DNA of 64,000 nt from Glandiceps talaboti. Its lineage: Eukaryota > Hemichordata > Enteropneusta > Spengelidae. Below the pieces are notes generated by a model. The model worked only from the letters and a program-made list of their open reading frames with translations, was not told where the DNA came from and did not search any database. Position 1 is the stretch's first letter, and every line of letters begins with the position of its first letter. The stretch lies in NCBI RefSeq assembly GCF_964340395.1, contig NC_135556.1:19203642-19267641 (forward strand), given 5' to 3'. This document shows positions 1 to 64,000 of the stretch, in pieces. The translations under genes and the position numbers were made by a program.

Positions 1-1
1 C

Positions 2-418
2 GATCTCACTTATCAGTTTGGGTCATGCGGAGAAGACAACGGACAGTTTAAAATGCCTGTACAAGTAACAGCCAGCAAGGGTAGAATCATAATATCCGAC
101 ATCTACCTGCACCGCGTACAAATATTCGATTATTGGGGTAACTTTCTGAAAACGTTCGGATGTGAGGGAACCAAGGAGGGCGAGTTCAGCTATCCCAGAG
201 GACTGTGTACAACTGAGAAAGGCGACATCATAGTAGCAGATGCAAAAAATGACCGAGTACAGCTTTTTGACTCGGATGGTAGATTTATACGAGTACTATT
301 GAGTGAGGCTGATGATATACAGCAACCTTTCGGATTAAACTTAACACGAAATGGTGAGCTGATTGTGGTGAACTATGGTGACAATGATATTCAAGTCTTT
401 GATGGTGCAAAAATATGA
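2..418 (+). CDS. NHL-repeat protein, 3' end (TRIM-NHL-like), partial
   Basis: The frame is open from base 2 of the window to a TGA at 416-418 and gives the last 138 residues of a protein that starts outside the window. It reads as about three tandem NHL repeats. Each has a hydrophobic strand followed by a DRVQLF- or HRVQIF-type strand, a turn such as FDYWGNF or FDSDGRF, then a G-x-F-x-x-P-x-G linker to the next blade (GQFKMPVQV, GEFSYPRGL). The final repeat ends in NDIQVFDG. In TRIM2/3/71-type proteins such repeats form a C-terminal six-bladed beta-propeller that binds RNA or protein partners, and here too the propeller ends the protein. The RING, B-box and filamin parts are not in the window, so TRIM membership is inferred; a plain NHL protein is possible. 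An AATAAA at 418-423 overlaps the stop and is probably too close to act as the poly(A) signal. Confidence 0.75.
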   Translation, partial: DLTYQFGSCGEDNGQFKMPVQVTASKGRIIISDIYLHRVQIFDYWGNFLKTFGCEGTKEGEFSYPRGLCTTEKGDIIVADAKNDRVQLFDSDGRFIRVLLSEADDIQQPFGLNLTRNGELIVVNYGDNDIQVFDGAKI

Positions 419-2070
419 ATAAAAATTTTAACCGTATATTGATATTATGACTTATTTTCTACATATTTGATTGAGATGGTTTGCATCAGAGCTATACAAA
501 ACATTTTATATATACCACAGAAACGGTAATTGTACACTTTTTATTAGAGTAACGCACGTTGGTGTTGAATGATGATTCCAGTCGAACCGTAAGCAGCATG
601 AGACGAAATATTTTGAGGTAGAACTTGAACTTTGATTTTATTCTTAGACAATCAACACTTGTGCCTCAGACCACCAAGGTCTGAAGTTGTGCGGGATAAC
701 ATTGTTGGTAGTCTGTGCATGGATGTATTAGTTCATAGAGATATGAGGGGAGATCTCCCCTTATATATCTCTATTATCAAAGTCGACGTCCAACATACCA
801 TGGAAGTATAACCCACTTCCATGAACATACACTGGGCTCATTTGTGCACTTTCTCTTACATATAAAATTTCTTCCTGCATTAAAGTGGGTTAATGTTGTC
901 ATCTCAGAAGAATACTATTCGCGAAATGCAAAGATTGTTCTAAATATTATTACATGACAGCTGAGAGTTCACTGTGACCTCGCGTCACATCAAAAGTTAG
1001 TAGTTACATGATCTTCCAGCTAGGTGCGGAGATCAGAGGGTACCACATGTAAACGTCGGTGCTAATAATAATCATGGGTGATACTTCCATGTAACAATTG
1101 ATACAATAAGTCTTGCATAGGTAATGAGCGTCCACGAATAATTACAATGATGTCATACATACCTAATGAGCGTCTATGAACACGAAACAAAAATAATGCC
1201 ATACATACCTACTGAGGGTCTAAGAACATGAAACAAAAGAATGCAACAAGCAAAAGAGGGGGGGGGGGGTTACAAACACGGAAGCAAGATGAAACATGTA
1301 TCGAGTAGCACAGACAAGTTAGAATGTGTCATTAGGTAGTTTATTTGCGTTTCAAGGCCTCCGGCCCATTGCAAAGAAGTTACACTTCGAAATGTGAAGT
1401 CAAGACTATTAATTACAGAATATACTCCAATTAAAAGTACAACATAAACTAATTAATTTCTAACAAAGTGTATGTATACAGACTCAGTAGCTATTACACA
1501 AAATAAAACACGTATTTCGTTACTTGTCTGTGCTTTAAAGGACATAAAATGTGACAATGGGATCGAATTGAAAATATTTGCATCAATTGCAAGGAATGAA
1601 ATTTATAAGCAGACTTCGTTCAATCTCGAATAAACCATGGAGATAGGAAGGATATGTGTCTACCTCCATAAACAAACGAATGATATAGCCTACATCCATG
1701 GATTGTTTCTCCAAGCTTCAGTGTTTATGGCGAGGAAATTTGGAAGTAGTAGTTACATATTTTATTGGAATTGGTCACTGGCAAGACAAACCACAGACAG
1801 GTTTGGGTTGACAGAATGTTTGTACACGAAAAGGGACATATACACGTATTGCATTACAGCACTTTCTTCCTTGTCTGTGATTACAGACACTGCAAAAAAT
1901 AATCGCTGTCATACTAGTTTTTCCCAAGTGGCGTTTGTTGATAATTTTTGACACCAGTAAAAGTAGGATCATGAGGGAATCATTAGTATGCATTAATTGG
2001 CCAACCATATGCGACCTTTGTTGTTTAAAATTGTTCTCCAAACAGGAATAGTAAATTATGGAGAGAAAAT
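419..2070. other. gene-free spacer with two short hairpins
   Basis: I see no convincing coding sequence here. Two adjacent inverted repeats stand out. One is at about 735-776, with arms around a GGGGAGATCTCCCC centre. The other is at about 798-822, a CATGGAAGT/ACTTCCATG stem. A run of G lies at about 1258-1270. On the minus strand near 1345-1376 a short stretch reads NGPEALKRK then TAA and AATAAA, like the tail of a retroposon ORF, but it is too short to assign. The open frame at 1637-1951 has no recognisable protein features. Confidence 0.5.
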
Positions 2071-2073
2071 TAA

Positions 2074-2618
<545 letters not shown>

Positions 2619-2652
2619 AATTGTATGTCTTTATAGCATACACAAACCAATC

Positions 2653-2668
2653 GGCCCTTTTCAGGGCC
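2653..2668 (+). terminator. histone 3' stem-loop (SLBP site)
   Basis: GGCCCTTTTCAGGGCC forms the metazoan histone mRNA hairpin: a 6-bp stem and 4-base TTTC loop. It is flanked by CAATC upstream and ACCACA downstream, and starts 35 bases after the H3 stop. It binds SLBP and directs U7-dependent 3' cleavage. Confidence 0.97.
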
Positions 2669-2679
2669 ACCACATTCTC

Positions 2680-2690
2680 CAAGAAGAGAA
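2680..2690 (+). promoter_or_regulatory. histone downstream element (U7 snRNA site)
   Basis: A purine-rich CAAGAAGAGAA follows the stem-loop by 11 bases, the position where U7 snRNA pairs. Cleavage is expected just before it, a few bases past the hairpin. Confidence 0.85.
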
Positions 2691-2884
2691 CTACCGAAAC
2701 CATTCATGTTTGCATCCATCATAGTTTCCTTCACGGTCTACGTTGAGCTTTTAGGTGAGCTACTACCTCTTATGGTTTTCCCAACGGCCGAGTTGTGTAT
2801 AGACGTAGAGTAAAGTTCTATGATTTCTCCGATTTTCAACAAACCTTGCCATTTTTCTCTTACAAACCGCAATCCCCATCTTGT

Positions 2885-2975
2885 TAGGACACTAAGGCTT
2901 AGTGTCCTACAAAATGTTGATAGACCCTACACGTGTATGATCTATGCATAAAGCATACACGAAAAGTAGGGTCTA
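2885..2975. repeat. two adjacent perfect/near-perfect hairpins
   Basis: First, TAGGACACTAAG at 2885-2896 is mirrored exactly by CTTAGTGTCCTA at 2898-2909 with one base between. Second, TAGACCCTAC at 2921-2930 pairs with GTAGGGTCTA at 2966-2975, with an inner CGTGTATG/CATACACG stem. A related AGACCCT/AGGGTCT hairpin occurs in a PPME1 intron at 7180-7220. Confidence 0.75.
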
Positions 2976-4118
2976 TGCTTAATGCTAAGACGTACATTAG
3001 TATATATTTCAAAGAATACATTTTGAGTTTGCTACAAACTTTTTAATTTTCAAATTCAATATTTTTTCAAAGGACAGGCTAGGTTGACTCTATTACATGA
3101 TCAGCAGGATCTGAAATACACGATAAATACAGTATATGTATATTTAAGTCCTGACAGACCTATATTTCTCGCAGTAATTCTAAAATATTGAAAAATAAAC
3201 AAAGCTTTTTGGACAGATGAAAACAGAAATACACATAAATAGACATTTAATAGCCATACTTCAGAAACTTGCTGTTCGCTATTGATGCCAAGACAGCACT
3301 GCAAACTCCAGAGGGTCTATGGTGTACGGTTTATACTATAACATAACATGTAATACCATTTCTAGTCCATTACATTTTTGACATGTGTTCATAATTGAAA
3401 TACTACTCTAAGGAAGATGTTACGAACTGCATGCTGTAGACCTGGAAATTTTCACGAAAGACATATTTTTACTTGTATATGTATATCATCATGACAAAAG
3501 TTACCCATACTTTGATCAGTCTGCATTCAAATGTATATCTGAATTTCATATATGCCCATGTCATTGTCACCATAACATGTTTTGCTCAGAATCAGGAACA
3601 CAGGTAAGCGATGAAGACAGCTCATACAACTTGAACAGGTTTCCACAGGTAAACAAACATTTTACATACAAAATGTACTTTAAAAATCACTATCAAAAAA
3701 ACATTGGATAATCAATGTGTAATATAAATAATTTCCCATGAATAGTGAACAAAATCTATACTGACAGGAGACTTACAGCTCATAAAAAAGGACAAAACAA
3801 GCAACTACAAAATGGCAACCATCATGGCACCAAGATATTCATAACTTGAAGTATGTGTACATAACCATGGATGTATTAGATCTCTCCTAATATATCCATG
3901 ATATAACAAAGATAAAATGACCATTATTCCTGAAAAGTAAAAAAATACATAGATCACACTTAAAGCTGAGAACAGTCTGGGTGTGCAAGTAACAATATAC
4001 CGTAAGATAAACAACGTACACCACAAAAAGATATAAATGTCTGTTACTTCTGTAGTATGTAAAATAATGAACTACAAAAAAGGCAAGTTTTTCATCCAAG
4101 TTTTTGACACTCATTACA

Positions 4119-4740
4119 TTAAAGGTGCACTAGCTATAACTGGAGTATATTTTTTTTCGATGAGACAACCAGCAATTATTCATTACAAAATCATTAAAGT
4201 ACCAATACTTAGACATTGTACCTGTCAATTAGAGGTCTATTTTATCTATCAATAGTACAGGAACAGGTTGACATTATGATTGCACAGGGTCACTCAAATA
4301 GACCTTTCAAAAATTTGCCACGGTGGTGCTCTACTCCTGTCTGTGTGTACCTTGGGGGTATACATGGTATGGGTTACTCAGTTAATCATAGAGCACTGCT
4401 GCTCTCCTCGATGTCTGAACAATATGAAAAACATCCCCGATTGGCAGTGGTTTACACTTCTACAGAATACCAAGGGACAAAGCTCTTCAGAAACAGTACT
4501 ATGAGGTGATGATACCACCAATTTGAGTGAGGGCGCTATATTCTCAATTTCCTGTTTGCAGTCTGGAATGGCCTATTTGAGTGCAGACCCAAAAATCAGT
4601 TTGATTGGATTTATTGCAGTATTATGTTATGTATACAGCTACACAAATATATTTACCCACAGGTTCAGGGTGTACGATAATATGAGCAAGTCATTACCTA
4701 ACTAAATAGTTTCAAAAAGTATTTCAGATGCAGCTTTTAA
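4119..4740 (+). mobile_element. TTAA-flanked non-autonomous DNA element (piggyBac-like MITE), long copy
   Basis: The left end reads TTAA then AGGTGCACTAGCTATAACT; the right end reads CAGATGCAGCTTTTAA. Both ends match the element at 11819-12198 in inverted orientation, including the internal stretches GAGACAACC near the left end and TACAGCTACACAAAT near the right end. This copy is about 240 bases longer in the middle, with extra inverted repeats around 4230-4420. No transposase is visible. The piggyBac assignment rests only on TTAA flanks. Confidence 0.6.
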
Positions 4741-6787
4741 TTCTTTCACAAATGATTTTTCTTAAAAAATGGATTTCAAGGAAATTCTAGCAATGTAATT
4801 TGGCTATAGGTCACATGCATAATTATTATTATCAAACACTTGTAATAAATTCTGTACATACATTTACAATGTACTAGTAGCAATGATCTTTGTGCAACAT
4901 TTAAATGAAATCAATCAATGCATACCAGAGAATCAGCTGTCCACTGATCACTTTGGACTTGTGTGCATAAACAAAAAAAGGTATACATGACTTTAGGATA
5001 TGATTAAATTTATATGGCATGCCCATCAGGGTTATTTAACAAAACATGCTGAAAACAGCATGTTAACCTTATGTTATGTCACAAGTGTACCAAACTTTAC
5101 AGTCAAATTTACCATTCATTTAATACATGTACATACTGGATATGATCATAGATTCTATCTCGATCAGACACATCTCCACTTTCAAACACTATACATGCAA
5201 ATACAAGAGGGTTGTGGCATCCATTCACATTCATTAACATCCTGTAACTCTTTAACAAATCAAGGTGCAATGACATGGTAACGACATGTAGTGTTGTTCA
5301 TTCCACAAATGGTCATGAAGTGCCGAATGACGTTGATCATATGAATCGAGTGTGCTGGTGTTCATGCTCTATGGAAATTTCCATTCTGTGACAGTCACAC
5401 GATCCTCTGTATCTGGTCCAAGTACCGTAGATACAATGTACTGAAATGACTCGTTTTATTCAGTATGAATTCTTCATGCTGTTAATTTATATATGCTAGC
5501 ATGCTGGCATTGGTCTGTAACAAAATATATAAACAGGCTGTGTTAGTTTTATTCAGTGAATATTTGTCATAGAAGTTACTTTAAAGGATATCCCACTTTG
5601 AATCAATAGTTTACCTAGAGTTCGCACTAGCCTAGATCCTTTACGATGGCTGATTTCAACTAACATCGTTCCACAGAGTCTTAGCCTTATGTTTTCCATA
5701 GATAACTTTAAAGCATCAGCTAGAAAACCAGCTGCAAATTCTTACTGGAGCTTAAATCTACCCACTGTGTCAGATGACGTCAATGGCGTCACCACATGAT
5801 CAGAATCAACAAGGAGAGTGAGTTTGAGTTTGACTAGGTCTAAAAATGTGAGTAATATAATTTGTAATTACTTCATTTTCTGCATAAATTGTACTGCATA
5901 GCCCCTCACAAACCTGCCCGCCCAATATATATGTACCTATTTTTGAATATCACAGACACAATTGTCTTGCAAATGGCATGAATGTGATAACTTGTCTTGA
6001 AGAATTGAAAGAAGGTTAACACAAACATGCATTACACATATTTTGAATCTCAATAAAAAAGTTTCATTTTTTCATCACTACCGATAACAAAGTGCAAACC
6101 TAATTTATTGAAACTGAAGGTACCATAGGGACTTTGTTAGTGGGAATGTGAATAAAAAAATGATTCATTTATAATTTCAAGTAAATAAAATTAATATAAA
6201 AATGTAAATATTTCTTACATAATCTAAGAGAAAATAGTTTGGCAGTTTAACTTGATGGCATTCATGTGATTTTTTGAAGTACATCACATATTCTTATTCT
6301 GATCTATTTATAGCATATTACAATACTTTAGCAACTTTAATGGCATTCATCTAGGCCTCAAACAGCATAAAAATACCCATGGTTACTGGGGAAGTCCACT
6401 TCAGGAAATAAAGGTATTTTCAAAATTAATTTTCATTCCCTTGAAACGTGACAAATGTAAGCTACAAATAACGTTACTGTATGTATTTCCCTAAAAATGG
6501 CTTATAAAATGTATTAACCTCTAAATAAACACATTTCAGTTAATAGTTTTACAAAAAATCAAAATTTCAAAGATTGCAAATTGATATAAAAATTGTAACA
6601 AAATGATTTCTAGGACATTTTTGTCCAAATTTGAAATAGTCAAAATATTTGTAGGAAATCATGACATTCTTTCTGTCATGAATGATAATCTTTTCTCTAA
6701 TTCTTAGAAATACTCTTATAAAGTGTGTGTGCACATGTAAAATGACATTACATAAATTAAAGAGTAGTGTTTATATTATATTCGTTA

Positions 6788-7435
6788 TTATATTAATTTT
6801 TCTATGACAGGTAAGGCAAGGCCTGGTACAAACCTTCTGAAATTGGCAGTTGGTTCAGCAAACTTATGTCTCACCATGTAAGCTGCTAGGGCTTCTGCTA
6901 CCTGTTTATACAAAACAATAATCAAAATAGAACCACAGTAGTTACTTGTTTGTACTAATTGAACACAGAAAGCAACCAATTTGTTTCCCACCTAAGTGGA
7001 AGGTGATGATGTTTGCCAGCACCCTGACCCTCCTGTTGTTAACAGGTGGTGAATCACCATGGGTAATTACTAGTAATTGTTTGCAACCTTTTGGCATAAT
7101 TGTCTTATAAGCTGATATGCTGCAGTTTACTGGTGTATTTTGGGTGTTTTTAGTGAAAAAACCTTTGCATGTGAGTTACACCATAGACCCTCCACCAAGT
7201 GGAGGTGCAGGGTCTATGGTTACACATATGGATAAAGTGATTTACCTTATCTGGTGCATCTTCATGCACAGCATGGCCACATTGTGGTAATACTTGCATC
7301 TGAAATTTCCCCTGCATTTGACCAATAGTCAATTCTTTATCTAACCTGTCCACACCTAGAAATAAAATGATTGGCTTAGGCCATAAGATCACTTGCACAG
7401 AAATGAGCCATTACTAGACATGGATGGATGTGTGC

Positions 7436-7469
<34 letters not shown>

Positions 7470-10400
7470 ATGCGCGCATGCATTTGAATGTGTGCATATG
7501 TATGTGTGTGCATGCATGCATGTATATTTGTGTGTTGTGGGAATGTATATATTATTTTGCATTTTAGATATAAAATGAAAAGCAATTTGATACTCAAATG
7601 TACACATTATGATTTCACTTTTGAATTCAAGCAACAATTTTCAAACATATAAAATTAGATGACCAAAAAAACACAGAGTTCACTGTGACAACAGGACAAT
7701 AAAATTTGAGGGACACTCAGCTGGTTGAAATGACTGAACAATTCAAGATAATGAAAGTTCAGATTATTAATACTTTACTTTATGAGTTAGCATACCAATG
7801 ACTTACCTGCTAATAGAAGCATCTTTGGTACGTTACATGAGAGAAATAGTGAAGACAAACCCTGGAACCAACCTGATAAAATATACATGGAATTATATTA
7901 GTAGTACTTTCCTACATTCTTGTATGGGGTTAACTCATATCTAGTCCTATGCAGTCATTGGTGGTGTTCTGATACTATCTGCTACACACATGAATCTGAT
8001 TGGTTGCAACTAATTTTAGGTGGAATACAGAGATCCCAAAGTAAATACACACTCATGAATGTAGCAAAGGGCATTACAGTGCAAACTGTGACTATAATGT
8101 AGCCTAGGCGGAAGGCTGAAATGTCTATGCTTTGATTTATTTCACATCATCTCCAACCAACAATAGATGGCTCAGTTAAATATTAAACATAGTCTGAGAT
8201 ATCCATAGAACTGAAGCAGGTTACAGATATTAGCATCTCAGTCTTCATATCACCCTTTCAACTGATAACAATTATATACCGCCTCTATCCTCATAGCTCA
8301 GTAAAAATCAATGACAGGTATATTCATAAATTGAAGAAAGTTTACTTACCTAGCCAATGCTTTTCTGTTTTTGCTAAATTTATCCTCCATGTATACATCG
8401 TTGATGATTCCTACAGAATTGACAATGATTCAGTCAGTGTTGAAATACCTGGCTTTGTATTGTGTACATATATGTCATCTCTTGCTGATTATGTGAATGG
8501 TCACTTATTACTCCCTTTCAGTATGAGATTCGATATGTGAAGTCTGCTTATATAGCAATACTTGGGGTAAATCACAAAAACTAAAGAACATTTAGGGGCA
8601 AATTCAACACTTGCAAAAATGTGTAAAAGAGTGGACTGATTTATAACAGATACACATTTTTATTCAAGCAAGGGAGTTAGACTTTCTAGCTTAACCCCAA
8701 TTTGTATCATGAAGTGCAATGGGACAATATTTTACACTTGCCCCTGGTAAAATACTCTGTATCCATATAAGAATTTTAAACTAAGCTTACTGACTCATAA
8801 AAGGGTAATTTGCATAACAATACTGACACACCATCAACCAATCATAGGCTGCGGGGGTCAAGAGGTTACCAGCTAAATCATTATGCAATGACATTCCTCC
8901 TTTCTCTGAGTACGATATATTTACATTTGGGGGTACATACATATTAATAACATAACCCCTATATGGCCTAATAATGGTTGGCTTGGTATACAGAAATTTT
9001 TCTTGCTTGTGATATGTAGTATTCTGCTGCATCATAGCATAAGCAATACACTGCATCACTTGCAAAATAACTTCTGTACACACTCTACCATCCATTGTGA
9101 GGCAGTAAGGTTCTGTCATATTATGGGATGTACAAAAGATTAGTAGTGCAAAGTACATTGCAGATAAATGAATAAAGTCTAGTGTTTACCTCTGTTGGTT
9201 TATGTTTTTTATTTTGTTGTTTTTCTTGTTGTTTCTCTTCTTGTTTATTTTCAGTAGTCTTATCAGTACTCTGTTCTCCTTCTTCATCTTCTTCTTCTAG
9301 TATAGCATTACCAGCTGCTTCTAGACGATGGCCATCACTGGATTGCACTTCCTCTAGTGATGGCGTTTCATTGGAATCTATCCTGTCAATGGGTAAAATG
9401 AAAGAGTCTCAATATTTGTTTCCGTCAATAGAATTTGGGTAAGACAAAGGGAAGAAAACCCATTTTACTAATTGGAAACAAAATTAGAGGACTCAAATCA
9501 ACCTAATTAAGTCTAGAAAACCACTAAAATAAAGCAGGTATGTAACATAGCTGTAACAGTGCTCTCAGCATCAACGTCACAGTGTGGTAACCACTGCCAT
9601 GTAACTGGTCTGTTCCTACAACACTGTTACAGCAATGTAACATTACTATCAGTGTGTCAACTATGGAGCATTGATGTTAAAGGGCTGACCCAACAGACAA
9701 CTTACATAGCTGTTATAGTGTTGTAACTGCACGTTTACCAGGTATGTAACAGCAGTGTAGACATTTGTCTGTGTAACTATATAAAAAGACAATGAAACAA
9801 GCTTGGTGATGCGTTTTCCCCATCTCTTAAAACTATGAAAAATGTCTCTTTTGTAGTGCATGTACAGAATATTCATAATCATCTGAGTTCCATTCTCAAC
9901 AATTTGGCTAGTGAGTATAATTTGTAGATGATCAATAAATCTATGCTACTGTCATTTCACTTGATGTAAGCAATTTCTCATTACCTTCTTAATTGTCCAA
10001 TCATTGATACTTTGGCTGACTCAAGATTTCTTATCTGTCCACTTTTCATACTGAAAGGAAGAAGACATATATTCACAAATAAATAACAAATCTTCAGAGA
10101 AGATGCAGTTTCCCTAAATTACTTTATTTTGGGGTGGCTAATGGAGGAAATGCATTTAGCACTTAATTGTCTGTGTCCTTTGGTTCCAGAGAAATAGTAC
10201 AAATGTTGGACTTTGACAACAAGTATGGCCACCACTTGGTACAAAGTTACATCAACACACACATGACATATAGGTGTTTATTCTTTGTTCTGTATCACCT
10301 TAATATAGGCAAGAACTACAACACAGAAATGATGTGTCTTCTTCTACACTTATAGCCTGGTTATGAGGGCACTAGTAGATGTCTATTACCCTAGGGAAAT

Positions 10401-13400
10401 ACTAGTAGTAGCTACACACCAGCGTGATGGGTAATATGACATCTACTAGTAGTACTAGTGCCTGAATAAGGCCAGGCAATAAGTGTTTTACAACACATCA
10501 TATTCTCAGGCACATATTCTTTTCATTGTTAAAGCAAATCACCGAAAAGACTCCCGTGCTAGATGACTACTGCGCCCTATGGAAAATACAATACTAATAA
10601 TGTCTGATTATGCAAATTGACTATGGGTCACTATTCCATACCACATGACATGATCAAAGCCAATCACTGAAGACTGCATGAAAAGTGATGTGTCTTTATT
10701 TAAATATAAAAAGTTTTGGCCTACCTCCATTCAATGGCATTTTCTAGACTCTTAAACTGATGAGGCCTACTACTGAGAAAGTTCTGCATACTATGAAGGG
10801 ATTCTAATGCTGTACCTGTACAAGTCAAAACAGAACATTGCATAGCATATAAACAGTCAGTACAAAATGCTATGTCAGGGCGCCCTCATACATCGGCCAA
10901 CCCCCTTCACAAACAATGAACATTACATAGCATATAAACAGTCAGTACGATATGCCATGTCAAGGCGCCCTCATACAACGGCCAACACTTTTTACATACA
11001 TTAAATGAACATTGCATCGCATTATTTAGTCAGTAAGATACACCATGTCAGAGCGCCCTCATACATCAGCCAACACCTTTCACATATACTATAACAACAT
11101 TAGATACCACTGTATGAGTCTGTAAAGTACCCTGTGTTGCGGCTCCCTCGCACATTGACATGCCCCTTGGCGTGATAGCTGACAGCTGACAATGTGGCAC
11201 AACTGTTGTATTATACTGATAACATGTAATAGCATATCATTGAGTTACCAGATAATTACATATAATGTGGCAGAATTTAGAGTATGTAGTATATCTGCTT
11301 GCTCAGTGAAATGAAATAAATACTACTGCTGAATTTATTTGAATCACACGTCACAATATGATGAAAAGCCTTCTGAGATGTGAAACTATTTGGAGATTCA
11401 AGCATGGTCCCTACATGTGTAGAGTCTATGATTCAAGTTGTTTTTGCACTTGTCTTCTGCATATTAAATGAATATTATAAATGACAATATATTTGTATGA
11501 CACTAATCATATCTTAAATACTGTGAAAATGAAAAAAAAGTGACGTACCTTCCACCACATCAATTACTACCATACCAATTAATGATGGTATTAAGTCCTT
11601 ATTAGCTGTGTGGACAGCAATAGCACCTCCCATGCTACATGTGGGGAGAACAAAAGTAATGCAGTGGAATTAGAACTGCTGGGCATCTATTTGACAAATC
11701 GTCGGACTGAGAACAATTCCCTGAGGAAATTCATTCCAGTCAACGACTAATAATTATAATACTGTTGACCCAATTAACAATTTATTTACATTTACCTTCT
11801 TGTGTTACTTAACTTCTTTTAAAGCTCCACTAGCTGCAACTACATTTTTTGAAAGTTAAGCTAGATTTCATGACTTACTAACTTACTCGTAATATTGTAT
11901 ACCCTCAACATTAATGATTATTGAATTACTTATGGGTAAATAAGTGCATTTGTGTAGCTATACACGTAATATGGTGTAATAAATTCAATCAAATTGAATT
12001 TTTGGTCCGCACCCAAAATTCAATGCCCCAATGCAATGTCAATTTTAACCTGTTACTGTAATACTTATGGATACACTTGACCCCTAATTTACACGAACAA
12101 TGTATAAATATTGGTACACATGTATTTCAACAATTTTCAGTCACTATATTGTTGGTTGTCTGATCAAAAAAGCTTATAGTTATAGCTAGCAGCTTTAATG
12201 TTTCTATGTTATGATTGTTCAGCCGGATATTGTAAGTGAAAACATTCAACATACATTCACTCTACTAATTCACATCACATACTTTAAAAGATAAGAGAAA
12301 ACAAAGATTCAATGCTACCTCATTTAGAAACGTCAAGACTCATTTCAATAAGCTATTTACACATCAACAATCAGATATACACCAGATTGAAAATGAATTC
12401 ACGTTAACATATCAATTGTACAAAATCAGTGAAAATACAACCAATATATTCCACACAATTGATGTGCAATTATACGGTACTTGTTATATTATTATGATTG
12501 AAAGTATTTAACAATAACTTAAAAAGGTATTCAAGAGTTTGTAGAAGTTGTGACGTTATAAAATTACAACCCTAAAATGTATAGCCATTATATAATTAAA
12601 TGACTGCAGTTTTGAAAAAAAAAGTTAGCTGGAAATAATCTGAACAACTCACTGCTATGAATAAATTACACATTTATATCATACAAATTTAAATGAAATT
12701 TTAGTCAAATAAGAAAACATAACTATACCTATGTCCTACTAAAATAACTGGCGGAACATCATCACCATAGAAACCATGGAGTACCTTGGATATATCACTA
12801 AAATAGAACAAAATGGAAACGAAAAACAGAATAAGTAAATCAGTTCAAAGTACAGATATGTGAAGGAAGTTTGACATAATACATGTACGTACTGGGATTG
12901 AATTGCCCCCAAGTCACTCTTGGGAATGATTTCCTTTAGCAGGAAAATACATGAGTGATGACTCACAGTATGCCCACTGTATATATCATGTATCATGTCA
13001 ACTTTCGAGACATACACTGGAAATATATATACCATGACTGAAATACTTTGCTGACAACTAATTCATCCAGCACTGCAATGAAATTCTAAGCTTACCTCAC
13101 TACTTATTATCTGTTATTTCTAAAGTTGTCAGTGAATGAAGGGGAAACATTCAATTTATAATTACCGGTATATTCAAAATGGGGTTAGAATTTTCTAAAT
13201 TGATTTTTCTGTCACTTTTTCAGCAAATTCTTGTGTAGTGTAATATAAATGAACTGGTTCACTTAATTAAAAAAAAATATTATTCAGACTGCAGCCTGAC
13301 TATGGTCAAAAAGTAGGAGCTGTAAAATTTCCTTTTCTCGATTAACAGGGTTCCAAAACATTGGTCAAACTACAGCGAATGCAAGACATCAACAACAACA

Positions 13401-16304
13401 ACAACCCCCCCCCCCCCCCATTTAATAGTTTACATTGGCTTATATGATATAAATGTAATTACATTTTTGTATCAGAATTCATTACAAAAAAATGCCATGT
13501 GTACTGTAACATTATTAATTGTTCAAACTTTATCTTTCAGCCTCGACAGACATGTCATAATTTTGTTGTCAGCAATTAATCAAATCTGACATAAAATAAA
13601 TAAAATACACCATTTTATCAAGAACCTGCATTTTGATTAACTGAAAAATGCAAAAGGGAATCTTTCCTATGGTAATAGAATTCCATGCCCATTGAAGGAA
13701 TGTAGACAGAAGTACATCATGTAGCTTATGTTATGATAGGAATTGGCTACACATAGACAATGTTTACATATAGAGATACTGAATGACATTTCACATTGGA
13801 GTCACCATTTTCATTTTATGTTTCTCATAGTACTATCCTTTTAAATTTAAAATAATGGGTAACTGAGTCAGTTGCTTTAAGGAAAAAAACCAAAACAAGT
13901 CTACATAGAAGATGCAGGCCCTCAAAGACATTACTTCTATGTGACTAACAGAGACAGTATTTTAATAGAAATTGGTGTACATCACGCCTTTATTGGGTAT
14001 ATTTGCGGTGGGCTATTGCATTATGGGAGTCAGCAGAAATAATATAGTCATGACTATGAATATTCATGAGAGATGATTCACTCAAGGGAATAAGCACTCA
14101 GGGGTCATTCATTGTGGTGTTCCCCTTTAAATGTTTTGTTTAGATTCAAAAAATATATAGGGACTGTGAGAAACAGAAAAATAAATAGTGTTACCCTTAC
14201 CTTATCAAGTCACACACATGATGTCAATGTAAATAATTCCAACAGATAATTATAACTATGATTTGTGACTTACCTAGATAGGGTGTCAGCAGACAGGTTT
14301 TCATCATCAGTAGTCTGTGTGTTTCCATGACCACGGAAATCAGTTGCTAAGATACGACACCTCACTATCTTAGTCAAATCTTTCTGTCGACAAAAAAATG
14401 AAAAAATGAAAATGAAACAACTATTGTGATAAATTTGTAACAATTTGGTGATGTTTTGAACTAAATCCCAAGCAAGATGTGCGCTTGATATTTCTTAATT
14501 AATGGTTAATTTTATTCATCTAGTAGAATTTATTTTTACCATGTATGCATTTATGATATTCTTTCACACCAGTGTTACACAGGATAGTGACATTCAAATT
14601 CTCAGTCTGTAACAGCCTTTTATTTTACACTAAAGAGTCAAAATAGAACAAGAAGGAGGACTTATTCTCACATGCAACTATAATAAGGCATATAACTATA
14701 GCAAGGGGAGCCAAAGTCACAGTACCATCCAATAGACTGAATCATGTGAATGATTGTTATTTTCATAGATGGTAAAACTCTATTTTGGCTTCTGAGAATT
14801 TTAATATTGCTAGACAAAATTTTTATACTTACTGATAAGACTGCCCATGACAATGCAGAGTGACCACCACCATGTAGTAAATAAAGTACAGGTCCTTCTC
14901 TACCACATTCGTACACTCTAAATGAATCCTCTTCCACTTTGACGTCCTCAACTTTCTCAAAGTAATGGTCCCAGCTTACTGGTGTATAGTCTCTACTACG
15001 ACGTAGTCCATGCCTAAAATTTGATAAATTACTTATCAGGTAAGTATTCTAATGATCTTATCTGGGTTACTGGGGAACACCACTCCAGGAAATAAAGACA
15101 TTTTAATAAACTATGGGTTCTGGAGAGTCATTCCATGATGTTTCATCACCTACAATTACTTGAAATTAATATTCATGAGAGATGCTTTACACTGAGGCTA
15201 ATAAGCACTTAAGCTTCACAAATATTCATTGTTACAATGATGCATCAGCACACAGCAAAGATACCGCATAAAGGCACAAGATCAGCTTGATGTTTCTCTG
15301 AAATTGTAAGTCAGTTTAGGTGATGTGAAATCATGAAAATTTATGAAAATGCCAAACTGGAAATTTGTTTGGGCACATGAACTATCATGTAAAGTGGCCA
15401 TACAACTGTTCTTATCAAATGATGGAATGAAATATAAGTCTCTGTACTTCCAACATGCTATGCCAAGTGTTATTAATCCAATTTAGTTATTTACTCTCCC
15501 TGTTTGTAACAGGTTTGTCCACAGTCTGATGTAGCTGGGAGACTACTTGTTTACACTCAACACTTAATTTCCAGGTGGCAGGGTTTATCACTTGAAGCTA
15601 AATACAAGTATGCACTTCATTTCTAGGACTTGTCATTGTCATAAAGAATGAAAATTAGAATGCTTTAATTGTAAATAACAAAGAAGATCTAAGAAGGGAA
15701 AAAAAGTCACTTTACTCTCATTGTTATATTGAGAACAAAGAAGTTGATGATGGAACACTTCTGAGTTCTCTGATAGTGTGTACACAGAAAGACAATGAAG
15801 ACTGATTGATTGATTGATTGATTAATAATTACACACTTGATACATGCTTCTCAATCTCATAAGCAAAACAAAAACAAAAACAAGCAAACCAAAACAAAAG
15901 AGCAATGAATCTACTGTTTCAAATTTCCCATCCATGATTGCCTTAGTGCTTTGGATTCAAGGAACATATTAAATCCTCGTGAATTTATTGTCTAACTTAT
16001 AATGAGATCATATATTTTAAGAATATCTTTCTCTGACACTGCATGATTCGATTATCATCCATCATCACATTCTACAGTACATGTCATTGTCAGTATCAAA
16101 CTTCACAGACCTGAAACATTACCATGGCATTGCATAATCTGTAAGATACATTGTCAACACAGCTGCAATAACAAGTGAATCTAGTGACTTCGGAACGAAT
16201 ATTACAATACAAACTTACGTTCTTCCGCCAGGAACACCGGCTGGGGGCATTGGAGGTAACCGGCCTGCCATGTTTCTCCTATGCAGCGACTTCTCTAGTG
16301 CCAT
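6788..16304 (-). CDS. PPME1: protein phosphatase methylesterase 1
   Basis: Serine hydrolase that removes the carboxymethyl group from the C-terminal leucine of the PP2A catalytic subunit. Twelve exons (5'->3', given in + coordinates): 16304-16219, 15013-14833, 14383-14274, 12797-12729, 11634-11549, 10815-10725, 10050-9985, 9382-9190, 8410-8350, 7872-7807, 7355-7246, 6901-6788. All have GT-AG borders and join in one frame to 410 residues (human about 386). Alpha/beta-hydrolase features: oxyanion region LLHGGGHSALSW in exon 2, nucleophile Ser149 in GHSMGG (split between exons 4 and 5), acid Asp174 in VIDVVEG, and catalytic His364 in CGHAVHED. Exon 8 encodes an acidic, Gln/Lys-rich insert (EEEDEEGE) longer than in human. 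The C-terminus is also longer (FVPGLALPVIEKLI). It starts 332 bases from C2CD3, head to head. Confidence 0.95.
7180..7220. repeat. hairpin in PPME1 last intron
   Basis: ACCATAGACCCT at 7180-7191 and AGGGTCTATGGT at 7209-7220 are perfect complements with a short CTCCAC/GTGGAG inner stem. It resembles the hairpin after histone H3 at 2921-2975. Confidence 0.7.
7440..7466. repeat. (TG)13 microsatellite
   Basis: Uninterrupted TG repeat followed by alternating CGCATGCGCGCATGCATG, a purine-pyrimidine alternating tract able to take Z-form. It lies in the PPME1 intron next to exon 11. Confidence 0.9.
9505..9755. repeat. TGTAAC-rich inverted-repeat region
   Basis: Repeated and mirrored TGTAACA and GTTACAGC words fold back on one another: GTAACATAGCTGTAACAGTG near 9543 against CACTGTTACAGCAATGTTAC near 9622, plus further copies to about 9755. 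It lies in the PPME1 intron upstream of exon 8. Nature unknown; a decayed foldback element is likely. Confidence 0.5.
10833..11165. repeat. tandem repeat, about 86-bp unit x 4
   Basis: Four imperfect units start at about 10833, 10918, 11007 and 11092. Each has GAACATTGCATAGCAT, then CAGTCAGTA, then a conserved GGCGCCCTCATACA and GGCCAACACC. The fourth is degraded. The array begins 18 bases beyond PPME1 exon 6 in its upstream intron. Confidence 0.85.
11819..12198 (-). mobile_element. TTAA-flanked non-autonomous DNA element (piggyBac-like MITE)
   Basis: Bounded by TTAA at both ends with inverted termini AGCTCCACTAGCTGCAAC (left) and AGCTGCTAGCTATAAC (right, reverse complement). It is 380 bp with no ORF, and homologous in reverse orientation to 4119-4740. 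It lies in PPME1 intron 4. Confidence 0.65.
14030..14130. repeat. dispersed repeat fragment, copy 1
   Basis: ATATTCATGAGAGATG followed by AATAAGCACT is shared with 15165-15215, and GGTGTTCCCC at its right end mirrors GGGGAACACC at 15071. The pair looks like pieces of one inverted-repeat element family in PPME1 introns. Confidence 0.4.
15060..15240. repeat. dispersed repeat fragment, copy 2
   Basis: It starts with TACTGGGGAACACCAC then CAGGAAATAAAG and includes TATTCATGAGAGATGCTT. A third, partial match (ACTGGGGAAGTCCACTTCAG) lies at about 6386 beyond the PPME1 stop. Confidence 0.4.
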
Positions 16305-16636
16305 GTTGAGGTCACCGACCTTGAACCTGTAGAAACGAGATTTCGCGAGACTTTTCAATGCACCAGTAAATTTGTTTTTAACTATGTAGATAAATATTCT
16401 CTGCATCTAAATAACACTGTAATATATTTTATACATGAAACATCGACAGTGTTTTTCATAATGTCTTAATAGCGTTATTCAAATATATATTGTCACGTGA
16501 CGCATGACCCGACGAAGCAGAGGTCATTGCGGGAAAAACAAAAATGGCGAACGTGTAAAGCTCACTTCCTCCAATGATCAAGATTTTTTAGTTATTGCTT
16601 ACTCAAACGAAATTTTTACCCAGTCGATTTACCAAA
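16305..16636. promoter_or_regulatory. shared PPME1 / C2CD3 promoter region
   Basis: Only 332 bases separate the two divergent start codons. The stretch has no TATA box in either direction. It is locally CpG-richer than its surroundings and contains a palindromic E-box TCACGTGA (16493-16500), an E2F-like GCGGGAAA (16529-16536) and a YY1-like AAAATGGCG (16541-16549) close to the expected C2CD3 start. Such sites are common in TATA-less bidirectional housekeeping promoters. Function is inferred from layout and motifs. Confidence 0.7.
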
Positions 16637-19600
16637 ATGGGAAAGAAGAAGGTAAAGACAAGTAAGAAAGGAAAAAGGCGAGGTACGTATCTCTTGTTTT
16701 CGACTTCATAACACAACATGGTCTAACGGATGAACCAGTCGGTTGATGGCACACAAGCGAACGTGTTCAGTCATGTCAACAATGCTTGTCTCGTCGGTTG
16801 ATCGGGTGTTTTCAAGACGTTTAATGAAATTTGAAATTGAAAAATAACAACGTTTCAATATACTTGTTTCAAAATATATGAAATATTTTCGCGTGTCCAG
16901 GTGATGAGAAGAAATTAGCAATGATTGTAAGTTATAACGGTACTAATCTGACAGCTGAGCTGAGTTGTTATCAGTCTCAGCTCATACAAGTTTTTACAAT
17001 ATTGCGATCCGTAAACCCTGGCAGTGCAAGGATTGGCCAGAGTATGTATTTTCTTTGATTGTAGTAATATTTGCGAGGGCGATATATCAATAAAGTGTCC
17101 CATATTTATTTTGTCTGTATCATCTGACATTATATTATCACATTATATGAATCACGAAGACATAAATTATTCAAAAATCTTCAAGTTCAACGCCCACAGA
17201 CTGAAGTGATGTATGTGTTGAAAACCATCATTTGTTGTGTAGTACTGTTTACGAATATCATAACCTAAAGCTTATGGTTATATTATTAGTATTATCATTA
17301 TTTTCATCACAGACAGCTGACAAAACACTTGTGTTACTTGTCTGTGTTTTCATGAATTCCATAGTCTCCCTAAACTTACATCTTGTTCACTCCGGGTGTA
17401 TGGTTTGTTGGATGTTCTCAGTTATGTGAATGTCACATAGTTTATTACATTAAATAAGACTGTAGTTCATATGTTTATATTGATACATGTATGGTAGTTT
17501 TTGTGACAATTAATGTGAATTTACTGTGTTAAGATTACTCCTTTCTCTTTTCTATTGAGTATTTGTATTTTTTTGTGTTGAGTTTGTTCATTGTGATTGA
17601 AAACAAACCTAAACAAGATGCAATAACTCTTTCCAGTGACACAAGCATTGTTGTAAATATGTTTGCATACATGAAGCGAATGACAGTGTTTTTGCTAAGA
17701 TTGGGAAACCCCAGTAACAGAAAGGGAGAAAGGGGTAAAAATGGCAGTGTTTCCCCATAGAGTCTATGGTAATTATGTATGGGAAATTGGGAACCCAGGT
17801 AAAATGATATGGGAACCCTGGTAGATTTTTACCTACTATACTGCTCTTAGCAAAAACACTGAATGATAATGTATCAATTAACATGCGGCATGTAACTTCA
17901 AAACAAACAACAACATTCTAAATTTCCTTTCCAGTTCCAAGGGAAGATGTTCAAGCCTCAACTGGTTTACCACCGGTTGTTGAAGGTCAGCTGAGATGTT
18001 TCCTTAGAGTTTCCATTAGTAAGATATTATGGATGATTCCCAAACCACCTGATGTTACATACGTCAGTCTGAAATGGTGGGGAGAGTTGGCAGAAGGAAC
18101 AGTCTTTAGGCAAGTACAAATAAACAAAACCATGTGTGATCTGTTCTTCTAAGAATATTCAACTGTATGACTATCACGATTCATATTTGAAAATATTGAC
18201 AAGTTTCTTGTATAAAATGAAATGAAAGGGCAATATATTCTTCCAAGAAAAATAATCATTGAGTTTCAAGAAATATGCATCAAACAAAAGAAGAAATGGT
18301 TATGTTGATCATGTTATTGTACATCCATGTGTTTATTAACATTGTTTACATTCCATGAAATCTTTAGATGGAGCAGTGGGCTCATTGGCTGTGTTGTTTT
18401 TACAAAGTACTAGTTGTCAATGATGCCATTTCTGAAAAAATGTGTGTAACAACATAGATGTAAATGTGTCTAGTGTACCATATTTATACTTTCATGTTTT
18501 ATTAATCCTTGTTATATAATCTATATTTTATGTTTCAGGCCAACAGATGTTAAGAATCCCCAGAAAGGACTCAGTCGTACTACTACAAGATATGGCATCA
18601 GATCAGGTCCTAAGCAGTTCTCAGCTTATGTACATGATATCCTTTTTAATTACATGTATACAACGTTGTATGTGATGACACAATAGCTCTATCCCCCCCC
18701 CATGAACTGTTTTAAAGCCAATTAAAATGATTATTTTTTGTAAAATCAAATTGACAAAAAAAGTCAGCACCCCCCCCCCCCCCCCCCTTAAACAAAACTG
18801 AGCTATGGTTTTGATTCAATTTACTTTAGCATTCTGACTCCACATACCAGTTTTTGATTAGGTGTACTTTAGTTTGTTAATGTTCATTGCAGTGATGACA
18901 CGTCGTTTAAAATTTAGTATTTAGTGGGAAACAACTATATTGTTGAAAATCTTTGTCAAGCATGGGTAAAGAGCTGGAGAATTAGTTCTAGCTCAAAGAT
19001 GGAGAGAAACTGAACATTAATGAAACAAAGAAAGAAATTATTGAACGTTCAATTTTTATGTAGAACAACACTAAATTTGTAAACAAGAAAAATAAGCTAA
19101 GGGATTGAGGCAAACAAAAGTAATACAGTAACTTTGTTATATACCATTGCTTGTAATTGTCAGTCCAGCAATATCTGTGATCTATCTATGAGTGACTTTA
19201 TATCTGTAACTTGTATGTAATTTCCTTAGCATTGTTACATATGGGACCTTTGGTGTTTGAAGTGTTAGCAGGCAGTGCAATGACTCCTATAGGACATGTA
19301 CAGATATTTAACATAGGAGCATTGATTGCCCCAGGAAAACCTTTAAATGGGTAAGTCAAGTGATTTCAAATATGATCAATCTTGTCGATACTTGATCTTT
19401 TGGAAAACCTATTTCAACTAGGTAGGAAAAAGGAGAGATGGAATGAAATATTGGGTACTTGTAAAATTTAAAAGTTAATGTTTTGCTTTACCATACAGAT
19501 CTTTGACAGTGATATTTTGTTACTGTATACAAAGATGTCATTTTCAACAGTGGAAGTGTTACCACAATAACAGTTTTACCCACAGAAAACCCTATCTTTA

Positions 19601-19762
19601 CATGTATGTGTTAACAAAAGTACTGTATGAAATTAACTATTTTGAGAATAGACAATTTTTGTTATGGTTTACCTCACAGGTTCTTCACAGTGTACTCTCT
19701 GGAGAATCCTGATAAGAAGATAGCAGATCTACACATATCCATGGTGTTTGAACCATTAATGG
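16637..19762 (+). CDS. C2CD3: C2CD3 exons 1-5: basic N-terminus and first C2 domain
   Basis: Exons 16637-16682, 17935-18109, 18539-18636, 19239-19350, 19680-19762 give residues 1-171. Exon 1 is a Lys-rich leader ([15 protein letters not shown]). Exons 2-5 form the conserved N-terminal C2 domain, from LPPVVEGQL to ISMVFEPLM. Exon 2 ends TTTAG with a GC donor (gcaagt), which is required because the next GT would lead to a stop. Exon 3 ends in G at 18636 before an AT-AC intron, and G+AT restores Asp in [12 protein letters not shown], matching the vertebrate TDMAVLVLEV position. Confidence 0.93.
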
Positions 19763-21563
19763 GTAAGGTTTTAAATATATCAAATATAAAATATATATAA
19801 ATGTATATATTGTGTATATTTTAATGTTTTTCTCGACACTGTGTGAGAAGAGCCAGTGGCTCAACAGTCTATCGAGATTAAATAAAGTCTAATAATAATA
19901 ATAATATGAATAAAAGTGTGTATCAAAATACATGGATATGCACACAGTGTATCTCATTGAAATACAAAGTATGGTCAAAAGTTGAAGATGAAGCAATTTA
20001 TAATATGTTACATTACTACTGGTAGTTTGAGATGACATGCTCTGTACACTGTGATTTGTCCTTGTCTTTGAAGCATGACTGGACCTCCACCCGAGTGTTG
20101 GACTCTACAAATTAAACAATCACAGTCTCCTTTTCTGAATGTTTCTGTTTTGATTTCCTCACAGCATCTTTTGAAAGTAGTTCAGTACCAACTACGGATG
20201 TCAGCCTGGATACAAGGGGTAGTTCTGAGGTAGAAATCATCCAACCCTATATTGGACAAGCACCTCAAACGTGGCCTTACTCTAAAGCTGCTAGTTCCAG
20301 TGAGGAGGTGATAGCCACACCATGGACAGACAAGGTACACAAATGAACAATAAAGATAAACTTTAAACAAATGCTGCCAGGCTGGTTACCCTAAATTTTA
20401 TGGAAACTGTGCCAAAGTGTACACAGTAACATCAACAACTTGTAGAGATATAATTCAGATATTTAGAATGATTGAATCATTTCATGGAAACGTGTGGTGT
20501 ATTTTTTCGTAATAAAACAATAGCAAAAGTTTACAGCTACTGGTATATATTGACATCACATAGTGTATCCCTAGCACAGAATAACAGTCTTCGTTTGTTG
20601 TAGGAGCCAACAAGAAAATCTGATGAAGTGCTGACACCGAGAGGTGTAGATGATGACTACAGTTTTGTAATTGGGCCAGGAGCTGGTAGGGTAGCAGACA
20701 CTGAGGGCACTAGACATGTTACTTCTACTGACAACATGGCCAAGCAGCATGGAAGAATACCTGTAGACAGAACAACTGTGCCAGAAAGAGAATCAGGTAA
20801 GATCAAAACTAAAATTCTGCACCAATAGCAAGTCAGACCAATATGCATATGAGTATATTTACATATTAATTGATTACGCAAAAGGTGAACCCCAGCGTAT
20901 TTACATATTAACTGATTACTCAACAGGTGAACCCCAACCAAGAGCCAGTCATCCAGTTGCATCCCATGCCAAGTATGAGATGAACCCAACCAGCAAAGAA
21001 GGCAAAGATCTCCTGTCAACACTTCTAGAGAGAGGTACCAGGTTACGGAATGAAATGATCAGATCAGAACTTGACACACAACAAATGGCATCAGATACTG
21101 GCAATGAAGAGACAGATATACCACTTAGTGGTGTCGACAAACCATTACCTATAGATTCAAAACATCATAAAAGGTACATGTCACATTAATTTTTTTTTTC
21201 ATAAAACTTTGATCATATGAAATGTTGTATCTTGTAGTGATATAAAATCATATAGATTTCGAGTTTCTGTTTCTTTCTAAATCATTTCAATCAGTGTCAA
21301 TATGATTGAGTGTGTTGGAACCACTCATTGGTAAATTTTTCCATAAACTTAAAAATTTACATGCACTAGATGTAGATAAGGGCCGGTAGCTGGCAACAAT
21401 AACCGACTACTCTAGCATTGCCAAGATTGAATGAATACAGTTTCTTGCTGCACTTTGTCTAAATGAAATGAACTAAAGTGCCACCGTGTAGGCATCAAAT
21501 GTAGACATCAAAACATTGGCGCCCATGTGACTACATCTAGTTGCAGTATGTTTAAATGGTTTA

Positions 21564-21633
<70 letters not shown>

Positions 21634-22073
21634 ACACACACATACACATACACACACAAACACTCGTGCGTGCGTGCGCACACAGTCAGAAAAAATGTGT
21701 TTAACTTTCATGGAAAATGGAATTCATTGTAAATTAAGTGTCAAAGTGTGTTTGTGACTAATACTATATATTTTTTGTAATCAGGAGAACATCAACTGGA
21801 GAGTTATTTAAAGAAATCCTGAATGAACACGATGAGAAGGGTAAAGTAGGTGATATCAATGGATCATCTGATGATATCGATATGGAGGCAAGGACTGTGG
21901 ATTTAGTGATTGGTGATCACTTCACAGAAAGAGAACTCAAGGCTTTGAAAGCAATTCAGGTGAGATACTGATACTGTCTATATTGTATATTCACTTACTG
22001 ACTGATCCTTTTGCTATCATTAATAGTAGGACATAAATCATACATGTATCACGCAAACACACACACACACACA

Positions 22074-22140
<67 letters not shown>

Positions 22141-25100
22141 TACAAACCAAGACATATTGTGCTATGCAACTTTTCAAACGTTCAATCAGTTCTCCCTTTA
22201 CTTTGTTTCCATATTACAGGGTGGTGGTTCACCAGGTTCTAGTTTTTCATCAATCCATGATAGTGTAATGAGTGACCCTACAGATCCACTACATGATAGC
22301 AGTATACTGGAAGAACTGTTCTACAAACAGGGAGTGAGTATATGACAGCTTTTATGCTATTCACTCGATGATTACGATTTTACTCTAGGTGTTACAAGAT
22401 CTGTTCTCTTTGACTGCATTGCTGTGCCAACATACATGTCATAATTTATCTGTGATGTGTACTGTTAACTTCATGTGAAAATAGACCATAATAATGAATG
22501 CTATCCACTCTACATCAAAACATACTTAGTGAATTTCATGTACTTTGTACTGTGATAATCCAGATGGAAATTAAAGACATTTTCGTCTCAATCATCATTT
22601 TCATATTTCTAGATACTGAGTGACAGTGAAAGCGATTACAGTAGTGATGATGAAACCAGACCAGGAAGTGCAAGGTCAATGTCTGTTGATGATCCAGCTA
22701 ATATCGTAAGTCAAAGTTTGAATATTTTGATTGAATTAGACCAACCAATGATTAAGGTATTGAGTTACATTTGTAACTTAGAATAGATATACAGTTGAAC
22801 CATACTGATTATAATGTTTTTTTCAAATAAATGATTTTTGAGTCTCTAGTGTGTGTGTTTTTATAACTTCCAAACTGACTATTGATGTGCTTGTGGGATA
22901 GACCGTATATTCACCACTATGGAAAGTACCAGATTATATTATATAGTATACTACAGTGTTCTCCTTAGGAACTTACCCACATTATGATAAATTTGCATTT
23001 GAATGGGATTGTTTGTAATGTAAATGAGTTTCTTTTGTTTTCCCATCATGGGCAGAACATAGTACTATAATGGTGTCAAAGGACTTATTATGGCAAGATT
23101 GCTATAGCATTAGATAATTATGGATTTTAAGTACATTTAATAAGATTTATACTCACTGTCTGCCTCTAAAGGTTGTGAAAGTTAGTTAACATGTGATCTG
23201 TACATGTTTACATGTGTATTTGATATGTTGTCGTTGTCTTCCTTTGATGACAGAGACCTCCATCTAGATCATCCATCAGAAGTCAAGAGACCCTAGAGAC
23301 AGAGAAAGACAGTGGTATAAAACCCAGTCTTAGAAGAAGATCGGCTAGTGTTGGTAGTGATAGTGAATCCGATGCTATGAGTACATCTAGAGTGTCATTT
23401 GATGGACCATTAGATGATGAACATCACGGTATATACCATTTAATTTATGCTATCATATCCCAAACTTTGTTCAGCATTTACAACTAGTAACACTGAAGTA
23501 GAGCACTTTTTCTATTTGCCAAACTTGTTTATATCATTCATATCAAGTGTAAAAGTGTACTGTTTGAATTGGTTTATTTACAAGCCTAGCATGTGGCCTT
23601 TCTAATGTGGTCAATTAGCACATGAAACAGTATACTTTTAAACTTGATATGGATGCTATAAACGATTGTGGTAAATACAGAAAATGTTTTACTTTGGTGT
23701 TATGGGTTGTAATTCATGCTATGGTATTTCCACACTTTTTACTGAATGTATTCTTTGTTTTAGTAATCTGTAATTTTGCACTACACTATATTGTACTGTG
23801 CTATTGATTCTTGAAACCATGGACAATATATTCTCCGTCGTAATTTTGATGTTTGAAATGTTATTTTTTAATTTGAGTTTTTCGCAGAACCACTGCAAAT
23901 TTCATTGTACAAATTACATATGGCAATAAAGTATTATTATTATTACATTTCAGATGTAAATCAAGAAAAAGTTGAAGGGTTGAGTATTGAGAGATTGACA
24001 CTTCTTGGCAGAGTACATGTAGCCAGAGTTATCATAGATTCATTGAGACTTGATCCATCAATTGTACCTGTAACTCCTGTCAAAAGTAGAGGCAAATCAA
24101 AGTCAAGAAGCAAACCACCAAGACCATCACCTTCCAAGTCAAAAAAAGCAACGTAAGTGGTTCTATCTCTCTAGAGGGTTGTCAAACTGGTTAAATAAAA
24201 TTGGTCCAGACTAATGATAGAGGAACTGTGAATATCTACTGCATAGATGAGGCCACTTTACAGTCAAAGCTTGCATGACAAGCTGAGTTGCTAAGATTTT
24301 ATGATAAAATAGTTTAGTCAAGATTTTATGTCAGTGATAAATGTGATTAACTTCTGCCACTTATTACAAACAGTTTCTATGGATACATGTATCATGTTGT
24401 GTTTACTGACAATTTCATGTTATTCACACCGCGGCGTTGTATTTTTCAGAACATATTTTATGGAGTACCAATTTCCAGTAGTAGCCACCTCTAGGGATAA
24501 AGATAAACCTAACACCATGGCAACAGAGGTCATGAGAGTAGTATCGAAAAAGGTGTCTCCAGATGGAGGTAAGTAAAAAGAAAAGAGAGTGTGTTAGATG
24601 ATACTAATTCCAATGTCCATTCAATAGCTTATATGAACATGTCATAACAATAGTTTTAGTTTGTGTCTTTCTTAGTTTGGTGAAAGCTTGACTTCTGCTT
24701 TTCATGAACAAACCTAGTCCCCAGTATTTATCACATATCAAAATAATCTACTGTCTAAGTAACCCTTACTTTCACCATAAATATATTGTCCAGCGTCATT
24801 ATATCTGTCAGTTATATCGGTGATCAATTTCAAGTACATGAATGAGTAGTTCAAGTTCAAGACAATACCTAACTGCACTGTTCTTTCTTCCCTAGAAGTA
24901 ACTTTCAACCATAGATCAGTCTTTCCTGTCTTATTTGATGGTGCTGCTATTGACAAATGGTGGAAACAGTTACTGGTATTTAAATTGTTCTCCAAGACAG
25001 CAGGACAGAAAACAGTGAGTATTTGAAGAATAAAACAAACTAATGTAATATAATGTGACAGTAAATATGGTACTTGCTGTAGTTTGTAAAAGTTGCAATG

Positions 25101-28100
25101 TGAACTTTGCATGTTAGTCAGTTACGCTTGAACAAAGTACTCAGTGGCAATTGTACTGATGTCTCTGTGAAGCTAGGAGTATGCAGGTACCTTCCTTGCT
25201 TAAGTTAAGATAGGTAAAGGTAAGGTACAACAAATTAGAAAAAAAACTTACAAAATTCCAGGATTGATAACTGTCTTGATCTGTTGTAAATATCCAAATG
25301 TAGTAAACTTTACATTCATAATATGAATATTTTGATCATTTTGATGTCAAATGAGTACCCAATTTACAAGTAAATGAGATAACCATGATATTGTGCATTG
25401 CCTGGGTGTAACATCTAGGTTTTAAAAGTGTAGCAAATTGCTTTTTGCTTCTTGTGAGTCCTATTCATTCTTTGTGATGTTTTCCTTGTAGCCATCTTTG
25501 CTTGGAGTGTGCAGTCAGTCACTACGTTCGGTGCTACTATCAGGTGACTTAAGTATTGGTGCAGAGTTAGAGGTCAGAGATAAATCACAGGGGTCATCGG
25601 GGTCGTCCAGTGGTAGGTCTCATAATAAATACCTAGCATCAGATTCAGATACATCCAGGGAGAAGTTATCACATCCACATGTTGGAAATTTAAGGGTAAG
25701 TTTCCACAAATGAACAGTTGTCTTTTCAAGAAGCAATCCAAACCAGAATGGTTTTCTGCATTATTTTTAATTACTAAATTATGTCCTGGAATAGAATGAT
25801 GAAATCGTGTTCCACAAAGGAATGGTAAGTTGCTTCCAAAACAAACCAGCAACTTTCATTTGATTTTGTGATGTGATTGGTATAATTATGCGTGTATCAT
25901 GGTCAGATCATGCAATATGTCCTCTAATGATAGCCAAATTTTGTTGTTGTGAGTCAAACTGAGAAAAACTTTGATTTCTTGTGAGTCACCACATAATAAG
26001 AGATAGGGGAACACCAAATCTTGGTGTGTCACTAGATATTGTGTGCATCAGTGGCACGTCAAATTGGCTTAGAGGACACTCTAGTCAGATGTACTGTACT
26101 TGTGAGTGTAAAATTACTTTGCTTCTGTGAAAATAAAATGAGCAGTCACTTTCTACTTTTACGGGGTGATGTTTAATAATCTACATTTGTCATGTATGTC
26201 ATTTGAAACGTCATGTTTTATTTCAGGTCTCAATAGAGCTTGCCTCAGATAACAAAGATTTTCCAATGGCCCTAGCAAAGACCAAAGCAGCCGAAATAAA
26301 GGGTACAACCATCATTCCATTACCACATGATCAACCAAAGAAACCACCGCCACTACCACCACAGACAGAAACTGATAGTGGTTCAGTCCAGGCCACTCAG
26401 ACTGAACCAGTAGCAACCAATGTAGAGGACATGTCATTGAAGCCTTCCTTAGATACACACAAACCACTCCCAGCTATACAATCAAGGATGACAGGTCAAA
26501 GAGTGCCATCCACAGCACAACCTGATACGCAGCAACCACAAAGCAGTCAATATGAGGTTAGTTTTATTCCATGTCAAATTTTATTACAAACATTGCAGTT
26601 TTTAAGTTCGGTTTACTTCTGTCTGAACAACAGTGACAGTGTACCAGGGCCTTTGAAATATTCTTTGATGATATCAACAAGAGGTGACTGATCAGTTTTG
26701 ATAAATAAATACATTGTACTTATTATACATTATATATCTATGACTATCAGTGCATTATACCCCTGGTACACTTGATATATCCATCAGTGCACAGCAAATG
26801 TAATACAGTGTATTTAATTATCAGAACAGATATTTTCATAGACTAGTTGTTTGTTGTCGTCACACCAAAAATTATTTGAGATGTCCACAACTGGCAAATA
26901 ATTGTCTAATTGATATAAATGGGAATTAATAGTTACAATGGTTGTTGTGACAAAGACAATAAACTTACTCTATTTACAAGCCTTGAACACAATTTATGCA
27001 TTGCCTTCATTTATTTTATTTTGAGAACCTCATAGATTGATTTTCAGATCTGTTTAATATGCAAAATGCTATAAAAATCGACAGTGATGTAGTCAGTCAA
27101 CTATTTGTACTCTGTATTATATCCTTGGCTTCTCCATTCTACACTGTCAGACTGTTATACTTTATATCACCTTGTAACATTGTTGTATTATTTTACAGGC
27201 TTTAACTTTGCATTCACTGTTGATGATACCAGAAGGTAGAGGAATCACACTACATGGAGTACCTCCACCTAAAGGTGGTAGTAGTAGAGTACCACATGTA
27301 GCACCACATCCACTGCCTGGAGTTGGACTAGCAGGTATTATTACTAATGTCTTTGCTAAACTTTTCAAATCAAAGTAACAGAAGGGTATGAGATGACTGA
27401 TGTGGTTGGGGGGGGGGGGGTTGTTTATGGTTGTGTAGCATCACACCCACTGCCTTGAGTTGGACTAGCAGGTACAGTCTGTCATCACTGTCTCTTTACT
27501 AAGCTTTTCAAATCCTAGTAACAAGGGATACGCTTACCAGTGTCTTTGTTTGTTTGGGTTGGAGAATTGGGTAAACTTTAGTTTGTTTTATCTTGATTAT
27601 ACCTTTTGACATTTAGAGGATAGTTTAGCATATTCAGGTCAATACCCTGTTTTCATATCAGAACTCACTACATGTAATTACTAAGCTTACATGTCATTTC
27701 TATTAGTGACAAATAGTTAAGATTGGATATTTTTGTATACATGTACATGACTGAGTTTAAAATGAATGTAATTAATAGTCCACACTGCACATTAATAATG
27801 TTAATTTGTTTTAAATATTCAGGTCGAGACCTAACTGTACGTAACACATACCTAGTGTGTAGGATGTTTTGGTGTGATGATGTAGTCAGATCTAATGTCT
27901 GCTGGGGTACAGCAGAACCTAACTATGATTTCATACAGGTAAGTACATCACACGTACCAGTGACTTGCTATCAGGTAGTATGGAATCGTATGTTCCTGAG
28001 TCCTGTCATGTCCTCGATATCTTAAACCACTCCTGGAAATGCTCTGAACAGTCTAATTTGTAGAAGTTGTTGCCTGACATGTAAACTTGAATTCTATTTA

Positions 28101-31100
28101 TGATAAAACAACTGCAACATGAAACTGTGCCGACTTAGGACATCTATGAGAGCTCTCCTACACCCCTCCTCAAACCACCCTGAACAGGTTCAGTGCATGA
28201 GCATGTATAGTTAACGGTAGTAGTATAAATGCAAATGCATCCTACTCGAGGTAGATCCTAGAATTGCTGAAGTTGGGTGGTCATGTGTGAACAGGCCATT
28301 GAAAAGAAGTTTTAGCAGACTATACAAAATGAATCTATCAACACGTCAATCTAGTGCTGCAATGACAGTTTGAAGACATTTCAATCAGATATGACATACA
28401 CATTTCAAATCTGTACAATTTATCCATTTTCAGGTTGCCCCTGTACTTGTTACTAGTTCCCTGTTGGAACGTACAAGAAGTAACTTTATGGTTGTTGAAG
28501 TGTGGGACAAAAAGACATCGGCTGAGAATGACAAGGTATTACATGGTAACAGTGTGTAGTGGAGCTGAAAAAGAACACAATGTTTATTGTTTTTAAAAAT
28601 ACCCATATGGGTTGAGAGAGGCTATCAGATATTTGCTTCAAATATTTCAATTAATCCTTGTGGGTTAAGACTGCACTAACAAGTTTTATACACTGAGGTA
28701 CTTAAGGTGCACATACATGTGGTACACAAAAATGCGTCGGTTTGAATGTGTTCACGTACACCCTTCACTTTTATATGCTGTAGTAAGAAACAGTCTTTGA
28801 ATTCAATTTTTTGAGTGATATATTACGTTCAACATTATTTACATTGATTACCGTGTTATGTGTCCTACTATTGTCAAAGTTGTATTTCTCTAGATATCAG
28901 TCTGGGAGTTGTTTACAGCTCATTTATTTTGTATTTTCCTTCCCTGTACAGTTGGTTGGTATTGTAAAGTTATCCATACATCAATTCTACATGTCATTCA
29001 GAGATAGGAAGATAGCCAACACTCTACTCAAATCACAGGTAATATTTCAGTATTTCCTATCTTGTACAATACGGCTCAAATATCCCTTTCCAATTTGCTT
29101 GGTGTCAGTCGGTTGTTAACACTAGGCTGGCTTGGTTAAAATAACATCATGCTGGTGCAGGCATTAAGCCTTACAGTTGCTAATACATACTGCTGAGATG
29201 TTTAGTACCAGCCTTGTGCTATCACTGAGCTAGCCTGGTGTTAACATTGGACTGGTGCAGGCATTAACCCTTCCATTTGCTAACACATGCTGGTGAGCTA
29301 TTAGTGTCAGCCTGGTGTAACCTACATTGTTGTGACATAGACACGTGTTGTCATGACGTGGAATGACCAGAGTATATATTCCATATTTTTGGTTCAACTT
29401 GGCTTGTGCATGGTATGAATACTATATATATATCATCATGTCAGTGCAGAAATGTCGTATCTGTTATGCAGTTGAATAGGCAGATACGACCTTACTTTAC
29501 TGATGTGATCATGATATATATCTTGATAGGTCTCACAATGTCATAACTGTTTGTACTTCGGCTAACTTGAAAGACTACTTAAATCCACTGTATTCCTAAA
29601 TTGTTATCGGTGATGTTGTGACCTTTTGTGTTTATTTTTGTACAGTTTCCAGTTGTCGCTGTGGATAACTTTGTACCTATAGTTGATCCATTTACTGGTA
29701 GTCAGTTTGGACAATTGAAGGTGGTGTTAGCATTAGGATCTACTGAACAGGTTGGTATTTTATCACTAAATATGTTATGATGGTAAACACACATATCATT
29801 ACCACTAGTATTTACACTCTCAGAAATATGGAATCGCATTGCAGATATCTCACTGTTCTCTTTAGAATATGGTTATAGAGTTGCAAGAAACTTATGTAGT
29901 TCACATAATTTGTATCTATTTTGTGTATTTATGAAATGAATATTAAGTAGTGGGGAAAACCAATATAGGTAACAATTCTATTTTTCAAAAGACCTAGTGA
30001 TTGCATTTGATAGCAGTAATGGGATTCCAAGTCAGGTCCTTGATCTATGTAAATTTAAATGGAATGATAGCAGACAAATGATGTAATGATTACCATGTTT
30101 TGTTTCAGGTGTCAGCCCTTCAGAGGATAAAACTAGATAGAGAAGTTGTAACCGGTAGAGTAGAAAGACCTGGACAGTATCTTGAAAGGTAACTGATAGA
30201 GTTTGTGTTAAAGTTCCAGGGTATATAATGAATGTATATGTGCTGTGCTGTGCTGTGCTGTGCTGTGTTGTGCTGTGTTGTGTTGAATGCCATGCACAGT
30301 ATACAGCTTAACGTGTGTGCCTGTTATTATCTGGGTATTGTTAAAGCTCCAGGGAAAGTTTTGTTACATGACATTTAATGTATTGTAACTAATTCTTAAT
30401 CTTTTACACAGTTAAAATTCAACATTTGTTGCATAATTTAAAAACTGTAGTACACAGACATTCCATTGAAGTGTCTACCCCCATATTATCAGATGCAAGC
30501 TATCTTTGGAGACCTTGACCATAAACCATGACATTGACCTTCAGGGCCAATTATTAAAATCAAGACAGTTTCTGCCTATCATAGACATTATAGTTAGGGG
30601 GGGGGAGGGGGATGTTGCTTCTACAAAGACTTGTTTATCCTGCTCAGGTCAGTGTGATGTTGATGTCCCATTGAATACTTTATTGTTTATGATGAGCTCT
30701 GGTTTGCTGATCTGTAATTCAATTATGTACATGTAACTAATTACTCTTTATGATCTATACACTTCTATTGTCAGAGCTGACATTGTTGATGACAGAGACA
30801 GACAGCAAGGTCAAGAAGACACAGCTGTGGAACATACATTTGAAGTGGTTGTAGAAGGTGTGAGAGGTCTACCACAGTTAGAGAACGCTGTATGGGGTGA
30901 AGCAGATTGCTTTATACAATATCACTTTCCATCTCAACAAAACCAACAATCCCAAACTGATGGACCTACCATACCACAAGGTAAAACTCAGATAGAGTAT
31001 AGACTATTAGGCAAACTTGGCCAATAATGCTTTTTCCTCCCTAATCACTCAAATTAACAGGTTCCATTGGGAGAACAGTGTTTAAGCACTGAAATGGAGT

Positions 31101-31666
31101 CTGTATATGAAAGATTAATATATTTTTTAAAATGTACGCTAGAGTTGCTGATTCTTAGATATTGCTATTTTTAATAATTTCACTATGTGCCACAATCACT
31201 GTGAATATCAGGGATAAAATAACACTGTTGGATTGTTTTCTATGTTTAGCTGTTACCATGGTAACACCACACAGGACGGCAACTACTCTATGTGTACCAG
31301 ATCCAACATTTCATGATGTTACAAGACATAGGATGTTATTACCTCAGGGATCACCAGTACAGAGAGAACTACTCACAGGTAAGGTGGTTGATAGTTTATT
31401 TAAAGCAATAGTTCTACATTTTTGTACATGTTGATGAGAAACTGTTCAAAAAAGTTTTGTTTTTTCTTATGTGTGAATAGATATGTACATAGCTGTGCAT
31501 ATGTTACAAACCCCATATTTTCTATTCTTCTAGATATTTTGAGAGATACATACATACATACACACACACACACTACATACATACATACATACATACATAC
31601 ATACATACATACATACATACATACATACATACATACATACATACATACATACATACATACATACAT

Positions 31667-31725
<59 letters not shown>

Positions 31726-34700
31726 GGCAGATAGACTGAGACAGACACAAAGAGTTACATTGATGATTTGATATCAGAAGGCTTTAACTTGATGCTTGAT
31801 TTTTGCAGGCATTTATCATTATCATATCATATCATTAAAAATGTCAGATTAATCAGTTAATATTATTACTAAAGGTAGCCATACTACATAATGATGACAT
31901 TTCGAAATTATAATAATTTGTTACAGCCTGTGCAGGTGTTGGGGGTGGTGCTGGTGGTATTCCATTTGAAGTGTGGTGTAGGTACTATTACCCTAATATC
32001 AGAGACCAAGTCATTGCCAAGGTAGGTACAAATCAAATCAGATGTTATACCAATAGATTTATGATGAGTGTGTATGATAACCATGTATTTTGTTCATATA
32101 GTTTTAACTAGCTATGCTGATATTTGAAGGTCATTGTTACGTAAGGCTTCAGGATTGAGTACCACATTTTATAGTTAATATGCAATATTTCTAGAATACT
32201 TTACTCTGCTATACTTTTGTTATCTTCTCTAGCCATTTACACCCAGTCACATGCTACATTCTACAATGACGAATACACTTACAACATACCAATTTAAAGC
32301 AATCTCTAATGGAGGCTGTTCATTCTCACATGTTGTGCCAAAACTTTGGAACTCACTTTCACTTGACATCTATCAGGCCTCCAAGTGGTATGACAAGCAA
32401 ACAGACAGTTTGACAAAGCCTGTCGACTAGGTCAGGTGAAATGTTACTTGTAAGTAATTAGAATGTTTTTGGTCGTGTGACAAGAACCGTTATAGTACTA
32501 TGTTTTACTAAAGATTCATCACCTTATCTGTTGCCAGGGTTTGCTGCCTCTTGCCAAGCTGTGTGCCATGGTAACTATGCAGAAGAGAGGAGAACCCAGT
32601 GTGCAGACATTCTCTCTACCTCTAACAATGCAGAAGATGATGGAAGATAGAGAACTAGATCCAGAACAAATGGCCAAGGTAAGTCAGCCTTTACCAGTCT
32701 CTCAAGTTTTATGTAGTCTAAAGGTGTATTTTCAATGATTTAATGTATACCTAAGTTTGTGAAGCCCTAGTAACTTTAAGGGAAATGGATACCTCATGAA
32801 TTCACTATGTGGGATAAAAACTTGGATATTAAACAAGATATAATGTATTAGTTTCATCCCTTTCACTTGTTCATTCTGAGCCAGCATTGATCAGGCAGAA
32901 ATGGTGTACAGGTCTTGCTAGTGAACTGCCATTAAACACCTCAACTACATGAAAAAAAATCAAGTCCTTCTGTTCAGTAAATTTTTATAAGAGTAACTCT
33001 TTTTTCTTGGATGGAAGAGGTAGTTATACAGTTATCATGAATTGACAGTTAGAAATTATTGTTACATATGTTTTGATATTCGCTGTGTGGTAATAAGAGG
33101 TTTTTAATTTATTGATCTGTTTATTACTTGCAGTTACAGGATGGTGGTTTACTAGATGTCACAATTAATTACAAGACATCAGTAATGCCAAATATACATA
33201 CAACTCATCAAGCTGCCATAGCTAGTAAAATGACAGGGGCTCAAGTCTGTATTTCTGTTGGTGTGATCAGAGCTTGTGGATTGAAGGTAAGGACACGATG
33301 TGTTTAGTGTTGATGTTTCAGAAGTAGAGACAGGACAATACAAGATAGGTACGTGATAGTTAAACAGCTTAGAAAGGGGTTACTTCTAATAGCCTCCCAA
33401 AATGTAGAGTATGTGGTGAGTGTGTTTCTATTCAGATACCTTTCAGGGGTCTACATATTAAGAAGGTTGTAAGGAATGATGAGAGACTTGTTGTAATAAT
33501 AATGGCATTATAATGTAAGTTTTTGTATAACATGAAGATTTTCCCACATTATCCTACCTATTTACACTTACTATACCCAGGTAGAATGAAAGTATCTCAC
33601 TTATTACATACAAGCAACCATAATTTATCTTTGTCTATCCACCAGACTGCAGCAACAGCCCTAGCTAGACATGATGCAGGTCTACAGTATGCAGCAGATG
33701 TTGGTGTCAATGCCTATGTCAAAGTTGATTTATCTTTTCTTACTAAACAGGTAAGTTATTGTTATTGCCGTTAGTCCATTTATTTGACTTGTAGGGTTGT
33801 TGATGGTCAAGTTGCCAACTTATTTGTTTGTGACCTCATAGGTCATGTTTCATCCAGACCATGGAATTATCATGTTGTAAAATATTGATGGACAAATGCT
33901 TCTGGGATGTCGTTCATCTTTCTATTTATGGGTCTTGCATTTTATCATGAGTATAAAAATGATGAATCTTTGACATTGCATTCTGACAGATTCTTTATCA
34001 AATAGGGTTATAAGAGGTCATGGTAATCCATCTAACAGACTGCTCTGTATAAGTATGGTTGTATACTTGAAGTAGAGTGAGATGCTATCTGACCTATTGT
34101 ATATCAGTGGATATAATTTGTCATAGAAACTTAGATTGGTGTGCATTGTAAGCCATCTATCTGTACTGCTCTAAAAGTTGCTATGACAATGTTTTGTATA
34201 GTGTAATTAGACACCACAATGCATTCATTACAGGATCAGAGAGTTACAAGAACAGTTGCCAGGACCTTTGCACCTGACTTCTCTTATCACATGGACTTTC
34301 CCTGCCCACTGTTATGGAGTGAAGCACACCATGATGCCTTGAGTCTAGCTGAGTTACTGGAAACAGCTGAAGTGACTTTCCAAGTGTGGCATCAAGTACC
34401 AGGATTTAGACCAGGTAGGAACAATAGGATCAGTCAAGAGTTTCTTCAGTTTCCATGTTATATGCTGTTCATGTTCATGAGACCAGTAAAGTGAGGTACA
34501 AGGAAAAGATTTACATTCAAAGATCGAAATAGAATAAATACTGGGTATATGAATTCATACATATGTAAACACACACTCAGTCTTCTCCTTTCCATAAACA
34601 CAATAATTATTACACTTCGTCACTTTCAGATACAAACCTTTGAAATGATATTTTGTTGTCCCATGTTACTTTTTACACAAACACACACATGAACACACTC

Positions 34701-34857
34701 GTTTATATATTAACACAAAAAAACAGACACAGATCTACACACATGTACATCCCCTCCTCACACCTCCCCCCCCCACAGATCTACAAACATCCACACCCTC
34801 CACACACAGACACTCCACAGATCTACACACATGTACCTCCCCTCCTTACACACACCC

Positions 34858-34908
<51 letters not shown>

Positions 34909-37900
34909 TCTACACACATGCACAATCCACACACACACAGACACTCACACACAGACTTATACATTCTAATGACACTACCGTAATAACCGTGTTATAATGA
35001 AATGAAAATGTTGTGAACCTGTTTCTTTATTGTTATGTTTCAGAACATGACGTAAGACACATAGACCTTGGTTCTGAAGGCAGTAAGATAACTGGTAGGA
35101 AATTGTTTGGTAGTACTGGTGATGTCTTATTAGGTTGTACTACTATACCATTGGAATCACTACTCACACACAAAACAGGTCAGTGGTAAACTGAATATAT
35201 CACCTCACTTAATAGTATGAGTCTCAGTGAAGACTCAGTATACAACAATGTTTGATGATCTATCCTTCCCACACCCAATTGAAAAATGTTTACTTTCATT
35301 TATTTGTGATACGCAACCAGATTGTTCACAAATTTCCAAGAATTATTCTGCAGTAAATCTGGTTCAGAAATTGTTGTGCGAGTGGCTACTAATTTCAATA
35401 TATGAAGCTTGTGAAAATTAGAAAAAGGCATCCATGGCAGTGTATGGAGAGTACTGTGTTGTATATACACATGGCTCTTCAGTGGAGATAATTTTGGTAA
35501 CAAATAGCATAAAACAGTTTATGAGTTTCATACATAGCTAAAATAAACAAACCAAAAAAACATTTTTTAAAAACAAAACCAAATGCTTCAACCTTATTGA
35601 ACGTTTCAGAGATCAGAATGTTAATTTTAATCAGCCATTTGTGATACATGTGATACTTCAACAAGTTGAACTAGTTATAATTGTCTTGTAGGTATCAAAG
35701 GCTGGCATTCGTTAAACTTACCAAGTCTTGGCTGGGAGACTACAGCACCTAAAGTATCTAGCAGTGCCAGTGCCAGTGCAAGTCAGCTGTTTACTAATAA
35801 AGGCTTAGAGAGAGTGGCTGGTGGTTTAGAGATTGCTATTACGTTTGCACACCATGATGATAGAGATAGAGTCATCCATGCAGCTAGAGGTGTAGGCTGG
35901 TCACCTGATATGGATATTGAAAATCTCGATGACTTCCTAGACCAAGAAGGTGAGTTATACATATTATACTGTCTTCTTACAAGAAGTCATGAATCAGTAT
36001 TTGAATTTACATAACAAAAGGTTAAATACAACTGGACATAATTATTATTTTAAAAAAAATGATTTCATTCATATTTAGATGTTGCTTTTTTTCCCCAATA
36101 CACTCTCTCGTATTCAGCAAACATAACTAACAACATTTGTGTTTCCTCCACACTCTATAGATGGCAGTTTAACATCTCTATCATCAGAGGTGTCAGTCAA
36201 CCTGGACACAGCATGGTTTCCTGTGAAGTTATCATTGATTGCTGGTCAGACTAGCCTGGATAGACATACTAAAGCCTACATCAGATATAAGTTTTATGAT
36301 AGAGGTAGGTTTTCCTTATTAGGAACTAGTAATGACATCTCATGTAGTTTAGTACCAAACCTTCTCACATGGTATTGCCGTCATGCTGAAAATGCATGTG
36401 ACATCCAAAGAACCCTGTATATTGTGCATGTTGTTAACCCCTGCCTGTTAGTTCCACAACAGATTGATACCTACTGCATACTTTATATTTCAGCTGCTGT
36501 ATGTTCAAAACTGTGTTATCTTGATGTCAGTGACGAGGACTACATCACTGCTGATTTGAAATACTCTCACAACTTTCATTGCCAACCTAGCCAGCCTTTC
36601 ATGTGGTAAGTACAATTTTCATTGCCAACTTAGGCAGTCTTTCATTGCCAACCTGGCCAGCCTTTCAGATGGTAAATACAACTTAGTACTGCTTGTCATA
36701 CCAGTTACTCTAGTGAGTCATACAATGCATCTATATAACTTAATATACTCTTTTATACTGCAGTGTAACCCTCATTGAATTATCAAGCAATTTCTTTAAG
36801 GGCCCAAAATATGTGAAATTTAGATCAGAAAAACAGTTGATCCAGTCAGAAAAGAATGATCACATGTAACCTTTATTACTCCACTGATAAGATAACACTA
36901 ATGTGAGAGCGTGGGATTGAAACTCTGGCCTTTAAATCTAAGAAGCTTGATCACAAAGCATTTGGACACATAATGACAATTGAAGCCCCCTTCTATAAAT
37001 CTTAATTCCATAACTACCAGGTACACAAGGCATTCATCGTGTATCTTATATTTTCACATTGTTGTAATTTGAAACTGACGGTCAAATCGCTATCTGTAGG
37101 TATTTGAGAGAGGAGCGACTAGAAGTACAGCTATGGGTTAGTTACAGTACCGATCCATCGGGTAAAAGGGACAGCAGACCAAGACATAGAGATAAACTTA
37201 TTGGTTGTGCCTACATTGATACCTCTACATTGGCTGATAAGAGAAGACAACATCACAGAATAAGGTAAAATAAACATCACAGTATAAGGTAAAAGTTGTT
37301 TTCATCGTATGTATGAACTTGGTCTTGACAAATCTATCGACAAATGTAAAAACTGTACATTAATTAAACTGTATACTAATATTTGATTATGTCAACTGTC
37401 TTTTCCAGTGGTTTGTATCCATTATTCAAACCTGGATCAGTTGACATGGGAGGTGCTTGTATCAGAGTTCATATTAACATGAAACCACATACTGGACATT
37501 ATGATTCAAGGGTGAGTATTTTGATTTTGTATGTATAGCAGTGTTTTAGCTAAGGTTTGAGAACTATGGTATGAGAAAGGACATATATAGTAAAACTGGC
37601 ATAGTTTTCAATACATTGTACCACAATAGTGATAGGGAACCCTCAGGCTGGTAAAATGACTTGGAAATTCAGCTAGATTTTGCCTGCCTACTGTCCTGTG
37701 AAAATGCATATATCTGTTTTCACTAATAGACTCTGGAGAGAAAAGAATATGGAAACAAGACTTATGCACATGGACACAGGGTATAGGTTATTTCATAGAT
37801 CTTGGCAGGGACTTTCTGGAACTGGTTTGAAGCATATGACAGTTTCAGAAGTGAAACTTTTTACATAGACCAATGATGAGGCGGAATTACACATAAGCAT

Positions 37901-40900
37901 GGCTAGGAAAAGAGAATATGTATTCATGCTGACTGAGTAACTGCTGTCATTTGTTACTATTTTTTCTTATCAACTAAAGCAAACTCTCCTTATATCATCA
38001 AAAACTTATTCAGAAATATTGTGTTCTTTACAGGATGAAGATGAAGATTTTCTTGTTGGTAGTCATGGTGACCGTGTCCATGGAGGTCATGGTCTCAGCA
38101 CTGATGCAGTTACCAGGTCAACACAGGATGAACTCACACCAGAGGATATTGCTGCTAAGGAGAGGGAGATGGAACTAGAAAGAGAAAGGAAAAGGTTGGA
38201 AGAGGAAGAGAGGGAAAGGAAGAGACCACTAGCTATGAAGATTAGTGTAGAGAGAGCCATGCACTTGCCATTTGTAGCTGATACTGGAAGGTAAAGGGAA
38301 TACACCAAGTAGTCATAAAGTATACGTTGTCGTAAACCACAGCCTCTTTTAGTGTCACGGAAGAAATAACAGCTCTGGTTTGCGAGAATGAAAGTACATC
38401 CCTTTATAGAAACACATAGCATTTCAGAATTTAACACACACTGATTTGTCATGATATACAGGTAAGCCTGTTGCATTTTACAGTTTGACATGCATAAAAC
38501 CACTCAGCATTTTACTGCAATACAGCTCATACCAACGGATGTGGCAGTCGGTGTTGACTAAACAAGGAATACAGTGATTGGTGACATAGTGATTGTATGC
38601 TTTCTCTAAACAACTTTATTACAACTGTCACATCTTCTGATTTGGTGAGAATTGCAGTAAAATGTTGGATGGTTTTGATATATGTGTTTGTGATGCAGAT
38701 TGGAAAAGAAGTGTATATGATTCTAATACCCTGATCTTATAATATATTTCAACATTGGAAAATGAGATGAGATTTGGATAATATTAGAGAGACAATTTAT
38801 GTCGTTGCTTGATAAAAAAAAACTTTACTTGAGCATGCAGAGAAGTGTAATTATTTAAGACAAAGCTTCAATGCCAAAGTCGCCTTTGATGTTAACTGTA
38901 TTGTGTACATTGTATATTCCCCATAGAGTACAGGGTAGCAAACCCAACTGTTATGTGACATACAGAGCTGGTGACCACACCATTAATAGTGCAGTCATTG
39001 ACAACAGTGACAGTCCTGTATGGGATCACTCACAAGATTGCCAAATAACCAGGAATGATATGGAAAATAATGTAAGTGTGAAGCTGCTAGAATTCATTTG
39101 ACAGTTTCTATCATATAAGTATAGATTTGGTTTCTAGGCAAATGTAGAGAGGTGGCCAATTATTTTCAATGGTATAATACAAACTAGGTGTGTACTAGGG
39201 AGTCTAATACTATTCATACCCTTACCTGAACTCCTTAGCTGAGTGATAATTTGTATCTCTGTAACTTTCAGTTCTCTGTTCCACATTCTTACCTTTGCCT
39301 CAAAGTACATGTTTACTCATATTTGTGAGATAATGTTTCACTCTTTCATACTAGAAAAGATTACATTGTGCATTCTTAATGCTAGTACACCCAGTAAACT
39401 ACTTTTCTACATTTTTCAACTTACAGAGTTTGGTGTTCAAGGTATGGCATAGGACTTCATCCTCAAAGAGCAAGAGCCCAGGTAAATGTTACATGATGTG
39501 TTAATAATAGATAGGAATGTTTGTACAAAATGGATTTTAAAAATGAGAGCAAACTGTAGAGATGAAGATATTTTATTTGCCAAAAAGGGATATTTTTTAT
39601 TTTAAAATAATGTGAATCTAAATCATAATGTGGATTTACTTCATTTTGTTTTGAACTACATACTATATATAAGTTCATATTCAATTGATTGATTGATTGA
39701 TTGGCTGATTTATTGATTGATTTATCAATATGAATAACATGGATGGTTTATGTCAGTGTGTCAATTGACAATGATGGCGTTAACATCAATGGTATTTTGA
39801 TTGTTCCTATTTGTAGACAGGACAAGTGACAGAGTATTGGGTTTTGTATCAGTGGATTTAGCACCACTACTGGCAGGGTTTAAACAGATCTATGGCTGGT
39901 ATAACATTATGGATTTCACTGGTCAATGTCAAGGGCAAATCAAGGTATGTATTAGATTATGGAGTGTTCTGGGTTGTCTGCAGAGAGTATTCTCACACTC
40001 TATATATATTGTTGCAACACATGTTGAGATACAACAGTGATAAGCTACTGAATGAATATTGGTTTAATTATACTCTCAGTTGAGAGGCATCTCTGAAAAC
40101 TACGATTGTTTATTTTTCAACTGGCCACACACATACAAATGTACCAGTCCATAGGATGACGCAGACAGCGTTTTATTGATATAGTTCCATAAACTTGAAG
40201 TGTACTGTTTTGGGACTTCCAATGTTTACACTATCTTGATCACAGAGTGATTAGAATCACACAACAGAGGAACTGCTATCACCCACTTGTATAATCTACC
40301 ACATTGAAGAACAATAGATTTAGTTTGTGTCTATCTTAGTAAACGTAACCTTCATTATCAGAGTCGTATTTATTCATTTTCTCTGGAACAACATTACCTA
40401 AAGTGACTTTTTATAATATTGCATCGTATTCCAGGTTGGAATTTCACCACTAGAGAGTATCTCTCCATTGAAGAGGAAAGAAAAACCACTAAGTCAACCA
40501 GTAAGTTCATAAAGTGTTATGATGTTTATTGAATCAAATGCACAGTTTTGTGATTATTTATATGTTATACAGTTTAGTTGTACTTGGTACAAAATGTATG
40601 ACTGGTAACCCACTTGTCAAAACCTAACAGCACCCCACAAATTGTCAATTGATTTGATGAACTATCAAATTATTCATACCATATATTCAAGGTTCTGTTT
40701 ACATACTGATGTTAAGTTAGTGTATACAGTACCATTATTAACTTGTAGTGGGGTAATCAACTAATCAGAATAATTGAACCATTTCGAGTTAAAGATTGGT
40801 GTATTGTCATCAGGTGAAATATAACAGGCAACAGTGAAAAGTTACAGCTATTGTGTTTTAAACCCTGCAAATACTTGAATATGTTGTAAATTTCATTTTT

Positions 40901-43414
40901 GTTGTATGTTTCCAGGCATCTCCCAGTCAATCTGCTAAGTTCTCTTCAAGTGCAAGATACTCCACCTTCCCCAGTCATCTAGTACAGTACACAGAGCAAT
41001 CCGTCAGACTGGAAACTGAACCAAAACGACTACATTATGAAGAACACTATGAGAGTGTTAAAAAGTTTCATGAGAGTCTCCAAGAGCAACTCAAAGAACA
41101 AAAACGAGAACAGAGACACAGAGATAAAACAGATGAACGTGAATCTTCTCAGTACCGACAAAGACAACCTGTTCCACAACCAAGTGCTGGTGTCAATGAT
41201 CCGGGAACTTCTAAATCTTTCTTGTTAAATAATCTAAGGTGAGATGATCAGTATTGGTGTATTGTCTTTTGAAGATCACTGCAAGTGCACATCCGTGACA
41301 TGTTTGCATAACAATGTAAAGTCATATTTTCAACATACATGGACAACATAAATTGATTGATTGGTACACTGGTGATTATACTACCATGGTACTAGGGCGA
41401 GGCGAGGTGAGCCACTAGGCATGCACCTTTACACTATCACAAGACACAACACTCATGGTCAGATCATATTCCAACAATTAACTTCTGAAACTCACAAGTC
41501 AGCTCTCATTCTTTCCTCCTACTTACAGTTTTATAAGTCAAAAGACACATTGATATAATTTAGATAATGTCTCTCTTGCTAACTGTCCTGTTACCTTGGC
41601 TTTGGTGTATGAATTCACACTAGCTACACAGATCAACAGCAGGCACTGTACGTAAGTCTAAACATTTTTAATTTATATTTTTGTTGCTTCCATAGGAAAC
41701 AGATGCAAGATCTTGATGATATGCAGAAAAACATGCAGGAGAAACTAAAACGTTATGAAGTTATCACTCCTATTACAACTGAACCTTCTAGACTAGCACC
41801 AGAACACATCCATGACAGTACTGAGTTCTCAAGAAACAGCCAGGATAGTGTCGATGACCTTTTAAGACCAGGTCAAAGTTCACTTCCACAACCATCACAT
41901 CACACTAGGTCAGACAAACTTGAAGACGACATCGATTGGAGTCGACAATTTGGAGAGACTTATAAAATACCAGCTAGGGAAGTGTCTGATGAAGGTATGG
42001 AATATCATGATGTGATTGATGGAGACCACCGAGATCGCCATGACGATGTTGAAAATTTGAATGACAGTGTTCCATTTAGTGATGAGGAAAGTAACCATGA
42101 CGATGCAGATGTTATTGTTCCAAGAGCTCTGAATGATATTTCGTCACCTGATTTCAGTAACTTTGTGCCAGAGTATTCTAGATATAGACAAAGAGATGTA
42201 GGGGATGATACTCATAGTTTACCTTCTGAAATTGCAAGACTTGACACCGATACCAACTCCCCTGTGGAAGATTTCCTAAAACAAGGCCTTAATTTACCAC
42301 CATATGAAAACCAACAAGTTATCGATGAAGAGATTTCTCCTTGGTCGACGCCCTCTAGAGGCGATGTAGGGCCAGTGGAGTCAAAACAACTCGTGTCAAG
42401 AGGAGGTAGTGATGCTGATAAAATTTCTATGAAATCAACAGCTGATGAAGATGAGGAGTATTCCATGTCAGAAGGTCATGAAAGAAACGAACAAGATGGA
42501 TATGCCGGCGATATCGATGAAAGTCGACATGAGCAGCCGCCAAGTCCTGACCTCAATGTGACCGATTCACAACAAAGTAATGTCACTAAACAGTCTTCCA
42601 GCATTGGTGATGTCGTCCCCGGAGAAGAGATCGTCTTTCAGCCAAGACAGAGCACATCTGATGGCGTAACAGAGGAGGGTGAATCACCGGCTGTTGACAG
42701 TCAAAATGAAGAATCTGAACATCAGAGTGAAAAAGACATAAAAACGGATGATGAATCAAATACTGATGAGAAAGATCACGCTGAAGAAGATTTGGATGGT
42801 AGAGTTGAAAGTCAAGGTCAACCAAGACAAGAACCGTCTAGGAGTAGCAGTGATCGAGCTGATAGTGAGAACTCTGTGGTGTTGACATTGTGTCCAAGTA
42901 CAGCTGAACAACAAGAAATAACCAGACAAGAGAAACATCAGCAACCGTATCCTTTATAATACTACATTAATTTTAACATCAATTTCATCAAATTTTGTCC
43001 GGAATTATAGATTGATATTAGCTCCAAATTTAAGTTAACTTCCTAAATACTACCCTGTCAATGGAGGTCTTCGTTTTATACTAAGATAGACTCAAACTGA
43101 AACTATTGTTGTCTTATGTGGTAGATTACAGTAGTGTGAATCTAATCATCTTGTGATCAAGATAGTGTTAACATTGGAAGTCCCTCAAAAATGTATGGTA
43201 CATTGCAAGACCATGTAAGTCATCAGAAATGCCACCCTACTGTGAGTACAATTAAACTAACATCAATCCAGTTTGCTTATGTCAACATATCACAGTAGTT
43301 TTAGTTGTGTCTGTCTTCTTAGTAAACCGAGACCTCCATTGCCAGAGTAGTATGTAAATATTGACAGTATTAAAATGAAAACAATGAGAGTTTTTACAAA
43401 TACATACAGGCATA

Positions 43415-43473
<59 letters not shown>

Positions 43474-43487
43474 ACACACGTACGTAC

Positions 43488-43528
<41 letters not shown>

Positions 43529-43531
43529 CGT

Positions 43532-43572
<41 letters not shown>

Positions 43573-44461
43573 ATGATGTAAAAGTTACAATCATTGTTAT
43601 TTCCAAATGTGTACATTCCTTGACTTAAATGATATTAAGACTAACTACACATACTGAAGATGTTGATGTTCCAAATTTCTTCCTTCCACCACAAGACCTT
43701 GAAGCATCTATGAGGGCGCTGCGCATGGCTACTGCACTGTATCCTAGGTCAGAGGCCAGGACAGTACTGTCAGATGAGGTAAGAATTATTCAAATTTTTG
43801 TAAAGTTCTTCTTGCATATTCCAGAAATTTTGCTGGACCTAGAATTAAAAGAAAAAAAATGTTATTTGTGTAGTTCAAATGGTTTGTGTATAACACTTCA
43901 AATGACTTGTCCATGAAAGTTAGAAGAAACTTATTGATGATATTATGTCAAATGGAAGTTGACAGGACAAAATTTTCACTCAAAAACAATATATATGGTT
44001 ATATTTACTGATGCTTTGTTTTCAGCGCCCTGTGTAGATTGTGTATTTGGGTAAACCATAGCATTTAAATAATGTCCTTCAGATAAGTGTTCCAAGTTGC
44101 AATACCAAACTTTATGTTTATCTTCCCATAAACCAAAATAAAGCAATTTTGCATTTGACTGTGTGTCTGTACTTCTGCCCCATAATAGTGTAAGTACTTT
44201 GCTTTCCCTTTATGATATGTGAAATGTCATTATTTTTTCACCTTTTGTTATTTATCCACGTAGGGTGATGAGAGATCCCAGTATAGATCCCAGACAAGGA
44301 AGGAGTACTCTGATAGACTGGGTACAGCAGCTGGACTTGACAAAGAAAACACTCAGCCCAGTGTCTCCAGAAACAGACCTAGCGTCAGACCAACGCCTAC
44401 AGCAGAAGAAACTAAAAGGATTGCTAAGATTTTCTCAGCTAGATTTTCAAACAAAGACTAA
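16637..44461 (+). CDS. C2CD3: C2 domain-containing protein 3 (centriole/cilium), whole gene
   Basis: Forty-five exons join in one frame to 2588 residues (human about 2350). Exon coordinates are given in the block entries that follow. C2CD3 acts at the distal end of centrioles, is needed for centriole elongation and distal appendage assembly, and so for making primary cilia. Identity rests on block-by-block matches: [15 protein letters not shown] near the N-terminus, [87 protein letters not shown] and [18 protein letters not shown]. Two introns are U12-type, one is GC-AG and the rest are GT-AG. The start ATG (CAAAATGG context) opens a short basic exon, as in vertebrates. The C-terminal exon 43 is unusually long and acidic. 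It lies head to head with PPME1. Confidence 0.96.
17687..17862. mobile_element. small inverted-repeat element (hAT-like MITE), copy 1
   Basis: CAGTGTTTTTGCTAAG at 17687-17702 is repeated as its exact reverse complement at 17847-17862. AATGA directly flanks both ends and may be a 5-bp target duplication. It is 176 bp with no ORF, in C2CD3 intron 1. A related copy lies at about 37541-37697. Confidence 0.7.
18637..19238 (+). other. U12-type AT-AC intron (C2CD3 intron 3)
   Basis: The intron begins ATATCCTTTTT, a perfect U12 AT-type donor, and ends TTAC. A branch motif TTCCTTAGC (19222-19230, one mismatch to TTCCTTAAC) puts the branch A 10 bases before the AC. With these borders exon 3 (G) and exon 4 (AT) make the expected Asp and the reading frame continues. 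No GT-AG choice does this. Confidence 0.92.
19834..19907 (+). mobile_element. retroposon 3' tail with (AAT)n
   Basis: TCGACACTGTGTGAGAAG and a GATTAAATAAAGTCT are followed by (AAT)n, the layout of a truncated LINE/SINE 3' end. It lies in C2CD3 intron 5. Family not recognised. Confidence 0.35.
20165..23428 (+). CDS. C2CD3: C2CD3 exons 6-12: low-complexity linker
   Basis: Exons 20165-20334, 20604-20796, 20927-21173, 21785-21959, 22220-22333, 22613-22705, 23254-23428 give residues 172-560. The stretch is mainly Ser/Asp-rich and probably disordered. It holds the conserved helix [18 protein letters not shown] in exon 8 and the [17 protein letters not shown] motif in exon 10, followed by an acidic Ser run ([12 protein letters not shown]). 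Two very long (CA)n tracts lie in the introns on either side of exon 9. Exon 8 has a duplicated in-frame acceptor upstream (see findings). Confidence 0.9.
20853..20938 (+). repeat. 44-bp tandem duplication spanning a 3' splice site
   Basis: GTATATTTACATATTAATTG...AGGTGAACCCCAGC (20853-20896) is followed by a second copy (20897-20938). Both contain an AG|GTGAACCCC acceptor border, at 20885 and 20927, 42 bases apart, at the start of C2CD3 exon 8. Confidence 0.85.
21567..21655. repeat. (CA)n microsatellite
   Basis: About 88 bases of CA with few interruptions, in C2CD3 intron 8, ending in GTGCGTGCGTGCGCAC. Confidence 0.95.
22057..22139. repeat. (CA)n microsatellite
   Basis: About 83 bases of CA with one CAGA interruption, in C2CD3 intron 9, so exon 9 is bracketed by two long CA tracts. 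Confidence 0.95.
23890..23947 (+). mobile_element. retroposon 3' tail next to an exon
   Basis: CATATGGCAATAAAG followed by (TAT)n, typical of a LINE/SINE 3' end, lies directly before ACATTTCAG, the acceptor of C2CD3 exon 13. The left limit of the element is unclear. Confidence 0.5.
23954..26556 (+). CDS. C2CD3: C2CD3 exons 13-17: second C2 domain and Pro-rich tail
   Basis: Exons 23954-24152, 24450-24568, 24896-25014, 25492-25695, 26227-26556 give residues 561-884. The domain runs from [22 protein letters not shown] through [11 protein letters not shown] and [12 protein letters not shown]. Exon 13 has a basic Lys/Ser/Pro insert ([16 protein letters not shown]). Exon 17 ends in a Pro/Gln-rich segment before the next C2 domain. 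Confidence 0.92.
25917..26083. mobile_element. inverted-repeat element
   Basis: TGTCCTCTAA...GCCAAATTTT near 25919 is mirrored by AAATTGGCTTAGAGGACACT ending near 26081. It is about 165 bp, non-coding, in C2CD3 intron 16. Confidence 0.5.
27199..30188 (+). CDS. C2CD3: C2CD3 exons 18-23: third C2 domain
   Basis: Exons 27199-27334, 27823-27938, 28434-28535, 28952-29038, 29646-29750, 30109-30188 give residues 885-1092 plus a split codon. Landmarks are [78 protein letters not shown] and VVLALGS, all matching the vertebrate order. The donor after exon 22 is the weaker gttggt. The 3' end of exon 18 is duplicated in the following intron (27435-27520). Confidence 0.93.
27435..27520 (+). repeat. decayed duplicate of C2CD3 exon 18 3' end
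   Basis: GTAGCATCACACCCACTGCC...GGACTAGCAG|GTACAG repeats exon 18 end (27298-27334) and the following intron bases (CTTTTCAAATC) at an offset of about 137. The copy has an in-frame TGA and is not a usable coding piece. Confidence 0.8.
29130..29335. repeat. about 100-bp direct repeat x 2
   Basis: GGTGCAGGCATTAAGCCTTA and GGTGCAGGCATTAACCCTTC each begin a stretch with GCTAATACATACTG/GCTAACACATGCTG and a following CAGCCT(T/G)GTG. It lies in C2CD3 intron 21. Confidence 0.65.
29424..29524. mobile_element. small palindromic element, copy 1
   Basis: A 100-base hairpin: GTCGTATCTG pairs with CAGATACGAC around the loop, and ATATATCATCATGTCAGT pairs outward with the reverse of ACTGATGTGATCATGATATA. 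A second copy lies at 54261-54350 in another gene. Confidence 0.75.
30238..30284. repeat. (TGTGC)n microsatellite
   Basis: About nine units of TGTGC/TGTGT in C2CD3 intron 23. Confidence 0.9.
30775..32678 (+). CDS. C2CD3: C2CD3 exons 24-27: fourth C2 domain
   Basis: Exons 30775-30980, 31250-31378, 31927-32021, 32538-32678 end at residue 1283. Landmarks are [48 protein letters not shown] and [18 protein letters not shown] 180-base TACA/CAGA compound microsatellite and a LINE 3' fragment lie in its introns. Confidence 0.94.
31547..31727. repeat. compound (TACA)n-(CAGA)n microsatellite
   Basis: About 120 bases of TACA units interrupted by one CA block, then about 58 bases of CAGA, in C2CD3 intron 25. 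The two tracts share an AC backbone, suggesting a repeat-unit switch by one point change. Confidence 0.95.
32225..32500 (+). mobile_element. LINE (non-LTR retrotransposon) 3' fragment
   Basis: A 60-codon reading frame ending TAG at about 32430 reads [19 protein letters not shown], the 'APKLWNSLPLDIR' motif that ends many LINE reverse transcriptase ORFs. The 3' tail (TTACTTGTAAGTAATTAG, then TCGTGTGACAAGAACCG) is shared with sequence inside the element at 46492-46962. 5'-truncated, in C2CD3 intron 26. Confidence 0.75.
33134..35949 (+). CDS. C2CD3: C2CD3 exons 28-32: fifth C2 domain
   Basis: Exons 33134-33286, 33646-33750, 34234-34414, 35044-35178, 35692-35949 give residues 1284-1560. Landmarks are [17 protein letters not shown]-type [47 protein letters not shown] and [11 protein letters not shown]. 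The block ends with [19 protein letters not shown], the start of the next domain. Confidence 0.93.
34857..34906. repeat. (CA)n microsatellite
   Basis: A 50-base CA tract within a wider C/A-rich stretch (34670-34960) containing three ACACAGATCTACA repeats, in C2CD3 intron 30. Confidence 0.9.
36161..37511 (+). CDS. C2CD3: C2CD3 exons 33-36: sixth C2 domain
   Basis: Exons 36161-36304, 36494-36605, 37100-37264, 37409-37511 end at residue 1735. Landmarks are [60 protein letters not shown] and [10 protein letters not shown]. The exon 34 end and its donor are repeated in the intron (36617-36683). Confidence 0.93.
36573..36683 (+). repeat. local triplication of C2CD3 exon 34 3' end
   Basis: TTTCATTGCCAACCTAGCCA...GGTAAGTACAA at the exon border is followed by a short partial copy (36617-36640) and a fuller copy (36641-36683) with CAGATGGTAAATACAA, so a second potential donor exists. 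Confidence 0.85.
36860..37010 (-). mobile_element. tRNA-derived SINE-like element
   Basis: On the minus strand it has a box-B-like GAGTTTCAATCCCACGCTCT. ACTGATAA, ACACTAATG, GGGATTGAAACTCTGGCC and TTTAAATC align with 48955-49025. In C2CD3 intron 34. Confidence 0.55.
37541..37697. mobile_element. small inverted-repeat element (hAT-like MITE), copy 2
   Basis: It starts CAGTGTTTTAGCTAAG and contains GGGAACCCTCAGGCTGGTAA and AGATTTTGCCTGCCTACTG, matching 17687-17862 (GGGAACCCTGGTAGATTTTT). More diverged; the right terminus is not clear. Confidence 0.55.
38034..40500 (+). CDS. C2CD3: C2CD3 exons 37-41: last C2 domain
   Basis: Exons 38034-38290, 38927-39071, 39427-39481, 39817-39944, 40435-40500 give residues 1736-1952. 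Exon 37 begins acidic and carries a strongly charged helix ([19 protein letters not shown]), likely coiled coil, before [13 protein letters not shown]. Then come [43 protein letters not shown] and the highly conserved [18 protein letters not shown]. Confidence 0.94.
40145..40375 (-). mobile_element. TA-flanked MITE, copy 2 (inverted)
   Basis: The reverse complement matches 43050-43350 over most of its length: GTTTACTAAGATAGACACAA, AATGTGGTAGATTA, TGTGATCAAGATAGTGTAAA and CATTGGAAGTCCC. It lies in C2CD3 intron 40. The left end is diverged. Confidence 0.7.
40916..44461 (+). CDS. C2CD3: C2CD3 exons 42-45: acidic, mostly disordered C-terminus
   Basis: Exons 40916-41238, 41696-42946, 43640-43778, 44264-44461 give residues 1953-2588. 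Exon 42 has [20 protein letters not shown], like the vertebrate RRFHESL region. Exon 43 starts with a conserved coiled coil ([18 protein letters not shown]) and continues as a 400-residue Asp/Glu/Ser-rich stretch with no visible domain. Its frame would run on to a TAA at 42959, but a perfect U12 donor (GTATCCTTT) at 42947 removes that stop. Exon 44 ([19 protein letters not shown]) and exon 45 ([20 protein letters not shown], then TAA) keep conserved-looking protein in frame. Confidence 0.88.
43050..43350 (+). mobile_element. TA-flanked MITE, copy 1
   Basis: Inverted ends CTACCCTGTCAATGGAGGTC and (reverse complement of right end) CTACTCTGGCAATGGAGGTC are flanked by TA on both sides, the mariner/Tc1 target. 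It is 301 bp with no ORF, inside the U12 intron. Confidence 0.8.
43416..43571. repeat. (CA)n array
   Basis: About 155 bases of CA in three blocks split by ACGTACGTACC and AAACGCGTGCG, 46 bases before the U12 branch point of exon 44. Confidence 0.95.
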
Positions 44462-44929
44462 GAATTTGAAAACATTGCCAAATAATTTATAAAATTTGGG
44501 CAGTCTGTTGTATATATGTACAAATTTAATGTCATGCATCCATGTGATCTAAGATCTATGCTCTATTTGGAGTACTAATACTGGTATTGCTACAAAAAAA
44601 GATGACAGGTTTCGAGTGAAGTAGTCTGTAAGATATGACATTCGTGCCATGCTATAGCCAGCACTCACTTAGAAGCCTGATAGGGCTGAACAACACAATA
44701 TATCTTACAATCTATCAGTGAAGATGCCAGGATCTATTTTTATTTATTTATTTTTTCAGACATTTTTCTCTCTCTCTGTTTCTTTACTTCACACATCACT
44801 GTCTACTTATGAAAAAATTCATGCTTCACATCTTTTTCCTTATGTTAAATTAGATTTGAAATAATATCGATGCACATTTTCATACAGTGCTTTCCCCACT
44901 GATGAATTAGTACTCATAGCACTTCAAAA

Positions 44930-45185
44930 TTATTTCTGCCTGTCACTTCTAAATCCCACTATACTTCCTAAACTTCATGGGTCGCATGTAATACCTGAAT
45001 GCTGCCCATCTCTGTCCTACCAGGTCCCCATTGATACACACAGCTCACTCAATTGAACACAATGGAAGTTTAAATCTTGCCCAAAAACTTTAACCAATCA
45101 GAAACACTCTTCAGCAACTACAATGATACAATACTGAGCTGCATTAGCGCCCTCATGCAGCAAAGGGCCCAATGCTTTTGTTTTA
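44930..45185 (-). mobile_element. SINE-like dispersed repeat, copy 1
   Basis: The reverse complement has TTTCTGATTGGTTAAAG, GGGCAAGATTTAAAC and ATGGGGACCTGGTAGGACAG, matching 61160-61255 in order and spacing. Ends not defined. Confidence 0.6.
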
Positions 45186-45497
45186 ACAAGCTTTTGTTTT
45201 GTTTTTAAATTCTGGTCAATGCCCAGCCCCCACCCTCTCCACTATGGAGTTACCATCATCATATATCATATTTCATGCCGTATTTTGTATGATTTTCTGT
45301 ATGAATGAAGTCCTTATGTGGGCATTATAGTATTTAATGACATACTAACAGCTTGTAGGTAAAAAAAAGTAGACAATTTTTTTATCACCAGAGCTGTTAC
45401 AGTTCTTGTCATACATATTATATAATTTATTCAAATTATGATGTAATTATATGTAATTGTACATGTGTAATCTTATGATGATTAATTATTAATTATC

Positions 45498-45503
45498 AAT
45501 AAA
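45498..45503 (+). terminator. candidate C2CD3 poly(A) signal
   Basis: AATAAA in ATCAATAAAATG, about 1.04 kb after the C2CD3 stop and followed by AT-rich sequence. It is the best signal I found on this strand before the foldback element, but the 3' end is unproven. Confidence 0.4.
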
Positions 45504-45616
45504 ATGTACTTAATTTCTAATTATCTTAATTAAAGGGTCTATGAACACCTGTCATAAAGATGTTTTGTTGTGTGTGTATTATTTACATGAAGTTCTTCAC
45601 ACTGACTTATTGTTAC

Positions 45617-46085
45617 ATTGGTACCCTGTTTCAACACACTTAATACACAGATACAACGATCTTCTATCAACTGTAGCTCCAAGTCTGTCTCAAGCTGTGC
45701 TAAAACTACCTACTAGCAGCCAGTTTCTCTATTGATCACAAGTGTAATCTTTCACTCCCTGCTGTTTAATTGTAAACAACTTGTTGATAAGGACAAGGCT
45801 GGCTGGTCCACTACACATATGGCATATGACACACATACACCCAGGCAGTAAACTTGAAGTGTCTGATGCATACATTAAATACAAGTACAAGTGTGTCATG
45901 TAATCTGTGTAGTCCACCACCCAGCCTTGTCCTTATCAACAATTTGTTTACAATTAAACAGCAGGGAGTGAAAGATTACACTTGTGATAGTAGGTAGTTA
46001 TAGCACAGCTTGAGATGGGCTTAGAGCTACATTCGATAGAATTTCGTTGTATAAGACTGATGACTCACGGCAGTGGATTCAGGAC
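45617..46085. mobile_element. large foldback (inverted-repeat) element
   Basis: Arms of about 190-220 bases (45617-45834 and 45892-46085) are reverse complements. They share CTACCTACT, ACAAGTGTAATCTTTCACTC, CTGCTGTTTAATTGTAAACAA, TTGATAAGGACAAGGCTGG. The left arm has an extra stretch of about 20 bases (AGCAGCCAGTTTC...). The central spacer is about 57 bases with no coding capacity. It lies 114 bases after the candidate C2CD3 poly(A) signal. Confidence 0.85.
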
Positions 46086-46491
46086 ACTTACAGAAACCAT
46101 AGCTACTATGCAATAGAATGAAGTCAGTATAAGAAAGACTAATACATATATCACATACATACTGTCCCATACAGCAAAATGACAACTCATTCAAAGATTT
46201 TTGGTGGAAATTTTTATTTACAAAATATATGTCAGAGGAACCCTGTAAATGTTACATGGATTAATGCACTTACATTTGATTATCCCATTGTCACCTCCAA
46301 AAATAAATAACTTCATGGTGATAATAAAAATATCTGTAATTTGGTATTTACTATGATATTGATAATTTGACAGCAGCTGTTTATATTATAATTTGTAGCA
46401 TTGATAGCTAAATCTTTAACAGCGAACACGGGTTAGTTTTCTGTATTTCAGTCACCATTATTAAGTTTGATTATTTGCCAGACTTTATTTA

Positions 46492-46962
46492 CTACCAAAC
46501 TAGAGAGACTTTAGAGTTTCAATCAAGGAGCACAACAGACTTTTTGATAGACCTTTCGACCTGAACAGACAAAAACGTTACTTGTAAATTAATTAGAACA
46601 CTTGGTCATCGTACAAGAACCGAATTATTTACATGTCATAATAGGAAGCACAATGTTTATTATTACGTCTTGCATGTTTTTTGTTACAAATTATGCAAAA
46701 CAAAATACAGACACCGATAGTGTGCATGAACATAAAATATTACATTTCATCTCACTGCAAACACAAATAAAGTTTTGTGTTTGAATTTTCAGTCTCATCC
46801 AACAGTGATGTTGATTAGTGTTCACAGTGAGATAAAATTCATGTGTGCATCATATCAGTGTCTGTAGTATGTTCTCTGTGAATCGTAACAAAAAAGGTTG
46901 CACATGACGTAAAATATATTGTGCCACCCAATTGAAAGTCTATAGTCTCTTTAGTTTGGTGG
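46492..46962. mobile_element. TA-flanked MITE with inserted LINE tail, copy 1
   Basis: Termini CTACCAAACTAGAGAGACTT and (reverse complement) CCACCAAACTAAAGAGACTA are flanked by TA. Inside, TTTTTTGTTACAAATTATGC and AAAATACAGACA match 57182-57544. An additional stretch at about 46525-46640 (AACGTTACTTGTAAATTAAT, CGTACAAGAACCG) matches the LINE tail at 32225-32500. Confidence 0.8.
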
Positions 46963-48596
46963 TATCAATCCCAATACCAAATAGCTATACACATCTCAGT
47001 TAGCTGTAACTGGTACTATGTTTTTCAGAATTTTTTTTCTTACTTTTGGCGTATTTATACTCCACAAAATGTACTTTACTAGAATGTATGATCAGCTAGT
47101 TATTGCACCCTACAAATGTACAATTTGTTGACAAATGAGTTTAGATTTAAATTGTGACTGTTTACAAACTGACACCAAGTCACACAGTACCATCAATGAT
47201 TGGTAGAGAAGTAATTCAGCTGATTACAATCATTGAATAGTTTCACTTTTGATGCACTTTTCAGCTGGCAATTTTTTTTTTTAAATTTCTCCAAAAATAT
47301 TGAAAATTTACAGTAACTGAGATTTTAACATCAGCGATACTGTGACGTTCACCTACTGTTAGGTTATTCACTAAATTGTACAAGTGCACAAAAACAGGTT
47401 GTATATATATAACCTACCAATGCTGTGTAAGTTCTAACAGTGCACCTAGTAAGGATATATATATAAGTCCTTACAATGTTACATAAGTATAAACACATGA
47501 CAATGTAATCACATAACAGCGTGAAGCTTACCAGAAAGTTCTCTTAAAAATGGGGGAAAATGTTGGGATATACAGAAATACGAAAGTAACAATTCCCCAA
47601 TAAAAAAATTCAAAATCAAAAACACCAGAATTCATAAATTATAATGCCATACTAAAAACATATTCTTGTTTTTCCCCGTTTCATTCTGAAAAAAAAATGT
47701 GTCCTGAGATATTCTACCAAAAACTAATTTACATTATGTACAAGTACACTTAATTAAACATGAGCATTTTTTACCCTTACATAACCCTCCCCCCCCCCCA
47801 AAAAAAAGCCAAAAATAAAAACAAAAAAACAAACAAACAAAAATACACACATGACTGTATTGTTCAATTACATGACCCATTGCACTGTTTTGAAAAACTA
47901 CTCTTTTTTTAAAAATAAGTGCTATCAATATTCAAATTTTGTAATGTGGGGGAAAACAACAAATCATTCAAATTTTTGTATGCAAGCTGCAAGATATAGA
48001 GAACAGCTGTTGTTTCCATGTGTATATATACACACACACTTCAATATATAGCAGATATTAACCAGCAATTAATTTTTGTTGTTGGATTGGGTTTTTTTTT
48101 TGACAAATTACCTTTCAGTAAGAAGTCAAACTGTATTTTGATAGATTACATACTGCAAATCAAAACAGATTCCTACAAATGCCCAAAATATTGTAATTTC
48201 ATCTGAATATCATTTACTAGATATGATTTGCTGAAAATAAGTGAACAAAATCAAATCTTTTATATTGTTATGTACGGTAGTTTAAAATATTGTATATTGA
48301 CAAGTAAAAGTTCCAAAGACATGAAATGAAATAAGTTAGTAGTGAAGTGTCAAATAATTAAACAACGTAAAAGTAAAAGTAAAGGTAAAGAAAATGTGTA
48401 CTTGATACTTAGGAGAACCAAGACAATGACAGCTTGATAGCAGAGTCTAGAACTCAAACACATCATTTTTGTTCTAAGCAACTAACAGTGCACTAGTTAC
48501 ATACCATAAAAAACACCTAAAAATCATACTGAAGAGAAGAGTTTGGATTTTTTTATGCTTCTGGAAAAAATGAACATGTCCTTGAACTTTCCTGAA

Positions 48597-48829
48597 ACCA
48601 TCCTGACTTAGGACACCTACAGGAGGTTACCTAATATCATCCTGACTTAGGACACCTACAGGAGGTTACCTAATATCATCCTGACTTGGGACATCTACAG
48701 GTCTCCTGAAACCATCCTGACTTAGGACACCTACAGGAGGTCTAATGAAACCATCCTGACTTAGGAGACCTACAGGAGATCTCCTGAAACCATCCTGACT
48801 TTAATAGGACACCTACAGGATGTGAGTAC
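48597..48829. repeat. minisatellite, about 42-47-bp unit x 5
   Basis: Units contain CCATCCTGACTTAGGACACC and TACAGGAGG with variable joining segments (TTACCTAATAT or TCTCCTGAAA). A single related stretch (CGACTTAGGACATCTATGAG) occurs in C2CD3 intron 19 at about 28132. Confidence 0.9.
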
Positions 48830-48929
48830 ATGTGACACAAGACCATTGCATCAGAGATAGGAGCTAGAAGCATCTGGGATGTTACTATCATAGACCAATG
48901 TCAGATTAAGACTAAAATTTGAATGTGAA

Positions 48930-49050
48930 AAATAGCTATCTGGAATAATCCTGTCTAATCTTTATGATTTTACTGATAAAACAGCACTAATGCAGGAGCC
49001 TGGGATGGAATCGTGGGCCTTTAACCAAGAAAATTCTCATGTAAATGGAG
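48930..49050 (-). mobile_element. tRNA-derived SINE-like element, copy 2
   Basis: Matches 36860-37010: TTTACTGATAAAACAGCACT, GGGATGGAATCGTGGGCC and TTTAACC. On the minus strand GATTCCATCCC is box-B-like. Confidence 0.5.
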
Positions 49051-50337
49051 CTAATATCTCTCATGACAGGTGTGATGGGTTCTTCTGATGTTGTTTCTAA
49101 TTTAGTAAAAGTCAATTGTTGAAAATTTTAAATGAAAGTCTGTACAACCTTCCACAAATTGAAACCACAATATCTCATAAGGGGACATACACCTGCCAAT
49201 TAGTCCTACAATTTCGATATCTCATTCAATCATACACATCGCTTTATCTTAAACTTAGAAACAGATTATGCCCAAATAAAATTTGTCAATGAACAGAAAG
49301 GATAAAATATAAAAAAAGTTTAAAAAAAAAAAAATCGCGTGGTTTATCATTTTTCATATCTACATGTACCACCAAACGTAAATGCCAAAAATATTCAAAC
49401 CAAGTGCAGAAATAAACCAGATCAAATTGCAGCCAATATAATGAATAAATTAAGTACACAGTATTATGTTAGTTTGTGATAAGTTGACCATGTGCTATAC
49501 AGCCTGACAGTTTCACCATGCATCCCTCAATAAATATCGTGATCATAGCACCGTACAGGTCAGGCCAAAAAGGCTTGGTTGATTTGTATGTTTGCTTTAA
49601 ATAAATACTACATAGCTACGATGTGATCAATACAGCTACTACACCCCCACCCCACCCCCTCCCTGCTTCCCTTCCCCTCCCACTCTGAAATTTTGATCCG
49701 TTTCCACTATCTCATTTTATAAGTAGACAGTTGATGCATAGAAAACCACTCAATGTACAGTCGATGTTGGTCTCAGTATAGGGCCAAGTTGTATAAAAAG
49801 AGTAACATACATACCAGTATATCTAAAAAAATTACAATGCATTAAATAGGACAGAGAGACACACACACTATAAACTTTTGACTTCAGCCAAGATAATAAA
49901 GAATTTTTTACCGATGAAAATCTTAAATAAAGACAACTCTGGCACAAATATTTGTGGAGGTATGATGTTACCATAGCTGCTATATTAAAACAAATACTAA
50001 CAGAATTACAGTGATTACCATAGTCAATAAGATGCCCATGCACCATTGGTCAAATCTTTCTGTTAAGTCCCAAATTAGCCAATGAAAACAAGTCTTTTAT
50101 CTGACCATCAGTACACATAATAAGACTCTCATTTTGGAATTACATGATAAGGATATTACGGACAAAATATAAATGTTTTTATCACATAGTCATGTTTAGA
50201 ATCATCCAAGTGTTACTCCGTATGTGTAGAAAGCTATATAAAAGGAATATTTCACTGTAGCCGAGATGTTTTGTTTTGTTTGGTCTTCAGTTTTGCATTG
50301 TTACATTGTTATTGTTACAAAATAGAATGGTCCATCA

Positions 50338-53300
50338 TCATGAAGCTGTCATGTTGGTTGGAATGGCTGTAGATGATATTATGCTTCTTTTAATGGCGTC
50401 TGTAATGGTGGCGGCGGCTGTAGAACCAGGGACGGCTACCTTTCTATGTAAGCTTGGAAACAGTCTGATCAGAGCATCCTGTGTACCTATAATGGCTCTG
50501 TGTAAACACAGAGAGAAATAGAAACAGTTACTATACAGGACTAATAACTTGTACTTTAAAGTGGCCATATGGATATCAAAGTGGTATTTATTTTGGATTT
50601 TTAATTCATCAAACAACTTGACTATGTTTTCCTACTAAAAAAAAAGAATGTGAAACAACATATACCAAGTCCATGTTTGTTACTCAATAAAATGCAAAAA
50701 CTTAACAACTGTGCAAAAAGTTTGTTAGTGTACATACAATAACAACCTTTTCAGACACTTTCTATGTTTTTGCAATGTATTGAGTTACAAACATGAACTT
50801 GGTATATGTTGTTTTGACATTCTTTTTTCAAGTAGGAAAACATAGTCAAATTTATTTTTTATGAATAAACAATCCGAAATAAATCCCAATTTGACATCCA
50901 TATAGCCACTGTAATATGCATAGTAGTGTTTTCACCTTTTTTAGAAGTCTGTTGAAACACATATTGTTGAAACACACCATTAACACTACAATGCAAGGCA
51001 CTCCATAAAGTGCAGTTACACTGGGTACTATTCAAAAACCAAAGAAGGGTGCCCTCTATGGTTGTAATTTGATGACTGATGTTAGTAATGCTGAACATAA
51101 TGAAAATTATTGATAGTTTGCCTCGAGTCCCTGTAATGGGTATCTCTATTCAAGATTGGTTCTCATGACAGAAAAAGTGTCAGTTATCAAAAACTACAAA
51201 TCAAAAACTACAAATAAATAACAAAATAAAACTCAAATAAAACTCAAATGATGATGAATAAATAAAAGTAACTTTGACTTACCCTACAATGCCCAGTATT
51301 ATAAGAAAATAATCTAGTGCCTTCTCCTTCTTCGACAAGCTCCTGCAGAAAACAAAGATTCAATGATAATATTTGTTTATCTTCAATTCTACATATGTAG
51401 CTAGCCAAGTAATAGAGTAATACTGCTGTTACAGTAAAACCTTGAATGTTGGGAGTATAAAATTACGTTATTATTTTGAGAGACCCTGCCCCTTGACCAA
51501 ATTTGAGACACCATTGCAACCAAAAATACTATATATTTCATTGTTGTGGGTTTTTTTCCAAAATACACATTTTGAGCATCCTAGGCTTACTGTCTCTATG
51601 AAATGGCACATGACAGAATAGAAATCCCGTAGCAAAAGGAAACTTGTAGAAAATACATCAGATTTTAAGTAAGTGTAAGTCTGAAAAGTTTTATAATATG
51701 TCTTTTTTCAAATAAAATCACATTTGTTAAAGTTTTCGAACTTTGAAGTTGAGCTGACTGAGATTGCTGGAGTGAATTGAATACTATTGAAATAGTGTGG
51801 TGTCACATAGATTAAGTGAATGCGAATGATATGCAAAAGTCAGAGATCATTAGATTTGTATTTTATATTTTTTATGCTCTGAATTTGGAACCAATACAAA
51901 ATATCATTCCAGAGTATGGAAACAATATATTTCAGACATATTTCGGTTAGTAGATTTATCGGCAATAGATACAAACGTGAATTATCTGTGCAACATGGTT
52001 CACTTGTATTTTTCTGCAAACTGTATGCCTACATACATATACCAAACATTACTCATATTGTTCTAAATGTGCAAGGTTTTGGTTTGCAATGTTTTCTGCT
52101 TTGTGAGTATTAAGACAATAAATCCCCAACGTGAGGTAATATTTTACAGAATAATGATTTTATAACTGTCATCTAAAAACAAACTAAAGTTTCTTGATAA
52201 ATTTCTGCTAAACACTCACCCTTTGAAAAGTCTGAGATGGAATGTAGCTGGGAGAATGAATGCAAGTAATGTACAACAACTGGCCCCAACTAATGCCATC
52301 AAGGTACCAAAGTTTGGGATAGCCATCACCACTACACCTGTTATTGACACCATTACAATTCGAAGCATGTTCTATAAAAAAAAGTATGAAAATAACATAC
52401 TGTTAGAATCATGGGGAGTGGAGGGGCATATATGACTAAACAACAAAGATACTATGCAACATTTCTGTCAAATAGCAGGATCACTTTGAGATGTAAAGAT
52501 CCCAGGAAACTAGACTTCAAATGCAAGTCACAAGATTTAAATGATGTCAGAAAAGATACATAGAAAACCATTAGACATGTTTGGCTATAGTTCTTTACTA
52601 TGACCAGTACCTATGCTATAGGGTGGTTATCAGAAAGACAAAGAATTTTATATTTTGAACACTAGGGGGCACTATTTGGAAGTGAGTGACTGCAAGCATG
52701 GGCCAGAATCCTCAGTACTGCATTTCTAAAATCCTCCTTCTGGGGGTTTCAGTTTAAAAGGTGATGGCATTATCAGCTCTTTCAAAAAAAATAGTTTTCA
52801 ATTATCTAATTTATTTATGAACCAATGAAGTTATTGTGAATTATTTCTAGTGCTGCCATGCAACTGGTGTCCCATGATCAAAACTCCCCCCCCCCCCCCC
52901 CCACCCCTTTTTCCTAACTTGAGGCCAAAATTGCTGCAGAGTGGGTAACGGGTATATGGCGTAATAGTGTACTTGACAAAACTGGCTGGTTTGTTGATGT
53001 GTAACAATAACTACACCTTACATTCTTATTTAAAGTTGCTCTGGGCCTAATACCAGCTATGCACCGTGACACATATCTCTTACCACAAAGACCAAAACAG
53101 ACAATTAAACCCAGGAATTTTGCTGACTACCAACATAGTAACCCTGTGGGAAGTACATGACAAACACCTCTAGCTGCTTTCCAATACCATACTCAAATAC
53201 ACAAATTTACAGGAACTCATTTTTCCCAAGAACAATTGCAGACTGGAACAAACATGACAATAATTTGGTCACATGTGGATCAGTGGATGTCTTCAAGGCA

Positions 53301-54725
53301 TCCATGTAGGGTGACTAAGTGTCTCACCCTTCTCTTCCATTGATTTTTTATCACTATTGGTTCCTTCAAGGTATTGATTCTGATTCTGAACACTATATCT
53401 TTACAGTTACACTAAAAGCATACAAAAGTGACAGTTGTCAGACCTACCCCTTTCAATAAGCTGCCATCTTTGTCAGGTAAAAATTTCTTTTCCAAAATTC
53501 TAACAACAGGAAACATCATAACAGGGTAGGTGAAGAACAGTGAGAAACAGAGACAGCTTTTGACGATGAACGGAAAAACACCTGAATAGAAAAAAATACA
53601 AAATCAATTTGTTAACAGGAGCACAGTAGCATATCCAACTTTTGACGATGTATGGAAATACACCTGTAAATAGATTTAGTTGAGGTTGTCAGTAAACCGT
53701 AGTTACAACTGTTAATCCACTAAAATAACGTGAAGTGAAAGAGTGAAGAATTGTCGTTCTGCTAAAATTTTGAATGCCAAATAAAAACAAAGTGCTGCAA
53801 ACCATAGATGTTGCATCATCTATATATAAACTGTCTTTAACCATTTTCACACAACTGTGATTACAAAAGCATTACTAAGATCATTGTGACTAGAACCTCA
53901 AGCCTTGTTCACTTGCTACCACTAGAGGGCATAGTAGCAGATTGGGACTTAATTGGTGAGTTGGATGTGACAGATGACCATAGGTAACAGGTAGTTGGTA
54001 TCATTCTACCATTCACAGCACTTACATTTTTTTTTCAAATTTCTCCATACTTGAGTTGATTGAGAAAAAAACAAAATGTATGAAATAAAAACAAAACAAA
54101 TCATGAAATACTCACCTGAAGGTAAATTTAATGTTATGATATTGTGGGTTTCTGGTCCAAAAGACTAAAAAACAAACAAGAAAAACTAGTGTATTAGATG
54201 CATGGACCAACATATTCACAGAAATTATTTGATAATGGGTATTTGAATCAAAACCAAGTGAGATCATCATGTCAGTGCAGTACGGTCGTATCTGCTATGC
54301 AAAACTGTATAGGCAGATACAACCTTACTGCACAGATGCGACAAATTACAAGCAATGGTTGTAAGGATTCTGCAAATCAATGGGTGGTTTTTCTTTTGCA
54401 GTGAATATCAACTACCATATAATGTAATGTCTTATTATGCACATAAAAGATGCATCCAAATTCAAATCAGGTAAGTTTAAATTTGTCTGTGCATGTTTGT
54501 GCATATATTCATGAAAATCTATACTTCAAGTGCAAACTACTGTCCTTTAAAAAAAAAAAAAAAACTTTTCCCTTTCTGTTGCGTTATCCAAATATTAACT
54601 TAAATGACTTTGCTATCTAAGATAACATTAACAAAGTCAGTATACTGTACTTACAAGATAACCACAGATACCGAAGACTATGTATAAAGTTGTAACTATA
54701 AACATTGCAAATATAAATACGCTGA

Positions 54726-54757
<32 letters not shown>

Positions 54758-57700
54758 ATGGTTAACAAATTATGATTGCATCATATTAACTTGAAGAAAC
54801 AAGTTCACTTGCTTAAATGTCAGTGGTATACACATCTCTGGATGTGTGTGAAAGTGTTTTAACTTCTGTCAGGGGAGGTAATGTTATACTTCTGTCTGTC
54901 TGTCTGTCTGTCTGTCTATTTGTCTGTCTGTGGACAATATCTCAAAAACTACTGCTCTGGTTATTTTTTGCATCACATCACATATGTAAGATAGCTCTGA
55001 TCCATCCAAAGTTCCAACCATCATGTTGAGTTTGACTTATTTTGCATGATGTAAAGAGGTCATTTTGAGAAAAAGTTGTAAATGTAAATTTGTGCTCACT
55101 TTTCAATTTGCCTAGGTGGCTATACTTGTCATTTTAACTTGCCTAGGTGGCTATACTTGCCATTTCAACTTGTCTAGGTAGCTATACATGTCAATGAAAT
55201 CATGTCCAATCTTTGGCATGCCACATTGTTTCCATTAGAGAGCTTCACTGAGATTCTGAATGTTTTTAAAGGTTAGTATCATGTTCCATATGTAGAAATT
55301 TCACTAATAGTTACCTTCTAAATTTATTCCTTTTTTCTTTTACCACTGATGCTTCAAGTGATAAAATCATACCAGCACCCTGTTGAGAAAACAAAAACAA
55401 AAATTGGTACACATCATTGCAACGTTACTTCATGGTCTTTTGAACTGCACTGCCCCAACGATTTGACTGCCATATTGCACTTTGTATTGCTTTATGTCTA
55501 AATGGAACCATCAACATATTGGCTGTTTGGGGCCTAATATAAGCTCCAACACATTGATACTCATGAAAGGTCATAAGCTCCCTCTCTCCATCACCTGTTG
55601 CTTCTGGTCAAGCTTTTCAATTTATACATTGTGCATACAACAAACGCTGATGTACTAGTGCCCTCAACATGTCAGCTGTTTGGGGCTTAATACAAACGCC
55701 CACACATTGATAAATATAACTATTGAAATGCCCAACCAGATGTGGAAGATAGTTGTCTCATTAACAATATGTTGGTGTCTGTGGGCTAATACAAATGTAA
55801 TACACCAAAACCTATAGTTACAGCACCCTCAACATGTTGGGGTCTAATACAAACACCCACACATTGATACAAAGTATTGAAATGTTCAACTAGATGTGGA
55901 AGCTGATGAAAGGGCATTGTCCTGGTATGTTATGTTGCTGCTTATAGCCAATTACACTAAAATCTGTAGTACAGTAATAGTGCCCTAAACACAATGTCTA
56001 CATGAAGCCAAATACCTATGATGGAACCCACAGTCCTAGTGCCCCCCCCCCCCCACAACACACAACACACAACACACACTCCATGAAGCTGAATATGTAC
56101 AATGGAACTCATAGTAATACTTCCCTCTATAGACTGTCTGGACCTAATACAGGAAGGCACACTGTAATCATTTATAATATTTCATTTATCACATCAAATG
56201 TCACTCAAAGCTGTGTTATAATACATCATTCTCTCAGATTCTGGAGTGATCGCTCAAACAAACAGAATTAAAATCAACAGATGTTACACTGTAGTATCAG
56301 CTTGTCCTCAACCTATCCTACGGTACCATACTATGTATGTATGGATAGATAGATAGAAATGACAACTGCCACATTTTATTTATTACGTGACTGATTCTTT
56401 TAAAACAAAGTGTTCTGTTGTTGAGAGTAATCATCTCGACCTTTTGATCCGTCCAAATCTCTCTAAAACTGATCATTTTTGATGCTGTGAGTAGATATAA
56501 ATATAAAGTAATTTGTCATCATTATTTCAAGTGTAATTTTGCTGATCTATGTAAGTGTGTATGAATGAAAGCAGTTCGTAAGCTGTGAAGTGATAGGCCC
56601 TTAGGGAAAATCGCACAATGTCACGCAAGCTCAATAAACGAACTTCGTTCATTTAAGGGAGGAGGGGGTCTGACGTGAATGCAATTGCTGAACTTTATTG
56701 TCGCATTTTCAACCAAATTTCAAAAATTTTCATGCCTTCAATGATAACAAGCTCTATATTTAATACTGAAAGGTTAATAAGTTGATTAAAATTTACTTCT
56801 AATGTGATATACAGTGCTGGGTTTCTGGTAATATTTTAATGTGTTTACCATCATGTTTTTACATTGCATCAATTGTTGTGGTGTGACTTCTACTAATATT
56901 ATTTTCATAATGATTTACATCATTCACTCTATAAATGTGTCAATGTCGCACTTGTGATCGTTTGTTTAGGGAGAGATTTTTTTGTCCTAAACGAACGAAG
57001 TGGGTTTATTGAGCTTGTGTGACATTTTGTGATCGTCCCTAAGAGACACTCTAGGCTGTAATCGTAAGCTGACAATGTGAAGGAGACTGACTTGGTTTCT
57101 GTAACTCTATGTAATTGCACCCTAAATATTGGGGTCAGGTTTTACAGGGTTATGGTTAGGGATGTTTAGAATGCAGAGTTACTACAGAACTAGAGTAACT
57201 ATCGAGTTTCAATTAGCTGATACAATCTTTTTTCTAATGTCTTGCGCAACATTTTTTGTTACAAATGACATAAAACAAAATACAGACAGTGACAGCACAC
57301 AAGCATACAAAAATGATAAATTTTATCTCACTGTGGATGCAAATCAACATCACTGTGGGATGAAACAAGTAAGATTCAAACACAAAACTGTTTATTTGTG
57401 TTGAGATAAAATGTACAATATAATGTGCATATGCACTATCACAGTCTGTATTTTGTTTGTGTAATTCATAACAAAAACGTTATGTGAGATGTCAAAAACA
57501 TTGTGTCACCTTATTGAAAGTCTATAGTCACACTAGTTTGGTAGTAAGTTGATAGTGTTATGTGAGATGTAAAAACATTGTGTCACCTAAGGCTATGGCC
57601 TAATTGAAAGTCTACAGTCTCTCTGGTTTGGTAGTAAGTTGATAATGTTTCAGGTTTGATCTCGTATGAATGTGTTGTTGAATTTAAGATTGACACCTCA

Positions 57701-59189
57701 GTCCTTCAAGTTTACCAGCTAATTATTCAACTAAATTCTATGCTTAAAAAAGATCCCCTATTTTATGCATTGATTACATTTCAAATATTGCAAATCAGAT
57801 AAGAGTTCACTAATTTCCATAACAACTGACACTTTAAGAACAGTACTGAAAAAGTTACTGCATTTCACATTGCATATTTCAAAATATATGAACCATGTAC
57901 TTTGTACAAGAAGAAATATTTCATGATACATGAAACATGAACATTTTACATAGGCTTGTAGTGACAAGGCCCCTTAGGTCACTCATATTTTCCTTTGCTA
58001 AACAAAGGAATATATTGGGGGGGGGGGATAATAAGACTGATACAGTCCCTTCGGTGGAATTTTTTTAGTTTAATAATCTTCAAATGATATATTTGTTAGT
58101 CATTTTTTGTATTATTAGTTTTGTAAAGGAAAATATCCCCCAGTCTATTTTTTTAATCCAATACATGAAACGTGTGCTTTTCACAACATATGCATTTTAT
58201 ATCACATGAATGGATTTTATCTCTAATATATACACACTGAAATGTTCACTGTCTGTATAAAACAAACTTCCCTTTTGTCCCTTTCACTCCAGTAAACGTA
58301 TACTGACAAACAAATTAATAATACTGAAATCCACTGTCAACTCACGACAACACTTCAAAAATATCACACATATTGTCTTTCATGAGCTGAGTGAACGTGC
58401 TGGTAGAGCAAACACTTTTACATCATGCGACATGACACAATAGTTTCACAGCGTAATTTACATTCACTAACCAGCCATCTGTTCTATTTTATCCAAATAC
58501 CATTTCAATATCCGAAGTATGGTTTCATTTACTCAACCTTTTTCAAACTGTTCTGAATAGAATAATACACACTGTGTATATTTACCTCGTAACAATATAT
58601 GGCAATTCCAAGGAAAAATGGCAGGCCTGCAAATGACATCGTTTTTGGATGCATACTGAAAGAGAAAGAGAGAGGGTGAAAAAAAGAAATGTTACAATTG
58701 TTGCCTAACAATAGTGTAGGCGGTGTTGCGTACAGCACTTTTTTAATATCAATGATCAGTTCATTTTTCATAGTTTTTTCACCCAAATACTGAAAAAAAT
58801 ACTAAATTTTCATTTTGGATTCAATAATATGTTTTTAAATTTGAATAAATACAGTAAAAATATTTCCTACTCAATGGTATCACGCATACTTTCCTAAAAA
58901 TACAAATTTTAGGCTCAGGCAATTCAAATCACTTGAAACCATATTGCATTCCATGGTATACATTGTAAAGAATGGATTGGCATCATCTCATTACACTTAT
59001 CCATTTACACAATTGCAATACACAGCTAAACTATCACAAGTATGCAGCAGCAGCAACAGGAGTTCTGTAGGGATATCGGTAACATGTCTGTCACACACAC
59101 ACACACACACACAGACACACAGACACAGACACACACACAGAGACACACAGACAGACACAGACACAGACAGACACACAGACACAGACACA

Positions 59190-59256
<67 letters not shown>

Positions 59257-59987
59257 ATCTCAAGTTCTGTGAAATCAGTCAGAATATTTGATAATTATGG
59301 GGGGGGGGGGGATAACTTCTCACTTCTCCTTTTGAGTTAAACAAAAATGAAATGAAGTCACTTTCACCAAAATTTCAAAGTTTGTGAGTTTTAAAGACAA
59401 ATTACCATTGTGAAGTGCCACTAAATGATAACATTTTGGATTTTGGTGCAGTAAGAATTCTTATTTTATCTATTCTACCAATAATAACCTTGATGGATAC
59501 ATTCTTGCCAAATATACAAAAATAATAATAATCTAATTTTACACATAAATTGATTTTTATCAGGGCATATTGTTCACTTCCGTCACAATAGAATTGTTCA
59601 GGCTAACATATGGCAGTGCCCACACGATATTCAGATGCATATAGAACACGCTATGTGTAAGTTGTTGTACCATTATTTTGAGGCATAAATAAAATTTGTC
59701 CTAAAGTGAACTACTGATCTCACCCCTACATACGTAGTTGCTGAATCTTTTCAATGACGTTTTCCTTTATTCACGGAATTTTTGAGACATAACTGTACAT
59801 ACTGAATACAACATAAATATTAGTAATTTATACATGTCCTGAATTGTCACATAAATCATACACATTAGTCATCAAAGTTGGATTTGAAATTAAATGAAGT
59901 GTCACTTACGGTACTTTACTGACGTGTTCAAAATCAAACCAGAACACTACTGCATACGCTGTAACATTTGCAAAATCTGCAAACAAA
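50338..59987 (-). CDS. amino-acid transporter, AAAP family (SLC36/SLC32-like), 5' exons missing
   Basis: Nine exons (5'->3', + coordinates): 59987-59910, 58655-58586, 55379-55315, 54721-54655, 54164-54116, 53581-53448, 52371-52220, 51342-51283, 50497-50338. All are GT-AG, in one frame, giving about 277 residues to a TGA. The protein reads as the last six or seven membrane segments of an Aa_trans permease. Landmarks: GLPFFLGIAIYCYEGAGMIL (as in SLC36 LPFFFGTAIFCFEGIGM), FGPETHNIITLNLPSGVFPF, FFTYPVMMFPVVRILE, AIPNFGTLMALVGASC, FILPATFHLRLF and ILGIVGAIIGTQDAL. These proteins move amino acids with protons across plasma, lysosomal or vesicle membranes. The sequence sits between SLC36 and SLC32, so substrate is unknown. 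The first 4 or so membrane segments are not visible up to the receptor gene at 62342. Confidence 0.85.
50560..50910. mobile_element. foldback element in transporter intron
   Basis: Arms 50560-50701 and 50766-50910 are imperfect reverse complements of about 140 bases: AGTGGCCATATGGATATCAA outermost, TTGACTATGTTTTCCTACT in the middle, AACAACATATACCAAGT inner. The spacer is 64 bases. TA lies just outside each end. No ORF. Confidence 0.85.
53030..53390 (+). mobile_element. LINE ORF2 3' remnant
   Basis: Frames read IPAMHRDTYLLP and NSFFPRTIADWN, with VDVFKASM in a neighbouring frame. This is the NSFFPRTIRDWNSLP...FK pattern that closes the reverse transcriptase ORF of many CR1/Jockey-type LINEs. 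Interrupted and 5'-truncated. Sense strand is opposite to the transporter intron that holds it. Confidence 0.7.
54261..54350. mobile_element. small palindromic element, copy 2
   Basis: ATCATCATGTCAGTGCAG, GTCGTATCTGCTATGCA and AGGCAGATACAACCTTACTG align with 29424-29524. The stem is kept apart from one G-U type change. Confidence 0.75.
54724..54759. repeat. (GAAA)n microsatellite
   Basis: Eight or nine GAAA units starting within three bases of the transporter exon at 54655-54721. On the coding strand it is (CTTT)n and forms the polypyrimidine tract of that exon's acceptor. Confidence 0.9.
55095..55192. repeat. about 36-bp tandem repeat x 3
   Basis: Three units of TTGCCTAGGTGGCTATACTTG(C/T)CATTT(T/C)AAC, the third altered (TTGTCTAGGTAGCTATACAT). 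In a transporter intron. Confidence 0.85.
55520..56165. repeat. degenerate tandem repeats
   Basis: GTTTGGGGCCTAATATAAGC, GTTTGGGGCTTAATACAAAC and TTGGGGTCTAATACAAACAC, each followed by CCCACACATTGATA-type words, recur near 55527, 55678 and 55835. ATGTGGAAG and GTGCCCT(C/A)A words recur between them. A poly(C) run is at about 56041-56055. Confidence 0.65.
56600..57043. mobile_element. MITE with about 60-bp inverted ends
   Basis: CTTAGGGAAAATCGCACAAT...GCAAGCTCAATAAACGAACT at 56600-56660 pairs with the reverse complement of CCTAAACGAACGAAGTGGGT...CGTCCCTAAG at about 56986-57043. No ORF. In the transporter intron between exons at 55.3 and 58.6 kb. Confidence 0.8.
57182..57544. mobile_element. 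TA-flanked MITE, copy 2
   Basis: The left end CTACAGAACTAGAGTAACTA and right end ATTGAAAGTCTATAGTCACA...TTTGGTAG are flanked by TA. The interior matches 46492-46962. A second right end (57601-57634, TCTACAGTCTCTCTGGTTTG) follows as a direct duplication of about 90 bases. Confidence 0.8.
59093..59253. repeat. (CA)n/(CAGA)n array
   Basis: About 160 bases: CA, then mixed ACAGACACAG units, then about 70 bases of pure CA, followed at 59299 by a run of G. In a transporter intron. Confidence 0.95.
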
Positions 59988-60029
59988 CTGAAAGAGAAAA
60001 GAGAAGATGATATATATTACATGGAGTCA

Positions 60030-60130
60030 TGATGGTCAAATGGTTAGAGTAATCGACTCAACATCTACAAGTTGTTGGTGTGACCTTTGCACTGCTGAAT
60101 GGCCGAAGTCTTTGAGCAAAATTTGAACTG
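60030..60130 (+). mobile_element. tRNA-like SINE head
   Basis: GGTCAAATGGTTAGAGTAAT followed by CGACTCAACATCT and GTTGTTGGTGTGACCTTTGC resembles a degraded tRNA with box A and box B at normal spacing. The sequence to about 60400 may be its body. Family not recognised. Confidence 0.45.
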
Positions 60131-60440
60131 AAAGGTCCAGTGATTGGTCTGCTTATGTAACCATGACAATTACTGGGTTGAATGTATTATATAAGCAGAA
60201 ACAACTACCCGGATCTTTCAGGCTACCATCGTGCCTTGTCCAACCTTGTTGCATAAATAGGAACTTGGTTGGATAAAACATTGCTAGATGTATGTGAGGG
60301 AGTTATTAGCTTTTTGCTCTTGGGAGAGCTGAAGAAGTATGATGGAATGTTGTGCCATTGGTAACCTTAATATTTGTAAATTGCTTTGAGCAGTGTGGGA
60401 AACTAACAGATATTAGAATTCCACAACAGACAATTACACC

Positions 60441-60908
60441 CAATCCGATATAGTGTACATGTTGCGATTTCTTTTTGGCTGTTATGTTTACTGTCGTTTG
60501 TTCTTTTGTGAGTGCTTGTTACATATATCTGACACAATACTATAGGTTTTCCCAAGCTAGCTGAGAGCACTGAGTGAATTCACTCAACAAAATGAAAATG
60601 TGTAATATGTCAAAACACATGAGTACAGTACTTCAGAGTGATCTGTTCAGAAAGAGCTCAAGCACGGAGCATAGACAATGATGTTATCATTAATGTTTGG
60701 TGGTTCTCTTTCTTTCAATTTCAAAACATTCAGTGTTATATTGTAAAACAGATTCTGGTTGGCTACTCATAAGTACGGGATTGGATTCAGGAAAACCTGC
60801 GGTATTGTGTCAGATGTCTGCAACGAGCACTCACAAAAGAACAGACAACAGTAAACGTAACAGTCAAAAAGAAATCATGCCTTGTACTCTACATTGGATT
60901 TCAATCAG
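60441..60908. mobile_element. inverted-repeat element upstream of transporter exons
   Basis: Arms of about 110 bases: GATTTCTTTTTGGCTGTTAT, TGTTCTTTTGTGAGTGCT and TCTGACACAATACTATAGGT on the left are mirrored by ACCTGCGGTATTGTGTCAGA, AGCACTCACAAAAGAACA and CAGTCAAAAAGAAATC on the right. No coding capacity. Confidence 0.8.
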
Positions 60909-61089
60909 ATTGCCTAACTATACACACATGTATAACAACCTCTGTAAACAAGCACAATACATGTACCTTGACTTTAGTATTAAAAGTCTTTAAAAACCCA
61001 TTTCTCACATTTTCTGGTCACCATTTAAAAACACATCAGATGTTCCATATATAATGTTTGCATCAATTCACAAACAAAACTGTGGAATC

Positions 61090-61400
61090 ATAATGGGTGA
61101 ATAAGAGCGACCAGATTGGAATCTGCTGGTTGCAGGATTCAGCCCCATCACTGCTGTTTGTTTCTGACTGGTTAAAACTAAAAGTCAATGGGCAAGATTT
61201 GAACCACGACTGTGTCTCAGTCAACTATGATTGGGGACCTGGTAGGATAGGGGTTGCAATGTGAATGCTTTAATCCTATGTGCTTATAAAGGCGACAATG
61301 GATTGTATGCCCCCAGGGAGTTGAAGTATAAAGGGCCGTTGTGCCACCATTGTTCCGTGCCAGGAGTAATAATTGTGAGCGCTCCGAGGTCTCAGGAGAA
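61090..61400 (+). mobile_element. SINE-like dispersed repeat, copy 2
   Basis: It begins with tRNA-like GGTGAATAAGAGCGACCAG...GGTTGCAGGATTCAGCCCC and continues with TTTCTGACTGGTTAAAAC, GGGCAAGATTTGAACC and TTGGGGACCTGGTAGGATAG, shared with 44930-45185. The tail includes TATAAAGGCGACAATGGATT. Confidence 0.6.
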
Positions 61401-62163
61401 ATGCCACATCATACATTCACATCATCATCAGTATTATTATTATCATCATGAACGTTTCTTTTTTCATCTCCAAAATGAAAAATACAAGGAGTTGATTTGA
61501 GGACATAAGTGTTGGAAGTAAGGAGAAAAGTACTGCACCTAGGGAGTCACATAACCATGCATACATGTATAGTTCGCAGCATTCCAAAGTTGACATAGAA
61601 TGGGAAACATTCATCACAGCTTGTGACATCAACTTTAACTATTTTGCCATTCATTTACAAATCACTTTGACAATACAGAGTACGGAAACTATAGGTGTGT
61701 TTGCAATGTTTTCAAAACTGATACAGAGTGACAATTAAGACATGAAACCAAAGCAATGCAGAACTGATACCAGGTTTACTGACGTCATGGTTTCTCTGAT
61801 GATGTCATCCTATCGCTAGTTTCTGCATGAAGTCTTTGTGTCTCACCTGAAGGCAACTTCAATTTACATTTTACAGAGATTTAACAGGCTATTATGAGGA
61901 CACCTTTATATGATCTTGTACATTACACAGATTCCAAGGTACAGGTAATGAAAAATGCACTGACAAATCATATAAGTTTGAACAGTTATCTGAAAGTTTC
62001 ATCTATGTAATGTAAATATCACCTATCAGGTGCAGGTGTGGGAAGGACAAACAAATTAGAGATAAATATTTTTTAACTCCAGTATATGACTGTCAAAATG
62101 TCAGTATCAAATCTTTATATTCAATGACAAATGAGATAGGTGATTAAACAAACTTATATTTCA

Positions 62164-62170
62164 TATAAAA
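62164..62170 (+). promoter_or_regulatory. candidate TATA box of the LRR receptor gene
   Basis: TATAAAA in TTTCATATAAAAAGGGAC, 172 bases before the start codon, would give a 5' UTR of about 145 bases. Motif-only evidence. Confidence 0.45.
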
Positions 62171-62341
62171 AGGGACTTGCTGGTGTAAGACTCTCATTCT
62201 ATTCACAGCACAAAGCATGTATTAAGTCACCGGTGTATCGACAGTGAAATACATCAGCTGTACGTGAGCACAAATCTACAGTGTCTGAGATTTCTCTCAT
62301 AGAGTTTAACGTTTGTGTCATTTTGATGCCAACTCAACAAG

Positions 62342-64000
62342 ATGTGGTTTGCATCAAACCTATTCTGGCTAGGAATCTTACTTCTGGTTGTTGGTATTCC
62401 TGTGGTTGTCTCAGATGCAATATGTAAAGTGTACAACCAGTCATACATTGACTGCAGTGGGAGAGAACTGGATCACATTCCTGAGAATCTGCCATCTTTT
62501 GCAACAAATCTTGACTTAAATGGTAACATCGTAACATCGGTACCAACTGGTAGTTTGGCAAGTTTAGGCAAACTGCATCTTCTTTCTCTTGCAAACAACA
62601 CAATTGAAACTCTACATTCAGGATCGTTCCGAGGACTACATCAACTTAAAGAACTGAATGTGTCATCAAACCGTATATCCTACATTGCGACACAAGCTTT
62701 TAGGGATGTCCAGAAACTGAGGAAAATAGATTTGAGCAGCAATAAACTGGTATGTTTTCCAAATCGACCACTGAAATCTTTGAGAAATATTGAACACATG
62801 CTTTTCAATAACTTCAACTTTGAAAGTGATTGTGCTGGCATTGAACTACAAGACTTTCCTAAACTTCAGACATTTTCTCTAGCAAACGGGAACATCAATG
62901 ATTCATACATAATACAGCATATGACATTTGAGGACTTTCCACTGCAGCAGTTGATTTTGTCAAGGAATGTCTTGATTTGTCCATTTAATGGTACATTTAG
63001 TGAAGTAAGGGCTTCAACATTAAACTTGACTGATAATCTAATCTTTGGGGAGTACCTAGAGAGTTTACTCTATGATTTTGAAAATGTTGGTTACATAAGC
63101 GTTGTTACATCTAAACTGACCAAAAGCACTACTTTTAAAGGTTTCACAGTGTCCCAGTTAGAAGAACTGCATGTAACAAATACCTATGGCTTGAAGTTTA
63201 CTCCTGGAGTTTTCAAATGGCTGAAATATTTTAAAAAGTTAGAATTATCATTTAATATTGATTTTGATTTTCAATTAGGAATATTCAGAGGATTAGAAGG
63301 TTTGGAAACTTTCAAGTTCACAGATAGTAATTTATTTCAAATTATTCCACATGGAGTTTTCAGTGATTTGACATCTCTGACAACATTGGCAATTCAGAGG
63401 ATTATCTTTGAAAGGCCATACAAAATGGATAAACTGTTAGATAATTTACAGAATCTTACTACTTTAGAATACTTGTACCTGGATGGCAATGAATTAGAAG
63501 GAGTCATTCCTCATGATTCGTTTGTCCATCTGACTTCTCTGAGAGAATTGGATTTGTCCCATAACCGTTTATTTCACATTGAATACTATGCTTTCTCTTC
63601 ATTGACAAAACTGAGAAAATTAAACCTGTCCTATAATAGTCTAATCAATGTGAACTTTGGTATATTTTCTAAACTTTTTGCTTTGAAGTCACTTAACATC
63701 AATAATGCTGCTAAGACCTCAACATATCCTCCCTTTGGATCCAATGTGACAAAACTTCAAAATCTCAAAACATTAATGACAACTGCATCTTGGCCTTCAG
63801 AGTTGAAATTTGAAATCCCCACCCTGAAACATTTATTCATAGATAGGTCTTTATATGCAGAAATGTGTATGCATTTTGAAAGATATTTTGACAATAAACC
63901 GATATCTAGTTTGCAAACCCTACGTATTGAGAACAAATGTCTTGAAAACATTCCAAGAAACTCCATCCCTTCCTTGGTATCCTTAATACTTAATAATGTC
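62342..64000 (+). CDS. leucine-rich-repeat receptor, probably Toll-like receptor, N-terminal part
   Basis: Open without a stop from ATG (CAAGATGTG) to the window edge, 553 codons in one exon. Residues 1 to about 25 are a signal peptide (hydrophobic LFWLGILLLVVGIPVVV). Cys28 and Cys38 start an N-terminal cap, then come about 18 leucine-rich repeats of the xxLxxLxLxxNxL type, clearest in LREIDLSSNKL-like LRKIDLSSNKL, LEYLYLDGNEL, LRELDLSHNRL and LRKLNLSYNSL. Several Asn-x-Ser/Thr sites suggest glycosylation. A long intronless ectodomain is typical of invertebrate Toll-like receptors that sense microbial products. The transmembrane segment and TIR domain lie beyond the window, so another LRR receptor is possible. 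The first ATG in frame is taken as the start because the signal peptide follows at once. Confidence 0.85.
   Translation, partial: MWFASNLFWLGILLLVVGIPVVVSDAICKVYNQSYIDCSGRELDHIPENLPSFATNLDLNGNIVTSVPTGSLASLGKLHLLSLANNTIETLHSGSFRGLHQLKELNVSSNRISYIATQAFRDVQKLRKIDLSSNKLVCFPNRPLKSLRNIEHMLFNNFNFESDCAGIELQDFPKLQTFSLANGNINDSYIIQHMTFEDFPLQQLILSRNVLICPFNGTFSEVRASTLNLTDNLIFGEYLESLLYDFENVGYISVVTSKLTKSTTFKGFTVSQLEELHVTNTYGLKFTPGVFKWLKYFKKLELSFNIDFDFQLGIFRGLEGLETFKFTDSNLFQIIPHGVFSDLTSLTTLAIQRIIFERPYKMDKLLDNLQNLTTLEYLYLDGNELEGVIPHDSFVHLTSLRELDLSHNRLFHIEYYAFSSLTKLRKLNLSYNSLINVNFGIFSKLFALKSLNINNAAKTSTYPPFGSNVTKLQNLKTLMTTASWPSELKFEIPTLKHLFIDRSLYAEMCMHFERYFDNKPISSLQTLRIENKCLENIPRNSIPSLVSLILNNV

Follow-up and report, generated by a model that had tools for sequence, protein, structure and literature searches.

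A predicted U12-type GT-AG intron ahead of the C-terminal tail of C2CD3 in the hemichordate Glandiceps talaboti is probably an ordinary minor intron

Introduction

Minor (U12-type) introns carry a 5' splice site with the consensus RTATCCTTT and a branch site with the consensus TTCCTTRAC, and the branch adenosine usually lies about 10–20 nt from the 3' splice site. They are biased against phase 0, and they cluster in the same genes in 21 of the 21 genomes tested (PMC7367187). AT-AC introns make up 26% of human U12 introns, and alignments from the same study place 127 minor introns in both human and acorn worm, 102 of which are also shared with the sea slug (PMC10639083). Across eleven mouse tissues, 467 of 722 minor introns were found without retention, and those that were retained were shorter (PMC6717393).

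A loss of C2CD3 residues, taken here as C-terminal, has been described in the chicken mutant talpid2, where 19 bp are deleted at the 3' end of exon 32 and residues 2210–2330 are missing from the protein. In transfected fibroblasts, the FLAG-tagged truncated form was both stable and localised. A cilium was extended by 32% of talpid2 fibroblasts, compared to 64% of controls, and the mother centriole rarely associated with the ciliary vesicle, docking being rare as well. The exon 32 deletion was called likely causal, a second variant (Ala782Pro) not being excluded by the authors (PMC4197679).

In mouse, C2cd3 has 33 exons, and an isoform lacking the C-terminal epitope was predicted, although the antibody employed did not detect it (PMC8239364). 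C-terminal variants of C2CD3 may exist; among the papers listed for its isoform lengths and last exons, none with a map of the 3'-terminal exons was found. Here we describe the 3' end of a C2CD3 orthologue in which a minor intron separates the last two coding exons from the rest of the gene.

Results

Gene model and surroundings

The DNA analysed (the window) is a 64-kb stretch of the G. talaboti genome. A C2CD3 orthologue was modelled by hand on its forward strand (16637–44461), with all exons joined in frame and a single stop. The model has 45 coding exons and a coding sequence of 7767 nt including the stop, corresponding to 2588 residues. Its 44 introns comprise 41 GT-AG introns and one GC-AG intron of U2 type, and two introns of U12 type. 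The protein was scanned for domains in four pieces rather than at full length. Its N-terminus matches the Pfam family C2_C2CD3_N (PF25339, E = 2.4e-42), and a single match to the classical C2 domain (PF00168, E = 1.4e-18) is located further along. In these four pieces the expected architecture, an N-terminal C2CD3_N domain followed by a classical C2 domain, is present; five classical C2 domains are attributed to mouse C2cd3 (PMC8239364). A search of the PDB with the N-terminal domain or the last C2 region returned nothing useful.

An exon of protein phosphatase methylesterase 1 lies at about 14832–15014 on the reverse strand (PDB match 7soy_P, E 8.1e-21), such that this gene and C2CD3 are arranged head to head on opposite strands. 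PPME1 is presumably the neighbour of C2CD3 in the human genome as well. The window opens with the end of an NHL-repeat protein (1–418; PF01436), followed by an intronless histone H3 gene (2208–2618) and a histone 3' stem-loop (2648–2693; RF00032, Histone3), which is the only family that Rfam finds in the window when gathering thresholds are applied. At 48590–48820, about six units of 39 bp that contain ACCATCCTGACTTAGGACACCTACAGG are repeated in tandem, and a phrase that is loosely similar, judged by eye, lies near 28130.

Intron 43 and its splice signals

Exon 43 (41696–42946, 1251 nt) is followed by intron 43 (42947–43639), a GT-AG intron of 693 nt in phase 2 identified from the gene model and splice-signal scoring. 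Its 5' splice site, GTATCCTTTAT (42947–42957), agrees with the U12 donor consensus at 9 of 9 positions, as does its branch-site motif, TTCCTTGAC (43616–43624), with the branch consensus. The branch adenosine (43623) precedes the final base of the intron by 16 nt, and the terminal AG (43638–43639) is not preceded by a polypyrimidine tract: the pyrimidine fraction at the 3' end is 0.46, compared to a minimum of 0.54 among the U2-type introns. Apart from introns 3 and 43, no intron of the gene (42 in all) exceeds 6/9 for the donor or 7/9 for the branch site. Conversely, intron 43 scores −3.48 as a U2 donor and −5.73 as a U2 acceptor, against lowest values of 4.61 and 4.33 among the 42 U2-type introns, from which the matrices themselves were made. 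Its phase 2 is in keeping with the reported under-representation of phase 0 among U12 introns (PMC7367187). The initial annotation, which had placed an exact U12 donor, an exact U12 branch site and a closing AG at these positions, was correct in its coordinates, letters and GT-AG assignment. At the level of sequence, intron 43 is confirmed as a real U12-type intron.

Either motif by itself is not rare. The two strands of the window contain three copies of the donor motif and two of the branch motif, compared to means of 1.66 and 1.25 in 200 dinucleotide shuffles. The combination of donor, branch site and suitably placed AG or AC occurs once in the window, at a shuffle mean of 0.025, with one such combination in 5 of the 200 shuffles; it is unlikely to have arisen by chance. 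The shuffle test is blind to location: it takes no account of the precise coincidence of the site with the end of an open coding exon, nor of the in-frame join to a coding-like exon. It is the position of the motifs at frame-preserving exon ends that carries the U12 assignment.

Intron 43 is the second longest of the 44 introns and contains two inserts. An element with terminal inverted repeats (43049–43351, forward strand), whose outermost 22 nt agree at 20 positions, is bordered by 8-bp flanks that share 5 of 8 bases, without a clean target duplication; a diverged, partial and inverted relative of one half of it is located in intron 40 (40203–40372). A (CA)n microsatellite, also given on the forward strand, occupies 43417–43571. 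Without the CA repeat and the inverted-repeat stretch (43044–43356), the intron would measure 225 nt.

Exons 44 and 45

The exons downstream of intron 43 score as coding. Codon scoring was trained on exons 1–42 and on all introns except intron 43; the stretches used for comparison share sequence with the training sets, an overlap that works in favour of those stretches and not of the tail. Exon 44 (43640–43778, 139 nt) has one stop-free forward frame, with a log-odds of 18.0, compared to a mean of −24.7 and a maximum of 6.9 for intron stretches of the same size; one of its reverse frames is also open (0.356 per codon, compared to 0.391). Exon 45, the last coding exon (44264–44461, ending in TAA), scores 26.2 against an intron maximum of 2.7. 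A second forward frame of this exon (+1) is open as well, with a log-odds of 18.6, and exon 45 alone is thus less decisive. Taken together, the 112-residue tail scores 51.7. Equal-length stretches of exons 1–42 average 45.1, while noncoding stretches of that length average −56.3 and reach at most 9.3, and none of 3,378 overlapping ones attains the score of the tail.

The tail has no relative in Pfam or the PDB, and its one match in NCBIfam (E 0.099) is meaningless. The portions of PMC8983040, PMC8103285, PMC5065992 and PMC4837335 that deal with C2CD3 contain nothing on it. The conservation that the initial annotation ascribed to the tail is a supposition.

A second minor intron

Among the 44 introns, only intron 3 (18637–19238, forward strand) is comparable. 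It is a U12-type AT-AC intron in phase 1, with the donor ATATCCTTTTT (9/9), the branch site TTCCTTAGC (19222–19230; 8/9) and a terminal AC, and it splits the C2CD3_N domain, the junction falling in codon 107 within a domain match that spans residues 25–169. Intron 2 (18110–18538), just before it, has a GC-AG boundary (GCAAGT), so that the first three introns of the gene display three boundary types.

C2CD3 was thus correctly said to hold U12 introns of both subtypes. The further suggestion that such a pair is uncommon is not supported, given that U12 introns tend to fall together in particular genes in every genome tested (PMC7367187). Assuming a U12 rate of 0.4–0.5% and independence, a second U12 intron would be found among 43 further introns with a chance of 16–19%, and, from the human AT-AC share (PMC10639083), the probability that a pair of U12 introns is of mixed subtype comes to 38%. 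On the same assumed rate and independence, at least two U12 introns would occur in 1.4–2.1% of random 44-intron genes, which makes the pair mildly unusual before clustering is allowed for. On the strength of the clustering and these sums, we rejected the pair as a rarity. The frequent sharing of minor introns across animals (PMC10639083) makes an old, shared position plausible for a C2CD3 intron.

Consequences of retention

If intron 43 were kept, translation would read P-Y-P-L and stop at an in-frame TAA (42957–42959), giving a product of 2480 residues (ending ...QQPYPL) instead of 2588. The initial annotation had foreseen this early stop. Its distance of five codons is right if the split codon is counted and not otherwise, and its loss of 112 residues describes the fate of the tail but not the exact size: 111 residues would be removed and YPL added, the split codon encoding proline in both products. 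An in-frame stop would be met on retention of 43 of the 44 C2CD3 introns, within five codons in 15 of the 44, and the stop of intron 43 was accordingly rejected as a special feature.

Decay that depends on a downstream exon junction follows a rule of roughly 50–55 nt. From the stop at 42957–42959 to the last junction downstream, that of exons 44 and 45, there are 819 nt, far more than this rule requires, and decay would therefore be the expected fate of the retained RNA. Two ATTAAA hexamers inside intron 43 (43251 and 43369) could in principle allow intronic polyadenylation and a stable product.

Intron 33 (36305–36493, 189 nt, GT-AG) has a length divisible by three and contains no in-frame stop; its retention would add 63 residues in frame. 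It would be a better candidate than intron 43 for a protein variant produced by retention.

Discussion

We consider it likely that intron 43 is an ordinary minor intron that is normally removed, and whose retention would be non-productive. The minor spliceosome would join exon 43 to exons 44–45, giving the 2588-residue protein with its tail, which is presumably needed in G. talaboti. The short reading frame that runs into the intron would be incidental. An RNA that kept the intron would most likely stay in the nucleus or be degraded by nonsense-mediated decay. Were it translated, the tail-less protein would resemble the talpid2 product, which is made and localised and is poor at supporting cilium formation; the loss is close in size to that in talpid2, which suggests that the retained-intron protein would function poorly.

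The annotation of this region had instead proposed that retention would serve naturally to switch C2CD3 between a long and a short C-terminus. Tissues would choose between a spliced, long-tailed and a retained, short-tailed C2CD3, both of them functional. An in-frame stop close behind the donor, the ATTAAA hexamers in the intron and the predicted mouse isoform without the C-terminal epitope (PMC8239364) would fit such a scheme. However, retention of almost any intron of C2CD3 would bring in a stop, the distance from stop to last junction predicts decay, and a similar truncation in chicken is accompanied by impaired ciliogenesis (PMC4197679). Retained minor introns also tend to be short (PMC6717393), whereas intron 43 exceeds all but one of the introns in the gene. 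We regard this switch as very unlikely. It is somewhat easier to imagine, though still unlikely, that the two minor introns tie the output of C2CD3 to the activity of the minor spliceosome, for example to the level of U6atac. Low activity would then yield unproductive RNA and less protein, and no short isoform would be needed; this would add to the ordinary-intron reading rather than oppose it. Control of this kind has been proposed for minor introns generally, U6atac being the limiting component in HeLa cells (PMC3728624), C2CD3 has two such introns on which it could act, and partial loss of ZCRB1 disturbs the splicing of ciliary minor-intron genes (PMC13216214, in whose main text C2CD3 is absent). 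On the other hand, the locus displays no sign of dosage control, and most mouse minor introns are without retention (PMC6717393). C2CD3 is differentially expressed in failing human hearts, yet the account of these hearts describes no overt systematic change in the mRNAs of minor-intron genes (PMC8767276).

It is also conceivable, with very little probability, that the end of the gene is mis-modelled, exon 43 being terminal or exons 44–45 being joined by U2 splicing, with the U12 motifs a coincidence. The few shuffled windows that contain a complete donor-branch-AG/AC combination, a U2-like donor inside exon 43 (42679, score 7.17), and the additional open frames in exon 44 (reverse) and exon 45 (forward) could be read this way. 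However, the tail outscores every noncoding stretch with which it was compared, and all 12 AGs in 43591–43779 fall short of the weakest U2 acceptor in C2CD3: the best (43759) scores 3.76 against the minimum of 4.33, and only one of the 12 scores below the AG at 43639. A competing U2 intron overlapping intron 43 was rejected on these scores.

A more far-reaching extension of the talpid2 parallel may be considered as a long shot. Intron 43 might be an ancient, shared minor intron ahead of the tail-encoding exons, such that faltering minor splicing would, through retention, yield a stable, correctly localised and inactive protein like that of talpid2, which would sit at centrioles and prevent ciliogenesis. 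From the talpid2 residue numbers, chicken exon 32 would end about 110–120 residues from the C-terminus (PMC4197679). If true, this would link cilium formation directly to minor-spliceosome activity, and the talpid2-like product would be one route to the ciliary phenotypes of minor-spliceosome disease.

With intron 43 read as an ordinary minor intron, the locus adds a clean pair of AT-AC and GT-AG minor introns in a centriole gene. A switch is not to be deduced from an intronic stop, nor from a second U12 intron in the same gene. The similarity in size between the loss on retention and the loss in talpid2 provides a lead on whether minor splicing gates ciliogenesis through C2CD3.

Comparison with known systems

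Talpid2 loses 121 residues, taken here as the C-terminal end, compared to the 111 that retention of intron 43 would remove, and it arises by a 19-bp deletion rather than by intron retention (PMC4197679). The correspondence between chicken exon 32 and exon 43 of G. talaboti is suggested by residue numbers, without an alignment.

As in the model of embedded molecular switches (U6atac/p38), failure to remove intron 43 would block full-length expression; that model concerns expression level generally (PMC3728624). Human C2CD3 is, like its counterpart here, a named minor-intron-containing gene, in one sentence of PMC8767276; the passage on C2CD3 in that paper gives neither the position nor the number of such introns, and PMC7010808, the one other paper matched by C2CD3 together with minor-intron terms, supplied no position. 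Compared to the animal GT-AG U12 introns catalogued in intronIC/IAOD and MIDB, intron 43 is alike in its donor, branch site and phase 2, and it shares with them the short distance from branch site to AG and the lack of a polypyrimidine tract. It does not differ from them in kind, its length being raised by a transposon-like insert and a CA repeat.
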